Shown: in pieces, positions 1-64,000 of the stretch
How the letters are laid out: the number at the start of each line of letters is the position of its first letter
Numbering within the stretch: position 1 is the stretch's first letter
Made by a program: the position numbers and the translations under genes
The notes under the pieces: model-generated
The model's database searches: none
What the model was told of the DNA's origin: nothing
What the model saw: the letters and a program-made list of their open reading frames with translations, nothing else
From: Strigamia acuminata
Taxonomy: Eukaryota > Arthropoda > Chilopoda > Geophilomorpha > Linotaeniidae
DNA length: 64,000 nt
Reading direction: 5' to 3'
NCBI GenBank assembly: GCA_949358305.1
Contig: OX442322.1
Coordinates: 6,758,001 to 6,822,000 of the forward strand

Positions 1-2737
1 CTGGTGCTGCTCTAGCTATTGCAGTGCGCGATAAATAATCCGTAATAACGAAAACATACTTGTTTCCTGTGTCAGATGTTGGAAAACTTCCTAATGTATC
101 TATGGCGACTCTTTCGAACGGTCTCGACACTGTCGACCACGGTTGCATCAATCCTTTTGGTGGCGTTGTCATAGTTTTTGCACTTGCACATGATGAACAT
201 GAGAGTACGTGATTCCTCACGTCCCTATAGATCTTAGGCCAGAAGAATCTTGTTCTTATTCTCTTCCACGTTTTGTTAAGGCCTAAATGAGCTCCAGTAA
301 GTCCGTCGTGCATTTCTACTAATACGCACCTGCGTAAATGCTGCGGAACATACAACAATTCTTCCGTGTTTAAGGAATCAAATTTCTTCTTCTTAAACAA
401 AGTGTCGCCTTGAAGTACGAATTGCTTTAGCGTTCGTCTTCTGTTGCGCGGAAGTTGCTCATTTTTCTGCATGGTTGTGATGATTTCCAAAATCTTCTGA
501 TCTTTGCGCTGCTCAGCAGGCAAATCGAGATTCTCGAGAGCTAGTGAAGGAATTTCTATGATTTCTTCTCCACCAACCTCTTCTGGAATTCTACTTAATG
601 CATCGGCATCTGTGTGTTTCTTGCCCGACTTATGCAGTACATCATAATCGTAATCAACCAATTGCAGACTCCATCGTGCTAACCTACCATTTGGATTCTT
701 GACGCTTTTCAGCCATTGAAGGGCTGAATGGTCCGTGATGATGGTAAATTTCTTCCCATACAAATAAGGTCGATACTTCTCTATGCCAAACAATATGGCG
801 AGACATTCTCTTTCCGTCGCGTTATAGTTCTGTTCGGCTTGGCTCAGCAACCTACTTGCATAACATATAACGTGCTCCTGATTGTTGATCTTTTGCTTTA
901 GGATAGCTCCAAGACCGTAAGCACTAGTGTCCGTCGATATAATAAATGGCTGTGCAAAATTGGGATGAGCCAGCACAGGTACCGTTACCAAAGCTGTTCT
1001 TAGTTTTTTAAATGCTTCTTCATGAGGCGGTCCCCAGTCGAATTTCTCGTCTTTCTTCGTAAGGTTGACCAAGGGTTTGAAAATATCAGCAAATCCTAAA
1101 ATGAATTTTCTATAATATGAGCACAAACCCAAAAATCCCCTTAATTGCATGACATTTAGTGGCACTGGAAACTTTGCCACAGACTCGAGATTTCGTGGAT
1201 CTGGTGAAACGCCCTCTGAATCAATCACATGTCTGAGATACCGGATGGTGTTGGTCCCGAAAGTACATTTACTCAGCTTCACCTTCAAATTTGCAATTCG
1301 CAGTTTTTCGAAAACCGAGTCCAAGTCTTGTAAATGTTGTTCAAATGTTTTAGAAAAAATTATAAGGTCGTCAATATAGGCTATACAGACCCTTCCCACG
1401 AGGTTACCCTATACTTTATTCATCAATTTTTGAAACGCGGCTGGGCTATTACATAACCCCATTCCGAGGACATTAAATTCATAGTGTCCGGTTGAAGTGG
1501 TGAACGCCGTCTTCTCTCGATCTTGTTCATTTATTTCAACTTGATGGTATCCTTGGATTAAATCCATCATAGAGAAAAACTGGGCCCCTGCTAGTTGATC
1601 TAAAGTGTCATCTATTCTCGGCAGCGGGTACACCATTTTCTTTGTAATTGCGTTCAACCTCCTCCAATCTACACAAAATCTCCATTTACCGTCTCTTTTC
1701 TTGATGAGTAATACCGGCGCACTCCAGGGACTTTCCGATTCCCTAATGACTTCCTGTTCTAATAATTTTCTGGTTTCCTCAGCTTCTACTTCTTTTTCTG
1801 CGATTGAACGTCTATACGGCTGCAAGTGAATAGGTTCATGGTCACCTGTATCTATCTTGTGGCTAAAGTTGGTTACTCTTCCTAAATCTGTATCTGAAAT
1901 GGCAAACCTGTCCTCATTCTTCTGGAGTAACTGCTTCATCTGCTGTTGTTGATTTTTATTCATTTTATCTTTGGCTATTGAAGAGTCAAAGTCAAAGCAA
2001 TGTGCTTGCTTTTCATTCAACACTTCAATGCCTTTGGCAGTTGGGGAGTTAGAGTCAAAACAATTTGCTTGTTTTTCATCCAACAACCCAATTTCAATGA
2101 TATAATGTGCTTTACCAATCGCAGACTTCTCCTGTAGAAATATGAACTTTGATGTTGGATTTGCCACTCGAATTACGCCTTTGCCGTTCTCAAATTTCGT
2201 CAATGTCTTGCAACAGAGAATTCCAAACCTATCGATTACATTACCTAAAGGTTCCAAAAACATTTCTGTTGTCAAAGCTGTACTCAAATTAACTGGAACT
2301 ACACATTCGTGCATTGATGGAATTGCTATATTTTTTGTCACTCTTGCTACATAATTCTGATCCACATACGTCTTATTCATCGGGAAAACTGCTTCTACTC
2401 CGCTATTTCGGCCCACAAAGATTTTTTGTAAGTCATAATCGACGACACACTTCGCAAATGTCATAAATGGGTCACCCAATAAAAGCTGGTAATTGAAATT
2501 TCTAACTATCAAAACTTCAACTGCATACTGCAATTGTCCTATATGAATATTCAAATTTATCTTGCCCACTGGAGTTATTAAATCATTACCTATTCCTCGC
2601 AATCTAATGTTTGGCGTAGGCGTGTAATTCAACTGCAACATTTCTGCTATTTCTTCACTCAAAAGGTTACTTTTTGCTCCAGTGTCCATGACTGCTTTTA
2701 TTTCCAAATTCTTTACAATTACTGGGATTTCCAACAA
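1..2737 (-). pseudogene. pol: Gypsy-C copy 1 pol (protease, RT, RNase H, integrase), nonsense-mutated, cut by window edge
   Basis: Reads leftward. The aspartic protease motif AVMDTGA is near 2700. RT follows, with the FCVDWRRLNA block near 1670 and the YIDD catalytic motif near 1365. RNase H lies around 600-980 and the integrase zinc-binding segment around 200-340. The first integrase catalytic Asp lies just before the window edge at base 1. A TAG codon at 1409-1411 replaces the Leu codon seen in copy 3 (49712-53263), between the NSPAAFQKLMNKV block and YIDD. Downstream of it the same frame is open to base 1. Pol is in the -1 frame relative to gag and has no ATG at its start, so expression as a gag-pol fusion is likely. 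One nonsense mutation truncates the enzyme in mid-RT. Confidence 0.85.
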
Positions 2738-2844
2738 TGACTCCGAAATTTTTGCGTCAATTATTATGATGTTATCCTTTTTCCATCTTCTCTTCTTCTT
2801 CTTACTTCTATTTGGATGGTAACAATTTCTCTGTGGCTGTTCAG

Positions 2845-4269
2845 CTAGTTTTCCGTCTGTTGTTGCGTGTTAGCTGTAGGATTAGGACCTTCTCTTCTAC
2901 GTCTTCTTGGTCTTCCAGCATTACTACCTCTATCCTGTTGGTACCTTGGTGGATTATAGAATTCGCAACTAAAATGGTGATAGCATCTGCACGAACGAGT
3001 ATTATTATTATTACTATTGTTGTTATTGTTAGTATTGTAATTTTGACTACCACCTCTATTAATACCTCCTTGAAAATTCTTATATTGAAAATTCTGACCT
3101 CTTTGCTTCATTGGTGCATAATACTGGCTTCCTATTAAGATGGGTACTTCAGACTCCGAGTCCACTGTCTCAAGAGCTAATAACTGTTGCCTTAAATTTG
3201 CATTTTCAGTTAAAAGCTCAGCGTGGGTTAATGGGGTTACAACAGTTCCACTCAGTTTGCCTGCTGTTACTGGAGTTACCTTTTCGTCCACTACCTTTCT
3301 GAAAAGTGACAGCAGTACATCCGTTGGATCCTTGATTTTCATAGTCTCATACAACTTAAGTCTTTGTTCCATCTCTGCCAGTTTAGTCGGAAATACAGTT
3401 ACAATCATTTGCTGCATTGCCGGCTTCAAACCTTGGAACACATAATTAATTTTTTGACTTTCAGTAAGTTCTGGTAATACAAAAGCACATTCGGCCAATA
3501 CTTTCTTCATATAGGCATCTGCTGTTCCTTCTGTATGCTTCATGAAGTGGAGAGTATTTAAAACATTTTCCTGGCCCCTACAAAACTTTTTTTCAAGTTG
3601 TGGTTTCCACTCGGTCCAAGTCCATGTTGGATTCTTTTTTAATAACTCCACAAACCATGCCAGTCCATCAGTTTTTAACGCTAATGGTAAATGCTTAACT
3701 CTCTCGTCATCAGTGCCTATCGTGGCTTCGTACGCTACTAGCCATTGGTCAATCTTTTCCTTTGTGGTGTCATAAGAAATAACATCCCGCTTTTGTATCA
3801 TTACACTCTTAAAAAGGTCAGTTAGAACTGCTATTGGGTCCGCCATCTTGGATTTCGTTCCTTTTGATGTGGATCCCTGAGTATTAGTATTTACTAAAGG
3901 TGTTTGTATCTTTATTGGTGTTAATAATTCAAAAACTGATTGTAACAATTTTGGCTTTATTAATTTCAAAGTTGAAGAAGAATCAAGTTCCTGTTGCGAT
4001 AAAGAATCTTGGAATTGATTTTCCTGGTTTATCTCAACAACTGGTTCCTCTTGTTTTATTTCAACAACTTGTTCTTCCTCTATAACTTCAGGTTTAGTGT
4101 GTTTTATCTTTCCACTCCCTCTTTTAGTTGAAACTTTGGGATTATTTACTGTCCTTTGTAATTCTTGGTTTTATAAATCTAGTAGATTATCCGTTTGTGT
4201 TTGTGTAAGCTTTACTAGTTCCTCCACTGTTAAGCTTTGAAATGCACTATAATTTTTATTTCCACTACT
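2845..4269 (-). pseudogene. gag: Gypsy-C copy 1 gag, with one nonsense codon in the N-terminal extension
   Basis: Structural protein of the element. The conserved core starts at the first in-frame ATG (3846), with MADPIAVLTDLFKS, then a capsid-like region with LAWFVELLKKNPTWTW. The tail is rich in Asn and Gln and ends at 2845. There is no standard CCHC zinc knuckle. Instead there is a compact Cys/His cluster, CRCYHHFSC, also present in copy 2. Upstream of the ATG the frame is open for over 100 codons of acidic, Glu/Gln-rich sequence, broken only by a TAA at 4171-4173, and it contains no ATG. The true start is therefore unclear: 3846, a non-AUG start, or a spliced leader. Confidence 0.75.
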
Positions 4270-4646
4270 CTATAATGCACTTCACACATTCACTAATAAC
4301 CACCATTCACCAACACACAATCCTGAAACAAATTTTATTTATTATTAGCAATCACCAATTTAAATCCAATATATCAACAACAATATCGCTAATTCCCTGA
4401 AAAGTAGACAATTATAACTATTAGTCATCAACAGAATCAATACTATTTATCAATTTCCTGAAAAAAGAAAAATATATATTATTAAAACTTCATTTAAATA
4501 AATTATTATCAAAATTATTTCCCTCTAAATATCTAATATTCAACAATTATAAACAACTTTAATAATTAAATCCAAAATATTATTCAATTCAATGCAATCT
4601 TATTAAATATTCAATCACTATACTGTCTTCAAACTCTGAGTCACTC
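4270..4646 (-). other. Gypsy-C copy 1 leader, downstream part
   Basis: AT-rich noncoding sequence between gag and the Gypsy-B insertion. Its upstream continuation is 26001-26223. I see no gene in it. The last four bases (ACTC) are the left target-site duplication of Gypsy-B. Confidence 0.7.
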
Positions 4647-4998
4647 TGTGATGATTACAAATCAGTATTTATCAATGTTCACAATAGATGGCGCTGTTTA
4701 ACAAACGCGCGTAATTCAAACTCGATGAAACAAAAAGCGTAATAAACTATTACTTGGACACGGTGAATAAAATATAACTATTTTATTCAATATGAATTAA
4801 GTATTAATTACTTGATGATGTTGATTCTATCGAAACAATATCCACATTACTTACCTGTCGAAGGGAACCAATCGGACCCTTTCGGACCCCAACTGGGCCC
4901 ATCTGGACATAGTCATATATTAGGTCCGGACTAGTGACCCACGAATCCGTTGATTTGTACGCTGATTGGCTGTCGCCAATCTAGTAGTTCTACAGAAC

Positions 4999-5006
4999 TA
5001 TATAAG
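4999..5006 (+). promoter_or_regulatory. TATA box of the Gypsy-B LTR promoter
   Basis: TATATAAG sits about 350 bp into the LTR, followed about 30 bases later by pyrimidine-rich sequence suitable for initiation. The same box is at 24616-24623 in the 3' LTR. Start site inferred from spacing only. Confidence 0.6.
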
Positions 5007-5452
5007 CATCAGTTTCTCACCTCTCAATCCCCTGGCTTGATAACTGTAAATGTCTGTAATTGAATTGTTGTTATCGTTTGATTTCACTTTCTTATCGACA
5101 CATCAGGCCACCTCAGCTCTCCACAATCGGTATTCATTACTATTGTTATTGTTGTTGTAGGGCCTTTTCGGGAAGGCTAACTCTGGTAATAGACATGCAT
5201 TCGCATGAAATGGCCCCGTAACGTTAGCCAGCTGTTCTACGGGACAGTAGGATTTCGTACGGTGGCTTAATATAACGGTCGTATACAGTACGACCTTGCT
5301 AAATGAAAGTAGGTCCCTCAGCTAACTGGCCTCAGTCCGCTGCAGGATGGTTGTTGTAAACAGCCCTCGCAGGTTCCCGTCTTTCTACGATTGGTCCTTC
5401 CGCTCGTTAAAAGTCGGTAAAGACCTAATGCACAGGTAACACGCCGGGTTGG

Positions 5453-5935
5453 TAGCCCGTGAGTAATATCTTCAAGATGTTGCAATAAATAACTACCTGG
5501 ATAATGGTAATCCAACGGCAGTGGCCAAATAATATTTTACCCGGTGCTCGATCAATGGATCCCGTCATCGTAAGGCATGCTGGCGGATGGAGGAGTCAAA
5601 TCCTCCCGCGATGGTTCTCTCGACCGTCGTGACGGTCCCCGCCCCATCGTACCCTCCGGGTTAGTAACCCGTGAATGATATATAAAATATATCGTGTTAA
5701 ACAAATTACTCGGGCATTGGTAATCCTGTATTGGCAATATCTTTTAAACCCGGTAAGTCCATAGAAATGTTTACCTGGTGGTTGGTACCACCGATAGCGA
5801 GTTAAAGCACACAATTAAATACTCGGCGCCTGATCACGAGATCTTGTCGTCGTAAGGCATGCTGGCGGATGGAGTCTCAACAACTCCCGCGACGTTCTCT
5901 CAATTGTCGTGACGGTCCCCGCCCAATTAATATTT
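5453..5935 (+). repeat. Structured, internally repeated block in the Gypsy-B LTR R region
   Basis: Two imperfect units share the segment CGTAAGGCATGCTGGCGGAT (5569 and 5852) and a following GTCGTGACGGTCCCCGCCC. Short hairpins such as CCGGGT-TGGTA-GCCCG recur at about 5453 and 5656. The same block is in the 3' LTR (about 25070-25552). If transcription starts at the TATA box, this block lies in the 5' UTR and could fold extensively. Confidence 0.6.
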
Positions 5936-5992
5936 ATACAACAATTCATTTGTTGTATTCCACTAATTACTTTACTTTTATTCATTTGGAAC

Positions 5993-6193
5993 ATGGAATA
6001 TTCTGCTGAATATTCCTACTTATGCGAAAGACTCTTCGCATTATTAGATACTCGAGCTGCGGACCAAATACGTCTCCGTAGCGATATTTGTGACGATGCC
6101 GCAAGTCAGCCGTATCCCTCTGGCTTCGCCCGGATCCTCAACCAGTTGATGCCGCCCGTTTACACGCGTCAAGAACCCATCTTTTGTTGTTAG
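5993..6193 (+). other. Small ORF inside the Gypsy-B LTR (66 codons)
   Basis: Opens with ATG at 5993 and ends just before the poly(A) signal. The frame is kept in the 3' LTR (25610-25810) with one amino-acid difference (Arg to Gly). No recognisable domain. It could be an upstream ORF in the long leader, or chance. Confidence 0.25.
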
Positions 6194-6201
6194 TATTTAG
6201 T

Positions 6202-6235
6202 AATAAATATGTCATGTCACACTAAAACTGTAAGT
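6202..6235 (+). promoter_or_regulatory. LTR poly(A) signal and candidate 5' splice donor
   Basis: AATAAA at 6202-6207 is followed by ACTGTAAGT, whose GTAAGT (6230-6235) matches a strong splice donor. Spliced to an acceptor such as TTTTCTTAG ending at 7494, it would remove most of the leader before gag. Spliced to the acceptor at 21997, it would give a subgenomic ORF3 message. Inferred from consensus only. Confidence 0.35.
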
Positions 6236-6385
6236 TATTTCTACTTGTCCACATATTCATGTTTGTAAAGACTTCCGTAGCTTATCCCGGTTAGGTTGTT
6301 GCTAAACTTAGCAACGTCTTGTATAAACCGAATTATCTATCTCAAAAGGACTAATAAATTAGCCCAAAAGTAGAATCGTCACAAG

Positions 6386-6403
6386 TGGAGGTTCTACCGA
6401 GAT
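6386..6403 (+). promoter_or_regulatory. Gypsy-B primer-binding site
   Basis: TGGAGGTTCTACCGAGAT starts two bases after the LTR. It is complementary, with one mismatch as I recall the tRNA, to the 3' end of a tRNA-Gln ending CTCGGTGGAACCTCCA. The tRNA identity is from memory; the position is what a PBS requires. Confidence 0.7.
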
Positions 6404-7508
6404 AGGCTGCCAAATTTTAAATAAAATTTGAAGTTTTGCATGTCTATGATGAATTCGAGTAGTGTAACGTTTATGGTGATTTTTGTGTGAAAAATAAATT
6501 TTGTTTGAGATTTATAAGTGTTTAATATATTTTATTTTTGTCTTAAATTTTGTTGAAAAGATAATAAGTGTAACTCACTTTGTTCTTTATTCTCCGCCGT
6601 GGAAATTATACGTTTTAACAAAATAATAATTTCTACCGCGTGGTCAGGCCTAAAGGCCCAACCCCGAGAATGGGAGTCTTGCCCGAACTTGTTGAAGTTG
6701 GTTCCGCCCGGGTAACGTCATTTTGTCATCGACAATCGGACAAAACCACGCGGTCGGGCCTAATTTTGAAAAGTTCGACTTTGACGGAATTCTTAAAGAA
6801 TTCTATCAATTTGACAATCGCTTTATTTTTGGAATGTTTTAAATAAGTAATTTTGCTTGAGACTTCAAGTTAAACCTAAATTTATTTGTCTAAATAAATA
6901 AAAGAAAAAATTGACATTTCCGAAGGAATTAAAATTTATATTTTATTTCAAAATGGTTTACCTTATTTTACACACTTGATCTACATTAAAATGTTGGTTG
7001 AAAATCGTGATCTCAAGCCATTGAAATCGAATTTTATGAATGGAATACCATTCGGATTTCAGCGAAGAAGGATTCTCGCTGTTGTGTTGCCTAGCAACCC
7101 GTGTTGTGCAGAAAAGCCGTCGATTCAAACGAATCGGCACGTCTTTTGAAATTACAAGTTTTAAAAACTTTAAAAATTCCATAAAGGTGATCATTCATTT
7201 TTATTAAATAAATTTGATAATATTTTAGAGTACTTTGAAAAGTATTCATATTGTTTGTGACTACGTCATAACACTGGAATCTGTCAAGATTACGGTTCCA
7301 CGAACTTGGTGATTTCCACCAATCTCGGACGAGATTGGACTCTCGCGAGACTAGCATTGATACTTGACAAATCAGAGGGGTGTATTGAAGTACCCATACT
7401 TCCTTTCGAACTAGTGTGACCACTGCTTCGTTTGCGATCCTCCTGAATGTTTGCAACTTCATCGTTATCTCTCAGACTTAGGAAATTTTCTTAGTTTTAA
7501 GTTTAGTT
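6404..7508 (+). other. Gypsy-B leader (noncoding)
   Basis: About 1.1 kb between PBS and gag, AT-rich and without a convincing ORF. Two related GC-rich segments occur at about 6636 (CCGCGTGGTCAGGCCTAA) and 6745 (CCACGCGGTCGGGCCTAA). A possible splice acceptor ends at 7494, 15 bases before the gag ATG. Confidence 0.6.
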
Positions 7509-9758
7509 ATGACTAATAACCAGCATCACATGAACACCCGTGGTAAGGAAAGAACTTGTTTGACCGGTGGAATGAATCTATCCGGGTTTGTACCTGTTCC
7601 TACTGGAATGGAAGAAGTGGGAAACCACGCGGTCCACAATGGCGTTTCAAATGAAACAGCCGGACCATCTGGTGAAAATAGGATTCCACGTGAACCCACT
7701 CCGCCTGGAGAAGAGGAATGCATTCCTGAAGGTTCTCATTTAGGCCGAGGCGGTCTATTATTTTGTCAGGATCACGGTTTGAACCCAAACCAATTTAGAT
7801 CGTTGACCGAAGTATTAGATTTCGTGCACGCACGTCGTGCTACGTCGGAGCATCATAATTCCCCAACCAGCCAAAGATTAAATAATTTTAGTCCCACTCC
7901 TTCGACGCCTATTTCTAGATATAGAAATAAAAATGCACAACCTCCTCGTCAAGATCAGTCGAATTTGACACCAGGAGATTTTAATCGTGCTTTCCAACAA
8001 CGATTACGAGCGAATAACTTCGCTCGCAACCAACAAAGAGGATTTACAAATCCAGAGAACTTTGAGAATACGTTCAACAGAGCGAATTTGGGTCCGCCTA
8101 ATATGGCCAACCCTAATCCAAGTTTTCCAAACGGGTCAAATAGTTGTCCGAATCTCGCTGGAAATTTGAACCCAAATTTAGGTGCGACAAGAGGTCCAAA
8201 CCGCCGTTTTGACCCAAATTCTAGATTTGCAAACAATTCTAGTCCAGCACCTAACATGCAAAGGGGTCACCCAGTTCCTCCGAACTCGAATAACCCAGTT
8301 GATATGAATGATTTAAATAATCCTTCTAATCCGGAGACGCAAGGAGATTCCAATAATTATTTGAATCACGGTACACCAAGCAATTCGAACAATCGTCCGA
8401 ATTTTGGTGGCCCAGGAAGCTCGAACAACCGTCCGAACTTTAACAATCGGAGTAATTCTAATAATCATTCGAATTATGGGAACCAAGGTAATTCGAATAA
8501 CCATTCGAATTTTGGTAACCACAGTAGACCAAATCAAGGAGGGTCGAATAATTTCAACCCCAACAATGGTGGCTCAAGTCAAAATAACTCGAGTCAATCA
8601 AACACTGGTGGATCGTCGAATGACCATTCACGTCCTCCAAGCAGCTTTGGAATGACGGCTGATGACCTCGCGTCAATTGCCACAACCATGCATAAATTAA
8701 TGCAGGCTGGAAAAAGTTCTGCCATTGTCCCTCAAACTAACAGTTTGAAGCCCCCAGATATTTCTGTATTCTCCGGAAAAGCAGAAGAAAGCGAACGCTT
8801 TCTCACCATTGTAAAAAATGTCGCTTTCCTGCGAAACATGTCACTCGATGACATGCTTGTTAAAGGCGTTGCTGGTTATCTAACCGAGCAAGCACATGGT
8901 TGGTTCCATGAAAGGAAAGGAGATTTCATATCTTGGGAAGTATTTGAACAGGCGTTCAAAGAAAGGTTTGTAGCCACTCGACAAGAGCGGACGAATCAAT
9001 TAACGAAATTAAGACAACTGGAAACAGAAAGTCTTTACGACTTTATGCACAAATATTACCAGTTATGGATATTGCAAGACAGTCTTGATGCAAAAGGGGC
9101 TGGATGTCTTTTTATCGGGAGTATAACTCCTGCTAACGATTTGCTTTTGCATACGCAAGGCATAGCGGATTTACCTCTGACAGAGATTTATACCGTTATA
9201 ACGAAAAATAAAGGTCTGTACAGTCGTACAGCTAATGGAGTAAAGGAAAATAATTCCAATCCAGTTGTTTTCCCACCTCGGAAAACAGACACTCGTCCTC
9301 AGTTGAAGACAAATGCTAAATCCTTAACTTTGGATTCACAAGAACAACTTAATATTTGTGATGAAGAGTTACCTGAGGAGTGTGAGGCCGTTTATTTAAT
9401 AAATGGAGTAGTAGATCAGACCAGACGTGGTCAAATAGTCTGTTATAACTGTAAACAGCCCGGACATGTGCGTCGGGAATGTACAAATCCAAAACCACGC
9501 ACAAATTTCAACTCTGAAGAGTTACAAAAACGTGGTACTCCGGATTCCCCGACTGTGGATCCGACTTCTAAACGACCTAATAATAGGTGGATAACTCAAG
9601 AAGTGTTGGATGCAACACTAGATGCTAAACTTGATGCGAAATTAAATACTTTTGAAAATAAGTTACAAACTTCGCTGACCAACTCGTTGGCAGAAATGGT
9701 CAAAACTTTGATCAAGCCCGAATCGACAGATTCAAGTGCTACTAGTTCAAAAAACTAG
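7509..9758 (+). CDS. gag: Gypsy-B gag polyprotein, intact
   Basis: 749-residue capsid/nucleocapsid precursor starting at ATG 7509. Residues 1-130 hold no recognised domain. Residues about 150-380 are extremely Asn/Ser/Gly/Pro-rich, with repeats such as SNNRPNF and SNNHSN. A capsid-like retrotransposon gag region follows (about 415-560, with HGWFHERKGDFISWEVFE). A single CCHC zinc knuckle, CYNCKQPGHVRREC, is near residue 645. The C-terminus has a short helical repeat (LDATLDAKLDAKLN). The stop codon is directly preceded by a -1 slippery heptamer, so part of the translation should continue into pol. The long low-complexity Asn-rich segment is unusual for a gag and may drive assembly or condensation. 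Confidence 0.9.
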   Translation: MTNNQHHMNTRGKERTCLTGGMNLSGFVPVPTGMEEVGNHAVHNGVSNETAGPSGENRIPREPTPPGEEECIPEGSHLGRGGLLFCQDHGLNPNQFRSLTEVLDFVHARRATSEHHNSPTSQRLNNFSPTPSTPISRYRNKNAQPPRQDQSNLTPGDFNRAFQQRLRANNFARNQQRGFTNPENFENTFNRANLGPPNMANPNPSFPNGSNSCPNLAGNLNPNLGATRGPNRRFDPNSRFANNSSPAPNMQRGHPVPPNSNNPVDMNDLNNPSNPETQGDSNNYLNHGTPSNSNNRPNFGGPGSSNNRPNFNNRSNSNNHSNYGNQGNSNNHSNFGNHSRPNQGGSNNFNPNNGGSSQNNSSQSNTGGSSNDHSRPPSSFGMTADDLASIATTMHKLMQAGKSSAIVPQTNSLKPPDISVFSGKAEESERFLTIVKNVAFLRNMSLDDMLVKGVAGYLTEQAHGWFHERKGDFISWEVFEQAFKERFVATRQERTNQLTKLRQLETESLYDFMHKYYQLWILQDSLDAKGAGCLFIGSITPANDLLLHTQGIADLPLTEIYTVITKNKGLYSRTANGVKENNSNPVVFPPRKTDTRPQLKTNAKSLTLDSQEQLNICDEELPEECEAVYLINGVVDQTRRGQIVCYNCKQPGHVRRECTNPKPRTNFNSEELQKRGTPDSPTVDPTSKRPNNRWITQEVLDATLDAKLDAKLNTFENKLQTSLTNSLAEMVKTLIKPESTDSSATSSKN

Positions 9759-9789
9759 ATCCGGGGGACGAAGGTTTATTCCATCCCCC
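9749..9789 (+). promoter_or_regulatory. Programmed -1 ribosomal frameshift site at the gag-pol junction
   Basis: The heptamer A AAA AAC (9749-9755) is in register with the gag frame and immediately precedes the gag TAG (9756-9758). Seven bases later GGGGGA (9763-9768) can pair with TCCCCC (9784-9789) in a stem with a 15-base loop. Slipping back one base leads into the pol frame, open from here through ATG 9824. Slippery site, spacer and stem all match the classical retroviral arrangement. Confidence 0.85.
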
Positions 9790-12700
9790 AGAAGTAGCTA
9801 ATGCTACATCGGAGATTTTATTTATGGATATAGACACAACTTGTCTTGAAATAGCCACTAGTCATAGTGGTGGAGTAGATGAGAACTTGCAAGAAATGAC
9901 AGAACAATTAAAAAATCTGACATTATTTCCTCACAAGTGCTACACGAAGAAATTCTGTAGACTTCGCCGACTCAACAGAGTCATAGGTGGTAATAATTTG
10001 CACAATATTACTTTGGGTAATAATAAAGATGATCCTCGAATGAAGATCACAATTGGTGGGCTCACCTACAACGCGCTCATGGATACAGGAGCATCTCAAT
10101 GTTACATTGGAGAACAACTTTTGTCTGAAACTCAGGCTCTGCCGGAATTTTTGCAAGAGGCTCCCAGAAACATGTTGGTTAACGCTGTAGGCGTAGCACA
10201 CAAGCCTGTCGGACAAATAACTTTGTGCGTGCAATGGGCTGATGAATTTACACCAATGAATTTCATCGTTTTGGCAAAACGAGTTTGTGGCTTGATACTT
10301 GGTCACAATTTCATGCGCAGACAGAAAATTAGTCCGCATCCACATTTACAAGAGTTCTCTTGTGCAGATAAACCTAATTGGTCCGCCCCTTATGAGTCGG
10401 AAGAAGCCAATTTGGCCCTCGCCCCGTTAAATCGAATTACTTTCGATTATTTAGGACTGTCGTCCACTCTCAACTCAATTGAGTTAACAGACACTCCTGT
10501 GTTGACTTGGGATGAAAAATTAGTTGAGGAGAGCGACTGCACTCCGGAACAAAGACTAGCACTTCGCGAAGTGGTTAACTCGATACCGAATGTATTTCGT
10601 GATCAAGTTGGGTGCACTAACGTGACCCAACATCGTATTAAGTTCAAAGAAGGGCATTCATTGCCCAAAATGCAGTATAGAATGTATAACCCGGCCAAGA
10701 GAGCCATTATGACCAAACTAGCTGCAGAATTGGAACAGGATGGACTCATTGAAAAGGCCAAAGGGCCCTTCATAAGTCATCCCGTCATTGTTGCAAAGCC
10801 TGACGGCTCGTATAGGATGTGCATCGACTACCGGTGGCTGAATGCCATCACCGAAGTCGAAGTAATACAGATGCCAAGTATTGACCTTTTATTGCATAAT
10901 GCTGGTCCGGCAAAGTATTTTACGTCCATTGACCTTGTCAAAGGTTACTATCAGGTCGAAATGTGTGAGGAAGATCGTCCAAAAACGGCGTTTTATACGC
11001 CAAACGGCCCTTATCAATTTGTGCGAATGCCGTTCGGTCTTTGCAATGCGCCTTGTACTTTCCAGCGTCTGATGGAAGGCATTTTAGGCTCAGCTTTACA
11101 GGACTACGCGTTAGTCTATTTGGATGACGTAATTGTATATTCAGATAATTGGGATGATCATCTCAAACACGTTCGAGATGTTCTAGAAAGGCTTAACCAA
11201 GCCAACATGACAATAAATAAAGCAAAATCTCGTTTTGGGCGTACAGAATTAAAATTCTTGGGCCACTGGATTAAACCCGAAGGTCTCTTCGGTGATCCCG
11301 ATAAAATATCGGCGATTATGAAATTTCCCACCCCCACGTGTGCTAAAGACATTCAGCGCTTTCACGGCATGACTAACTTCTTCAGGAAGTTTGTTCCAAA
11401 TCACGGAACTATTGCCGCACCATACACACGTATGATGAATGAGAAAACTCCATTTGAATGGGGAGATGAGCAGACAGAAGCTTTTAATAAAATTAAAGAG
11501 CTACTTTGTGGTGACAATTGTCTACACAAACCAGATATGACTTTGCCATTTGTTGTCATGACTGACGCTTCACATGAAGGCTTAGGAGCTGTCCTTTGCC
11601 AAGACGTCGATATATTCGATGAAAAGAAGCAGAAAAACATTTCTGTACCCAGACCCGTTGCTTACACAAGCAGAGTTTTACGTGGAGCGGAGAAGCGTTA
11701 TACAACGCCCGAACTTGAATGTCTCGCAGTCGTGTGGGCTATCGATCGATTTAAACCATATCTCGAATATGGTACGTTCACTTTAGAGTGAGATGCTGAA
11801 GCACTGAAATGGTTGATGCGAACGCCTGAACCATCTGGGAAACTTGGCCGATGGGCCTTAAGAATCCAATGTGGAAATTTTAAAATTGTTTTTCGGAAAG
11901 GTGCTGCTAACCAAGTTGCAGATGCACTTTCTAGAGCTCCACTAACAGAGGAAGACATTCCTCTTCGTGATCATGTGGAACCTGTCGAAATTAAACAATA
12001 CTGGCCTGAATGGGACGGAAATCCTTCTGTTTCATTAAATCGTGCCCCAGAAAAAAGAGAATTTTTGGCCAGTATACGTTCCTATTTTTCAGAAAATTCT
12101 AAAGAATGTTCTGAAGAAAGGGAGGGGGAGGAAGTACAAGAAACCTTGTACAGTGCGTTGACTGAAGTACTTAAAGAAGTCCCCCCTACAAGGAGAGAAA
12201 TAATAGATGCTCAGTTACTAGATACTGAATGCAAACGCATTCGAGAATATTTATTGAATGACAAGGTTGTTGGGATACCACAATCTGAAATAAAAGAATG
12301 GAAAAACAAAGTCAAAAACTATTGTTTAGACAAAAAAGAAGTTGATGGTGATCAAATGATCATCTATTTTAACCCTTCGTTCGAAGAGGAATTAAACGAT
12401 TCGGGAAATGGCTTTAAAGCCGTTGTACCCAGTGCACTCGTAAAGCGAGTACTCTTCGCTTGTCATGGCCACCCCCTAAGCGGTCACGCTGGGATGAGTA
12501 AGACGCTTGAGAAAACACGTTTAATATATTTCTGGCCGGGTATGAGTAGAAGTGTCAGGAACTACGTTAAAAGCTGCACGCACTGCGCTCAGTACAAGCC
12601 TATTCAACAGAAAAGGCACGCAGCTCCTTACACGCCCCACAACATGACCAATCCTTGGGAATGTATCAACATGGACTTGATGGGCCCAAAACCCGCGGGA

Positions 12701-13106
12701 AGGTCCCAAAACCAGTATATTTTTGTCATTATTGACAATTGTACCAAGTTCGTTGAAATTAAGGCTTTGACCAAAGCCACGAGCGCTAACTGCGTTCAAG
12801 AATTAAGATCTGTTACAAACAGATGGGGACACCCCAAAAAGATTGTGAGCGATAACGGAAAACAATTTGTTTCCGATATTTACAATGAGTATTGCGAAAT
12901 GTACAACATTCGCCCGTCTCATACGAGCACGTATCATGCCCAGGCGAACCCGACAGAGCGAGCCAATAGAGATATAAAGACGATGCTGGCCCTGTACACG
13001 GATGTGCACACGCAATGGCCACGTTATTTAGACGAATTCGCGTTCGCGATGAGAAATAATGTCTCAGCGGCAACGGGCTCAAGCCCGATGTTACTGAACA
13101 CGGGAC
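9759..13106 (+). pseudogene. pol: Gypsy-B pol, 5' part (protease, RT, RNase H, most of integrase), one in-frame TGA, split by Copia-A
   Basis: The -1 frame is open from the slippery site; its first ATG is 9824. Protease has ALMDTGASQCYIG (nucleotides about 10074-10112). RT has YRMCIDYRWLNA and the catalytic YLDDV near 11117-11134. RNase H has the TDASHEGLGAVL motif near 11560. A TGA at 11789-11791 interrupts the RNase H block (after GTFTLE, before DAEALKWL), where a Ser codon TCA would differ by one base. The same frame continues with the integrase zinc-binding HHCC region (about 12455-12590) and the core: D in INMDLMG, D in VSDNGKQF, E in PTERANRDI. At 13106 Copia-A interrupts it, and the frame resumes at 20099. 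Confidence 0.9.
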
Positions 13107-13584
13107 TGTTGGGTTGCAAACCCATTTTGAAGTGCTTAAATATTTGTTCCTGTGTTACGTGTTTTATTGGTTACACAATTTCCGAGTATGTGTAACAAGT
13201 GTGTTGTAAATTAATGTCCCGATCCAGTGTTCAACCGATAATGATTTTTATCAATGCTTGTTATGTACCGCGGTTGAATATTCTCTCCTTTACAGCACAC
13301 GTCCCTGATGTCGTCTGCTTGAAAAAGCGATTTGTGTTTTATCCTTTTTCCTTGGTTTATCGATTATTAATGTCGGTGTTTTTTACTTGCGATTGTAAAG
13401 GACAAATCATTGGAAACTTGACAATGATTTATCCTATGTTGTTAGAGAGTGCAAATAGCCTCTAACCGTGTATCCCCTGATATTCTCACGAATTAAAGAT
13501 GGCGCACGCATGTCGGTTTCGCGCACCGTTTCAACTGATGTTTCTTTTGATTTCGTTTGCAGAATTGCCGGGAATAACCCCACA
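13107..13584 (+). repeat. Copia-A 5' LTR
   Basis: 478 bp, TGTTGGG to CCCCACA. Contains the hairpin-forming pair GGACAAATCATTGG / CAATGATTTATCC, which has a counterpart in the LTR of element N, and AGATGGCGC at 13497-13505. Confidence 0.96.
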
Positions 13585-13586
13585 AG

Positions 13587-13597
13587 TGGTAGCAGAG
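13587..13597 (+). promoter_or_regulatory. Copia-A primer-binding site
   Basis: TGGTAGCAGAG two bases after the LTR is complementary to the 3' end of initiator tRNA-Met (CTCTGCTACCA). Confidence 0.85.
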
Positions 13598-14770
13598 GCT
13601 GTGCGACGATAAGGCCAGCAGTTTTTGGGAGTTTTCCGGAACATTTCGAGACGAAACGAGTGCAGGACGTCGGCCGAGGTCGTTGCAGACACGAATCGCC
13701 GGCGACGTGCGAAATAACTTCGCCAACTTTTTCAAATCGTCGGGATTGTGTGTGCGGACAGTACAACGGACTATTACGACAGTAAGCAGTGTCGAAATAT
13801 TTATTTTCAGTGCGAAATAAGCACTTTTCCACGCCGTTACGAAGCAAATTTTCTTCGGCGGCCATTTTGGATTCGGCAGTGCAGCCGACGTAGCAACGAC
13901 GTGTTTTCGGGCCGATACACGCCTAGACGCCAGCTTTTTGCCGAGACGACGATTATTCTCGCCGAAACAACGAGAATCAACGTCGATACGACGCATTTTC
14001 GCCCCGAATCAGGCGAAAATTACCGAAAACGATCGGAAATCAGCAGTGGATCGCCGGTGGAGAACAAATCCTCACCAGCGGCCATTTTTGTTTGGATTTT
14101 CATCGCCGTCGACGGTGGAAACCAATTTCGAGTGTCTCTGTACGCATAAGTCTGCGTACACGACAATATTTGACCGGAAAAGCCGTGTTTTGCACCCCGG
14201 AGTGCTACACGAAGGCGCGGACGGGCGCGACGACGATTTTGGATCGTTTTTCCCCGCTTTGCACGGATGTGTGCGAGCGGTAGCGCGTCAGCCCCATTTC
14301 CGCGCACCGATAACGTCTAAACAACGTTCTACGCTGGACGGAAGCGATTGCGACGATCGGATCCCGCAATCCGCCCATCTTAACAACGCAAAAGTGTATT
14401 TACCATTTTGTCGTGAAACTTTGTTAATTTTAAGTTTTTGTTTTTGGTCCCCTCTTAGTATCGGTGCCACCCTACGTCCAGTCGGGCACGTGGCACTGTA
14501 TTCTTGTCTGGGCTTGTTCACGGCCACCCAACCGATCCCGCGACCCTAGGAGGTCGGACGGAAGAGTTGGGGAACGACCAGTCAAGGTTTGATCGCCGCT
14601 CTTATAGCGGTTTGCCCACGGGTGGAATTGTTTTTTCGCCTTCATTTTTGGTGGGTGACAAGTGTGCACTGTGTGATTTGATTCTAGTGAAGTGTTTTGT
14701 GCGGAATAATTTCCGAATTTAGTGATTTTTTCGTGCATCCTTCATTATTATTGTGCATTGTGTCGTCGTG
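13598..14770 (+). other. Copia-A leader (noncoding)
   Basis: About 1.2 kb, CG-rich for this window. No coherent long ORF in frame with gag-pol. The segment near 14408 (TTGTCGTGAAACTTTGTTAA) and the block to about 14660 have close counterparts in the N leader (about 38555-38810), which shows common ancestry. Confidence 0.7.
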
Positions 14771-17700
14771 ATGTCAAAACACGACGACTATAAGGATATT
14801 AAAAAACTCGACGGTACGAACTATGCTACGTGGTCGGTGCAGGTTCAGCTGCTCCTCAAATACAACGGTGTTTGGGGCCACGTGGATGGTACGGAGAAAG
14901 AACCGCCTGACACCGCCACAGCAAAGGAGAAAAGGGACTTCAAAGTCCGAGAGGACAAAGCCATGTCAACCCTTTGCATGAGTTGCGCGGAACCTCAGCA
15001 AGTCATTGCCGTCTCTTGTCCCACTGCTGCAAAAGTCTGGGAAGCGTTAAAAGACGCTTATCAACCGACGACGAGGGCACGCCGCGCTCGACTGCGCCGT
15101 GACTTTTTGAACATGAAAATGTTAGAAGGCGAGGAAATGCTCGTTTTCACGGGGCGAGTCGATCGGAAGGTCACGGAATTAAAAGACGTGAAAATCGACG
15201 TCTCCGACGAGTTCCACGCTTTCCAGTATTTGGACCACTTACCCCCACAATATGAGAACATTAAACAGACAGCGTATCATTGGGAAGATGCTGAGTTCAC
15301 GGCTAAAAACGTGAAAGAGAGGTTGCTTGGCGAATACAATCGCCTTTACGAATCAAGCAACGAATTCGGTGTCCTAACTCAACAAATGGACAATACTGCA
15401 TTGTTTGCCAAGCAAAAATGGAAACCACGTGGGAAACCTTCAACAGCTACTGGGCCCTCACGGGGCACTTGTTTTAATTGTGGAGGGACGGGTCACTTCG
15501 CTAGAGAGTGCCCGTCGCCTCCAAAACAGCAAGGAGCTTTTGGGACTTTTCCTGCCGCTGCTGGTTCGCCGGCCCAATTAAATCGAGGAAGTGGACGTGG
15601 CAGGGGCCGTGGAAAAGGGCAACAGAGAGCAAATCTCACACAGCTGGACCCGTATGCGGATGAGCCCCACACTTTATACTCGGCAGTATTGGAGGAAAAA
15701 CCTGCACAGCCATTATCCCTTGTGTCGCACGGCAATTGTGATTCTCAATGGTACGTGGACACAGGGGCGACCGACCATTTCTCTTTCAACCGGAGTTGGT
15801 TCTCGGACTTTAGACCGCTGTCTAACTTCAGCGTACAACAAGGTGAAGGCAAATCGAAAATCGAAGGAGTCGGCAATGTTGTCATCACCACGCTTTATGG
15901 AACCCGACATAGGGACATTACTTTGAAGAATGTTTTCTTCGCACCCAATTTTCGGAAGAATCTCATCTCACTTGGACGCACCGATGAGGCTGGGATGTGC
16001 ACATTTGTCAAAAATGGGGAAATGTTTATTTATAAAGATAAGATCGAGGAACCATCGATTACGGCAGTTCGAACTTCGAATAGATTGTATAAAGTTAACT
16101 GTCGTATCGAGGTTGGGAATGTAAACACAGCTGCATTAACTGCGCAACAGAATGCGGCTGCTGTCCTCGACTTGATCAAATCATCTGTAAAGGATGAAAG
16201 ATTTGTGCAACCGTTACTAACCATTTTAGACTATAAGAACGCATTACTAAAAAGTTTGAGTAAGTCGGATAAAGGGACGTCCGCAGCTAATTTGAGTGCG
16301 CAAGTGAGCGAGAAAACGTCAGCGCCTGCGGCGATTAATTTGCCGAAAGCGGGGAATGAGGTTCAGACACCTCCTGTGAATATTCCCCAAGCTAATGCGA
16401 CAGCGAAAGCTAACGGCGGAAACGCCGATGATGTGAAAGTTAGAAACCAGGAGCGGCCCCAAACCATGGACACATGGCATTCGAGGATGGGCCATCTCAA
16501 TGCTAAAGGCATTTCAAAATTAGAAAAGTCTGATGACGTATTTGGAATTAACCTGTCCACTAAGGAATTGTCTACCTGTGACGCATGTGCAACCGCCAAA
16601 AGCACGAGAGCAAGCTTTCCCCCTATAGTTGCGATTTCAACCAAAGGGATTTTAGACATTGTACACATGGATGTCTGGGGGAAATCACAGGGTCCTTCCT
16701 TAGGTGGGGCTAATTACTATTTTATTCTCGTGGACGACTATTCACGGTATATGTGGATAATTATGATGAAAACCAAAGGGGAGGTTTTGGGTCATTTCAA
16801 ACGATGGCTAACTGAAGTGGAAAGAACGACTTCTAAGAAAGTCAAATGTATTAAGACTGATAATGGCGGGGAATTTATTTCTCGGGATTGGGACACTTAC
16901 GCTTCCAAGATAGGATTAAAATGCATTCGAACAAATGCATATTCTCCGGAAATGAATTCCGTGGCTGAAAGGGCCAACCGTACAATTATTAGCGGGGTGA
17001 GGGCTTTGATGCTCGAGAACAGTTTCCCCTATCCCCTTTGGGCTGAATTGGCGACTTCCATCGTCTACTTAAAGAATAGGTTTCCTCACCAGGGGATTGA
17101 AGGCAAAACACCTTACTCGATATTTTTCAATAAGAAACTATCTTTACGACACATTAAATGCATTGGGTCGAAGACTTTTGTTCATGTTCCATCCCAGACT
17201 CGCAAAAGCAAATTGGAGGGTAGGGCATGGGCAGGAGCATTGGTTGGCTATGCCATCTCCACTAGGGGCTATAGGATCTGGGACCCTAAAACAAATCAAG
17301 TTTTTGCGTCAAAACACGTGCGGATCTTCGAGGACTCGTATTGGTACGAGATTGGGAAGAGATTACAGACTCCAGTTCGACAACCTCAAGGGGGATCCGA
17401 AGAATTTAAGAGTTTTGGCTACTCTTCCTCCGACACCGAGGAAGATGACGATGATTCCGTTGTCCCTGTTGGACAGCCACCACCCTTTATGCCACCTCCT
17501 ATCCCACCGCCCATTCCGCCCCCTATTCCACCTAGAACCCCAGGACCTGCTTTGAGACCAAATGTGCAGCGGACAATTGAGTTGCCTGCAATTGGAGTTG
17601 ATCCTATTGGGGATGATGAGGAAATTGGTGGGGCGCAGGGTATTGATGGAGATAATCCAGTTGAAGAAATTGGTGGGGCGAAGGGGGATGATGAAAATTT

Positions 17701-19597
17701 CTTAAACGTTTATCCTGACGACGATGAGGATCCAGATCTGGCACCCCCTCCTGGGGTACAAACTCGTCGTGGTTCGGGTAAAAAGGGAAAGGTGAAAGAG
17801 AAAGAAACCCCAGACCCAATGTTATTGCCGCTGGATATGACGAAATGGAGGAGAATCCAGTCTGTCCGGAAAGCCGGGGCAACGGCTGGAAAAGTTGACG
17901 TTGTTTATTTCTCGCCCAATGATGACAAACTTAGAAGTCGAACTGATGTTGCACGGTGGTGCGATGGAGAAGGTTACGCATACGATCCGAACCTTTTCGA
18001 CTTCAAAACGTTAGAAGGGGAGGAACCCTTACCTTTTGCGGGGTTTTGTGCAATTGAGCCCGACACCTACGAGGAGGCGATCGAGGGCATTAACAAACCC
18101 TACTGGGAAGGGGCGATGAAGGACGAGATTGACATTTTTGATGAACGAGAAGTCTATCGTGAAATTGACAAGCCTAAAGACGTACAGCTTTTGGGGACAA
18201 AATGGATATATAAGATGAAACGCGATCACACCGGAGCAATTCAACGCTACCGGGCCCGATTGGTGGCCCAAGGGTTTAAACAGAGGCCTGGAATTGACTT
18301 TACGGAGGTATTTTCCCCCGTTGTCAATTTCGTCCTCGTTATCGTGTTCTTCTGCACTCTGGTAGTGCTTAAGGGCTGGCGTGACGTGCACATCGATATT
18401 AAGGCCGCCTACCTCTATGGCGACCTCGATACAGTGCAATATTGTGAAGTCCCCAAGGGTTACAGGACAGCGAAAAACCGACATAAGTGTTGGATGCTGC
18501 TGAAGGCCTTATATGGCCTTCATCAGAGCGGACGAATGTGGTACCAAGCGCTCCACGATTGTCTGCTCCAATTGGGATTTGAGCCAATGCTAGGACTGAA
18601 CTGTGTCTATTCTCTGGACAACGAAGCAGTAATCATTTTCTACGTCGACGATATCGTACTCTTTTCAAGAGACGATTACGTCGAAAAATGCGTCCTGAAA
18701 TGGATTCGCGGTTTCTTCGACATTGTTGATTTGGGTCCGGTGACCCTATTGTTGGGCATCGAATTCGACAGATCCGGGGGGCGAATCCGTATTCACCAGA
18801 GAAAGTACATAGAAAAGCTGTGTAAGATGTATGGAGTGGATCCGTGTCACCGTGTGCGAGTGCCAGTGACCCCTGGCACAATGATCCAGCAAGTTAAAGA
18901 GGGTGAACGGGTGAACACGGTATTTCCGTACAGGAACTTGGTCGGGAGTCTCCTTTTTATTGCGAGCAGGACTAGGCCTGATATCCTCTTTTCGGTTATA
19001 GTCCTCTCGCAATACAATGAAAAACATTCGGCGCGTCATGTTGGAATGCTGATGCAGGTATTGCGATATTTAGGGAACACACCAAACTATGCCATCGATT
19101 TATCGAATTGCAGGAATGATTCCCTTACTGTCTACACTGACGCGTCTTTCGCCCTAGACCAAGACAAGAGAAGAAGCTTTGGGGGCCATATAGTGTACCT
19201 AGGGGGGGTTCCAATCTCATGGAACTGCCATAAGCAGACAATGACCTCCCTGTCGATCATGGAGAGTGAATTTCTGGCCGTGGTCGATGGGGTGAAGGAT
19301 ATTATATGGCTTCACCGACTGTACGACGCAGACATTATGTTTTGTGTCGAACGCGCAACCCCGTGCGTATATGCCGACAGTATGCCGGCGATTCAGTATA
19401 CGAAAAATAGAATAGAAAACCGCGCTAATAAACATATAGATGTCAAACTGCATTTCGTCCGTGACTGGTTCGAAAAAGGAACGTTTTCTATTAGACACAT
19501 TGCCGGGGTTCTGAACGTGGCAGATATTTTAACCAAATGGTTAGCGAAACCAAGGTTAAACACTCTTTGCGAACACATTTTTGTTATGGACAAATAG
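14771..19597 (+). CDS. gag-pol: Copia-A gag-pol polyprotein, intact
   Basis: 1608 residues in one frame. I chose ATG 14771 (MSKHDDYK); an in-frame GTG upstream is unlikely. Order: UBN2/copia-type gag (about 1-200, LDGTNYATWSVQVQ), CCHC knuckle CFNCGGTGHFAREC (about 235), protease WYVDTGATDHF (about 325), GAG-pre-integrase with CDACATAK, integrase core with all three acids (HMDVWG, TDNGGEF, ERANRTI, about 630-740), an acidic and Pro-rich linker, RT with FYVDDIVLFS (about 1290), and RNase H with DASFALDQDKRR and HIDVKLHFVRDW at the C-terminus. PR-IN-RT-RH is the Ty1/Copia order. All motifs are present and there is no internal stop. It could supply RT and integrase to the related non-autonomous elements N and T. 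Confidence 0.95.
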   Translation: MSKHDDYKDIKKLDGTNYATWSVQVQLLLKYNGVWGHVDGTEKEPPDTATAKEKRDFKVREDKAMSTLCMSCAEPQQVIAVSCPTAAKVWEALKDAYQPTTRARRARLRRDFLNMKMLEGEEMLVFTGRVDRKVTELKDVKIDVSDEFHAFQYLDHLPPQYENIKQTAYHWEDAEFTAKNVKERLLGEYNRLYESSNEFGVLTQQMDNTALFAKQKWKPRGKPSTATGPSRGTCFNCGGTGHFARECPSPPKQQGAFGTFPAAAGSPAQLNRGSGRGRGRGKGQQRANLTQLDPYADEPHTLYSAVLEEKPAQPLSLVSHGNCDSQWYVDTGATDHFSFNRSWFSDFRPLSNFSVQQGEGKSKIEGVGNVVITTLYGTRHRDITLKNVFFAPNFRKNLISLGRTDEAGMCTFVKNGEMFIYKDKIEEPSITAVRTSNRLYKVNCRIEVGNVNTAALTAQQNAAAVLDLIKSSVKDERFVQPLLTILDYKNALLKSLSKSDKGTSAANLSAQVSEKTSAPAAINLPKAGNEVQTPPVNIPQANATAKANGGNADDVKVRNQERPQTMDTWHSRMGHLNAKGISKLEKSDDVFGINLSTKELSTCDACATAKSTRASFPPIVAISTKGILDIVHMDVWGKSQGPSLGGANYYFILVDDYSRYMWIIMMKTKGEVLGHFKRWLTEVERTTSKKVKCIKTDNGGEFISRDWDTYASKIGLKCIRTNAYSPEMNSVAERANRTIISGVRALMLENSFPYPLWAELATSIVYLKNRFPHQGIEGKTPYSIFFNKKLSLRHIKCIGSKTFVHVPSQTRKSKLEGRAWAGALVGYAISTRGYRIWDPKTNQVFASKHVRIFEDSYWYEIGKRLQTPVRQPQGGSEEFKSFGYSSSDTEEDDDDSVVPVGQPPPFMPPPIPPPIPPPIPPRTPGPALRPNVQRTIELPAIGVDPIGDDEEIGGAQGIDGDNPVEEIGGAKGDDENFLNVYPDDDEDPDLAPPPGVQTRRGSGKKGKVKEKETPDPMLLPLDMTKWRRIQSVRKAGATAGKVDVVYFSPNDDKLRSRTDVARWCDGEGYAYDPNLFDFKTLEGEEPLPFAGFCAIEPDTYEEAIEGINKPYWEGAMKDEIDIFDEREVYREIDKPKDVQLLGTKWIYKMKRDHTGAIQRYRARLVAQGFKQRPGIDFTEVFSPVVNFVLVIVFFCTLVVLKGWRDVHIDIKAAYLYGDLDTVQYCEVPKGYRTAKNRHKCWMLLKALYGLHQSGRMWYQALHDCLLQLGFEPMLGLNCVYSLDNEAVIIFYVDDIVLFSRDDYVEKCVLKWIRGFFDIVDLGPVTLLLGIEFDRSGGRIRIHQRKYIEKLCKMYGVDPCHRVRVPVTPGTMIQQVKEGERVNTVFPYRNLVGSLLFIASRTRPDILFSVIVLSQYNEKHSARHVGMLMQVLRYLGNTPNYAIDLSNCRNDSLTVYTDASFALDQDKRRSFGGHIVYLGGVPISWNCHKQTMTSLSIMESEFLAVVDGVKDIIWLHRLYDADIMFCVERATPCVYADSMPAIQYTKNRIENRANKHIDVKLHFVRDWFEKGTFSIRHIAGVLNVADILTKWLAKPRLNTLCEHIFVMDK

Positions 19598-19604
19598 TTT
19601 AAGC

Positions 19605-19615
19605 AAAGGGGGATT
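19605..19615 (+). promoter_or_regulatory. Copia-A polypurine tract
   Basis: AAAGGGGGATT directly abuts the 3' LTR, as required for plus-strand priming. Confidence 0.85.
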
Positions 19616-20093
19616 TGTTGGGTTGCAAACCCATTTTGAAGTGCTTAAATATTTGTTCCTGTGTTACGTGTTTTATTGGTTACACAATTTCCGAGTATGT
19701 GTAACAAGTGTGTTGTAAATTAATGTCCCGATCCAGTGTTCAACCGATAATGATTTTTATCAATGCTTGTTATGTACCGCGGTTGAATATTCTCTCCTTT
19801 ACAGCACACGTCCCTGATGTCGTCTGCTTGAAAAAGCGATTTGTGTTTTATCCTTTTTCCTTGGTTTATCGATTATTAATGTCGGTGTTTTTTACTTGCG
19901 ATTGTAAAGGACAAATCATTGGAAACTTGACAATGATTTATCCTATGTTGTTAGAGAGTGCAAATAGCCTCTAACCGTGTATCCCCTGATATTCTCACGA
20001 ATTAAAGATGGCGCACGCATGTCGGTTTCGCGCACCGTTTCAACTGATGTTTCTTTTGATTTCGTTTGCAGAATTGCCGGGAATAACCCCACA
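19616..20093 (+). repeat. Copia-A 3' LTR
   Basis: 478 bp, identical by eye to 13107-13584. Followed by the second GGGAC duplication. Confidence 0.96.
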
Positions 20094-20098
20094 GGGAC

Positions 20099-20946
20099 GA
20101 ATCGTAACATTACCTTTCGACCCAAGGATTATTAAACATGCCAATCCATTTGACAAAGAAAATCCAGAAAAATATGTTAGAGTACTATTGGATGTATTGC
20201 GCAGATCGCATCAAGAGATGCATCGTAGAATTCAATTGAATTTTGAGCGGCATAGAAAAATACACGAACAAAAGTTCGTAATTACGGAGTTCGAAGTTGG
20301 AGATTTAGTTTGGAAACAAACTCACATTCTCTCGTGCGCAGATAAAAATATTTCTGCTGGTTTCGCGGAGAAGAGAGATGGTCCGTGGGAGATTACTAAA
20401 GTACTTCCAGGCGGAGCGTATAAATTACGCAAATTATCTGATGGTTCGATCGAAAAATCAGTGAACATTAAAGCGTTGTACCCCTATACGCCCTCATACC
20501 CAATTGAGACTTGGAAAGTAGGACAAAAGTCCGCCTCTTACTCGCCTCAAGAAAATACTAAATGGATGGATGAAAGTAACCAACTTCCGGATGCTGAAGA
20601 AATGGAATTAATTCCTGAAACTTCTTCAGAAATTCCAATGGAATTATCCGACTCAACTTCGGTGCAAATTGACAAATCTGCGCCCATTAAGTCTAAACAT
20701 AGACATAGACAACGATTAACTGCTATAGAAAAGAAAGCGGCGTTGAAAAGAGGTGAAACTCCAAAGAAACCATCTCGAAAACCCCGCAAACCCCAACCGG
20801 TAGTTCCGCGAACTAGCCTTCGTCCTCGACGAGAGCGAAGGCCGAATCCTAAATATGCAGATGAAAATTTCGTGCGAAACATCACTGCAGTATTTAAAAA
20901 ACCATACCAACAACGAGGAAAAGCCTCAAAGTTCTGTTGGAATTGA
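20099..20946 (+). pseudogene. pol: Gypsy-B pol, 3' part (integrase C-terminus)
   Basis: Directly continues the pol frame broken at 13106 once one GGGAC copy is discounted. It holds the end of the integrase. A GPY/F-like segment (DGPWEITKVLPGGAYKLRK, about residues 130-150 of this part) is followed by a strongly basic tail of about 100 residues (KSKHRHRQRL, KKPSRKPRKPQ, RPRRERRPN). It ends at TAA 20944-20946. The basic tail suggests nucleic-acid or chromatin binding, typical of Gypsy integrase C-termini. Confidence 0.88.
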
Positions 20947-21292
20947 TAAGTTTTATTTAAAACTTGGAGACAGTAATTATTTTACATGTCTAACAGGTGT
21001 AGTGATTGAAAATCTCAACACCGAGGGACACTTTGATATGAAGAGTATCGAAATTTATATTAAAATATGAATTTGTTGCGATAAGTTAAAATATTCGATA
21101 GAATATTTTATTATTTGGTCATATTTGTATGTATTTTAATTAAAATACAGAGAATTACTTTGAAAAGTGATAATCTCGCCTCTTCACGAGGGTATGAGAC
21201 TTACGAGGTGTGATTAAACCTCGAACCCGACAATTAATAGGGAATAAAATTCCCAGGGTTCATTGCACACAAACACTTCGTAACACACGTGG
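20947..21292 (+). other. Gypsy-B pol-ORF3 intergenic region
   Basis: AT-rich noncoding sequence after the pol stop. It contains a hairpin near 21091 (AATATTCGATAGAATATT) and the inverted repeat GGGAATAAAATTCCC at about 21239. No ORF of note. The following bases look like a promoter. Confidence 0.5.
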
Positions 21293-21325
21293 ATATAAGT
21301 GACTTCGTCCCTTCGTCCCTCTTCA
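21293..21325 (+). promoter_or_regulatory. Candidate internal promoter for Gypsy-B ORF3
   Basis: ATATAAG (21293-21299) lies about 31 bases before a TTCACTT initiator-like site (A at 21325). Downstream to the candidate splice donor there is no ATG. The arrangement would let ORF3 be transcribed independently of the LTR. Inferred from consensus and spacing. Confidence 0.4.
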
Positions 21326-21391
21326 CTTTTCGACTCGAGATTTCAACGCTAATTCATTTAGTCGACTCAAGCAGGAAAACTAGCTTCAACC

Positions 21392-21997
21392 GTAAGTAGT
21401 TTTCAATAATATTCTTTGACCAAAGAATTTAAAAGAATTGTTCGCAACAATTGGTAAAATATCGGCGTCCCGATAAAAGTTAAAAAATTCACGTGTATTA
21501 TAAGCGTGAATCGGCATAAATCACTCTGGAAGTTTAGCTATTCAGTCGAATAGTTGGGTTAAAAATTAATAATGAATTATTAAGTTTTAAGTATGTAAGC
21601 ACTAATTATTCAAATCAAGTCGCGGTCGAGGCTTGCATAAATTATTTGGCGATGAATTTTCGATGTAAGATATTTATTAGACTAGGTGTTAATTAATTAA
21701 TACGAAAGATATTTTGATACTCGGAAGTTGGATTAAATAAGTTACAAAACTAAAGGGAATTTTTCTTTTGAAAAATCAACAAGTTGCGATTTTCGATGAA
21801 AATCGCTGTCAGGCGAGTCCATTCTCGTGTCATGAACACAAGGGGAATGTGACTCATTAGTGTCACATGTTGAGGGTTATAAATAACTCGAGTTGTGTAT
21901 TTTTCGTTGCGAACAATACGTTTAAATTCTTTGGACTCAAGGAATGACTATTTAGAGTGGAATTATTTTTAATAAAATAATTTATTTGCGTCTGCAG
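21392..21997 (+). other. Candidate 606-base intron upstream of Gypsy-B ORF3
   Basis: Begins with the donor AACC|GTAAGT and ends with TTATTTGCGTCTGCAG| placed exactly before the ORF3 ATG (21998). The sequence between is AT-rich, with no ORF that reads into ORF3. Splicing would make ATG 21998 the first AUG of the message. The acceptor could also be used from the LTR donor at 6230. Confidence 0.45.
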
Positions 21998-23515
21998 ATG
22001 GGAAGTGGTAAACACCGTTCGAAACGGAGTCATCGACGTCACCGTCATGAAAGTTCCAGCTCGTCCACCTCGTCTAGTGACGAGCAACGCCGTTCGGCCG
22101 AACGTGCATATTTGAGGGCCCAACCGATACCAACGGCACCAGCCTCCATGTATGCCCTGACGCCACTGCAGTTAGCAACGCTGAATTGGCTGAGCGTCCA
22201 TCCGGACGGACTTCCGCTCGACTTAAATGCGATGATGCAGGCCCCATCCACATCTGCACAGCCAACCGTTTATGAGTCGGCGCAATTGGCCCCGCTGGCC
22301 CAGGTGGCGTATCCGCCCGCAAACGTTATCAACGTCCCGTTGGCCCCGCATTCGCCAGAATTTCGGCCGCCAACTGCAAGCGTGGCGTTCACCGTCGCCA
22401 ACACGTCAAATGCGGCTGCACCGACTGTGGCGGGACAATCAACGTCTGTTGTGCATCTCCCTGCCGGTGCTGAATCTTCAGCATCAGAGTACAGATGGAA
22501 TGAGCCGCCACCGGGCGCTTTGCGTTTTTCGGAGCCCGTATCTCGCAATCGCGAGTACCGAGCCGCCAACAAGGCGAAAAAGAAGGACGAGAAGGCCCGT
22601 CTACGCAAGGAACAGTGCGAACGCGATATGGCAGCCGGAATACCTCACGATAACATCGTGACCGACCAAGCCACGGAGACAATCTGCCCATTTTGCGTCG
22701 GCTGTGGGTGGTGCTGCGGTGCATCCGCGGGTTCTTCATTGATGCGTTGTCCAAATTGTCGTGGAAGGAAAACGCGACCGCGTTCGGAGCCGTGGCGCAA
22801 GGAGGTTCAGCCCCACGTGGTGAAAGGCATTAAGCCGAATGAGAAGCGGTGTTGGGCTCACTGCCCAAAGTGCCGACTTTTCCTGAATAGTCGTGGCGAA
22901 GCGGTTTACATCGACCCGCGCTTCCTCACCTGGACCCGTGCTGAAGCCAACGCCGGGGTAAGAGTTGAACTCCTTCGACAATCACCGCCGCCGTCCGAGG
23001 ACTCCGAAGTTTCTACTGAAACTGTCCAGGCCGCCGAAAGCGTCGGAAGCGAGGTTGTAGAGGAATTCGTTCGACCAAGAGCGATGTCGCGAGGGCGAGG
23101 CTGTCTTACGCTCGACCGAGCAAAAGAAATTGCCAAGGTTCAACGAACCAATATCTTGGCACGAGGGCGAGCCCGTAAGCTTTGACAGGCTGTAGAAGGA
23201 TCGGCTAAACCCGTGGAGGATCCTCCAGCAGCCGTAACCGACGTGTCCAGCGCCCCTCCAGCGTCTAAGTCTGAGACTTCGGACGACGCTCAGTTCGAGG
23301 ATGCAGAAGAGCTGCTGTCCGTCGTTGATTTCGTGGCCGAGCTCCTCGACGACATGCCGTTTTCGCCACCGAGTCCAGAAGAGATGGAAGCTTCCGTAGA
23401 AGCTGTGTTTTCTGCCGCTTCGACTGAAGCGACTGAAGAATCCGATCTCCTGACTTCTGCCGAAGTCGAGAAGAAGGAAGAGAAAGATTCGACTAACGTC
23501 GAAAAGAAAGATTAG
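21998..23515 (+). CDS. Gypsy-B ORF3, novel Cys-rich basic protein with one in-frame TGA
   Basis: Unrecognised. From ATG 21998 the frame runs 395 codons to TGA 23183-23185, then continues open in the same frame for 109 codons to TAG 23513-23515. The N-terminus is Lys/Arg/His/Ser-rich (SKRSHRRHRHESSSSS), like nuclear or RNA-binding proteins. A Pro/Ala-rich region follows (about 40-190), then a basic stretch (NKAKKKDEKARLRKEQ). A Cys cluster (CPFCVGCGWCC about residue 229, RCPNCRGRK about 251, CWAHCPKC about 287) suggests a zinc-binding fold. The end is acidic and Ser/Glu-rich. It sits where insect errantiviruses carry env, but it has no signal peptide, membrane segment or fusion motif that I can see. 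Role unknown; an accessory RNA- or DNA-binding protein is a guess. The TGA may be a mutation or a readthrough stop (TGA followed by C). Confidence 0.65.
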
Positions 23516-24263
23516 AAGGGACAAATTAACGTTCGTTATTTTTCCGAGTGGAGATTTGATGACTAAAAATACTCCAAGTGTTTTGTTGTGTTATTCGAAA
23601 TTACTTAAGAAATATTCTCACGAGTGTTGTGTTTGTTTGGTTTCAAGATCTTGAACTAATTATTTAAATATTCATAAGAATATAGTTGATTTAAAATTGG
23701 ATTCAATTTAATTTGTTTTGTTTTCGAATTCAATTTGGATGTTTATTTGAACCAATCATATTAATATATGTTTGTTTGATTTATTTACGAATTTCATAAT
23801 TATTTGTGGAAATTGTGTTTGTTTTGCTTTGATTGAAGCGTTGAAGAATTTCAAGTTGAAATTCGTTAATTTTTTATGACAATCGTAATAAAAAATTAGT
23901 AGTTTAGATTTTCGATAAATAAAGTTTTGCATAAATTTATTTTTATTGATTATCTTGTTGATTAATAAGCTAGGAAAGAAGTTTATTTGATGGAGAAAAT
24001 AAAATTTCTATCGAAATTAGTTTTCTCGAACATGTATCCATGTTCGGACGAGTTCATTTCCGTCGCTTAGCAACCGGGAGTTGCGTTGTACAGGGAAGCC
24101 GATTAGTCTAATCGGGTGACGAAGTTTCTGAAAGAAATAACGTGATTAAGTTTAATTAAAATACTTACCAAGTGGATTAATTCGATAGAATTAGGTGAAC
24201 ATTCTTATCCATTAAGAATGACAATCGAGAGTTAGTAAACTCTATGCTTGTCACCGGGGGATG
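23516..24263 (+). other. Gypsy-B 3' noncoding region with PPT
   Basis: AT-rich and without a supported ORF. The last bases, ACCGGGGGATG (24253-24263), form the likely polypurine tract directly before the 3' LTR. Confidence 0.65.
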
Positions 24264-26000
24264 TGTGATGATTACAAATTAGTATTTATCAATGTTCACA
24301 ATAGATGGCGCTGTTTAACAAACGCGCGTAATTCAAACTCGATGAAACAAAAAGCGTAATAAACTATTACTTGGACACGGTGAATAAAATATAACTATTT
24401 TATTCAATATGAATTAAGTATTAATTACTTGATGATGTTGATTCTATCGAAACAATATCCACATTACTTACCTGTCGAAGGGAACCAATCGGACCCTTTC
24501 GGACCCCAACTGGGCCCATCTGGACATAGTCATATATTAGGTCCGGACTAGTGACCCACGAATCCGTTGATTCGTACGCTGATTGGCTGTCGCCAATCTA
24601 GTAGTTCTACAGAACTATATAAGCATCAGTTTCTCACCTCTCAATCCCCTGGCTTGATAACTGTAAATGTCTGTAATTGAATTGTTGTTATCGTTTGATT
24701 TCACTTTCTTATCGACACATCAGGCCACCTCAGCTCTCCACAATCGGTATTCATTACTATTGTTATTGTTGTTGTAGGGCCTTTTCGGGAAGGCTAACTC
24801 CGGTAATAGACATGCATTCGCATGAAATGGCCCCGTAACGTTAGCCAGCTGTTCTACGGGACAGTAGGATTTCGTACGGTGGCTTAATATAACGGTCGTA
24901 TACAGTACGACCTTGCTAAATGAAAGTAGGTGCCTCAGCTAACTGGCCTCAGTCTGCTGCAGGATGGTTGTTGTAAACAGCCCTCGCAGGTTCCCGTCTT
25001 TCTACAATTGGTCCTTCCGCTCGTTAAAAATCGGTAAAGGCCTAATGCACAGGTAACACGCCGGGTTGGTAGCCCGTGAGTAATATCTTCAAGATGTTGC
25101 GATAAATAACTACCTGGATAATGGTAATCCAACGGCAGTGGCCAAATAATATTTTACCCGGTGCTCGATCAATGGATCCCGTCATCGTAAGGCATGCTGG
25201 CGGATGGAGGAGTCAAATCCTTCCGCGATGGTTCTCTCGACCGTCGTGACGGTCCCCGCCCCATCGTACCCTCCGGGTTAGTAACCCGTGAATGATATAT
25301 AAAATATATCGTGTTAAACAAATTACTCGGGCATTGGTAATCCTGTATTGGCAATATCTTTTAAACCCGGTAAGTCCATAGAAATGTTTACCTGGTGGTT
25401 GGTACCACCGATAGCGAGTTAAAGCACACAATTAAATACTCGGCGCCTGATCACGAGATCTTGTCGTCGTAAGGCATGCTGGCGGATGGAGTCTCAACAA
25501 CTCCCGCGACGTTCTCTCAATTGTCGTGACGGTCCCCGCCCAATTAATATTTATACAACAATTCATTTGTTGTATTCCACTAATTACTTTACTTTTATTC
25601 ATTTGGAACATGGAATATTCTGCTGAATATTCCTACTTATGCGAAGGACTCTTCGCATTATTAGATACTCGAGCTGCGGACCAAATACGTCTCCGTAGCG
25701 ATATTTGTGACGATGCCGCAAGTCAGCCGTATCCCTCTGGCTTCGCCCGGATCCTCAACCAGTTGATGCCGCCCGTTTACACGCGTCAAGAACCCATCTT
25801 TTGTTGTTAGTATTTAGTAATAAATATGTCATGTCACACTAAAACTGTAAGTTATTTCTACTTGTCCACATATTCATGTTTGTAAAGACTTCCGTAGCTT
25901 ATCCCGGTTAGGTTGTTGCTAAACTTAGCAACGTCTTGTATAAACCGAATTATCTATCTCAAAAGGACTAATAAATTAGCCCAAAAGTAGAATCGTCACA
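24264..26000 (+). repeat. Gypsy-B 3' LTR
   Basis: 1737 bp, about 11 differences from the 5' LTR by eye. Keeps the TATA box (24616), the CTCF-like motif TAGATGGCGCTG (24302-24313) and the small ORF. Followed by the second ACTC. Confidence 0.95.
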
Positions 26001-26223
26001 ACTCTATGATTCACTCTTATTTCTATCTAATATGCAGATTATATTGCACTACTCTTAAATTTTATAAGAATTCTTATTTTTAACTTAGCTTTTTCGGGGT
26101 TTTTAGCTCTAACTTCTCAATTTTAGCACAAAATTGGCTGATTTTACTGTAAACTTTTACTTATTCACTACTTTTATCAACCAATTAGTGGGTCTCAAAA
26201 GAAAACCGCAATCTCCACCACTT
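26001..26223 (-). other. Gypsy-C copy 1 leader, upstream part, with primer-binding site
   Basis: Noncoding. On the minus strand TGGTGGAGATTGCGG (26220 down to 26206) follows the LTR end after three bases. The same TGGTGGAGAT-GCGG sequence follows the LTRs of copies 3 and 4, so it is the family PBS. I did not identify the tRNA. Confidence 0.7.
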
Positions 26224-26713
26224 TGTTACGTGGCCAACCGGCCAATAATGACCACGTAACTTCTAACTTGTTTGATACTAAACATCATTTAATTACTAAG
26301 AGTGAAATGATCAGTCAGAGTTTGAGTTGAAAACAAAACAGTATTCTTTATTCTTTAAATATAAATCATAAACTAAAGCATGAATACAAATTATAAAACT
26401 AAACCTAATTAAACCTGAAACACATATAAATTAAGAGATATGATTAACACTTTGATTTCAGTTCTGATTGGAGGGAAACGGTCACTCCACGCCAATTGCT
26501 GGCTGTTGTTAACCGTTTGAAAGCCCGGGATGGACTGAGTTCTCAGAGCCAAAGTGGCTCTTTTATATTGAGATACCCCCCTGAATTAATCATAATTGAA
26601 CAGGCCGTGATGCAATCATCACGTCTGCAGTCTAGTGATAGATTCTAGTAACTTTAACAATATTTGCGCTGGTTCGAGTCGGTCGGCAGACGACGCAACT
26701 CAACCGCATGACA
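26224..26713 (-). repeat. Gypsy-C copy 1 5' LTR
   Basis: 490 bp. On the plus strand it starts TGTTACGTGG and ends CCGCATGACA, giving imperfect terminal inverted repeats TGTYAYGYGG. On the minus strand a TATA-like CAATATAAAAG lies about 26560-26570. The partner LTR is outside the window, so divergence cannot be judged. Confidence 0.75.
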
Positions 26714-27039
26714 ATATTAGGATTTCCAATGTTGAAAAAGGTGGAAAAGTGCACACGCCTGTGTGCGCTGCCATCTTGAATTGAATAATGATACATGGGT
26801 GACACCTAGTGTCATAATTAAGCGTTATACAAAGCGAGATGTAGGAAAACAAATAGTATGAACTAGGCAATGCATGGTGTTGCATGCTAAAGTGCCAAAC
26901 ATAAATATAAATATCAGAAATAATTGAATTACATAATAAATAAGTAAATAACAAGGAATATATCGGGATAAAGAATAAATAAATGATCAAATGTGATCCT
27001 ATATCACATCGACACACTTTGGGCCATTTTAGACCAACA
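26714..27039 (-). repeat. Element T 3' LTR, partial
   Basis: Ends TTTTAGACCAACA on the plus strand, next to the PPT. The remaining part is expected to the left of the window, beyond copy 1. Confidence 0.5.
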
Positions 27040-27613
27040 ATTCCCCCTTTCGATGGAAATAGGATCAGGGGAAATGACATCTTCTTCCTCTTGACTAGAT
27101 CAAAGATGACCGCCGTTCACCGGGGAGCTAAGCGGCGAACAGTCGGGTGTTCGATTCTCGTTGGAACTGTCGCGGAAAGCTAAACAGTGACGAAAATCGA
27201 TATCGGCGAGAAATCTGAAATTAAACAAAATTCGTCTCAAAATTCGCGAATCCCGCATAATTTTGGACGACATTAAATGGAGAATCGCTTGAAAAGCAGC
27301 CTTGGCTGTCGTGAAACGTTGATAACAGGAACAATCTAAAAAATATAATTTTTGCCGTGAAATTTGCGAATCCCGCACAATTCCAGGCAAAATTAAATAC
27401 AAAAATGGTGAAATCGACGGTGTGAAGACCTCAGAACGTCCGTGGTACGTTGTGAACGTCGTACGAATCGTCTTGCGGACGAAAATCAACTTGAAGATCG
27501 TTGGGCACTGAAAATAAATGTTTTTGGCGAAAAATCGCAAATTTTGCGAATTTTTTGTCAAAAATTACACAAAGAATGAATGAATTCAGCAAACAACCAC
27601 CCTCTGCTTCCAA

Positions 27614-28129
27614 TGTAGCAGAAGAGTGCGCAAATCTCGGTAGAATTACCGATTGGAAGCGAGAAAACGAATCGTACGGCTCGTACGAACTGCGACAATA
27701 CGTCGTGAATTGACACAAAGTGGCGCGCGACTTATGGTCGCTTATAAGCGCTGATAAATAGCACCTAATGTGCTTAAATACAAACAGAATGTTCTAAAAC
27801 AATAAAAACATTTTAATAACGACATAATACATTACATTAATGGTGAAAAGTAGCTGAAACACGCACAGACGTGTGCGGCGCTATGTTGGAAAAGTAGAAT
27901 AATACATATGGCACTCTGGTGCCAGTAATTGACAATATCGGTCAACAAAAGAACAAATCATATCATAAATAAGAGAATTGTATGGAATTACATACGTGAC
28001 AGCATCAAATTGACACTAATATCAAAAACAATTGAAATAGAAATAAATATACGATTATTATCGAGATACTAAGTGGAATGTAACATAATTAAATATATAC
28101 ATCGATAATATGTGGTTTTTAGACCAACA
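27614..28129 (-). repeat. Element T 5' LTR
   Basis: About 516 bp, plus-strand ends TGTAGCAGAAG and TTTAGACCAACA. The start is placed by the adjoining PBS-like sequence, so it may be off by a few bases. Confidence 0.5.
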
Positions 28130-30235
28130 AGTACATCATAATCATAGTCAACCAACTGCAGACTCCATCGTGCCAACCTACCATTTGGATTCTTGACGCT
28201 TTTCAGCCATTGGAGGGCTGAATGGTCCGTGATGATGATAAACTTCTCTCCGTACAAATAGGGTCGATACTTCTCTATGCCAAACAATATGGCGAGACAT
28301 TCTCTTTCCGTCGCGTTATAGTTTTGCTCGGCTTGGCTCAGTAACCTACTTGCATAACATATAACGTGCTCCTGATTGTTGATCTTCTGCTTCAGGATAG
28401 CTCCAAGACCGTAAGCGCTAGCGTCCGTCGATATTATAAATGGCTGTGCGAAATTGGGGTGAGCCAGCACAGGTACCGTTACCAAAGCTGTTCTTAGTCG
28501 CTTAAATGCTTCTTCATGAGGTGGTCCCCAGTCGAATTTCTCGTCTTTCTTCGTAAGGTTGACCAAGGGTTTGGAAATATCAGCAAATCCTAAAATGAAT
28601 TTTCTATAATATGAGCACAAACCCAAAAATCCCCTTAATTGCTTGACGTTTAGTGGCACTGGAAACTTTGCCACAGACTCGAGATTTCGTGGATTTGGTG
28701 AAACGCCCTCTGAATCTATCACATGTCCGAGGTATCGGATGGTGTTGGTCCCGAAAGTACATTTACTTAGCTTCACCTTCAAATTCGCAATTCGCAGTTT
28801 TTCGAAAACTGAGTCCAAGTCTTGTAAATGTTGTTCAAATGTCTTCGAAAAGATTATAAGGTCGTCAATATAAGCTATACAGACTTTATCCAATAGATTG
28901 CCAATACTTTGTTCATTAACTTCTGAAAAGCAGCAGGGCTGTTACACAGTCCTTGCCCCAGAACGTTGAATTCATAATGGCCGCTGGAGGTTGTGAATGC
29001 TGTTTTCTCTCGATCTTTTTCGTTTATTTCTACTTGGAAATATCCTTGGATTAAATCCATCATTGAGAAAAACTGGGCCCCTGCTAGTTGATCTAAGGTG
29101 TCATCTATTCTTGGCAGTGGGTACACCATTTTCTTTGTCACAGCATTCAATCTTCTCCAATCGACACAAAATCTCCACTTACCATCTCTTTTCTTTATTA
29201 GCAAGACTGGTGCACTCCATGGGCTTTCTGATTCCCTAATAACTCCCATTTCTAACAATTTTCTTGTTTCCTCAGCTTCTACTTCTTTTTCTGCGATTGA
29301 GCGTCTATACGGCTGCAAATGAATAGGGTCATGGTCGCCCGTATCAATCTTATGGCTAAAGTTGGTTACTCTTCCTAAATCTTTATCTGAAATGGCAAAC
29401 CTGTCCTCATTCTTCTGGAGTAACTGCTTCATCTGCTGTTGTTGATTTTTATTCATCTTATCTTTCGCTATTGAAGAGTCAAAGTCAAAGCAATGTGCTT
29501 GCTTTTCATCCAACAATCCAATGCCTTTGGCAGTTGGGGAGCCAGAGTCAAAGCAATTTACTTGTTTTTCGTCCAACAACCCAATTTCAATAACATAATG
29601 TGCCTTACCAATTGCAGACTTCTCTTGTAGAAATATGGACTTCGCTGTTGGATTTGTCACTCGAATTACGCCTTTGCCGTTTTCAAACTTCGTCAATGTT
29701 TTGCAACAGAGAATTCCAAACCTATCAATTACATTACCTAAAGGTTCCAAAAACATTTCTGTTGTCAAAGCTGCACTCAAATTAACTGGAACTACGCATT
29801 CGTGCATTGGTGAAATTGCTATGCATTTTGTCACTCTTGCTACATAATTCTGATCCACATATGTCTTGTTCATCGGGAAAACTGCTTCTACTCCGCTATT
29901 TCGGCCCACAAAGATTTTTTGTAAGTCATAATCGACGACACACTTCGCAAATGTCATAAATTGATCACCCAATAAAGGCTGGTAATTGAAATCCTTAACT
30001 ATCAAAACTTCAACTGCATACTGCAATTGTCTTATGTGAATGTTCAAATTTGTCTTACCCACTGGAGTTATTAAATCACTACCTATTCCTCGCAATCTAA
30101 TGTTTGGCGTAGGTTGGTAATTCAACTGCAACATTTCTGCTATTTCTTCACTCAAAAGATTACTTTTTGCTCCAGTGTCCATGACTGCTTTTATTTCCAA
30201 TTTTTTTACAATTACTGGGATTTCCAACAATGACT
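28130..30235 (-). pseudogene. pol: Gypsy-C copy 2 pol (protease, RT, part of RNase H), frameshifted
   Basis: Protease with AVMDTGAKSN near 30180, RT with FCVDWRRLNA near 29160, YIDD near 28868, then connection and RNase H (STDASAYGLGAILKQ near 28430) up to the T junction. A one-base deletion near 28901, in the NKVLGNLL block, puts RT into two frames. The catalytic half runs from about 28893 downwards. The protease start is joined to LTR G at 30236, so the first residues of the long ORF (GVVVVTVTE) belong to G and not to pol. Confidence 0.85.
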
Positions 30236-31067
30236 CTGTGACGGTGACGACCACAACTCCCATTTAACAATGGTACCGGGAAGAGATCGCAATAAATAAA
30301 CAGTGAATACAATACGAGATAAATACAAGACAGTTTATTGTTGGCAAACAATATGAATGAGCTAAATTATACATGGGACTAATGCCGACATTTGGCAAGT
30401 TAACTGACTTAATAAACTATACAATAAATTGGCCAACTGGCCCTGAAATAATATCATTACGTGTCTGGAATAAGGGAGCGGTTTCCCCATCGCTCGACCT
30501 GGTTATAGATGTCATCTAAGCTGGATGGCTGTGTCCTGGAGTCCGATACGGCTTCGCTGGTTCCTTGGTTCGCTTGTGTAAATTATCGCACGTCGATAAA
30601 TTGAGAGATCTGAGAGATGCGGTTGACTCATGTGCACCGCCACAACTTAGGTTGGATGTTGGTGTAAGTAAATGTGTTCATTTACTTAGCAATATTCCGA
30701 TTATGAATTATATTTAATTCATAAGTGTTGTGAGTTTTCTACTGGATATTTCGTCGATAAGTTGTCGTCAACTTATTTGTCACATTGAGTTCAATGTATT
30801 CGTGTTTTAAGTCTTCTGACTTGATTAATTAACTTGTTGCCAAGTTAATATTGTTCTGTCGTAAATGTAAAGGATAAATGTTAGACTTCCCGTCGCAACA
30901 CACAATTGCCGTCGATAGAAAACGCCTTGCCATGCAGAACGGTATCAAGCGTCTCCTGCGCCGCAACACGATCGTTCGTCTAGCGATTGACGGTATCACA
31001 TGCACAGGAGTCGATAGCTCGCGGCTCCGCACAGCAGTTTAGTCCTTCGCGGTACTAATAACAAAAC

Positions 31068-31208
31068 GACTGCTTTGGCACCGAATACCATGAGAATCAG
31101 CTTGCCAAACACTTGGTGCTACTCGTGGTTACTGTGAAACAGACTGCTTTGGTACCATCAGGTGAAGGAACCAACTCTCAACAGTCCTGGTGCTTACTCG
31201 CGGTTACG
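31068..31208. repeat. Imperfect tandem repeat within G
   Basis: GACTGCTTTGGCACC at 31068 recurs as GACTGCTTTGGTACC at 31142. The rest of the roughly 74-base unit is partly conserved (CTTGGTGCTACTCGTGGTTAC / CCTGGTGCTTACTCGCGGTTAC, read in parts). Confidence 0.55.
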
Positions 31209-31281
31209 AGATGCGTTCATACCGAAAATGACCACTCAGTCCTGCCCGGAGGATACTGAATTGCACAGAAGGCAGGTTCTC

Positions 31282-31416
31282 TGTAACATGAGGCTGGAGC
31301 GCCATAGTTCGTAAGTCGACACTAGGTGGCGCCACCCAATAAAGAAGCACTCTCGTGCTAGCTATCATGTCGAGAGGAGTTACTTTTAATTTGAAGCACC
31401 ACATCTAAACGTTACA
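31282..31416 (+). repeat. Element M 5' LTR
   Basis: 135 bp. Contains ACTAGGTGGCGCCACC at 31321-31336, a strong CTCF-like match on both strands, and AATAAAG at 31338. Confidence 0.95.
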
Positions 31417-31431
31417 TGGTGTCAGAAGTGG
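31417..31431 (+). promoter_or_regulatory. Element M primer-binding site
   Basis: TGGTGTCAGAAGTGG directly follows the LTR and is complementary to the 3' end of tRNA-Leu (CCACTTCTGACACCA). Confidence 0.85.
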
Positions 31432-31515
31432 TCACAGTCGCTGGAACTGTGGACAAAGTGAAGATAAGTGAATTTTTGAACTGAAAAAAACGAACATTTT
31501 GGATATAAACCAGTG

Positions 31516-34500
31516 ATGGCAGACCCAGTTGCTGCAACCACAAGGCCGGGCGGGGCCATTCGGCAACCGAAACCATTAGAGATTTCATCAACCAACATGG
31601 CGTCCGTCTGGGAGCAGTGGTGTGACCAGTATGAGTGGTTTGCCAAGGCCAACAAAATTGATAAACTGGACGCTGAACAGCAAGTAGCAACATTTATGAG
31701 CTGTGTGGGACCAGATGCACAGATGATTTTTAAAACTCTGGGACTAACAGAGGCGCAAAAGAAGGATGTGGCTGCAGTTAAGAAGAAATATGCAGATAAA
31801 TTTGCGCCGACAGTGAATGAGACTTATTCGGCGTACCAATTTTTCAATTTGCGACAGAAAGAAGGACAATTATTTGAGGATTTTCTCACGCAAGCCAAAA
31901 CAATTCGTGAAAAGTGTAATTTTGGTGCGCAGGCGGACCGGTTGTTGAAAGATATAATCGCAATCGGGGTTTGCAGTGAGACTTTGCGAGTGCGTTTATT
32001 TGAAGAAGAAACATTGACGCTGGACAAAGCTGTAAAATTGGCAAAAGCGGCAGAAGTGGCGGAAGTGCAAGCGAAAACCATCCAGGGTTCGCAGGACGCG
32101 AAAGTGGATTTTATAAAGCAAAATTCGAGCCAAAGTAAACGCACGAGTCAGACGCCGGGTGGGTCAACGAAGCCGTGTGGACGGTGTAACCGGACGCATG
32201 CGTTTGGCAAATGTCCAGCATACGAAAAAGAGTGCCACAAGTGTCACAAGAAAGGGCACTTTGCGATGATGTGTAAAGGAGCGTCGAATCCGGCGGTTGA
32301 TAAAAATTCACGTCGAAAATACGACAAGGCGGAAAAGAAAAAAGAAGTGTACGCCGTCGAGCACGATGATGACGACGATTTGTTGTACGGGGAATTCACC
32401 ATCGATCGGATTACGGTGGAGGACGACGAGTCATACGAAGATTGGACGGAGCGGGTCAGGATTAATGACGCACGAACAATTGATGTGAAATTAGATCCGG
32501 GGGCCCGGTGCAACGTGATATCGCAGAAGCTGTTGAAGGAAGCGGGTATAGCGGTGCACACGTCCAGGACGAATCGGTTACGGTCGTTTACAGGCCACCA
32601 CATGAGAGTAGTGGGTGAAGCAAAAGTCCCGTGCACGTTAAAATGGGTGAAATCGCCGATAATATTCAAAGTAGTCGAAGATTCGGTACCAACGCTGTTT
32701 GGCCGAGCCACTTGCGAGCGATTAGGTTTGGTGAAGCGGATTAATGTGGTCAAGCCTGAGTTGAGCGATGAGCACATCGAGAGCGAAGTGTTCAAAGGGC
32801 TCGGAACGGTCAAAGATTTTGAATATAACATTGATATTGATGAAAATGCTCCATTTCAGATTCACGCGCCGAGGAGAATACCGCAAGTGTTACGCGGTCC
32901 CGTGAAAGCGGAGTTGGACAGGATGGAGAAAATGGGTGTCATAGAGCCTGTTTCGGAGCCGACACCGGCGGTCAGTCCGTTGGTCATTGTCCAGAGAGGG
33001 AAGAAAATCCGGTTATGTATGGATTCGACGGATTTAAATAGACATATCAAACGGCGACATTACCCGATTAAAACATTCGAGGCGGTGAAGCCAAAATTAA
33101 AAAAGGCTAAATATTTTGCGAAATTCGATCTCAGGCATGGATATTGGCAAGTAAAAGTAACCAAGCGCACGTCGATGTATTTGGTAGTGAATACGCCATG
33201 GGGTCGGTATCGATTTTTGCGTTTGCCGTTTGGAATTGTGTCGGCGCCAGAGGTGTTTCAAAGTATGATGGAGCGAGTGTTGGAAGGCATCCCTGACATT
33301 GACGTATTCATTGATGATATAATCGCCTACGCCGAGACCTTGGCGGAGTTGAGGAAGCTGGTGAAGCGCCTACTCCGGCGGTTGTTTGAGAACGGGTTTC
33401 GCCTCAATAAGGAGAAATGTATAATGGAGGCAACCGAGATAAAATTTTTGGGTCATGTGTTGTCGCAAGAGGGCATCAGACCAGATCCGGAGAAAGTAGT
33501 TGCCATTGACAAGTTGAAAATGCCATCTTGCAAGGATGAGCTGAGGCGTTTCCTCGGAATGACCGTGTATTTGGCCGAATTTATGCCAAAATATTCAGTG
33601 TACACGGAGCCGTTGCGTAAATTGTTGCATAAAGACGTCTGTTGGGAATGGGCTAGTGAGCAAGAAGAGGCTGTAGCCCTGATCAAGGCTGCGTTGAAAG
33701 CGCCGCCAGTTTTGGCGTACTATGATGTGCAGAAAGACGTTGTGTTGTCTGTCGATGCGAGTTCGCATGCGGTGGGGGCTGCGTTATTTCAGGACGGGAG
33801 ACCCGTCGGATTTGCGACGCAGGCACTGACGCCGTGCCAACAACGGTATCCGCAGATCGAGAAAGAGGCTTTTGCCATACGATTTGGATGTCACAAATTT
33901 CATGAGTTTGTGTACGGAAAAAAGTTGACAGTGGAAACGGATCATAAGCCGTTAGAGGTAATTGCGAAGAAAAATCTCGATCGGATGCCGGCGCGCCTAC
34001 AAAGAATTTTTTTTGATTTGCTGCCGTATGGAGCGCAAATAACATATAAGAAAGACACGGATATTCCGGTGGCCGACGCGCTAAGTTGTGATTGTGAACC
34101 AGGGCCAGTAAAAGAAGATACACACGAATTGCAAATTCATATTGTGTTGCCCATGACAGTGAGGGGAGAAAAGAAGTTGCGGTTGGCATTGGAAAGCGAT
34201 GTGGAAAGTCAAGCGGTTATCAAGGTTGTGTTGGATGGTTGGCCAGAGGAAAAGGAGCGAGTGCCAGCGGTGGTTCAACCATATTGGAATTTTAGGGACG
34301 AAATTGCTGCGTATGACGGTATTTTGTTCAAAAATCAACGGCCGATTATTCCACGGAGTTTACGCGACGAGTATTTGGCGTACATCCACCAAGGCCATTT
34401 GGGCATTCAATCGTCCATTCGACGAGCCCGCGAAGCGGTATTCTGGATAGGCATGACGGTGGACATTGAGAACATGGTGAAGGTGTGCAATACGTGCGAA

Positions 34501-35475
34501 CGGACGCAAAAAGCCAACGTAAAGGCGCCAATCATGTCAAAGCCGGTGCCGGAGAGACCGTGGCAGCGAGTGGCGACGGATTTGTTTGAAATTAAAGGGC
34601 AACAGTATATTACAGTAACTGACAGTTATTCGGGGTTTTATGAAGTTTCACAATTGAAAGGAACGACAGCCGAGAAAGTCGTAGAAAAGATGAAGCGATT
34701 TTTCGCGGTGCATGGAATTCCGGAGGTAGTAGAAAGCGACGGGGGACCGCAGTATGCGTCGCAGGAGTTTCGGAAATTCGCGACGGATTGGGATTTTGTA
34801 CACAGCGTGTCGTCGCCAAGGTTTCCTAGGGCTAATGGATTGGCAGAGCGAAGTGTGCAGTCAGCGAAAAACATCATTAAGCGGTGCATGCGTGATGGGT
34901 CAGATGTATACCTCGCGTTGTTGAACTGGCGGAATACACCGAGAAGTACGAGTTTGGGATCGCCGGTGCAGAGATTATTTAGCCGGAGAACGCGGTCGTT
35001 ATTGAATGGACATGTCAGTTTGTTGGAGCCAAAGGTGCAGGAAGGAGTGACAGAAGCGTTAGTTACAGCACGGGCCACCCAGAAGCGGTATGCTGATCGT
35101 CAAGCACGAGTGGCGCAAGATTTCGAGGTCGGAGATCGGGTTCGTGTGCAGACAGGGCACCGTAATTGGAAGGGCGCGGCGATTGGGGGCAAGACGGAGT
35201 ACCCGCGGTCAGTTGAAGTAAAGATGGCTGATGGTCGGGTGCTCAGAAGAAATACGGGTGTGGTCAAGCATACTCAAGCGCGGTTGCCACCACCGACGGA
35301 AAATCGATGGAGCGGCGAGGGATCGGCAGAGAAAGCCAGACCGGCTCAGATGACGTCAACGGCGGTGACGAAGGAAAGCAGCGGAAAGGAACAAGGTGTG
35401 AGCGACGGTGCTCCTGTAAAAACATTTAAGCGCAGTGGACGAGAAGTCAGGGCACCGGTTCGATTGGACTTGTGA
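31516..35475 (+). CDS. gag-pol: Element M gag-pol polyprotein
   Basis: 1319 residues from ATG 31516 in one frame. Gag about 1-215. Two Cys/His knuckles (CGRCNRTHAFGKC and CHKCHKKGHFAMMC, about 219-253). Protease about 320-400. RT with RLCMDSTDLNRHIKR and FIDDIIAYA (about 598). RNase H with SVDASSHAVGAAL and ETDHKPLEV. Integrase with the HHCC segment (HQGHLGIQ...CNTCERTQ) and acids in ATDLFE (about 1019), ESDGGPQY and LAERSVQ. The protease triplet is Asp-Pro-Gly (LDPGARCN, about residue 325) where the family has Asp-Thr/Ser-Gly. One A-to-C change would explain it, and it may inactivate the protease. Everything else looks functional. Confidence 0.93.
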   Translation: MADPVAATTRPGGAIRQPKPLEISSTNMASVWEQWCDQYEWFAKANKIDKLDAEQQVATFMSCVGPDAQMIFKTLGLTEAQKKDVAAVKKKYADKFAPTVNETYSAYQFFNLRQKEGQLFEDFLTQAKTIREKCNFGAQADRLLKDIIAIGVCSETLRVRLFEEETLTLDKAVKLAKAAEVAEVQAKTIQGSQDAKVDFIKQNSSQSKRTSQTPGGSTKPCGRCNRTHAFGKCPAYEKECHKCHKKGHFAMMCKGASNPAVDKNSRRKYDKAEKKKEVYAVEHDDDDDLLYGEFTIDRITVEDDESYEDWTERVRINDARTIDVKLDPGARCNVISQKLLKEAGIAVHTSRTNRLRSFTGHHMRVVGEAKVPCTLKWVKSPIIFKVVEDSVPTLFGRATCERLGLVKRINVVKPELSDEHIESEVFKGLGTVKDFEYNIDIDENAPFQIHAPRRIPQVLRGPVKAELDRMEKMGVIEPVSEPTPAVSPLVIVQRGKKIRLCMDSTDLNRHIKRRHYPIKTFEAVKPKLKKAKYFAKFDLRHGYWQVKVTKRTSMYLVVNTPWGRYRFLRLPFGIVSAPEVFQSMMERVLEGIPDIDVFIDDIIAYAETLAELRKLVKRLLRRLFENGFRLNKEKCIMEATEIKFLGHVLSQEGIRPDPEKVVAIDKLKMPSCKDELRRFLGMTVYLAEFMPKYSVYTEPLRKLLHKDVCWEWASEQEEAVALIKAALKAPPVLAYYDVQKDVVLSVDASSHAVGAALFQDGRPVGFATQALTPCQQRYPQIEKEAFAIRFGCHKFHEFVYGKKLTVETDHKPLEVIAKKNLDRMPARLQRIFFDLLPYGAQITYKKDTDIPVADALSCDCEPGPVKEDTHELQIHIVLPMTVRGEKKLRLALESDVESQAVIKVVLDGWPEEKERVPAVVQPYWNFRDEIAAYDGILFKNQRPIIPRSLRDEYLAYIHQGHLGIQSSIRRAREAVFWIGMTVDIENMVKVCNTCERTQKANVKAPIMSKPVPERPWQRVATDLFEIKGQQYITVTDSYSGFYEVSQLKGTTAEKVVEKMKRFFAVHGIPEVVESDGGPQYASQEFRKFATDWDFVHSVSSPRFPRANGLAERSVQSAKNIIKRCMRDGSDVYLALLNWRNTPRSTSLGSPVQRLFSRRTRSLLNGHVSLLEPKVQEGVTEALVTARATQKRYADRQARVAQDFEVGDRVRVQTGHRNWKGAAIGGKTEYPRSVEVKMADGRVLRRNTGVVKHTQARLPPPTENRWSGEGSAEKARPAQMTSTAVTKESSGKEQGVSDGAPVKTFKRSGREVRAPVRLDL

Positions 35476-35645
35476 AGTGTGCGGTGTTGTTTTATTCTAG
35501 TATTTAATCGCATTTACTCATACTTAATAGCATTGTATAATTTTGTATTTAGTTTGTAATCGTACATTTCTTTGTAACTGTTTAATAGCTCCTGTTTTGT
35601 TAGTGTAGTGTTTGTTTTGTTGTTCTGTGTTTTCAATGACTTAAA

Positions 35646-35658
35646 ATGAAAGGGGAGA
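35646..35658 (+). promoter_or_regulatory. Element M polypurine tract
   Basis: ATGAAAGGGGAGA ends at the 3' LTR boundary. Confidence 0.8.
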
Positions 35659-35793
35659 TGTAACATGAGGCTGGAGCGCCATAGTTCGTAAGTCGACACT
35701 AGGTGGTGCCACCCAATAAAGAAGCACTCTCGTGCTAGCTATCATGTCGAGAGGAGTTACTTTTAATTTGAAGCACCACATCTAAACGTTACA
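35659..35793 (+). repeat. Element M 3' LTR
   Basis: 135 bp with one difference from the 5' LTR: AGGTGGTGCC (35701-35710) instead of AGGTGGCGCC, a CpG-to-TpG change inside the CTCF-like motif. Confidence 0.95.
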
Positions 35794-36517
35794 TTCTCCT
35801 TGGCGAGACCGTAAATTGAAACATGTATGCAGCATAACAATCCAATACGTCGGCTTCAATTGCCGGTGGTCGCATGATTCTGTAGAATCATGCAGCAGTT
35901 CTTTGTGAATAAATCAGCAAAGAACCAAGTGGTTTTTCATGGACAACGAATCATATTTCTTAAGTAATAATACCAAACAGAAATAATCAAACAGAGCCGC
36001 GGAATAGCCGGTTGTTTGGGTTTATATAACCTGGCTGGATTAAGGATTAATCCATTCAACCAATTGGAAAATGGGTTCCACGAATCCCTCCAATCCCGTA
36101 TCACCGGAAATGGATACGGAGGAGCAATATGCTAATTCACACCACAACCGGAACTGGATACCCAGGACCGGAAATGGATTCACCAATCACATCGATCGGT
36201 TGATCGATGGATTACCAAATCTCCATTTCTGCTGAACTAGAGATTCCCATCACTTAGTGTGAACAATAATCATTAATATATATTTATATTAATCTTAATA
36301 AAGTGTTGTTCCATACAAATAAATATATTCTTATATATAGTAAATAAATATAAGAATATATTTATTTACTAATTTCTCAACTTGTATTTTGAATTTACCG
36401 CTGGAATGTAATCGCGCCATCTAGTAGCGACTCTGAGCATTGACAAATGCGGGTTGTGCCAAAAATACTTAAAATTCGGCCGTGTTATTAATAAATAGCA
36501 CTTATAAACCGTCATAA

Positions 36518-36904
36518 CTCCGAAATTTTTGCGTCAATTATTATGATGTTATTCTTTTTCCATCTTCTCTTCTTCTTCTTACTTCTATTTGGATGGTAAC
36601 AGTTTCTCTGTGACCGTTCAGCTAGTTTTCCATCTGTTGTTGCGTGTTGACCCGAATTGGATTAGGAGGTCCTGGATTTTGAGGTCCTTCTCTTCTCCTT
36701 CTCCGTGGTCTCCAAGCATTACTACCTCTATCTTGCTGGTAACTCGGTGGATTATAGAATTCGCAACTAAAATGATGATAGCATCCGCACGAACGAGTAT
36801 TATTATTACTACTATTGTTGTTATTATTAGTATTGTAATTTTGCCTACCACCTCTGTTACTACCTCTTTGAAAGTTCTGGTTTTGAAAATTCTGACCTCC
36901 TTGT
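36518..36904 (-). pseudogene. gag: Gypsy-C copy 2, gag 3' part and gag-pol junction
   Basis: Minus-strand gag tail with the Asn-rich segment, the Cys/His cluster CGCYHHFSC and the basic WRPRRRR region, ending at a TAG near 36620. The pol frame begins below it. It is joined to its 5' part (42440-43214) across element N. CTTGT (36900-36904) is the left duplication of N. Confidence 0.8.
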
Positions 36905-37273
36905 TGTTGGTATTTGGAGCAGACATATGGTCACAGCCAGTTAATCTTGCGTGTTTCGGCTCATGTAGCGCGGTGATCGATTGTTGAGTCGTCTGCTCGA
37001 AAGAGCTTATTGTTTAGTCTGTTTTGGTGTGTTATCACTTGATAATACATGGTTTTATCTTTATTTATGTAAAGGACAAATCAATGATGGTTATCCATTG
37101 ATTTGTTCTCTTTTGTTATGTATTTGACTTGAGGAGAACAAATCTCAAGTCATGACACTTGTTTTTATGATTTGGTCGAATAAAATGGCTGCCGACGGTT
37201 TGTCAGCAATGTCAGCACATTTTAACTATGGCTGCATTTTTCCAACTCACTACACATATAGTAAATCCCAATA
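36905..37273 (+). repeat. Element N 5' LTR
   Basis: 369 bp. Carries two strong hairpins: CAAATCAATG / CATTGATTTG near 37078 and ACTTGAG / CTCAAGT near 37128. The first resembles the hairpin of the Copia-A LTR. Confidence 0.93.
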
Positions 37274-37274
37274 A

Positions 37275-37285
37275 TGGTAGCAGAG
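37275..37285 (+). promoter_or_regulatory. Element N primer-binding site
   Basis: TGGTAGCAGAG one base after the LTR; initiator tRNA-Met 3' end, as in Copia-A. Confidence 0.85.
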
Positions 37286-38961
37286 AATGGTTTACAACGT
37301 TAGGACAACGTTGTAACAACTTCTATTGGGTCGGCAGTGAGTAGGAAGTCGTTTCACTTCATTTTCGCGAAGTTGCGAAAAGCACGGGAAATCCCGGACG
37401 CACGGGCCGAAGCGGGGACGCCTTCTTGGGCATCGAGCGACGACGATCTCCCGTCGATACGATAAAAGTGAATTTGGACGAAGTTTTCGTGGATTTGAAC
37501 GTCGAACAACGAGGGAAAGCGTAAAACGACAGTAGGAACTGATATTGTTAGTTTTTCAATTTATTTTCGGTGCATTTCAAGCAAAATGACGGCATCACGT
37601 GCTTCTCCTTCGCACATTTCCAAGATGGCGGCGCCCATCGTGAATCGAGCTGGCTGTTGATTTCGGACGATTTTCGTTATTTGTGAGCGGTTTCAGCGCT
37701 GGAAATACGACGCTGGAACACATAAACGTCCAAGGAAACACAGAAGCCTGGTTTGGAATTTATTTTTCGACGGAATTTTGCGAAAACAACGTTTTTCGGC
37801 GGCGACGAGTGCGAACATAGTTCGCCAACGTTTCAAAGTACGACGCACGTTTTAAATACGTGCCCACCGAATCTGGTGACGTTCGGAAAACGTTTTTCGG
37901 TGGATGGAGAAGATTTTCGTGTCCGGGACACGACAAACGAGCGGTTTGGGCCGGTTTTCCAGCGATTTTAGAGCGACGAGACACGCCACGAACGAGCAGC
38001 GTCGGATTCGACGATAAAGCGTCGAAATTCATCGAGATTCGAGCGGAATTCGACTGTGGAATCGTGTAGGAACACGATAGGATTGCCTAGAGACCGTATG
38101 AACATTTATTTAGTCGATTTATTATTAAATTGCATTGTATTTTTGCCGAGATGTGCGGGGCAGCCAAATCCAGGATGGCGCCGCACGTGTGAACACGGAA
38201 AAGCGAGGAGAATCGTTTGCAACACGCCGTTGGAATATATCCACGCTGGATTTTGTCGATTGGACGATCTACGAGGTTACAACAAACGTTTCAGCGACGT
38301 TTAGGATTATTTCGAGGACATTGCGATTTTTGGCGAGCGTTTTGGCGCACGCGGCGTGCGAATTGAAATTCGCCGATCACGGATTAGCCCGGGACGGGTA
38401 TCTGTGCAACGGAGGGACAGGTTAAGTCTTGTGCCAGGTGCACGAGTGAATTGCATCGGATTCAAGCGACGTTTCAGCGACGTCAACGCGGGATTTGCGA
38501 CGCAAAAATCCCGCAAGAAGACAACTTGCCAGCAAAGTGTTTATTTTTATTTCTGGGTTGTCGTGAAACTTTGTATAGTTTATAAGTTTTTGTTTTGGGG
38601 TCCCTTTGTTTGTTTTCCGCCCTTTACGCAGTCGCGTAGCGGAATCCTATTTCCACACAGGCTTTCCCTGGCCACCGAGTGTCCCGCGGTCCTAAGAGTC
38701 CGGTCGGAACTCGGGGGATACTGTGTGGAGTTTTGCATCTCACTTAGTGAGATTAGTCCCAGGGCAGAGTGTATTTTCGCCTTATTTTTGGAGGAAAAAT
38801 TAGTGTTTTTTTTGTGTTTTCTCAGAGTGGAAAAGTGTTTCTAGTGAAAATGCTGCAATTAATTTGTGAAAATGTGTTTTGTGCCATCACTAAATTTATT
38901 AGTGAGTTTGGTGTGGTCGTGTGGTGCAAGTTTTGTGCACACAGTGTTTTGTGCGACAAGA
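37286..38961 (+). other. Element N leader (noncoding)
   Basis: About 1.7 kb with no coherent ORF. It holds AAGATGGCGGCGCC near 37622. A 3' block (about 38555-38810: GTCGTGAAACTTTG, then GGTCC, GGCCACC and TTTTCGCCTTATTTTTGG) is clearly homologous to the Copia-A leader. Several ATGs precede the main start. Confidence 0.7.
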
Positions 38962-41880
38962 ATGTCTGTAACAGACAGTGTGAAGGCCTGCAACAAACAA
39001 ACAATGGATGGTACACACGTGGCTCAATTGAAGACGGAAACACACGAACAAAGTGTCCCTAACGAACAAACAGTGTTCAACACACTTAATGAACAATTGC
39101 AGAAGAAAATTAGTGTTCTTGGAAAAAAAAAATTTGATTTGTGTTTTGATTTTGACAAAAGTATATTGTTACTAACCCATTTAGTTTGTAAGAGCGCACT
39201 AACAGAAAACATTGATGTTATGGCAGGGGCCATTAGTGATCTAGTTTTGACACTTTGTGCAATGCATATGCATGTGAGGGAAACAAATGGGGTTAGCAAT
39301 AGCAAAGTGCGGGGCACTAGTAACATAAATCAGGACAATTGGGTGGTTGATTCAAATGGGATTTTGAATGCCATGAATGATGTGCAAAACATCAAATCCC
39401 AACATGGACACAGGGATTTAGAATTTTTGAACGAGGTTCAAAGGAAAGCTAGCCATGGAAATAAGAAATTGAATTTCACCACAGTTAAATGTGGTAACCC
39501 TCTTAGTTCTGTCAAAACAAAGAAAGAATTTAGGCCTAGATTGACAGGAACAGATTATCCGAACCAGGTTCGGAATAAAAGGAACGAGGGGGACATAGTT
39601 AATCAAATTAACTTTTTAGATTCTGGTAAACAGAAAGAACAAAGGGTTTTTGTAAAAACCGGGAAAAAGAATTCCTCTTCTTTATACCATGGCAGGAAAT
39701 TGATCAGTTTAGACAAGGGATGTTTAAATAATAAAGAATTGGACTGTGCGACCACAGTTAAAGGTGGTGACCCCCATAATGACAATAGTCGTGACAATGC
39801 AAATATATTTGCAAAAATGGAATTTTTGAACCGGGTTCAAAATAGAAAGAGAGAGGGGGATCCACAAAAGAGTAATCTTTTGAGAGAGATTTCAGGGAAA
39901 TCTAAAAGGGGTTTGAGCAACCAAAAGTCAAGTATAACAACAGGAATCAGACAGAATAGTTCCTTGAATTCTGGTATAAAAAACCAGAAAAAGAATTCTA
40001 GAAATAGAAATGTTCCAAAACAAGAAAAGTTTGAAAAGGACCGGGTCCTCCCATTAGAATTGTGGCATACCCGGATGGGGTATTTAAATAAAGACAGTGT
40101 TCTTAACATGAATGGGTCTAGAAACGTGTTTGGTGTCCGATTAGAAGACACGGGGACCGCCCCTATAACAGGGAACTTTTCAAATACAGGTATTTGCCCG
40201 ACACAAAGGATTAATGACATGAAAGCTTTAGAAGTTGTACATTTGAGTGTCTGGAGGGCCCCAACTAGGGAAAAATATGTCATTATAATTGATGATTGTT
40301 CTGAGTATGCATGGTTCAGACCATTAAAGGAAAACAGCATTTTAGTGCAATTTCGGAATTGGTTAGCTGAAATCAAATGCTTAACAGGAAGTGTGAATAA
40401 AGTTCATTTGGGCCCTGGAATGGAATTTTCCACAGAAGAATTAGCGACTTGGGTGGAAGTAATGGAGAATTTGGGAATTACAATTAATGGTGTAGATTCT
40501 GATAACCCAATGGCTGACTCCATCTCCGAGAGGGCTAATGCAGATATTGTAAATGGGGTGGAAAGTTTGATGGTAGAAAATAAATTCCCCAGTAATTTGT
40601 GGTTGGAGCTGGCCAACACAATGGTCTATTTAAGGAATAGAGCCCCCAGGATTAATTTAGACTGGAAAACCCCATACAACGTATTGTATGACCGATGTGT
40701 ATCGGTACGGCATCTCAGATGCGTGGGGTCTAGAGTTAAAGTTGCCCACATTAATGATGGGAAAAGATATTTCTGGATGGGTGCTCTAATCGGGTATTCT
40801 AATTCACGAAGGAAATACCGAGTCTGGGACCCAGTAAAAAACAGAATTTTCCAAGTTTCTCGAAACAATATGAAGTTTTCTGAGTGGACTTATTGGCACG
40901 AGGGGGAAGTTAAACCCTCTCTGGAATTCTCCAATAAAGATGAAACTTTAGATGTGAGAGCTGAAATTCCATCGAAGGTTGAGGTGCCAATATCCCCTCA
41001 TCAGGAAGTCCCCTCAACATTAGACTTGTTGAATAAGTGTGAAATTACTGAAAATGAGGGGAAAAATTTAGAGATGATTGAATCAAACCAGCGTGATCCT
41101 TTGACGACACAGGTTGATTTTAGCAACGGAGAACAGAATTGTAGCAATGAAGAGATTAATTCGCCATTGCGAATTCCCCCAAGTCCAATAACTTATTTGG
41201 TTGATTCAAACATAAGTGGGACCATCAACACAGAGGGGGAACATTTAGGAACAGTTGAACAGAAACCAAAAGAATTGAAACAACAAGGGAAATTTAGCGA
41301 TAAGGAAAATTGTTTGGCAATAGAATTTCCTCCAGAGTTAACACATGGGATTGACGTGAATAATTCCAAGACTATTGCGAATGAAAGGCAAAAATTGGAA
41401 CAGTTTACATTGGAATTTGAGTCCAAATCAGATGAAGGGTTTAGACAGATCGATTCCGTGAAAATTTGTGATATTTCTTCGAAGTCACTGGAAGATGACA
41501 TTTCCCCAACACCGGTAGAGACACTGATAGGTGTGGGTGAAGATAAAGTCTTTAGGACAGAGGGGGAATGCGGAAAGACTAAAAGACGCAAGAAAAAGTG
41601 TAGGAAATCCAAGAATGTTGTTTTAATGAAAACAAAGGATGATGAATATCGTTTGGCGGTTAATGAACCGATATTGGATAATGAAACAACTAAAAATGTT
41701 ACGTTGATGGAAGCGGATGACATGGAACGTGAATTGATGGCTGGTGAGCCGGATTGTATTAGTTATGTCCTGACCGAAGGGGATGTGAAATTTGAAGAGC
41801 TAAGCGAACGGGACAAACAAACTATAATTGATAAGTTAGGATTCACTTGGGACGAAAACTTCATTTACCCCAAATATTAG
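38962..41880 (+). CDS. Element N ORF, integrase-like protein lacking catalytic residues
   Basis: 972 residues from ATG 38962 (MSVTDSVK). That start was chosen because its MDGTHVA aligns with the Copia-A start region; upstream in-frame ATG 38872 is possible. Residues about 60-350 are Lys/Asn-rich with degenerate repeats (FLNEVQRK / FLNRVQNRK, TTVKCGNP / TTVKGGDP). Residues about 363-560 align with the Copia-A integrase: WHTRMGYLN, then LEVVHLSVW (catalytic Asp replaced by Ser), HLGPGMEF (Asp-Asn replaced by Gly-Pro) and SISERAN (Glu kept). The His/Cys zinc ligands are also mostly lost. The integrase C-terminal part (MGALIGYSNSRRKYRVWDP) is well kept. The C-terminal 300 residues are acidic, with a basic patch KTKRRKKKCRKSK near residue 870. 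No RT. An open frame, a conserved fold and lost chemistry suggest a binding or regulatory role (inference). Confidence 0.8.
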   Translation: MSVTDSVKACNKQTMDGTHVAQLKTETHEQSVPNEQTVFNTLNEQLQKKISVLGKKKFDLCFDFDKSILLLTHLVCKSALTENIDVMAGAISDLVLTLCAMHMHVRETNGVSNSKVRGTSNINQDNWVVDSNGILNAMNDVQNIKSQHGHRDLEFLNEVQRKASHGNKKLNFTTVKCGNPLSSVKTKKEFRPRLTGTDYPNQVRNKRNEGDIVNQINFLDSGKQKEQRVFVKTGKKNSSSLYHGRKLISLDKGCLNNKELDCATTVKGGDPHNDNSRDNANIFAKMEFLNRVQNRKREGDPQKSNLLREISGKSKRGLSNQKSSITTGIRQNSSLNSGIKNQKKNSRNRNVPKQEKFEKDRVLPLELWHTRMGYLNKDSVLNMNGSRNVFGVRLEDTGTAPITGNFSNTGICPTQRINDMKALEVVHLSVWRAPTREKYVIIIDDCSEYAWFRPLKENSILVQFRNWLAEIKCLTGSVNKVHLGPGMEFSTEELATWVEVMENLGITINGVDSDNPMADSISERANADIVNGVESLMVENKFPSNLWLELANTMVYLRNRAPRINLDWKTPYNVLYDRCVSVRHLRCVGSRVKVAHINDGKRYFWMGALIGYSNSRRKYRVWDPVKNRIFQVSRNNMKFSEWTYWHEGEVKPSLEFSNKDETLDVRAEIPSKVEVPISPHQEVPSTLDLLNKCEITENEGKNLEMIESNQRDPLTTQVDFSNGEQNCSNEEINSPLRIPPSPITYLVDSNISGTINTEGEHLGTVEQKPKELKQQGKFSDKENCLAIEFPPELTHGIDVNNSKTIANERQKLEQFTLEFESKSDEGFRQIDSVKICDISSKSLEDDISPTPVETLIGVGEDKVFRTEGECGKTKRRKKKCRKSKNVVLMKTKDDEYRLAVNEPILDNETTKNVTLMEADDMERELMAGEPDCISYVLTEGDVKFEELSERDKQTIIDKLGFTWDENFIYPKY

Positions 41881-42065
41881 AGGGGGAATGAGATTGTACG
41901 TTAATTGAACTGGAGTCTTTAACATCGAGTACGTCTTGGTTAGGAGAGAACAACTTGTAACCCTAGATAAATGTACTTTCGGGGCGCGATTGGAATAATG
42001 CGCAGTGATGGGGTTATAGCGTATTCTTTTGTCCAGTTTGGACCATATGCTGCTCAGAGGGGGTA
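41881..42065 (+). other. Element N 3' noncoding region with polypurine tracts
   Basis: GAGGGGGA begins at the stop codon (41880-41887), and GAGGGGGTA (42057-42065) directly precedes the 3' LTR as the likely functional PPT. Confidence 0.7.
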
Positions 42066-42434
42066 TGTTGGTATTTGGAGCAGACATATGGTCACAGCCA
42101 GTTAATCTTGCGTGTTTCGGCTCATGTAGCGCGGTGATCGATTGTTGAGTCGTCTGCTCGAAAGAGCTTATTGTTTAGTCTGTTTTGGTGTGTTATCACT
42201 TGATAATACATGGTTTTATCTTTATTTATGTAAAGGACAAATCAATGATGGTTATCCATTGATTTGTTCTCTTTTGTTATGTATTTGACTTGAGGAGAAC
42301 AAATCTCAAGTCATGACACTTGTTTTTATGATTTGGTCGAATAAAATGGCTGCCGACGGTTTGTCAGCAATGTCAGCACATTTTAACTATGGCTGCATTT
42401 TTCCAACTCACTACACATATAGTAAATCCCAATA
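42066..42434 (+). repeat. Element N 3' LTR
   Basis: 369 bp, identical by eye to 36905-37273. CTTGT follows. Confidence 0.93.
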
Positions 42435-42439
42435 CTTGT

Positions 42440-43214
42440 CTCATTGGTGCATACCACTGGCTTCCTATTAAGATGGGTACTTCAGACTCCGGGTCCACTG
42501 TCTCAAGAGCTAATAACTGTTGCCTCAAGTTTGCATTTTCAGTTAAAAGCTCGGCGTGGGTTAATGGGGTTACAACAGTTCCATTCAGTTTGCCTGCTGT
42601 TACTGGAGTTACCTTTTCGTCCACTACCTTTTTGAAAAGTGACAGCAGTACATCCGTTGGATCCTTGATTTTTATAGTCTCATACAACTTAAGTCTTTGT
42701 TCCATCTCTGCCAGTTGAGTCGGAAATACAGTTACAATCATTTGCTGCATTGCCGGCTTCAAACCTTGGTACACATAATTAATTTTTTGACTTTCAGTGA
42801 GTTCTGGTAATACAAAAGCACATTCGGCCAAAACTTTTTTCATATAGGCATCTGCTGTTCCTTCTGTGTGTCTTATGAAGTGGAGAGTATTTAAAACATT
42901 TTCCTGGCCCCTTCGAAACTTCGTTTCAAGTTGTGGTTTCCACTCTGTCCAAGTCCATGTTGGATTCTTTTTTAATAACTCCACAAACCATGCCAGTGCA
43001 TCAGTTTTTAACGCTAATGGTAAATGCTTAACTCTCTCATTATCAGTGCCTATTGTGGTTTCATACGCTACTAGCCATTGGTCGATGTTCCCCTTTGTGG
43101 TGTCATAAGAAATAACATCCCGCTTTTGTATCATTACACTCTTAAAAAGGTCAGTTAGAACTGCTATTGGGTCCGTCATCTTGGATTTTATTCCTTTTGA
43201 TGTGGATCCTAGAG
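42440..43214 (-). pseudogene. gag: Gypsy-C copy 2, gag 5' part
   Basis: The minus-strand gag core begins at ATG 43179 (MTDPIAVLTDLFKS) and is about 87-90% like copy 1 by eye. It stops at the N insertion site. Upstream of the ATG the open extension continues to 43214, where Gypsy-D begins. The TAGAG just before that boundary may be the Gypsy-D duplication; its partner is not in the window. Confidence 0.8.
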
Positions 43215-44032
43215 TGTGTGGTGACCCTGCGAGAGGTCGTCCCTCCAGTGGACGCCACCCGCATGAGTCACTAGGAAAGGTCAGTTCCCTCGCGCTGGCT
43301 CCGCCTTCCCCCCCTGGGAAGCGCGTGCCCCGAGGGGGTGAGGCGAAGCGTGGCCGGCCCCCATTGGTCGAGCCAGGCCCCTCACCCTGGCCTATATCAG
43401 GTAGAGTTTCGCGCCCTACGAGCAGAACTTACACAAACGACACCAAGAACACAGCAAATACCTCACCGTCAGGCCAACTCCACCAAAAGTTAGGATTGAT
43501 AGAGGACCGCTAATTCCAGTGCAACTGTAACTCTCACGAATTTACACTGTGTTATTTCCCCGCGAAAGCAGGAAAATAACCCTTGTGGATTCACACTGAA
43601 TAACCGACCCAAGGTTATTCCATTGCGAAGTGTCTGAGTGCCCTGTAAGAAACTCCACGTTTCTGGACGGAGCCTTGCGACGCTAAAAACTAACCCCTAG
43701 ACAACAGGCACGGATAGAAGACTCGAAAGAGCATTCTACCGCGTCCGTGAACGACAAATCCGTGACGAATTTACGACAACTCGAGACGCCGCCTTTGTTC
43801 CGCCGACCACGCGGAACCGACGACGCCATCTTGGGAAATCCTTTGGTCGAATCTGACCAAGTCGACTCTAGTTTTATACTGAGTGTATTTTAAGGCTTAC
43901 GCCTATTGAATAAACCTATTTGTTCATTTACATATACTTAGTATTCATTTGGGTAATTTACATATTTAGTAAGATCACAGGTAAAGTAATACACGTTAGC
44001 TCATTAAACCTATCACCAGGTAGGACGCGACA
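43215..44032 (+). repeat. Gypsy-D 5' LTR
   Basis: About 818 bp, starting TGTGTGGTGACC and ending GGACGCGACA just before the PBS. CCTATATCAG near 43391 may be the TATA box and GAATAAACC near 43908 the poly(A) signal. A near-match to the CTCF-like motif (AGATGGCGT, minus) is at 43823-43831. No second LTR is available, so the start is approximate. Confidence 0.65.
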
Positions 44033-44034
44033 CG

Positions 44035-44049
44035 TGGGGCCCCGTCCGG
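44035..44049 (+). promoter_or_regulatory. Gypsy-D primer-binding site
   Basis: TGGGGCCCCGTCCGG two bases after the LTR end. Position and the TGG start fit a PBS. tRNA not identified. Confidence 0.6.
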
Positions 44050-44127
44050 AATTTTTTAAATAAATCTCAACTGAACTTGTGATCTCTCGTTTAATATAAT
44101 AACCCAAATCGAAGAATTACTCAAAAA

Positions 44128-46680
44128 ATGTCAGACCAAGACGAACAATCCGCGTCTGATAACAAGCGACCAACGCTCGAAAAGGGAAAACAACCTCCGA
44201 TTATAACCTAAGGTCGGGCGGCCCAGTTCCCGAACCATCCGCGAAGGCGAAAGCCCGAGCGAATCGAAGGAAAGCGAAGGCGCAGAAAGAGGAAGCAGCT
44301 GCTTCGCTCGAGGCCCTAACCGAGCCCGAGCGAGATCCGCTCTCCTCAGATATGCCCTCCGTCGAAGATACCGATACGGAAGTCCTGGAAAATCAAGAAG
44401 AAATTCGCGATACAACAACAGGACGAGTGCCGATATTAATAGCAGAGGAGGCCCGAAAAGCTCCAAAGCTAACGAAAACAGTTGGCACCAATCCATCGCC
44501 AACGTCGGATCGAACATCTACCCCCCTGAACGAAACGCCGGCGAGAAACACGAGCGGGACCCCGATGGCCTCCCGTGCCTCGGTGAGACCTGTCCCTGTT
44601 TCCCCCGAGGTAGCTCATTTAATTCATCTATCGCAACAAGCAGCCCGACTGAAAGCGGAAACCGATATTCCGCCGGGAACGTCAGTCTGGGACTCGATTG
44701 CTATACTCACAAAAGCAATTTGCACGGCCCAGGCCCCGACGCCAGTCGCAAGACCAGCGGCGGAGACGCCTGTATCGCAAGAAACGCCGAGTGACGTAGG
44801 AAGAATGGGAACGGGACAGATGGACCGACGAGTACCAAGCTAAGAAAAAAGCAATAATTGACGAACAAAAACGATGGGAAGCCGAAAACTGGGAAAAGGA
44901 AACAGAGAAATTCCAGAGAGAGTACGAGCAGGACGTTTCGGAGAGGAATAAAAAAGAGGACCCGAAAGTGGACAAAGAGCCCAGCAGCGGTTCCAACGTC
45001 GAAACAAAAAAGAGGAAGTCGCAGGAAGACGACCAACCGGACAGGAAATCCAGGAACCGTAACCCCTCGAAACGATCCGAAAGAAGCGCCGCGATTAACG
45101 CGTTACTCAACAAAAAGAACGCGAATAAGGACCGCGAACGCCCAGAAAGTGAAGAAAACCGCTGGCATTCTTTTTACGGGAACAGCAACGGAAAGGAGCC
45201 GCCGCTCTCCGGAGGCTCGAAGAAATCACGGGGTGGCAAAGAAGTCCCCCCGAGAGGACCGGGAGACCGTCCACAAGGCGATCCTTCCGACCACTCTGAT
45301 TCATCGGACGGCGACGACCACAGCCAGCCGTCCTTCAGACCCCACCAAGGGAGCCGAGGTGGCAACCAACGCCACTCGGACCGACCGAATGCCTCTGACC
45401 AATCTTCACGCAGCTCTCGCCCTTCCACGGGAGAAGGGAATTTCCAAGACTCTGCTGGCCGACGCTATACCATGGCTGAACTGGGACGTGCCTTACTGAA
45501 CTCTTTCCGAAGGGAAGGAATCGACTTAGGCCACCCAGGCGACAAACATAACCGTGCTGGTAAAAGAGTCAAACGCAAATATAGCGTACGTAATGAACCC
45601 GCTGCCGAAGCCACGGGCAACATCCGCTGGGAACACTACGTACAGACGCGATTCGACGGTTTGTGGAAAGCGGGAGACCGCTTCCTCGACGAAGTAATGA
45701 GAATCAAGAAAGCTACAAAGGCGACCGTCGCCGATATGCTTACGCACGGCCTAGTGGAACTAACCACTGGATCAGCCCGCGAGTGGTATCAAAGACTGAA
45801 AAATCCGACCTGGGACGACTTTCTCGTCCGCTTCGACCTTCGATACGGCGAGACACCAGACGAGATCAGCAACAAATTGTGCGGCCTACGTCAAGCCCCA
45901 GGCGAGACACTCGCCGATTATGACGCCCGAGCGAAATTACTCTTAGCCCGAGCACCGTACGAAATTAACCCTGCCGGGTTCACGATGATTTTCTACGGGG
46001 GCTTGTCAGCGCATTCACAACGAATATTGCTGGACATGCGCGCCCCCCGGACTGGCGACTACCGAGACGTCAGCAATTATCTCCTGACCAATACGTTGGA
46101 AATAGAGCAGCGGTACTACGCCTCACTGCCACCCGAGGAGGCGGAAGCCTACGAAAAACGACTGATAACCAGCGCCGAACGCCACAAAGCTTCTGAGAAA
46201 CTGATGAGACCGAGCGAATACCTCAGCGGCATAATGAGCCTCACTGAGGCGTCCTCGGGACGGACGTTAACACCAAAAACCGGTATAACGCTCCCAAGCA
46301 ACCCGATCGCTGCCCCAAAGAAAGCCCCGACGACCACGGCGATGCAGGTGACCTCGACTGAATTAGCCACCCCGGTGAAAACAGAAGAGACGTCACCCCC
46401 CGTGACAGTCGCCGAAGCGGCAGAAGAATCCAGCGATGAGGAAGCCATGCACGAGCACCTCGAGAACCTATCGACGGGGTGCAACGACCAAGGCCCATAC
46501 CTACATCACGCGCACCGAGCGCTAGCCATCACCCAATTCAGAGCTCACGCCCGCGCAACAAAAGAAAAAGGAGCGCTGGGCACAAAAAGACGATTCCCGA
46601 CAGTATTCGTCCTCAAGAAACCGGGTTTCACACCCACGGGCAACAGAAGTAACGTCAAATGTTACAGCTGCGGAGAATAT
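44128..46680 (+). pseudogene. gag: Gypsy-D gag, two frameshifts, 3' end replaced by an inserted LTR
   Basis: Starts at ATG 44128 (MSDQDEQS). The frame shifts near 44195 (before YNLRSGGPVPEP) and again near 44798 (before EEWERDRW). It is then open to 46680. The N-terminal half is charged and coiled-coil-like (KKKAIIDEQKRWEAENWEKE). A Ser/Gly/Arg-rich hinge follows, then a Gypsy capsid region (about 45600-46140: VELTTGSAREWYQRLKNPTW, then FYGGLSAHSQR). A zinc knuckle begins at the end (NVKCYSCGEY). After 46680 the reading enters the inserted LTR, whose first bases happen to encode CHVYEPC, so the apparent second half of the knuckle is not original. Confidence 0.8.
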
Positions 46681-47256
46681 TGTCACGTGTACGAACCGTG
46701 CCAACAAATGCGCGATTCGTAGCACGTAATTCGAATTATTATTAGTCAGATGTTGCTAAATTTCGGCCACAGATGGCGCTGACGGCTGGAATCCGTCATC
46801 GCCATGTGATGGACCGGTCAATTCAATTATGGGGTTTATGGCAGATTTGCTATAAATAAGGAGCCCGCACTAAGACAGGTCTCTAATCACTTTGCTTTTC
46901 AGAATCTAGAGAGTCTAATGTCGCCTCAATAAAGAGAGCGGCTGCCGACTATAAACGGCAACAATTAAACACAAATTAAGTTATCACACAGTTGTTTTAT
47001 AACCCAATTAATAAAGGTTGTATAATTTAATAAGAATGTAAAAATAATAGTTTATCCAAATAACATTCCAAACTGTTTTGAGAATAAATGTACCTGAAGT
47101 TAAAAAGGGATCGAACAAACTTCGTTTGTCCGGTCGAATAAAGCTGAATTGAATTTAAACATAAAAACAAATCTCATTCTTTCCTTTCACACTCACTAAA
47201 CCCCAAATAAAATAACGTTGCGTAGAAACCTGATCAGGCCCGGAATCCACGTAACA
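46681..47256 (+). repeat. Gypsy-C copy 3 5' LTR
   Basis: 576 bp, TGTCACGTG...CACGTAACA (near-perfect terminal inverted repeat). CCACAGATGGCGCTG at 46767-46781 is CTCF-like. TATAAATA lies near 46851 and AATAAAG near 46928. Confidence 0.92.
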
Positions 47257-47258
47257 AA

Positions 47259-47272
47259 TGGTGGAGATGCGG
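47259..47272 (+). promoter_or_regulatory. Gypsy-C copy 3 primer-binding site
   Basis: TGGTGGAGATGCGG two bases after the LTR; identical in copy 4 and nearly so in copy 1. Confidence 0.75.
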
Positions 47273-48163
47273 TTCTTTTCCCGGGACCGAAATTAGAATA
47301 AAAACCCCGAAATTAGAGTTAAAAATCATTAAAATTGTAAAATTTAGAGTACAATGAGTGAAATTAGAATTAAAATCATATAAAATTGGCAAATTTAGCT
47401 TAAAATAGCTTTGAAAATCATATAAAATTTTGAGAAATCCCAAACTAATTTAAATATGAGTGAGTCATTTGTGAAATTGATAGGAAAGTGAGAATGAGTC
47501 ATTGCTAATAAATAAATAGGTCAATTAGAGTGGAAATTGGCAAAGTTTAAAAAAAATAAAATAAAATAGAATAGAAGTTTGAGTGTTTAAATTGGATAAA
47601 TTTGCATTTGAGTGTTATATACTGTGATATTTGATTTTGAATTGAATTAATATAATGTTATTGATTTAATTTTGATAAAATTTAAAGAGATTATATAGTA
47701 ATGAAGAATTTAATTGTGATGTTGAGATAACATTGAATAATAATAGAGAATATATTGTTTATATTTATTAATGAATTTGTTTTCTTTTTAGAGCATTTTT
47801 GTAAAGTGTTATTAATAAGAAATTTTTCCTTGAATAGTTTTGATGAAATTTTGTAATTATGACCGTGAAAATGAATTGTTTTTTGAAATTTTTGTAGAAA
47901 TGACCGTGAAAATGTTTTTTTTTTCCCTTGAATTCTTTTGTTGAAATTTTTGAGATTTGATTGTGAAAATTGGATTGTTTGATCATTGAATTGTTCTAGT
48001 GTTTTGGAAAATTTTTGTGAAATTTGAAGTGTTTAATCACTGAGTTATTTTTTCAGAAAGTGAAAAGTGTTCTGTGTGCTAAAGAGTTATAGTGTTATTT
48101 ATAACTGGAAAAGTGAATTAAAAGTACTTCAAGTCAAAGGATTGTGTCTTCGAACTTAATTAA
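47273..48163 (+). other. Gypsy-C copy 3 leader (noncoding)
   Basis: Very AT-rich. GACCGTGAAAATG recurs at about 47860 and 47900, with a decayed third copy. I see no gene. Confidence 0.65.
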
Positions 48164-49662
48164 TTAACAATTGCGGAATCCAAGCGTTATAACTTTTCAC
48201 AAGTAGTAACAGACTATTTGTTTTCATCAAAAGATCCGGGAGAATTTGAATCACTGGATGATAAGGTGACTGACCGGAAAAAGAGATCAAAATCCAAAGG
48301 AGAAAAAAAAATTCAAAAAAGGGAAGATTTCGAAACCCCGGAACAGCGCCATAAAAGAATAATCGATCTGAGTGTGTACAATTTGTTGTTGCCTGACGAA
48401 GCTACGGAATTAGGTATTCTCCTGGATAAAGTGCAAGCAAATTTGGACGACGCATTTGAGGACGCAGCTGACGATATTGAGGACCAAAAGGAATTAATTC
48501 AACCTGTAGAGACAATTAAAAGTGAACAATCACCAATTAAAATGGCAAGTACTTCACAGAACTAGTAGCGATACAAACAGTATTACAAAATTTAGTGGTC
48601 AATAGAAGAAATCCAGTTGACTTTGATCCAGCCACAGGGAATATTGACACATGGTTAATCGGTTACGAAGATACAATAGCCGATGACACTGAGAGAATTA
48701 AACACCTGTCAATTGTGCTGAAATCTTCCGCATCATCGTGGTATTTAGATCAACTTCCGTTGCATCCGAATAGAACATGGACACAATGGAAAGATGCGTT
48801 GAAAGCGAAATTCAGACGACAAATAACAACAATTTTGTCAAAATTACAGGCAATGCAGCACAAAGATGGGACAGCTTTGGAACATATGCAGAAAATATTG
48901 AAAGAATGTTCTTTTGCGAGACCAGCATTCACTGAAGAACAAAAGATATTTCATGTGTTTCAGGGACTTAAAAAGGTGACTAGAGATAAAATAGTAGTCA
49001 ATTTTCCAAAGACATTGGATCAACTAACATCTCAACTTGGATTATTGGAAGCTCATGCATTTAGTGAGGACCCTGCAGAAGTTTTGATAACCCTACTGCA
49101 AAAAGCTGTTGATACAACAGGCGAGGTGAAACCAAGCTTGTTAGTTGAACCGAGCGACGTCAATAAAACCAAAGAGGAGTTGTTAGCAGAGGTCAAAGTG
49201 CTAAGACAACAGCAGCAGTTTGGGGAAGTTCAATATGCAGAGGTTACTCCTGTCTTCTACCAAAATCAATGGTACACACCACATCCAAACCAGGCCCAGT
49301 TCTACAATAGAGGCAACTTTAGAGGACGACCTGGACAACAACATGGATGGTGGAACAATAATAGCAATTGGAACCAATGTAGAGGATGGAACAATAATAG
49401 AGGTCAAAACAAAGGCAATTGGACCAATCAGTGGAATAATTCAGGTCAAGGATTCCAACAACAACAACAACCACAACAGCAATGGAATCCACCACAACAA
49501 CAACAAGGTCAAAGACAACAGGGGAATCCAAACAACCAAGGTCACCAAGGAACCCAAATTATAAAGGTAAAAATTTCATTGAAAATTACCAAGGCCGAGG
49601 AGCCCCACGTGGTGGACTACTTAATCCATCGGGAAACTAGAATGGCCACAAAGACGAAATAA
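48164..49662 (+). pseudogene. gag: Gypsy-C copy 3 gag, one frameshift
   Basis: Open without any ATG from 48164 to the first in-frame ATG at 48542 (KMASTSQ), mirroring the ATG-less extension of copy 1. A one-base shift near 48555 leads to a stop (48563). The correct continuation in the next frame reads ELVAIQTVLQNLVVNRRNP, then the capsid region (WYLDQLPLHPNRTWTQWKDA). The C-terminal 100 residues are Asn/Gln/Trp-rich (QGFQQQQQPQQQWNPP) with no zinc knuckle. Ends at TAA 49660. Confidence 0.75.
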
Positions 49663-49711
49663 CAAAAAGAAAAGAAGAAAAAGAAAGTTAGAAATCATCG
49701 AGTTACACGCC

Positions 49712-52700
49712 ATGGATGAACTTTTGCAGATTCCAGTAGTATTAAATGGTATGGAAATCACTGGTGTCTTGGATTCTGGAGGTTTTCGCAACATCATAAG
49801 TGAAGATTTGGTGAGAACTCTGCAGCTCAAATATCAGCCCTGCCCAGGTGTTCGATTGAGAGTTGTGGATGGCTCATTGAAAATCCCAGAAGGAAAAACC
49901 AGGATAACCATTGATGTTGGACAACAACAACACACCATCGACGTATTGATCGTTAATGGATTTGGACGCCATTTACTGCTAGGAGATAATTTCTTAAGAT
50001 CTGCAAGGTGTAAACTCGATTACGACCAACAGAAGATCTTTGTAGGCCCAAAAGATGAACAACAAGAAGTTTTCCCAATGTCAAAGAATCATACTGATTT
50101 AAATTACATAGCCCGAGTTTTAAAACCAATAACAATTCCAGCATTACATGAATGTGTAGTTCCAATAAAAATTGCAAAGAAAGTAGATGATGAATTATTC
50201 ATAGAACCACTTAGTGGAGTAATTGATCGTTTTGGAGTAATTTGTTGCAAAACATTGACTAAATTCAGAAAAGGTGAAGGAGTTCTGCGAGTTGCAAATT
50301 CGACTAAAAAGACAATCTATTTAGGAAAAAACTCAGCAATTGCAAAGGTTTTTTATGTAATTGAGTCTGGCGTGCTTGATGAAAACAGAGTTAATCAATT
50401 TGACTTTAGCACGGCCATGGCGAATGACAACATGACGCCATCACAACGGGGGCTAATGTTGCAGTTGCTGGAGAAAAATTCAGATAGATTTGCGAAAACT
50501 GACAATGATTTAGGCAGAGCTCACACGATTAAGCATCAAATCGATACTGGAGATTCTCCTCCAATCCATTTACAACCGTATAGACGATCAATTAAGGAAA
50601 AAGAAATCGAGGATGCTGAAACAAAGAAGTTACTTGACCAGGGAGTCATTAGAGAATCCGAGAGCCCGTGGAGTGCACCAGTACTACTCATCAAGAAAAG
50701 AGACGGCAAATGGAGATTTTGTGTTGATTGGAGACGGTTAAACGCAGTAACAAAGAAAATGGTTTATCCTTTACCACGTATTGACGACACCCTAGATCAA
50801 TTAGCGGGTGCAAAGTATTTTTCAATGATGGATCTCATTCAGGGATATCACCAAGTCAAAATAGACGAACAAGATCGTGAAAAGACAGCGTTCACCACGT
50901 CTAGCGGACATTATGAGTTTAATGTCCTCGGAATGGGATTATGTAACAGTCCAGCCGCCTTTCAAAAATTGATGAACAAAGTGCTTGGTAACCTCCTGGG
51001 AAAAGTATGTATTGCATATCTTGACGATGTGATAGTGTTTTCAAAGACTTTCGATCAGCATCTTGTCAATTTGGAGGCAGTTTTCCAGAAGCTTAGAACA
51101 GCGAATCTCAAAGTTAAGCTGAGCAAATGTACGTTTGCGACACACACCATTCGATATCTTGGACATGTGGTTGATGCTGAAGGTATTTCACCGGATCCCA
51201 GGAATTTGGATTCAGTCGCGAAGTTTCCGATTCCTGTGAACGTTAAACAACTACGTGGTTTTCTTGGACTATGCTCGTATTACCGGAAGTTCATCGCTGG
51301 TTTTGCGGACATTTCCAAACCTCTGGTGAATTTAACCAAAAAGGATGAAAAGTTTGATTGGGGACCACCCCACGATAAAGCATTCCACACGCTCCGAAAT
51401 GCATTAATAACAGTGCTAGTGTTAGCGCATCCAAACTTTACTCAGCCCTTCATAATTTCAACTGATGCAAGCGCATATGGTTTAGGAGCGATTCTTAAAC
51501 AAAAGGTCAACAACCAAGAGCGTGTTATCGCTTATGCAAGTCGTTTAATGAGCACAGCTGAACAGAATTACACTGCAACTGATAGAGAAATATTAGCCAT
51601 CATTTTTGCAATAGAGAAATTTAGACCGTACTTGTATGGACAGAAATTCCAAATTATCACCGACCATTCTGCCCTCCAATGGCTGAGAGGAGTCCGAAAT
51701 CCAAATGGACGTCTAGCCAGGTGGGCGCTGCAACTAGCTGAGTATGATTTTGAAATATTTCATAAAAGCGGCAAGAAACATACAGATGCCGATGCTTTAA
51801 GTAGGATCCAGGAAGAATTAAGTGAGGAAGAAATAGAAAAATTACCTTCGCTTTTCTTAGAAAACTTGGACCTCCCTGTTGAACAGAGGAAGGATCCCAA
51901 ACTACTGGACCTCATAACAGCGCTACAAAACCAAGAGCAACTTCCAAGAAAAAGAAGACGACCACTAAAGCAGTTCGTTCTTCAAAGCAAAACGTTGTTC
52001 AGGAAGAAAAAACTTAACAGTTCCCTGAACATGGAAGATTTATTACTAGTAGTTCCAAAACAACTTCAAAAAGATGTATTGTACGAAATGCACGATGGAT
52101 TACTAGGAGCTCATTTGGGATTGGCAAAAACGTGGAAACGAATAAGAACACGATTCTTCTGGACAAGAATCTACAAAGATGTTAGAAATTACGTCTTGTC
52201 CTGCCAACACTGCGCAAAAGCAAAAACAATGACAACGCCAGCTAAAGGATTAATGCAGCCATGGTCAACAGTCTCAAAACCTTTTGAGCGAATTGGAATA
52301 GATACACTTGGACCTTTTCCATTGTCACGACTTGGAAATAAACATGTTTTTGTTGTAACTGATTATCTTTCTAGGAATGCAATAGCTAGACCAGCAGCAG
52401 CAGCTACAGCATTAGAAGCAGCGAAAACATTGCTTTACGAAGTTATTCTGAAAGAAGGCAGTCTAAGAGAAATCCTAAGCGACCGTGGAACCGAATACAG
52501 GAATAAAATGGTTGAAGAAGTCTCAAATATGTTTAAAAGTTTGCATAAAACTACGTCAGGATACCATCCAAGAACAAATGGATTGACTGAGAGATTTAAT
52601 GCGACATTCGCAAAAATGTTGCAAAGTTACGTCAACGACGAACACACTGACTGGGACGAATTTCTTCCATTTCTTCTGTTTTCTTACAACACGGCCGTTC

Positions 52701-53436
52701 ATGAAACAACAGGATATACACCACACTATTTACTTCGTGGATATGATGTGGATTTGACAGTAGATGTTAATTTGGACTTGCCACAGAAAGAATATACATT
52801 GAGAACAGCAAAATTCATTCGAGCAGCCAGGAAAATTGCAAATGAGAGACTTGAAAAACAATCTGCAAAAAGTAAGAAAAGATTTGATGAAGATAGAGTC
52901 AACAAAGAGTTTGAACCAGGTGAATTGGTTTATCTGAAAACCATCAACAGAAAAGTTGGCTTATCTGAGAAATTATTACCGCGATTTTCCGGCCCGTATG
53001 AAATTGTGCGAAGAACTGCACCTAATGACTATGAAATAATTAATTCAACAAGAAAGAAAAGTGATATAGTGAATGTAGAAAGGTTAAAACCATATAAGGA
53101 ACGAATTGAAGAAGAAATAGATGAAGTTCTGAAAGATATGCCAGAAAAGAAAGTGAAATTTGCTGAAAAAGTGAAAAAAATCAGTAAAAAAAGTGAAATT
53201 GTAGTTGAAAACACAGAAAAACTAGTGAAAACAACGAAAATTAAGCCAAAAGAGCGTATATAGATGATACAGAACAAATCTCTCTAAAATCACTGTTTGA
53301 ACCACAGCCTACGGTGAAAACGAATGAAAACCAGCTTCAAAACCCGCCACTAGATAGCGTGAGTCCACAAACCAACGATTTCCGGTCGCGCAGACTCAGA
53401 CCGCGTAAGCGAAAAGACTATCGCCATTTCTACTGA
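49712..53436 (+). pseudogene. pol: Gypsy-C copy 3 pol, enzymatic domains intact, frameshift near the C-terminus
   Basis: From ATG 49712 a 1183-codon frame covers every enzymatic domain. Protease has GVLDSGGFRN (about residue 20). RT has FCVDWRRLNA and YLDDVIVFSK (about 440). RNase H has STDASAYGLGA and ITDHSALQWL. Integrase has HHCC (HDGLLGAHLG...CQHCAKAK), catalytic acids in GIDTLGPF, LSDRGTEY and LTERFNAT, and a GPYEIVRR GPY/F motif. The frame stops at 53261, but shifting near 53250 opens a further basic tail (RSRRLRPRKRKDYRHFY) to TGA 53434-53436. That is probably the true end, lost by a single indel. This copy may still encode active RT and integrase. Confidence 0.88.
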
Positions 53437-54454
53437 TTTTGTCTACGGTGAACGCGAACTAATTGCGTGACCCGGAAAACAAAAACTTCTGACATTTATA
53501 TTGCTATTTTGTGTTTGAAATTGTGTTACAAAAGGTTTGTGTAAGTGTTTTGAATAATTATAGGTGATTTTTAGAATGAAATGTTAAGTTTTAAACGTCT
53601 TTATAAGCGGACTTCGCGAATCGAAACTAATCGCGATCTTCGTCAATTTGCTTGGAATTTTTACAGCATTTAATAAGTTAGGTAAAATTTTGGAATAATT
53701 TGAAATTGAATTTAGTAGTGTAATAGTTTAATTTAAAAATAGTTTTAAAGAATAAATTGGAAAAATTTAATTTGGATAATGCGAATTGACTGTGGACGCG
53801 AGAGGAATCTATCGCGGATTTTGCTAAGAAATATAATGTGTTGAAATTTTTGATAAATTTAATGTAAATATTTCACGGCATAATTTTGATTGAATGTTAA
53901 TAAGAGTTAATTATTGTAAATAATTGAAATGAGTTGATGTTTTAACGGTATTGTTAATTTTAAAGAAAATTAGAGAAATTGGAAAAATATTTTTGAATTT
54001 GTTTTTTTTCCCACTTTGGAGAATTGTTAAGAGTTGTAATTTATTGTGAAAATGCTTGTTTGTAGTGTGAATGATTTTGAGTGTTGTGCAAAAATATGAA
54101 CTTTGATTTTGATAATTTAACTTTGACAAAATTTTTCTTTTGATTCATGTTTTTTTGTTAGACTTTTCAAATATGTAAAAATAAACAATGGAAAAGCAAA
54201 AATTGTATTAGTGATATTAAGATAGTTTAAGTTGAATTATTTTATGATTTGATTGGAATGGTAATGTTGGAATAAAAGGGAGTAAAATCAACTCCAGAAT
54301 AATTTAAGTTTGTGTAATAATTATGAAACAGCTGAGTGATGACTTATGAAAGGTAGAAATAGCCGAACATTCCTTAAGAATGTCCGATTTAAAAGACACC
54401 TGTCTGGTACCGAAATTTGTATTTTGGGGTCCAAAACACAGCAAAAAAGGGAGT
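53437..54454 (+). other. Gypsy-C copy 3 3' noncoding region and PPT
   Basis: About 1 kb, very AT-rich, no supported gene. AAAAAAGGGAGT (54443-54454) directly before the 3' LTR is the likely PPT. Confidence 0.7.
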
Positions 54455-54934
54455 TGTCACGTGTACGAACCGTGCCAACTAATGCGCGATTCGTAGCACG
54501 TAATTCGAATTATTATTAGTCAGATGTTGCTAAATTTCGGCCACAGATGGTGCTGACGGCTGGAATCCGTCATCGCCATGTGATGGACCGGTCAATTCAA
54601 TTATGGGGTTTATGGCAGATTTGCTATAAATAAGGAGCCCGCACTAAGACAGGTCTCTAATCACTTTGCTTTTCAGAATCTAGAGAGTCTAATGTCGCCT
54701 CAATAAACAGAGCGGCTGCCGACTATAAACGGCAACAATTAAACACAAATTAAGTTATCACACAGTTGTTTTATAACCCAATTAATAAAGGTTGTATAAT
54801 TTAATAAGAATGTAAAAATAATAGTTTATCCAAATAACATTCCAAACTGTTTTGAGAATAAATGTACCTGAAGTTAAAAAGGGATCGAACAAACTTCGTT
54901 TGTCCGGTCGAATAAAGCTGAATTAAATTTAAAT
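54455..54934 (+). repeat. Gypsy-C copy 3 3' LTR, truncated
   Basis: Matches the 5' LTR with only a few substitutions up to about 54934, then loses homology. The last ~95 bp, including CACGTAACA, are missing. Its CTCF-like motif reads AGATGGTGCT (54545-54554), a CpG-to-TpG change relative to the 5' LTR. Confidence 0.88.
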
Positions 54935-54945
54935 TTAAAAATATA

Positions 54946-56130
54946 AAGGGACGCATTGCCCAAGTCAAGCGCGATGCCGGTGAACAACCCATCCAAGGGG
55001 CCTTTGGTCTGGATGACCGAGCGAAGCCAAAAGGCACCGATGGATTCCGAGGCAAAGATCGTGGACGGGGGCGGGGCGGTCGAAATACCCGTCCAGGTGG
55101 AGGATCTTCAATTCGGGGGCCGTGCCACCGATGTCATAGGACCGGACATTGGGCACGTGATTGCATAGCGAGGTCCATTTTGCCCAAACCACAGGCGGCG
55201 TTTGGTGACGATGCATCTGACGACTTATCTGCCAAATTCCGCGAACTGGGATATTTAACTGAATTGTTCGAGACGGAGGTGATTACACCAGAGAAATGTG
55301 ACACCGAATGGGTTTACGACACCGGCGCCACTAGCCACTTTTGCAAGAACAAAGAGTACTTTTTCCGCTTTAAACCGGTGACAAACGGAAGAATTATGCA
55401 GGCGGGCAAGTCATCCTCTATTCAGATAGAAGGCGTCGGCGACGTAGCCGTCAATTGTGCTTTTGGAGCTAATACAAAACCAGTGACTTTGCGTAATGTC
55501 TTCTACGCATCTGACTTACGACGAAACATGATTTCGGCATCGAAGTTGGATGAGGCGGGTTGTAAAGCCAGCATTGGATCCGGTCGCGTACGACTTTACA
55601 TTGGCGAGGATTTTATTCCTGTTATGGAGGCAACCAAGAAAGGAAGTTTATATTTTGTGAGACTGGCAAATGGCGGTTTTTGCCCACAATCTGAGATGCA
55701 GAATGCGTCGACTGCTCTGACGGCCGAGCCACCTTCTAAGAACATCGCCGACTTGCGACTGTGGCACGAAAGATTCGGCCATATACACTTGGAAAGTGTC
55801 CAACGGACAATCAAGAGTGCTGCTATCCGGGGTCTTGATGATTTACCTTGAAAATTGGATCACTGTGAAGTGTGTGATTTAGCTAAGAAGAAGTGCTTGT
55901 CAATCAAACCAATACCTCAAGTACGATCGACTAAACCCTTAGAACTACTTCACATGGACGTGTGTGGTGCCTTACCCACAAAGTCGTTATCCGGGTGCGT
56001 GTATTTCTTGACGATTACGGATGACTTCTCCCGACACACAACAGTTTATCCTATGACACGTAAGGATCAAGTTTTCGGGCTCTTTCAGGCTTACGTTGCT
56101 AGAGTAGAGCGGATTTTGGAACAGAAAGTT
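54946..56130 (+). pseudogene. gag-pol: Copia-E gag-pol fragment 1 (gag tail, protease, start of integrase), nonsense-mutated
   Basis: Open from the junction with copy 3. It has an Arg/Gly-rich gag tail (GRGRGGRNTRPGGG), a CCHC knuckle CHRCHRTGHWARDC, protease VYDTGATSHFCKN (near 55313), GAG-pre-integrase (LWHERFGHIHLESV near 55760), a TGA at 55849-55851, then in the same frame the zinc ligands CEVCDLAKKK and the integrase start LLHMDVCGALP and ITDDFSRH. It breaks near 56130 after RVERILEQKV. Closest relative in the window is Copia-F. One nonsense codon plus truncation make it dead. Confidence 0.82.
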
Positions 56131-56370
56131 TTTGTGGAATTGATTTTATTAACGGAGTAGCGAAATCCAACTTCTGTAGGATTGATTGAGGTTGAGATCG
56201 GACTTCTTTATCTTCCTTCTGAGGTTCAGTGTCAGATTCGGATTTAGCGTTTTTACTTTTCCTAGTGGTGATATTCTTCAAATTTGGCCCAGGTGACTGC
56301 TGATCCTGCAGATCCTGAAGGTTATCCAAGTTGAATTGTGACAATTTCACTGGCTTATCCACTCTGAAGC
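56131..56370 (-). pseudogene. gag: Gypsy-C copy 4 gag, N-terminal fragment
   Basis: About 78 codons (LSQFNLDNLQDLQDQQSP, then KSKNAKSESDTEPQKEDKE) resembling the ATG-less N-terminal extension of copy 1 gag (LTQTQTDNLLDL). It too begins after a stop, without an ATG. Truncated at the Copia-E junction. Confidence 0.55.
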
Positions 56371-56907
56371 CTTATATTGCACTTTTTTATTCACTTCACT
56401 AGCACTAATCTCTTTCTAAACACTGAATACACTAACACAAATTCATTACCTAAAAACTTAAAGTGTTATTAGCATATAATACATAAATATTACACTCAAA
56501 ATTACAAAGAAAATAATCCATCAATAACATTTCAAAACAATTTTTCAATTCTTATAAATTCACAAAATTTCCTGTAAATAAATATCAAAATTAGTATTTA
56601 TACACTATATATTTTATTTATTCTAAATATAACAATTGTAAATCAATTTATTAATCCCTAATAAACAATTAAACTACTAAATTACTAAATATAGGATTCA
56701 ATTTCCAAAATGCAAATTATTTCACACAATGACATTAAAAATTCAAGCTGTGACTTCACTTATTTTTACCAACTCTGAGTCATTCAAGATAATTGCTATT
56801 AAATCAGCAATTTTCACTAATTATATCTTGATTTTTAAAGAGATTTTTAAGCATTTTTAAATCCAATTTTTATAATTTTTAACAATTTAAACGGGCTACA
56901 ATCGAGA
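56371..56907 (-). other. Gypsy-C copy 4 leader (noncoding)
   Basis: AT-rich, no supported gene. Confidence 0.6.
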
Positions 56908-56923
56908 CCGCATCTCCACCAGT

Positions 56924-57354
56924 TGTTACGTGGCTAAATGGGGATTGATTTAGTCCTACGTGACATGAAGTTAATCAAGAATGACACAGGGTTTTATATG
57001 TAAAATGCCTATTGGCTTTATTATTCAAAGTCGGACATTTACTAATGTAAATGTTCGGTCATCAGCTCTTATTACATTTGTTCATTTATTAAACCTAAAA
57101 CACATAAATGGTTCATTCAAATCAAATAAGGATGATGCTGTTGTCAATTCAATTCAATTCAGGAAACCTAGTCCTGCCTGACCGTCAACCGGCTGGCAGT
57201 AGTAGGTGAAGGTAAAAGTTTGAGAATCAAAAGAGATCTGAGCTCTCTGGCTTAATCAGCTCACTAAGTAAACTCCCATTCCCCCTATTAACTAAGTTGA
57301 ACGGTCTGTGCATCTAATTAGGTGCACAGCGCCGTCTAGTGAGAATTCATTGCA
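56924..57354 (-). repeat. Gypsy-C copy 4 LTR, outer end not defined
   Basis: Inner end TGTTACGTGG on the plus strand, as in copy 1. The motif AGCGCCGTCTAGTG (57328-57341) is CTCF-like on the minus strand (CACTAGACGGCGCT). The expected TGTCA-type outer terminus is not seen where Copia-E resumes (about 57355). Confidence 0.6.
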
Positions 57355-57577
57355 TTAAATGCCTAAACAGAGCGAGCAGAGCCAGCCGATACACGATACG
57401 GCTCTACCGCGTAACAGTATGGGAATGTCTCGCCAAATCCAGGCCAGGCACCAAACAGGTAGATTACCAATACACTATCCAAGGGCAGAGCAAACCAAAA
57501 CTATGCTCCATACCGGAGATAGAACGATATTGCGCACAGCACAACCTGCCCTTCTCCAGAGATACCGCTGTGTTGAG
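57355..57577 (+). pseudogene. pol: Copia-E pol fragment 2 (integrase-RT linker)
   Basis: In frame it reads QVDYQYTIQGQSKPKLCSIPEIERYCAQHNL, in parts closely matching the Copia-F linker (DVEYTIEGYDKPKLRSIPDVKRYCADHNL, read in parts). About 250 codons of integrase between this and fragment 1 are missing. Stops at the Copia-F LTR. Confidence 0.7.
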
Positions 57578-57904
57578 TGTTGAGTTGTGCAGGAAACCAC
57601 TTATAATTCCATGGTTTTGCAGTGGAATTGGAAGAACTTTAGATCAGAAATAAAGAGACAACTTGGTTGCTGCTTAGAAGCTGAACACAGAGTGAAAGAT
57701 TTATTCTTTTAGTCACATGACTGGCCACACGGTATACAGCGCCACCTTATGGCTACAAATGCAAACACAATGTAAACAAAGCTGCTATTAGTCGTGCAGC
57801 TAAAAGTAAATACAAACGAAAGGTCATAACAATTAGAAAGCATTACTGCTTGACAATATGACATAAATATAGATACATAAGCGGTCACATATTGTATTTC
57901 AACA
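57578..57904 (-). repeat. Copia-F 3' LTR
   Basis: 327 bp. CTCF-like AGCGCCACCT at 57738-57747 (minus AGGTGGCGCT). Followed on the right by the PPT. Confidence 0.92.
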
Positions 57905-57922
57905 ATCGGCCCCCTCATATTA

Positions 57923-60900
57923 TCAAGCGCTTAAAATAGTTAAGTCAACCAGGAAACGATTACAGAATTGAACCAGGTCAGTTTTGTCGACTGACTTCGT
58001 GAATATATCTGCGTAGTTGGATTTCGTCCCCACATGCGTGATTCGAAGATTGTCCCTTCTCACAAGCTCTCGAATAAAGTGATATCTTATATCAATTTGC
58101 TTTGTTTTTCGATTCTCCACATTGGATTTGGTGAAGTCGACAGTCGAGATGTTGTCGCATAAAATATGGTGATTGAATCCATCAGCGAGTTCGGGGACAA
58201 TTTCGTGCAGAACTCTTACAATCCATATGTAGTCCTTTACTGTTTCAGTAAGGGCCACAGCTTCCATGGTCGACGGCGTGACATTTCGCTGTTTAAATGT
58301 TCTCCAGTATATTGGTGAACTTCCTAGTGTCATGAGAGTTCCTCCAATGGAGATACGGTCATCTCTGTTGTTTGCGTAGTCAGAGTCACTATAGCCAATG
58401 ACTTCTACTCGATCATTTGGGAACAGCATCAATCCAAAGCTTCTCGTCGTTCTCAGGTAACTGAGCAAGTCGAGCAATGCGATCCAATGGTCCCATCCAG
58501 GGTTGGACTGGAACTGGCTTAGGATATTAACAGCGTAGGTCATATCGGGTCTTGTCCTCGATGCGATAAACGCCAAACATCCCAGCAAGCTTCGATAAGG
58601 AATTCCCTCCATTATCTTGAAGTCTTCAATCGTACTTGGACAACTTTGCTTTGTAAGGATAGTTGCCTTTGTCATCGGTTGGGATCGGATCTTTACAGAG
58701 TCTAGATGGTTCTTAAACTTCAGTAGAACTTTGTTGATATATGATCTTTGATGTAAGACCATGCGTTGATCATACGGGTAGAACTCAACTCCCAACAGTT
58801 TTCTCGTCTGTCCTAAGATGACTAAATCGAATTGAGTCTTGACCATGTCGAGTACTTTCATTGCGTCTTCGTGTTGTTTTCCAAACACAACAATATCGTC
58901 GACGTAGACTATCAAATATGCGATGTTGCCATATTTGTAGACGCAATTGCACCAATTTACATGTTGCAGTCCAAGCCTTAACAAAGTGTCCTCCAATTCG
59001 ATGCCCCATTCTCGTCCCGACTGGTGTAGACCATAAATGGCTCGAAGGAGTCGACAAACATAATTTTCTTTGCCTTGACAAACAAAACCTTTTGGTTGTC
59101 GCATGTAAACGGTTTTATGTAGTTTTGCATAAAGATATGCACACTTCACATCGGCCTGGATGTAGCTCCACTTCAGCATGCAGACGAGTAATGTGAACAT
59201 AAATCGAACAATTGAAAAGTCCACGACAGGTGAGAATGTCTCTTCATATGATTTTCCGTATATTTGAGAGAAGCCCTGCGCAACAAGTCTCGCTTTGTAG
59301 CGTGCGATTTTCTCCTCGTTGTTTTGCTTGGTGGTGTAAATCCACTTGCAGCCGACGATTTTCGTGTCAGGTGGTGGTGGAACCAATTCCCACACATCTC
59401 GCTCATGCATCGTATCGATCTCGTCGCACATTGCTTGATCCCATTCTCTCTTTTCTGGTAGACCTGCAATCTGCTCGAAGCGTGTTGGAATATGAACTTC
59501 GAGATGATTAGCTTCAAAATCAAGAGTTAATTCGTCTATGTCTATGTCTGAATAGTCTGCCGTTGCATTCGATTCAGAGGGTTTCTTCCTTCTCTTGTCT
59601 TCAAATAGGTGTTCTGGAACACAAAGATTGTGATCCGCACAGTAACGTTTGACATCAGGTATTGATCGTAATTTAGGCTTGTCGTATCCTTCAATTGTGT
59701 ATTCGACATCCTTCTGTCCAGTTGGCCTAAACTTCTCTGTTTTCTTCCACACAAGATGTGGGACTGTCCGTACTAGATCTGGATCTTGTGCCCTCGCTTG
59801 TGGTATGATTGCTGGCGGTCTGGTTTGAAGCTTTTCTTCCGGCAATCTGAATTTGAGTCTTAGTTGAGGTAATTCTAATTGTGGATCCTCTTTCCTTTTG
59901 ATTGGCGCTGGCGGGGGTAGCGGCGGCCTCACATCTTCATCTGAATAATACTGACGATTGTTGTTATCGTCCAAATTATCGTTCAAATTGTCAATAAATG
60001 TCGTGTATTTCTCAGGTAGGTCCAGCACGCCTTCAACTCCGCGCTTGCTTTCCACAAACTTAACGTCGCTAGTCTCGATGACTTTTGAAAAGTCTGGCAG
60101 CCATACTCGATACCCTTTTGTGATCCTAGAGTATCCAAGCATGATCCCGTGCAAAGCTTTATTGTCTATCTTTCCATCTCGCACTCTCTTTTGCACGAAG
60201 CATAGGCTTCCGAATTTTCTTAAATGTCGGAGTGATGGTTTGCGTCCATAATACAACTCCATCGGGGTTTTGTCCGAATTTAACTTAGCTATTCTGTTTC
60301 TAAGGTAATTGAAAGTGAGGATGGCTTCTCCCCAAAATCTATGCTCCAATTTTGCGTCATAAATAAGGGCTCGCATCCCATTGGCCAACGTTTGGTTTAA
60401 TCTTTCCGACACGCCATTTTGGGCAGGTGTGTACGCGTTGGTCCTCTCGTGAATGATGCCAAGTCCCTCGAGATATTCTCCAAACTTATTTGAACAAAAT
60501 TCCATTCCATTGTCCGTCCGAATTGCCAAAACCGATTTTCCCAACAATCGTTCTATTCGTTTGACGTGTTTCTGGAAAATGTCAAATACCTCGTCCTTTC
60601 TCTTCATGAGGTACACTGTAGAATAACAGGAGAAATCGTCCGTAATGGTAAGGAAATACCTATTTCCTGACAGTGTTGCTGTGTTAAACGCTCCGCATAC
60701 ATCCATGTGCAGAAGTTGTAATGGTTCCTTCGACCGAATTCCAGGCAGCGATTTGTGAGACACCGATTTCTTCTTCGCCAACGTGCAGACGTCGCACTGT
60801 GTAATTGGCACGTCGAGAATTGGCAGTCCAATTACTGCATTTCGCTTGCTCATCTCTTGCACGCTTGGGAAGTAGATGTGTCCAAGTCGCTCATGCCACA

Positions 60901-61200
60901 ACCTCGCTTCCTCTGGACTGGATGCTTTTTTACTTGAATTAGTTGATTCCTCATTTTGTTGCTTGCCCGTATTCGCTTTGTTGTTTGCCTTCAATCTTAG
61001 TTTGTCAAAATCAGGCTTTAGATCACTCGTTTTGATGTAATAAAGTCTATCCTTCTTCTCCGCTTGCATTAATTGCTTTTGCCACTGCGGATCGTAAACT
61101 TTAACAATTCCAGAGCCAATCGCGACTTTACATCTTGCCTCGTCAATACATGGCCCCGACATCAAATTTCGTCTCAAATCTGGCGCATAATAAACCTTCT
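57923..61200 (-). pseudogene. gag-pol: Copia-F gag-pol, downstream part (integrase, RT, RNase H)
   Basis: Minus strand, from the MITE to TGA 57923-57925. It starts KKVYYAPDLRRNLMSG (end of the protease region), then GAG-pre-integrase LWHERLGHIYF with zinc ligands CDVCTLAKKK, integrase acids in LLHMDVCGAF, RTDNGMEF and VSERLNQT, a Pro/Lys-rich linker, RT with ADVKCAYLYAKL and IVYVDDIVVFGK (near 58890), and RNase H (YSDSDYANNRDDRIS, then KQIDIRYHFIREL). No internal stop. Its frame is in register with the gag part above the MITE once the MITE and one TTAA are discounted, so the MITE is the only visible lesion. Confidence 0.9.
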
Positions 61201-61204
61201 TTAA

Positions 61205-61637
61205 CCCTTCCAACCCTGAGATGGGTCATTTTGTGACCCTGTTTTAAAAAAATCATTATTTTTATAAGAAATAATTTTTTTTCTCTCTGATTTTTGCTGA
61301 CTATTCCTTTGAAACATCACTAGACACTATACCACAGTTGAAACTTTTTTAATTTTTTAAGTTTTTCTATAATTTGAACTCAAAGTTTAACTGGGTCAAA
61401 AAAGACCCATCTTAGGAGTCCAAAGGACATAAATCATGATCATCAGCAGGCTCCGCTAATGTCAACCATTGCCACCAGGTGTCGCGGTGGCCATCTTTGT
61501 TGTTGTCAAAAACACACGTGTTGGCCAAATTCCTTCGGAAATCTTTAAGACCCGGATTTTGCGCATGCGCAGAATCTGGGTCATATAATGCCCATCTTAG
61601 GGAGAGATGGGAGGCCAATTCTTTCGGGTTGGAAGGG
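61205..61637. mobile_element. piggyBac-type MITE
   Basis: 433 bp with perfect 12-base terminal inverted repeats (CCCTTCCAACCC / GGGTTGGAAGGG) and the piggyBac-type target duplication TTAA on each side (61201-61204 and 61638-61641). Subterminal GATGGGTCA / TGCCCATC-like inverted motifs are also present. No coding capacity, so it needs a transposase elsewhere. It is the youngest visible event in this corner because it lies inside an otherwise open Copia-F ORF. Confidence 0.92.
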
Positions 61638-61641
61638 TTAA

Positions 61642-62811
61642 GGTTATCGGAATTATTTCCTTTCCCACGACACACATCACACAAACATCACCAACCGCTT
61701 GTATTTGAATTAATGTTTTTTTATCTGCTTGGCTGATCGTTCCCGTGGCTTGTTTAAAATTGAAAAACTGGTCCTTTTCTTTGCAGAAATGTCCTGTTGC
61801 TCCTGTATCATAGATCCAGCAATTTCCGGGTGCGCTGCACTGCAATGTTTCTTCTTTAGCCAATTCTGTCAAAAAGCCGACATCCATCATGTTGGCATCC
61901 AATTCCTCAATTGCATTTGTGTTCAAACTGTTGTTTGGTGCGAGCTGCACTGTGCAATCTCTCGCCCAATGTCTTGGTTGGTTACATCGAAAACACGGCC
62001 CACGTCCTGATAATCCGGTCGTGTTCCCGCGAAAATTTCTCGAATTTTTGCCGCCTCGATAACTCGATTTGCCGCCCTTTTGTCCGCCTTGAAAACCACG
62101 ATTGTTTTGGCTGTTATTTCCTTGTTGTTGGGATTTGGGCGTGTTTTCACTGTTCTTTGTGTTTGAATTGTTCTGTCCCATGTTGAAAGCATCTATTATT
62201 TGCCCCTGGCCCGAATCTCTTCTCTGCTGTGCCAGCCTGCCTTCCTCGGCGACCAATTCTATTTCAACCTTTTCTAGTGTGAAATTTATGTCCTCCCATC
62301 GGTAAATGGCCTGGACGATGGATTGGTATTCTTGTGGCAAATACCGAATGAGTTGGAATGCCTGATAAAGATCCTCTAGTTTGTGTTTAACGTCGGCGAG
62401 CTTCTTCGCCGCATTCCGTATTTTTGCCGCAAAAACTCCTATCGTTTCCGTCGCCGGGTTGTATTTTAGGCTAAAGAATTCGTCTAGTAGGCGTATTGTC
62501 CTCGCTCTCGACACTGGTTCGAAGTTAGCTTTGAGCGTGTCCCACGCTTTCTTGGCATCGTCGACCCCGCTGAGCAATTCGTGGTATTGCTCTTCAATTG
62601 CGTAATAAATTAAGCTAAAGGCCCGTCCTTTGCGTAATTTATAGTCCGAACGATCGCGCCATGACGCTCCTGGTGCCAAAGCCTCTTTGGTTCCGTCCGT
62701 GAATGCCCAGCATCCGTGATGCATTAAGAGCACCTTTATCTGCTGTTTCCAAGTGTCATAATTTGTTCTATTCAGCAATGTGACTTTTCTGTCCAATTTG
62801 TCCGGATCCAT
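61642..62811 (-). pseudogene. gag-pol: Copia-F gag-pol, upstream part (gag, protease)
   Basis: Starts at ATG 62811 (MDPDKLDRKVTLLNRTNYDTW). UBN2/copia gag about 1-200, a Gly/Asn/Gln-rich segment, CCHC knuckle CFRCNQPRHWARDC (about 277), protease IYDTGATGHFCKE (about 333), then the frame reaches the MITE after GKEIIPIT. Reading beyond it into the MITE gives unrelated residues to a stop at 61597. Together with the downstream part this is a 1483-codon copia polyprotein interrupted once. Confidence 0.9.
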
Positions 62812-63547
62812 GATAATTTGCGACTCGAACTCGTTGAAAAATCACGTAAAACACTTTGAGCACGCACTAATTTCTTCAAAAACACTGTTTGTACTGAATA
62901 CACGCAACTAGGTGCAGTGTTGCGAGGTTAGTTCGCTCTTAGAATAAGTTAGTATTTATCCTCACACAACACTAAGCTAACAAAGTAACAATATAATAAT
63001 TCCGAAAATAAACGCAATAATTGTTCATTATATGATGTCTTCGAGATGCTTCCCTGCTTTGTCTCTCGTTGTATCACACTTCACGTGTATTTTCGAGCCC
63101 ATTATTGTTCTGTCGTCAATTTTCGTCTCGTGTGCACTCCGCAAATTGTTCGCCAATTGTCCGTCGTTTTTCAGCTCCTTGTTGCTTATTCCTGTCCAAA
63201 AATCTCGGTTCACACTTCACGTGTGGTTGCCGAGAATTATCGCACTGGTTGATTCGTTTGCCAACCGAAATATTCGTCTCGTTGACGATACGTATCGCCG
63301 CTTGCGATACGTGGGCAAAACGTCCGAAATTCGGAAAAAAGAAAAACGTATGAATAAAGATTTTATATTGTTCAAACCCAACTAGTGTTTCCGTGTTGTT
63401 TGGTGATCCAAATCAGCTTCAAACTCTGCTAAGCACTGGTCCAAACACAAGTTGACAATCTTTATCATGGGTGCCAACATGTTGGATTTTCTCCAGATGA
63501 CCTCCAAATGGATGAGAATTGTCCAAAACTTTTCCAAAAGTTTCCTG
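62812..63547 (-). other. Copia-F leader (noncoding)
   Basis: About 0.7 kb between the gag ATG and the PBS region. No supported gene. Confidence 0.65.
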
Positions 63548-63567
63548 GGTTGATTGGCCCATAACCT
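63548..63567 (-). promoter_or_regulatory. Copia-F primer-binding site
   Basis: On the minus strand AGGTTATGGGCC follows the LTR. It resembles the Drosophila copia-type PBS, which pairs with an internal (anticodon-side) part of initiator tRNA-Met, and so differs from the 3'-end PBS of Copia-A and N. Confidence 0.6.
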
Positions 63568-63894
63568 TGTTGACTGGTGCAGGAAACCACTTATAATTCC
63601 ATGGTTTTGCAGTGGAATTGGAAGAACTTTAGATCAGAAATAAAGAGACAACTTGGTTGCTGCTTAGATTCTGAACACAGAGTGAAAGATTTATTCTTTT
63701 AGTCACATGACTGGCCACACGGTATACAGCGCCACCTTATGGCTACAAATGCAAACACAATGTAAACAAAGCTGCTATTAGTCGTGCAGCTAAAAGTAAA
63801 TACAAACGAAAGGTCATAACAATTAGAAAGCATTACTGCTTGACAATATGACATAAATATAGATACATAAGCGGTCACATATTGTATTTCAACA
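63568..63894 (-). repeat. Copia-F 5' LTR
   Basis: 327 bp. CTCF-like AGCGCCACCT at 63728-63737. About four differences from the other LTR, two of them near the TGTTGA terminus. Confidence 0.92.
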
Positions 63895-64000
63895 CGAAGA
63901 ACCAACTGAAACCGCTAGGTTGGATGATGATACTGACCACCTGCTCCAAATGATTGAGGACGAAGAAATTAATAATACTGAGATCATTATTCCTAACAAC
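63895..64000 (+). pseudogene. pol: Copia-E pol fragment 3 (acidic linker), runs off window
   Basis: Open frame EEPTETARLDDDTDHLLQ, then MIEDEEINNTEIIIPNN. It continues in register from 57577 when Copia-F is discounted and has the acidic character of the linker between integrase and RT. Too short for independent identification. Confidence 0.5.

What the first reader, a model, noticed from the sequence alone, without database searches (positions are those of the whole stretch)
36905..42434. Recently mobile Copia-type element (N) whose only ORF is an integrase-like protein with lost catalytic residues
Seen: LTRs identical by eye, perfect CTTGT duplication, PBS and PPT present, a 972-codon ORF fully open. 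The integrase core aligns with Copia-A in this window, yet the first two catalytic acids are Ser and Gly and most zinc ligands are gone; only the Glu and the structural C-terminal part are kept. RT, RNase H and protease are absent. Known: non-autonomous LTR elements usually lose coding capacity altogether. Inference: an ORF kept open without catalysis suggests selection for a DNA-, RNA- or partner-binding role, such as guiding or interfering with the integrase of its Copia-A-like helper.
Basis: partly seen in the sequence, partly recalled or inferred. Interest (0 to 1): 0.9.

Follow-up and report, generated by a model that had tools for sequence, protein, structure and literature searches.

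The report
Mobile satellites encoding a dead integrase
This is a recently inserted jumping gene that cannot copy itself and encodes only a disabled version of the enzyme that inserts such elements into DNA; a diverse family of these elements in the same genome keeps the disabled protein under selection, so it probably has a job other than cutting and joining DNA.

Summary
In detail: identical 369-bp LTRs, CTTGT duplication, PBS, PPT, and one 972-codon ORF with an integrase-like core whose first two catalytic Asp are Ser and Gly. No RT, RNase H, protease or Gag domain is found in it.

It is no lone relic. 97 genomic stretches (45-100% identity) match the core, 81 without a stop. All 35 members read at both sites have Ser and Gly; 20 live-type integrases have D-D-E. 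The 24 dead rows in a tree form one clade beside an RT-bearing Copia (L040). Ten of 21 inspected elements have LTR pairs 99.47-100% identical plus target duplications. Core dN/dS is 0.27 (0.88 and 1.22 in shifted frames; live-type 0.05-0.08). The N-terminal third shows no clear protein-level constraint.

Two further features: a covarying leader RNA fold shared with RT-bearing Copia, and internal in-frame copies of the polypurine tract (median 4 per frame), most sites conserved at nucleotide level.

Best reading: a helper-dependent satellite lineage whose pseudo-integrase is a non-catalytic partner of the helper's integrase or particle. Selection is shown; the role is inferred. New variant of a known kind; none was seen in the paper listings searched.

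The parts
36900..36904 (.). target-site duplication, left copy (CTTGT)
36905..37273 (+). 5' LTR (369 bp)
   Evidence: identical to the 3' LTR, 369/369
37275..37290 (+). primer binding site TGGTAGCAGAGAATGG (fits initiator Met tRNA 3' end with one mismatch; tRNA sequence recalled)
   Evidence: core TGGTAGCAGAG also in Copia-A, L039 and L040; L027 deviates
38612..38753 (+). leader RNA fold of five helices, shared with leaders of RT-bearing Copia elements
   Evidence: 97.1% of cells paired, 104 double-change cells vs 28.1 in shuffles; held-out members found
38962..41880 (+). the only long ORF, 972 codons (an upstream in-frame ATG at 38872 is also open)
40048..40890 (+). pseudo-integrase: zinc-site remnant, RNase H-like core, SH3-like domain
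   Evidence: dN/dS 0.27
40246..40248 (+). Ser in place of the first catalytic Asp
   Evidence: 24/24; 31 of 31 readable rows; L061-L063
40411..40413 (+). Gly in place of the second catalytic Asp
   Evidence: 24/24; 31 of 31 readable rows; L061-L063
40528..40530 (+). retained Glu (third catalytic position)
   Evidence: Glu in 26 of 31 members
41575..41613 (+). basic NLS-like stretch KTKRRKKKCRKSK in the acidic tail
   Evidence: 'NLS-like' is by eye
39586..39593 (+). internal polypurine copy GAGGGGGA (in frame, Glu-Gly-Asp)
   Evidence: 17 of 19 members with letters at this site
39853..39860 (+). internal polypurine copy GAGGGGGA
   Evidence: 10 of 12 members at this site
40900..40907 (+). internal polypurine copy GAGGGGGA
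   Evidence: 29 of 31 members at this site
41233..41240 (+). internal polypurine copy GAGGGGGA
   Evidence: 14 of 24 members at this site
41560..41567 (+). internal polypurine copy GAGGGGGA
   Evidence: 24 of 24 members at this site
41880..41887 (+). polypurine copy GAGGGGGA overlapping the end of the stop codon
42056..42063 (+). polypurine tract AGAGGGGG next to the 3' LTR
42066..42434 (+). 3' LTR
42435..42439 (.). target-site duplication, right copy (CTTGT)

Best explanation
The element belongs to an old, still mobile lineage of helper-dependent (satellite) Copia elements. It descends from a Copia-A/L040-type ancestor that lost RT and RNase H, most of Gag, and both catalytic Asp of integrase. 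RT-bearing Copia elements of that clade supply the particle, RT and active integrase; the satellite keeps signals they recognise (PBS, PPT, leader fold). Its protein is a pseudo-integrase: predicted fold, SH3 domain, likely dimer helix and a basic patch are kept, while the active site is gone and the core has turned acidic. Most likely it acts as a non-catalytic partner of the helper's integrase or particle, favouring the RNA it was translated from. Shown: anatomy, clade, recent insertion, selection on the core, shared leader fold. Inferred: helper identity, partner binding, cis preference.
For: Ser/Gly in all 35 members read at both sites; one dead clade of 24 rows at 100/100 support with L040 as sister, 95/82; core dN/dS 0.27 against 0.88 and 1.22 in shifted frames; ten of 21 elements with LTR pairs at 99.47-100% and 5-bp duplications; predicted integrase core plus SH3, best PDB matches integrases; residues 188-206 (helix 5) keep 13 of 19 majority residues of live-type integrases; core net charge median -8 (24 dead) against +4 (19 live); leader fold shared with Copia-A, L039 and L040.
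Against: No data on expression, interaction or mobility. Core dN/dS is about four times that of live-type integrases, so constraint is looser. Some recent insertions have broken N-terminal frames, so copies may move without their own full protein. LTR ends differ from those of the three RT-bearing elements inspected, and the PPT core AGAGGGGG is shared with L040 but not with Copia-A or L039 (CAAAGGGGG). Loss of basic charge in the core speaks against direct binding of LTR ends. L040 itself has its frame split in two, so the true helper was not identified.
Confidence: 0.5

Rival explanations
1. The pseudo-integrase is an interfering protein: it poisons helper integrase multimers or competes for partners, giving the lineage or the host copy-number control, as Ty1 p22 does with Gag.
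For: A dead protein that keeps a likely dimer helix is a natural dominant negative; self-encoded restriction factors are known for Ty1 (listing; abstract of PMC10951436).
Against: A protein that blocks its own helper would also block its own spread, yet ten inspected elements of several LTR types are recent insertions. Nothing here measures interference.
Confidence: 0.2
2. The ORF mainly serves as RNA or DNA: a spacer carrying several extra polypurine tracts (extra plus-strand primers, or G-rich protein-binding sites), and the protein is a by-product.
For: Motif GAGGGGGW 1-7 times in 30 of 31 frames (median over all 31: 4), all in one reading phase; GAGGGG in 139 of 226 Glu-Gly pairs vs 29.3 expected (related copies, so not independent); Glu codons identical in 1338 of 1338 motif comparisons vs 10189 of 13117 elsewhere (columns were picked for holding the motif). 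N-terminal part near neutral as protein.
Against: The core shows protein-level selection (codon-position differences .31/.22/.48 and dN/dS 0.27), which a purely nucleic role does not predict.
Confidence: 0.15
3. Chance-open relic: a decayed Copia copy whose frame happens to be open.
For: Some copies carry stops (16 of 97 core matches) or N-terminal frame breaks.
Against: Chance of 972 open codons about 5e-34; clade-wide Ser/Gly; dN/dS; 81 of 97 core matches without stop.
Confidence: 0.02
4. The conservation reflects a host-domesticated gene family rather than an element's own gene.
For: An integrase-derived host gene without a conserved DDE is described (GIN2, passages of PMC3424704).
Against: Ten inspected members lie inside LTR pairs with different target duplications.
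Confidence: 0.02

Closest known systems
RT-bearing Copia elements of the same genome (Copia-A at window 13107-20093, L039, L040)
   Same: PBS core, leader fold, integrase with SH3 domain, and an MBD stretch after integrase that five of the fetched dead members keep in decayed form
   Different: They have Gag, protease-type domain, D-D-E integrase and RT (L040 in two frames) and 0-2 internal GAGGGGGW motifs
RLG_Quinta, the Gag-only partner of RLG_Cereba in wheat (PMC11302176: abstract and outline, section 5 and passages read)
   Same: Non-autonomous LTR element with a kept ORF, sharing cis signals with an autonomous partner
   Different: Quinta encodes Gag plus an unknown domain and no integrase; here only a dead integrase is kept
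TR-GAG elements (listing only; definition recalled)
   Same: Non-autonomous LTR elements with one coding domain
   Different: The retained domain is Gag, not integrase
Ty1 p22/p18 and DRT2 restriction factors (listing; PMC10951436 abstract)
   Same: Element-derived non-enzymatic protein that may act on a related element
   Different: Derived from capsid, not integrase; a restriction role is reported there and not shown here
GIN2 host genes (PMC3424704: passages)
   Same: Integrase-derived protein without a conserved DDE
   Different: Host genes; the HHCC zinc finger is kept there and mostly lost here

Membership tests
Copia-type LTR retrotransposon | LTR pair, 5-bp target duplication, PBS and PPT | tested here: met
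Copia-type LTR retrotransposon | integrase followed by RT and RNase H in one pol | tested here: not met
   no RT or RNase H domain in the ORF; it is a derivative, not an autonomous member
Active retroviral-type integrase | D-D-E triad | tested here: not met
   Ser, Gly, Glu
Active retroviral-type integrase | HHCC zinc site | tested here: not met
   one ligand left
Active retroviral-type integrase | RNase H-like core plus SH3 domain | tested here: met
   predicted model, mean pLDDT 68.6, pTM 0.71, mostly 70-90 over residues 68-294; Foldseek E 1.3e-10 to 5ejk, TM-score 0.40/0.46; SH3_retrovirus above cut-off. Not a solved structure.
Non-autonomous partner of an autonomous LTR element | shared PBS | tested here: met
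   TGGTAGCAGAG in Copia-A, L039, L040 and the window element
Non-autonomous partner of an autonomous LTR element | identical LTR termini | tested here: inconclusive
   TGTTGG..CCAATA against TGTTGG..CCCACA (Copia-A), TGTTAG..TCAATA (L039) and TATTGG..CCCATTA (L040, ends set by eye): similar, not identical; a closer helper may exist
Non-autonomous partner of an autonomous LTR element | mobilised by the partner | not testable with these tools
   needs an experiment
TRIM / LARD (definition recalled) | no coding capacity | tested here: not met
   ORF under selection in its core
TR-GAG / Quinta-like | encodes Gag | tested here: not met
   no Gag domain; L044 of a deeper subfamily keeps only a CCHC knuckle
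Domesticated integrase gene (GIN-like) | immobile host locus | tested here: not met

The most novel reading that the evidence does not exclude
A new life style for LTR elements: satellites that encode a pseudo-integrase (and, in the deepest subfamily, a protease-like domain with DSQ in place of DTG), used as a cis-acting, acidic partner that takes over the helper's integration complex, combined with several in-frame internal polypurine tracts for multi-site plus-strand synthesis and a helper-type leader RNA fold for packaging.
Probability: 0.3. Interest if true: 0.88.

Novelty: new variant of a known kind. Interest (0 to 1): 0.76.

Why it matters
Satellites of LTR elements are usually described as non-coding or Gag-only. 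A diverse, recently mobile clade that keeps only a dead integrase suggests that integrase protein can be worth keeping for something other than catalysis, and offers a natural collection of sequences for asking which integrase surfaces serve partner binding rather than chemistry. The in-frame polypurine copies give a natural test of multi-site plus-strand priming, and the leader fold is a concrete candidate for a packaging or translation signal of these Copia elements.

Tried and rejected
Chance-open relic: rejected. Domesticated host gene: rejected. A possible D-N-G survivor (L064) turned out to be a deletion junction, not a retained catalytic Asp. Relatives elsewhere: one protein search gave 3 Copia-like proteins with RT at 25-28% identity; one scan of viral contigs gave none. 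No other eukaryote genome could be searched, so absence elsewhere is not shown. Rfam: no match up to E 0.1 in 36905-39000. Ten paper searches showed no dead-integrase LTR satellite in their listings; some listings were cut (12 of 47, 12 of 86, 8 of 19 shown), and only open-licence PMC text is held. dN/dS between Copia-A, L039 and L040 was saturated, so 16 other live-type cores were fetched; 25 of their 120 pairs fell in the usable range. Dropped rows: L022 from the codon alignment because its frame is short; P0001 and P0002 from the tree because the script's motif did not find them. The codon alignment uses, for each copy, only the frame that holds the core, so N-terminal parts behind a frame break are not in it. 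The leader fold was not found in L015, L024 and L026. The number of pair types in the fold does not exceed shuffles (38 vs 37.0, 213 of 500).
Full report
What is there. The element at 36905-42434 has LTRs identical over 369 of 369 bases and a CTTGT duplication. Removing it in a script restores a gag frame of a Gypsy-like element on the minus strand, open through the site with one stop at its natural end, so it is a clean, recent insertion. PBS and PPT are in place. The only long frame is 38962-41880, 972 codons. Pfam recognises only the SH3-like domain of integrase in it. Against Copia-A of the window the first two catalytic Asp are Ser and Gly, and Glu is kept.

A family, not a relic. A search of the same genome with the 281-residue core scored 138 matches: 97 at 45-100% identity and 41 at about 37-41%. 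Of the 97, 81 have no stop in the matched stretch; of the 41, 40 have none (only the best candidates are scored, so these are lower bounds, and two stretches can lie in one element). I fetched 30 relatives, one more (L044), and four with stops. Ser and Gly were read in 31 of 32 dead rows; the other is a fragment (L024, second stretch) that lacks the first site and shows Gly at the second. L044 and L061-L063 also have both, which makes 35 members. Glu is kept in 26 of 31. In contrast all 16 cores chosen from the 41 lower matches, and Copia-A, Copia-B, L039 and L040, have D-D-E: 20 of 20. For the 16, only the core was read; one (L057) has a stop. L064 seemed to have D-N-G, but this is a deletion junction.

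Ancestry. In a tree of 29 rows the 24 dead rows are one side of a branch at 100/100 support, on a long stem (1.6), with the RT-bearing L040 as sister (95/82). The deepest subfamily (L032-L035, L044) looks like an intermediate: L044's ORF also holds a CCHC knuckle (E 9.1e-7) and a Pol_BBD barrel domain (E 2.4e-13), and where Copia-A has DTG these members read DSQ (that DTG is the protease motif is recalled). Five members (L011, L012, L019, L030, L038) end in a stretch like the MBD domain that Copia-A, L039 and L040 carry between integrase and RT; Pfam gives it only E 0.013, below cut-off, in L011. So the lineage lost RT and RNase H, most of Gag, and catalysis, and the window subfamily also lost the knuckle and protease part.

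Mobility. Of 21 elements inspected for LTRs, ten (the window element, L010, L011, L013, L016, L017, L018, L020, L023, L027) have LTR pairs at 99.47-100% identity and a 5-bp duplication; four more (L012, L014, L019, L024) have a repeat pair without a convincing duplication, and seven have no pair in the fetched stretch. The ten have LTRs of several types.

Selection. Over 31 codon-aligned members, median dN/dS of the core is 0.27 in frame and 0.88 and 1.22 in the two shifted frames (248 pairs with dS 0.2-0.8), and differences fall .31/.22/.48 over codon positions. All 30 comparisons of the window copy lie between 0.18 and 0.40. Live-type integrases of the same genome give bin medians of 0.05-0.08 (25 of 120 pairs usable), so the dead core is constrained but more loosely. 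The N-terminal part gives 0.62 in frame against 0.69 and 0.70, with differences even over codon positions, so no clear protein-level constraint; the tail gives 0.58 against 0.75 and 0.85. Several copies have N-terminal frame breaks. Because the Ser/Gly changes are common to the clade, this selection acted after catalysis was lost.

Structure. A model from 26 aligned sequences (mean pLDDT 68.6, pTM 0.71) has pLDDT mostly 70-90 over residues 68-294 and below 50 over 1-67, and its strands and helices fit an RNase H-like core and an SH3-like barrel. The best PDB matches are retroviral integrases (5ejk, E 1.3e-10, TM-score 0.40 by query and 0.46 by target, rmsd 15.8; the high rmsd is probably domain placement). 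Compared with 19 live-type rows, Asp-to-Ser and Asp-to-Gly are fixed in 24 of 24 dead rows, while residues 188-206, the helix that in retroviral integrases helps form the dimer (recalled), keep 13 of 19 majority residues. The core's net charge goes from a median of +4 in live to -8 in dead rows; in six members checked the N-terminal part is basic and the tail acidic, the tail with a basic patch. I read this as loss of DNA contact at the active site with partner contact kept; that is inference.

Leader RNA. A 201-nt piece of the leader, 38600-38800, was aligned with its counterparts in 13 further window-type and 2 deep-type members and in L039, L040 and Copia-A (19 rows). The predicted fold has 37 pairs; 97.1% of cells pair, 23 pairs and 104 cells show changes on both sides, against 15.2 and 28.1 in shuffles (0 of 500 reach either); sliding the partner drops pairing to 27-49%; the number of pair types is no higher than in shuffles. 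The fold was derived from the same alignment, which favours it. A model of it hits only this element and Copia-A in the window, and in the fetched elements L009-L028 it hits 17 of 20, among them five not used to build it (L010, L017, L019, L023, L027); L015, L024 and L026 have none. Rfam has no match. It is a packaging or translation signal candidate, and its presence in satellites and RT-bearing elements is the best evidence here for shared machinery.

Internal polypurine tracts. GAGGGGG(A/T) occurs ten times in the window on both strands against 2.06 expected, seven of these in this element. Of 31 frames, 30 have 1-7 copies (median over all 31: 4) and L022 none; all copies are in the same reading phase, and only L026 has antisense copies (3). 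Copia-A and L039 have none in sense in their ORFs, L040 one in each of two frames. Glu-Gly is written GAGGGG in 139 of 226 cases against 29.3 expected (3 of 23 in live ORFs), and shuffling synonymous codons reaches the observed counts in 0-6 of 2000 shuffles in ten frames. By site the motif is kept in 17 of 19, 10 of 12, 5 of 30, 29 of 31, 22 of 28, 14 of 24 and 24 of 24 members; the third and fifth of these sites are without the motif in the window copy (sequence). Glu codons at six of these sites agree in 1338 of 1338 comparisons against 10189 of 13117 elsewhere, and Gly codons in 1275 of 1462 against 5470 of 8664 (the columns were chosen because they hold the motif, and copies are related). 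So part of the ORF appears to be under nucleotide-level selection. Extra plus-strand primers are the simplest reading, by analogy with central polypurine tracts of some retroviruses and Ty1 (recalled); G-rich RNA-binding sites are the alternative.

How it most likely works. RT-bearing Copia elements of the L040/Copia-A clade supply particle, RT and integrase. The satellite RNA is taken up through the shared leader and PBS. Its pseudo-integrase binds helper integrase or particle as a non-catalytic partner. That its core stays selected in a satellite suggests some benefit to the very copy that encodes it, since a freely shared protein should be lost by most copies. All of this paragraph is inference from the anatomy above.

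Comparison. Among the papers seen, the nearest design is wheat RLG_Quinta with its helper RLG_Cereba, but Quinta keeps Gag and has no integrase (PMC11302176: abstract and outline, passages, section 5). GIN2 host genes (PMC3424704, passages) and capsid-derived restriction factors (PMC10951436, abstract) share single traits. No dead-integrase LTR satellite was seen in the listings of ten paper searches, which cover only open-licence PMC papers and were partly cut.

Noticed in passing
window 17798-18070 (Copia-A), L039 5764-6036, L040 2706-2978: RT-bearing Copia elements carry a Pfam methyl-CpG-binding domain (E 4.4e-10, 8.6e-11, 6.5e-7) between integrase and RT. Five dead-integrase relatives keep a decayed version. 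A targeting role, as for chromodomains of other LTR elements, is a guess.
   Followed up: partly
window 38612-38753: Strongly covarying leader RNA fold without a match in Rfam, shared by satellite and RT-bearing Copia elements.
   Followed up: yes
window 39586-42064: In-frame internal repeats of the polypurine tract in the pseudo-integrase ORF, absent or rare in the three RT-bearing elements inspected.
   Followed up: yes
G000:C7:352847-370753: Four satellite core matches 5,693-5,696 bases apart, each with one TAG: perhaps a head-to-tail array from LTR recombination.
   Followed up: no
G000 C1, C8, C9, C69 (L013 type) and C1, C3, C6, C69, C128 (L037 type): Two sets of four and eight matches with the same core score, suggesting recent bursts.
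   Followed up: no
window 38872-38961: The frame upstream of ATG 38962 is open and similar in many members (MCFVPSLNLLVS...); either a longer N-terminus or leader conservation.
   Followed up: no
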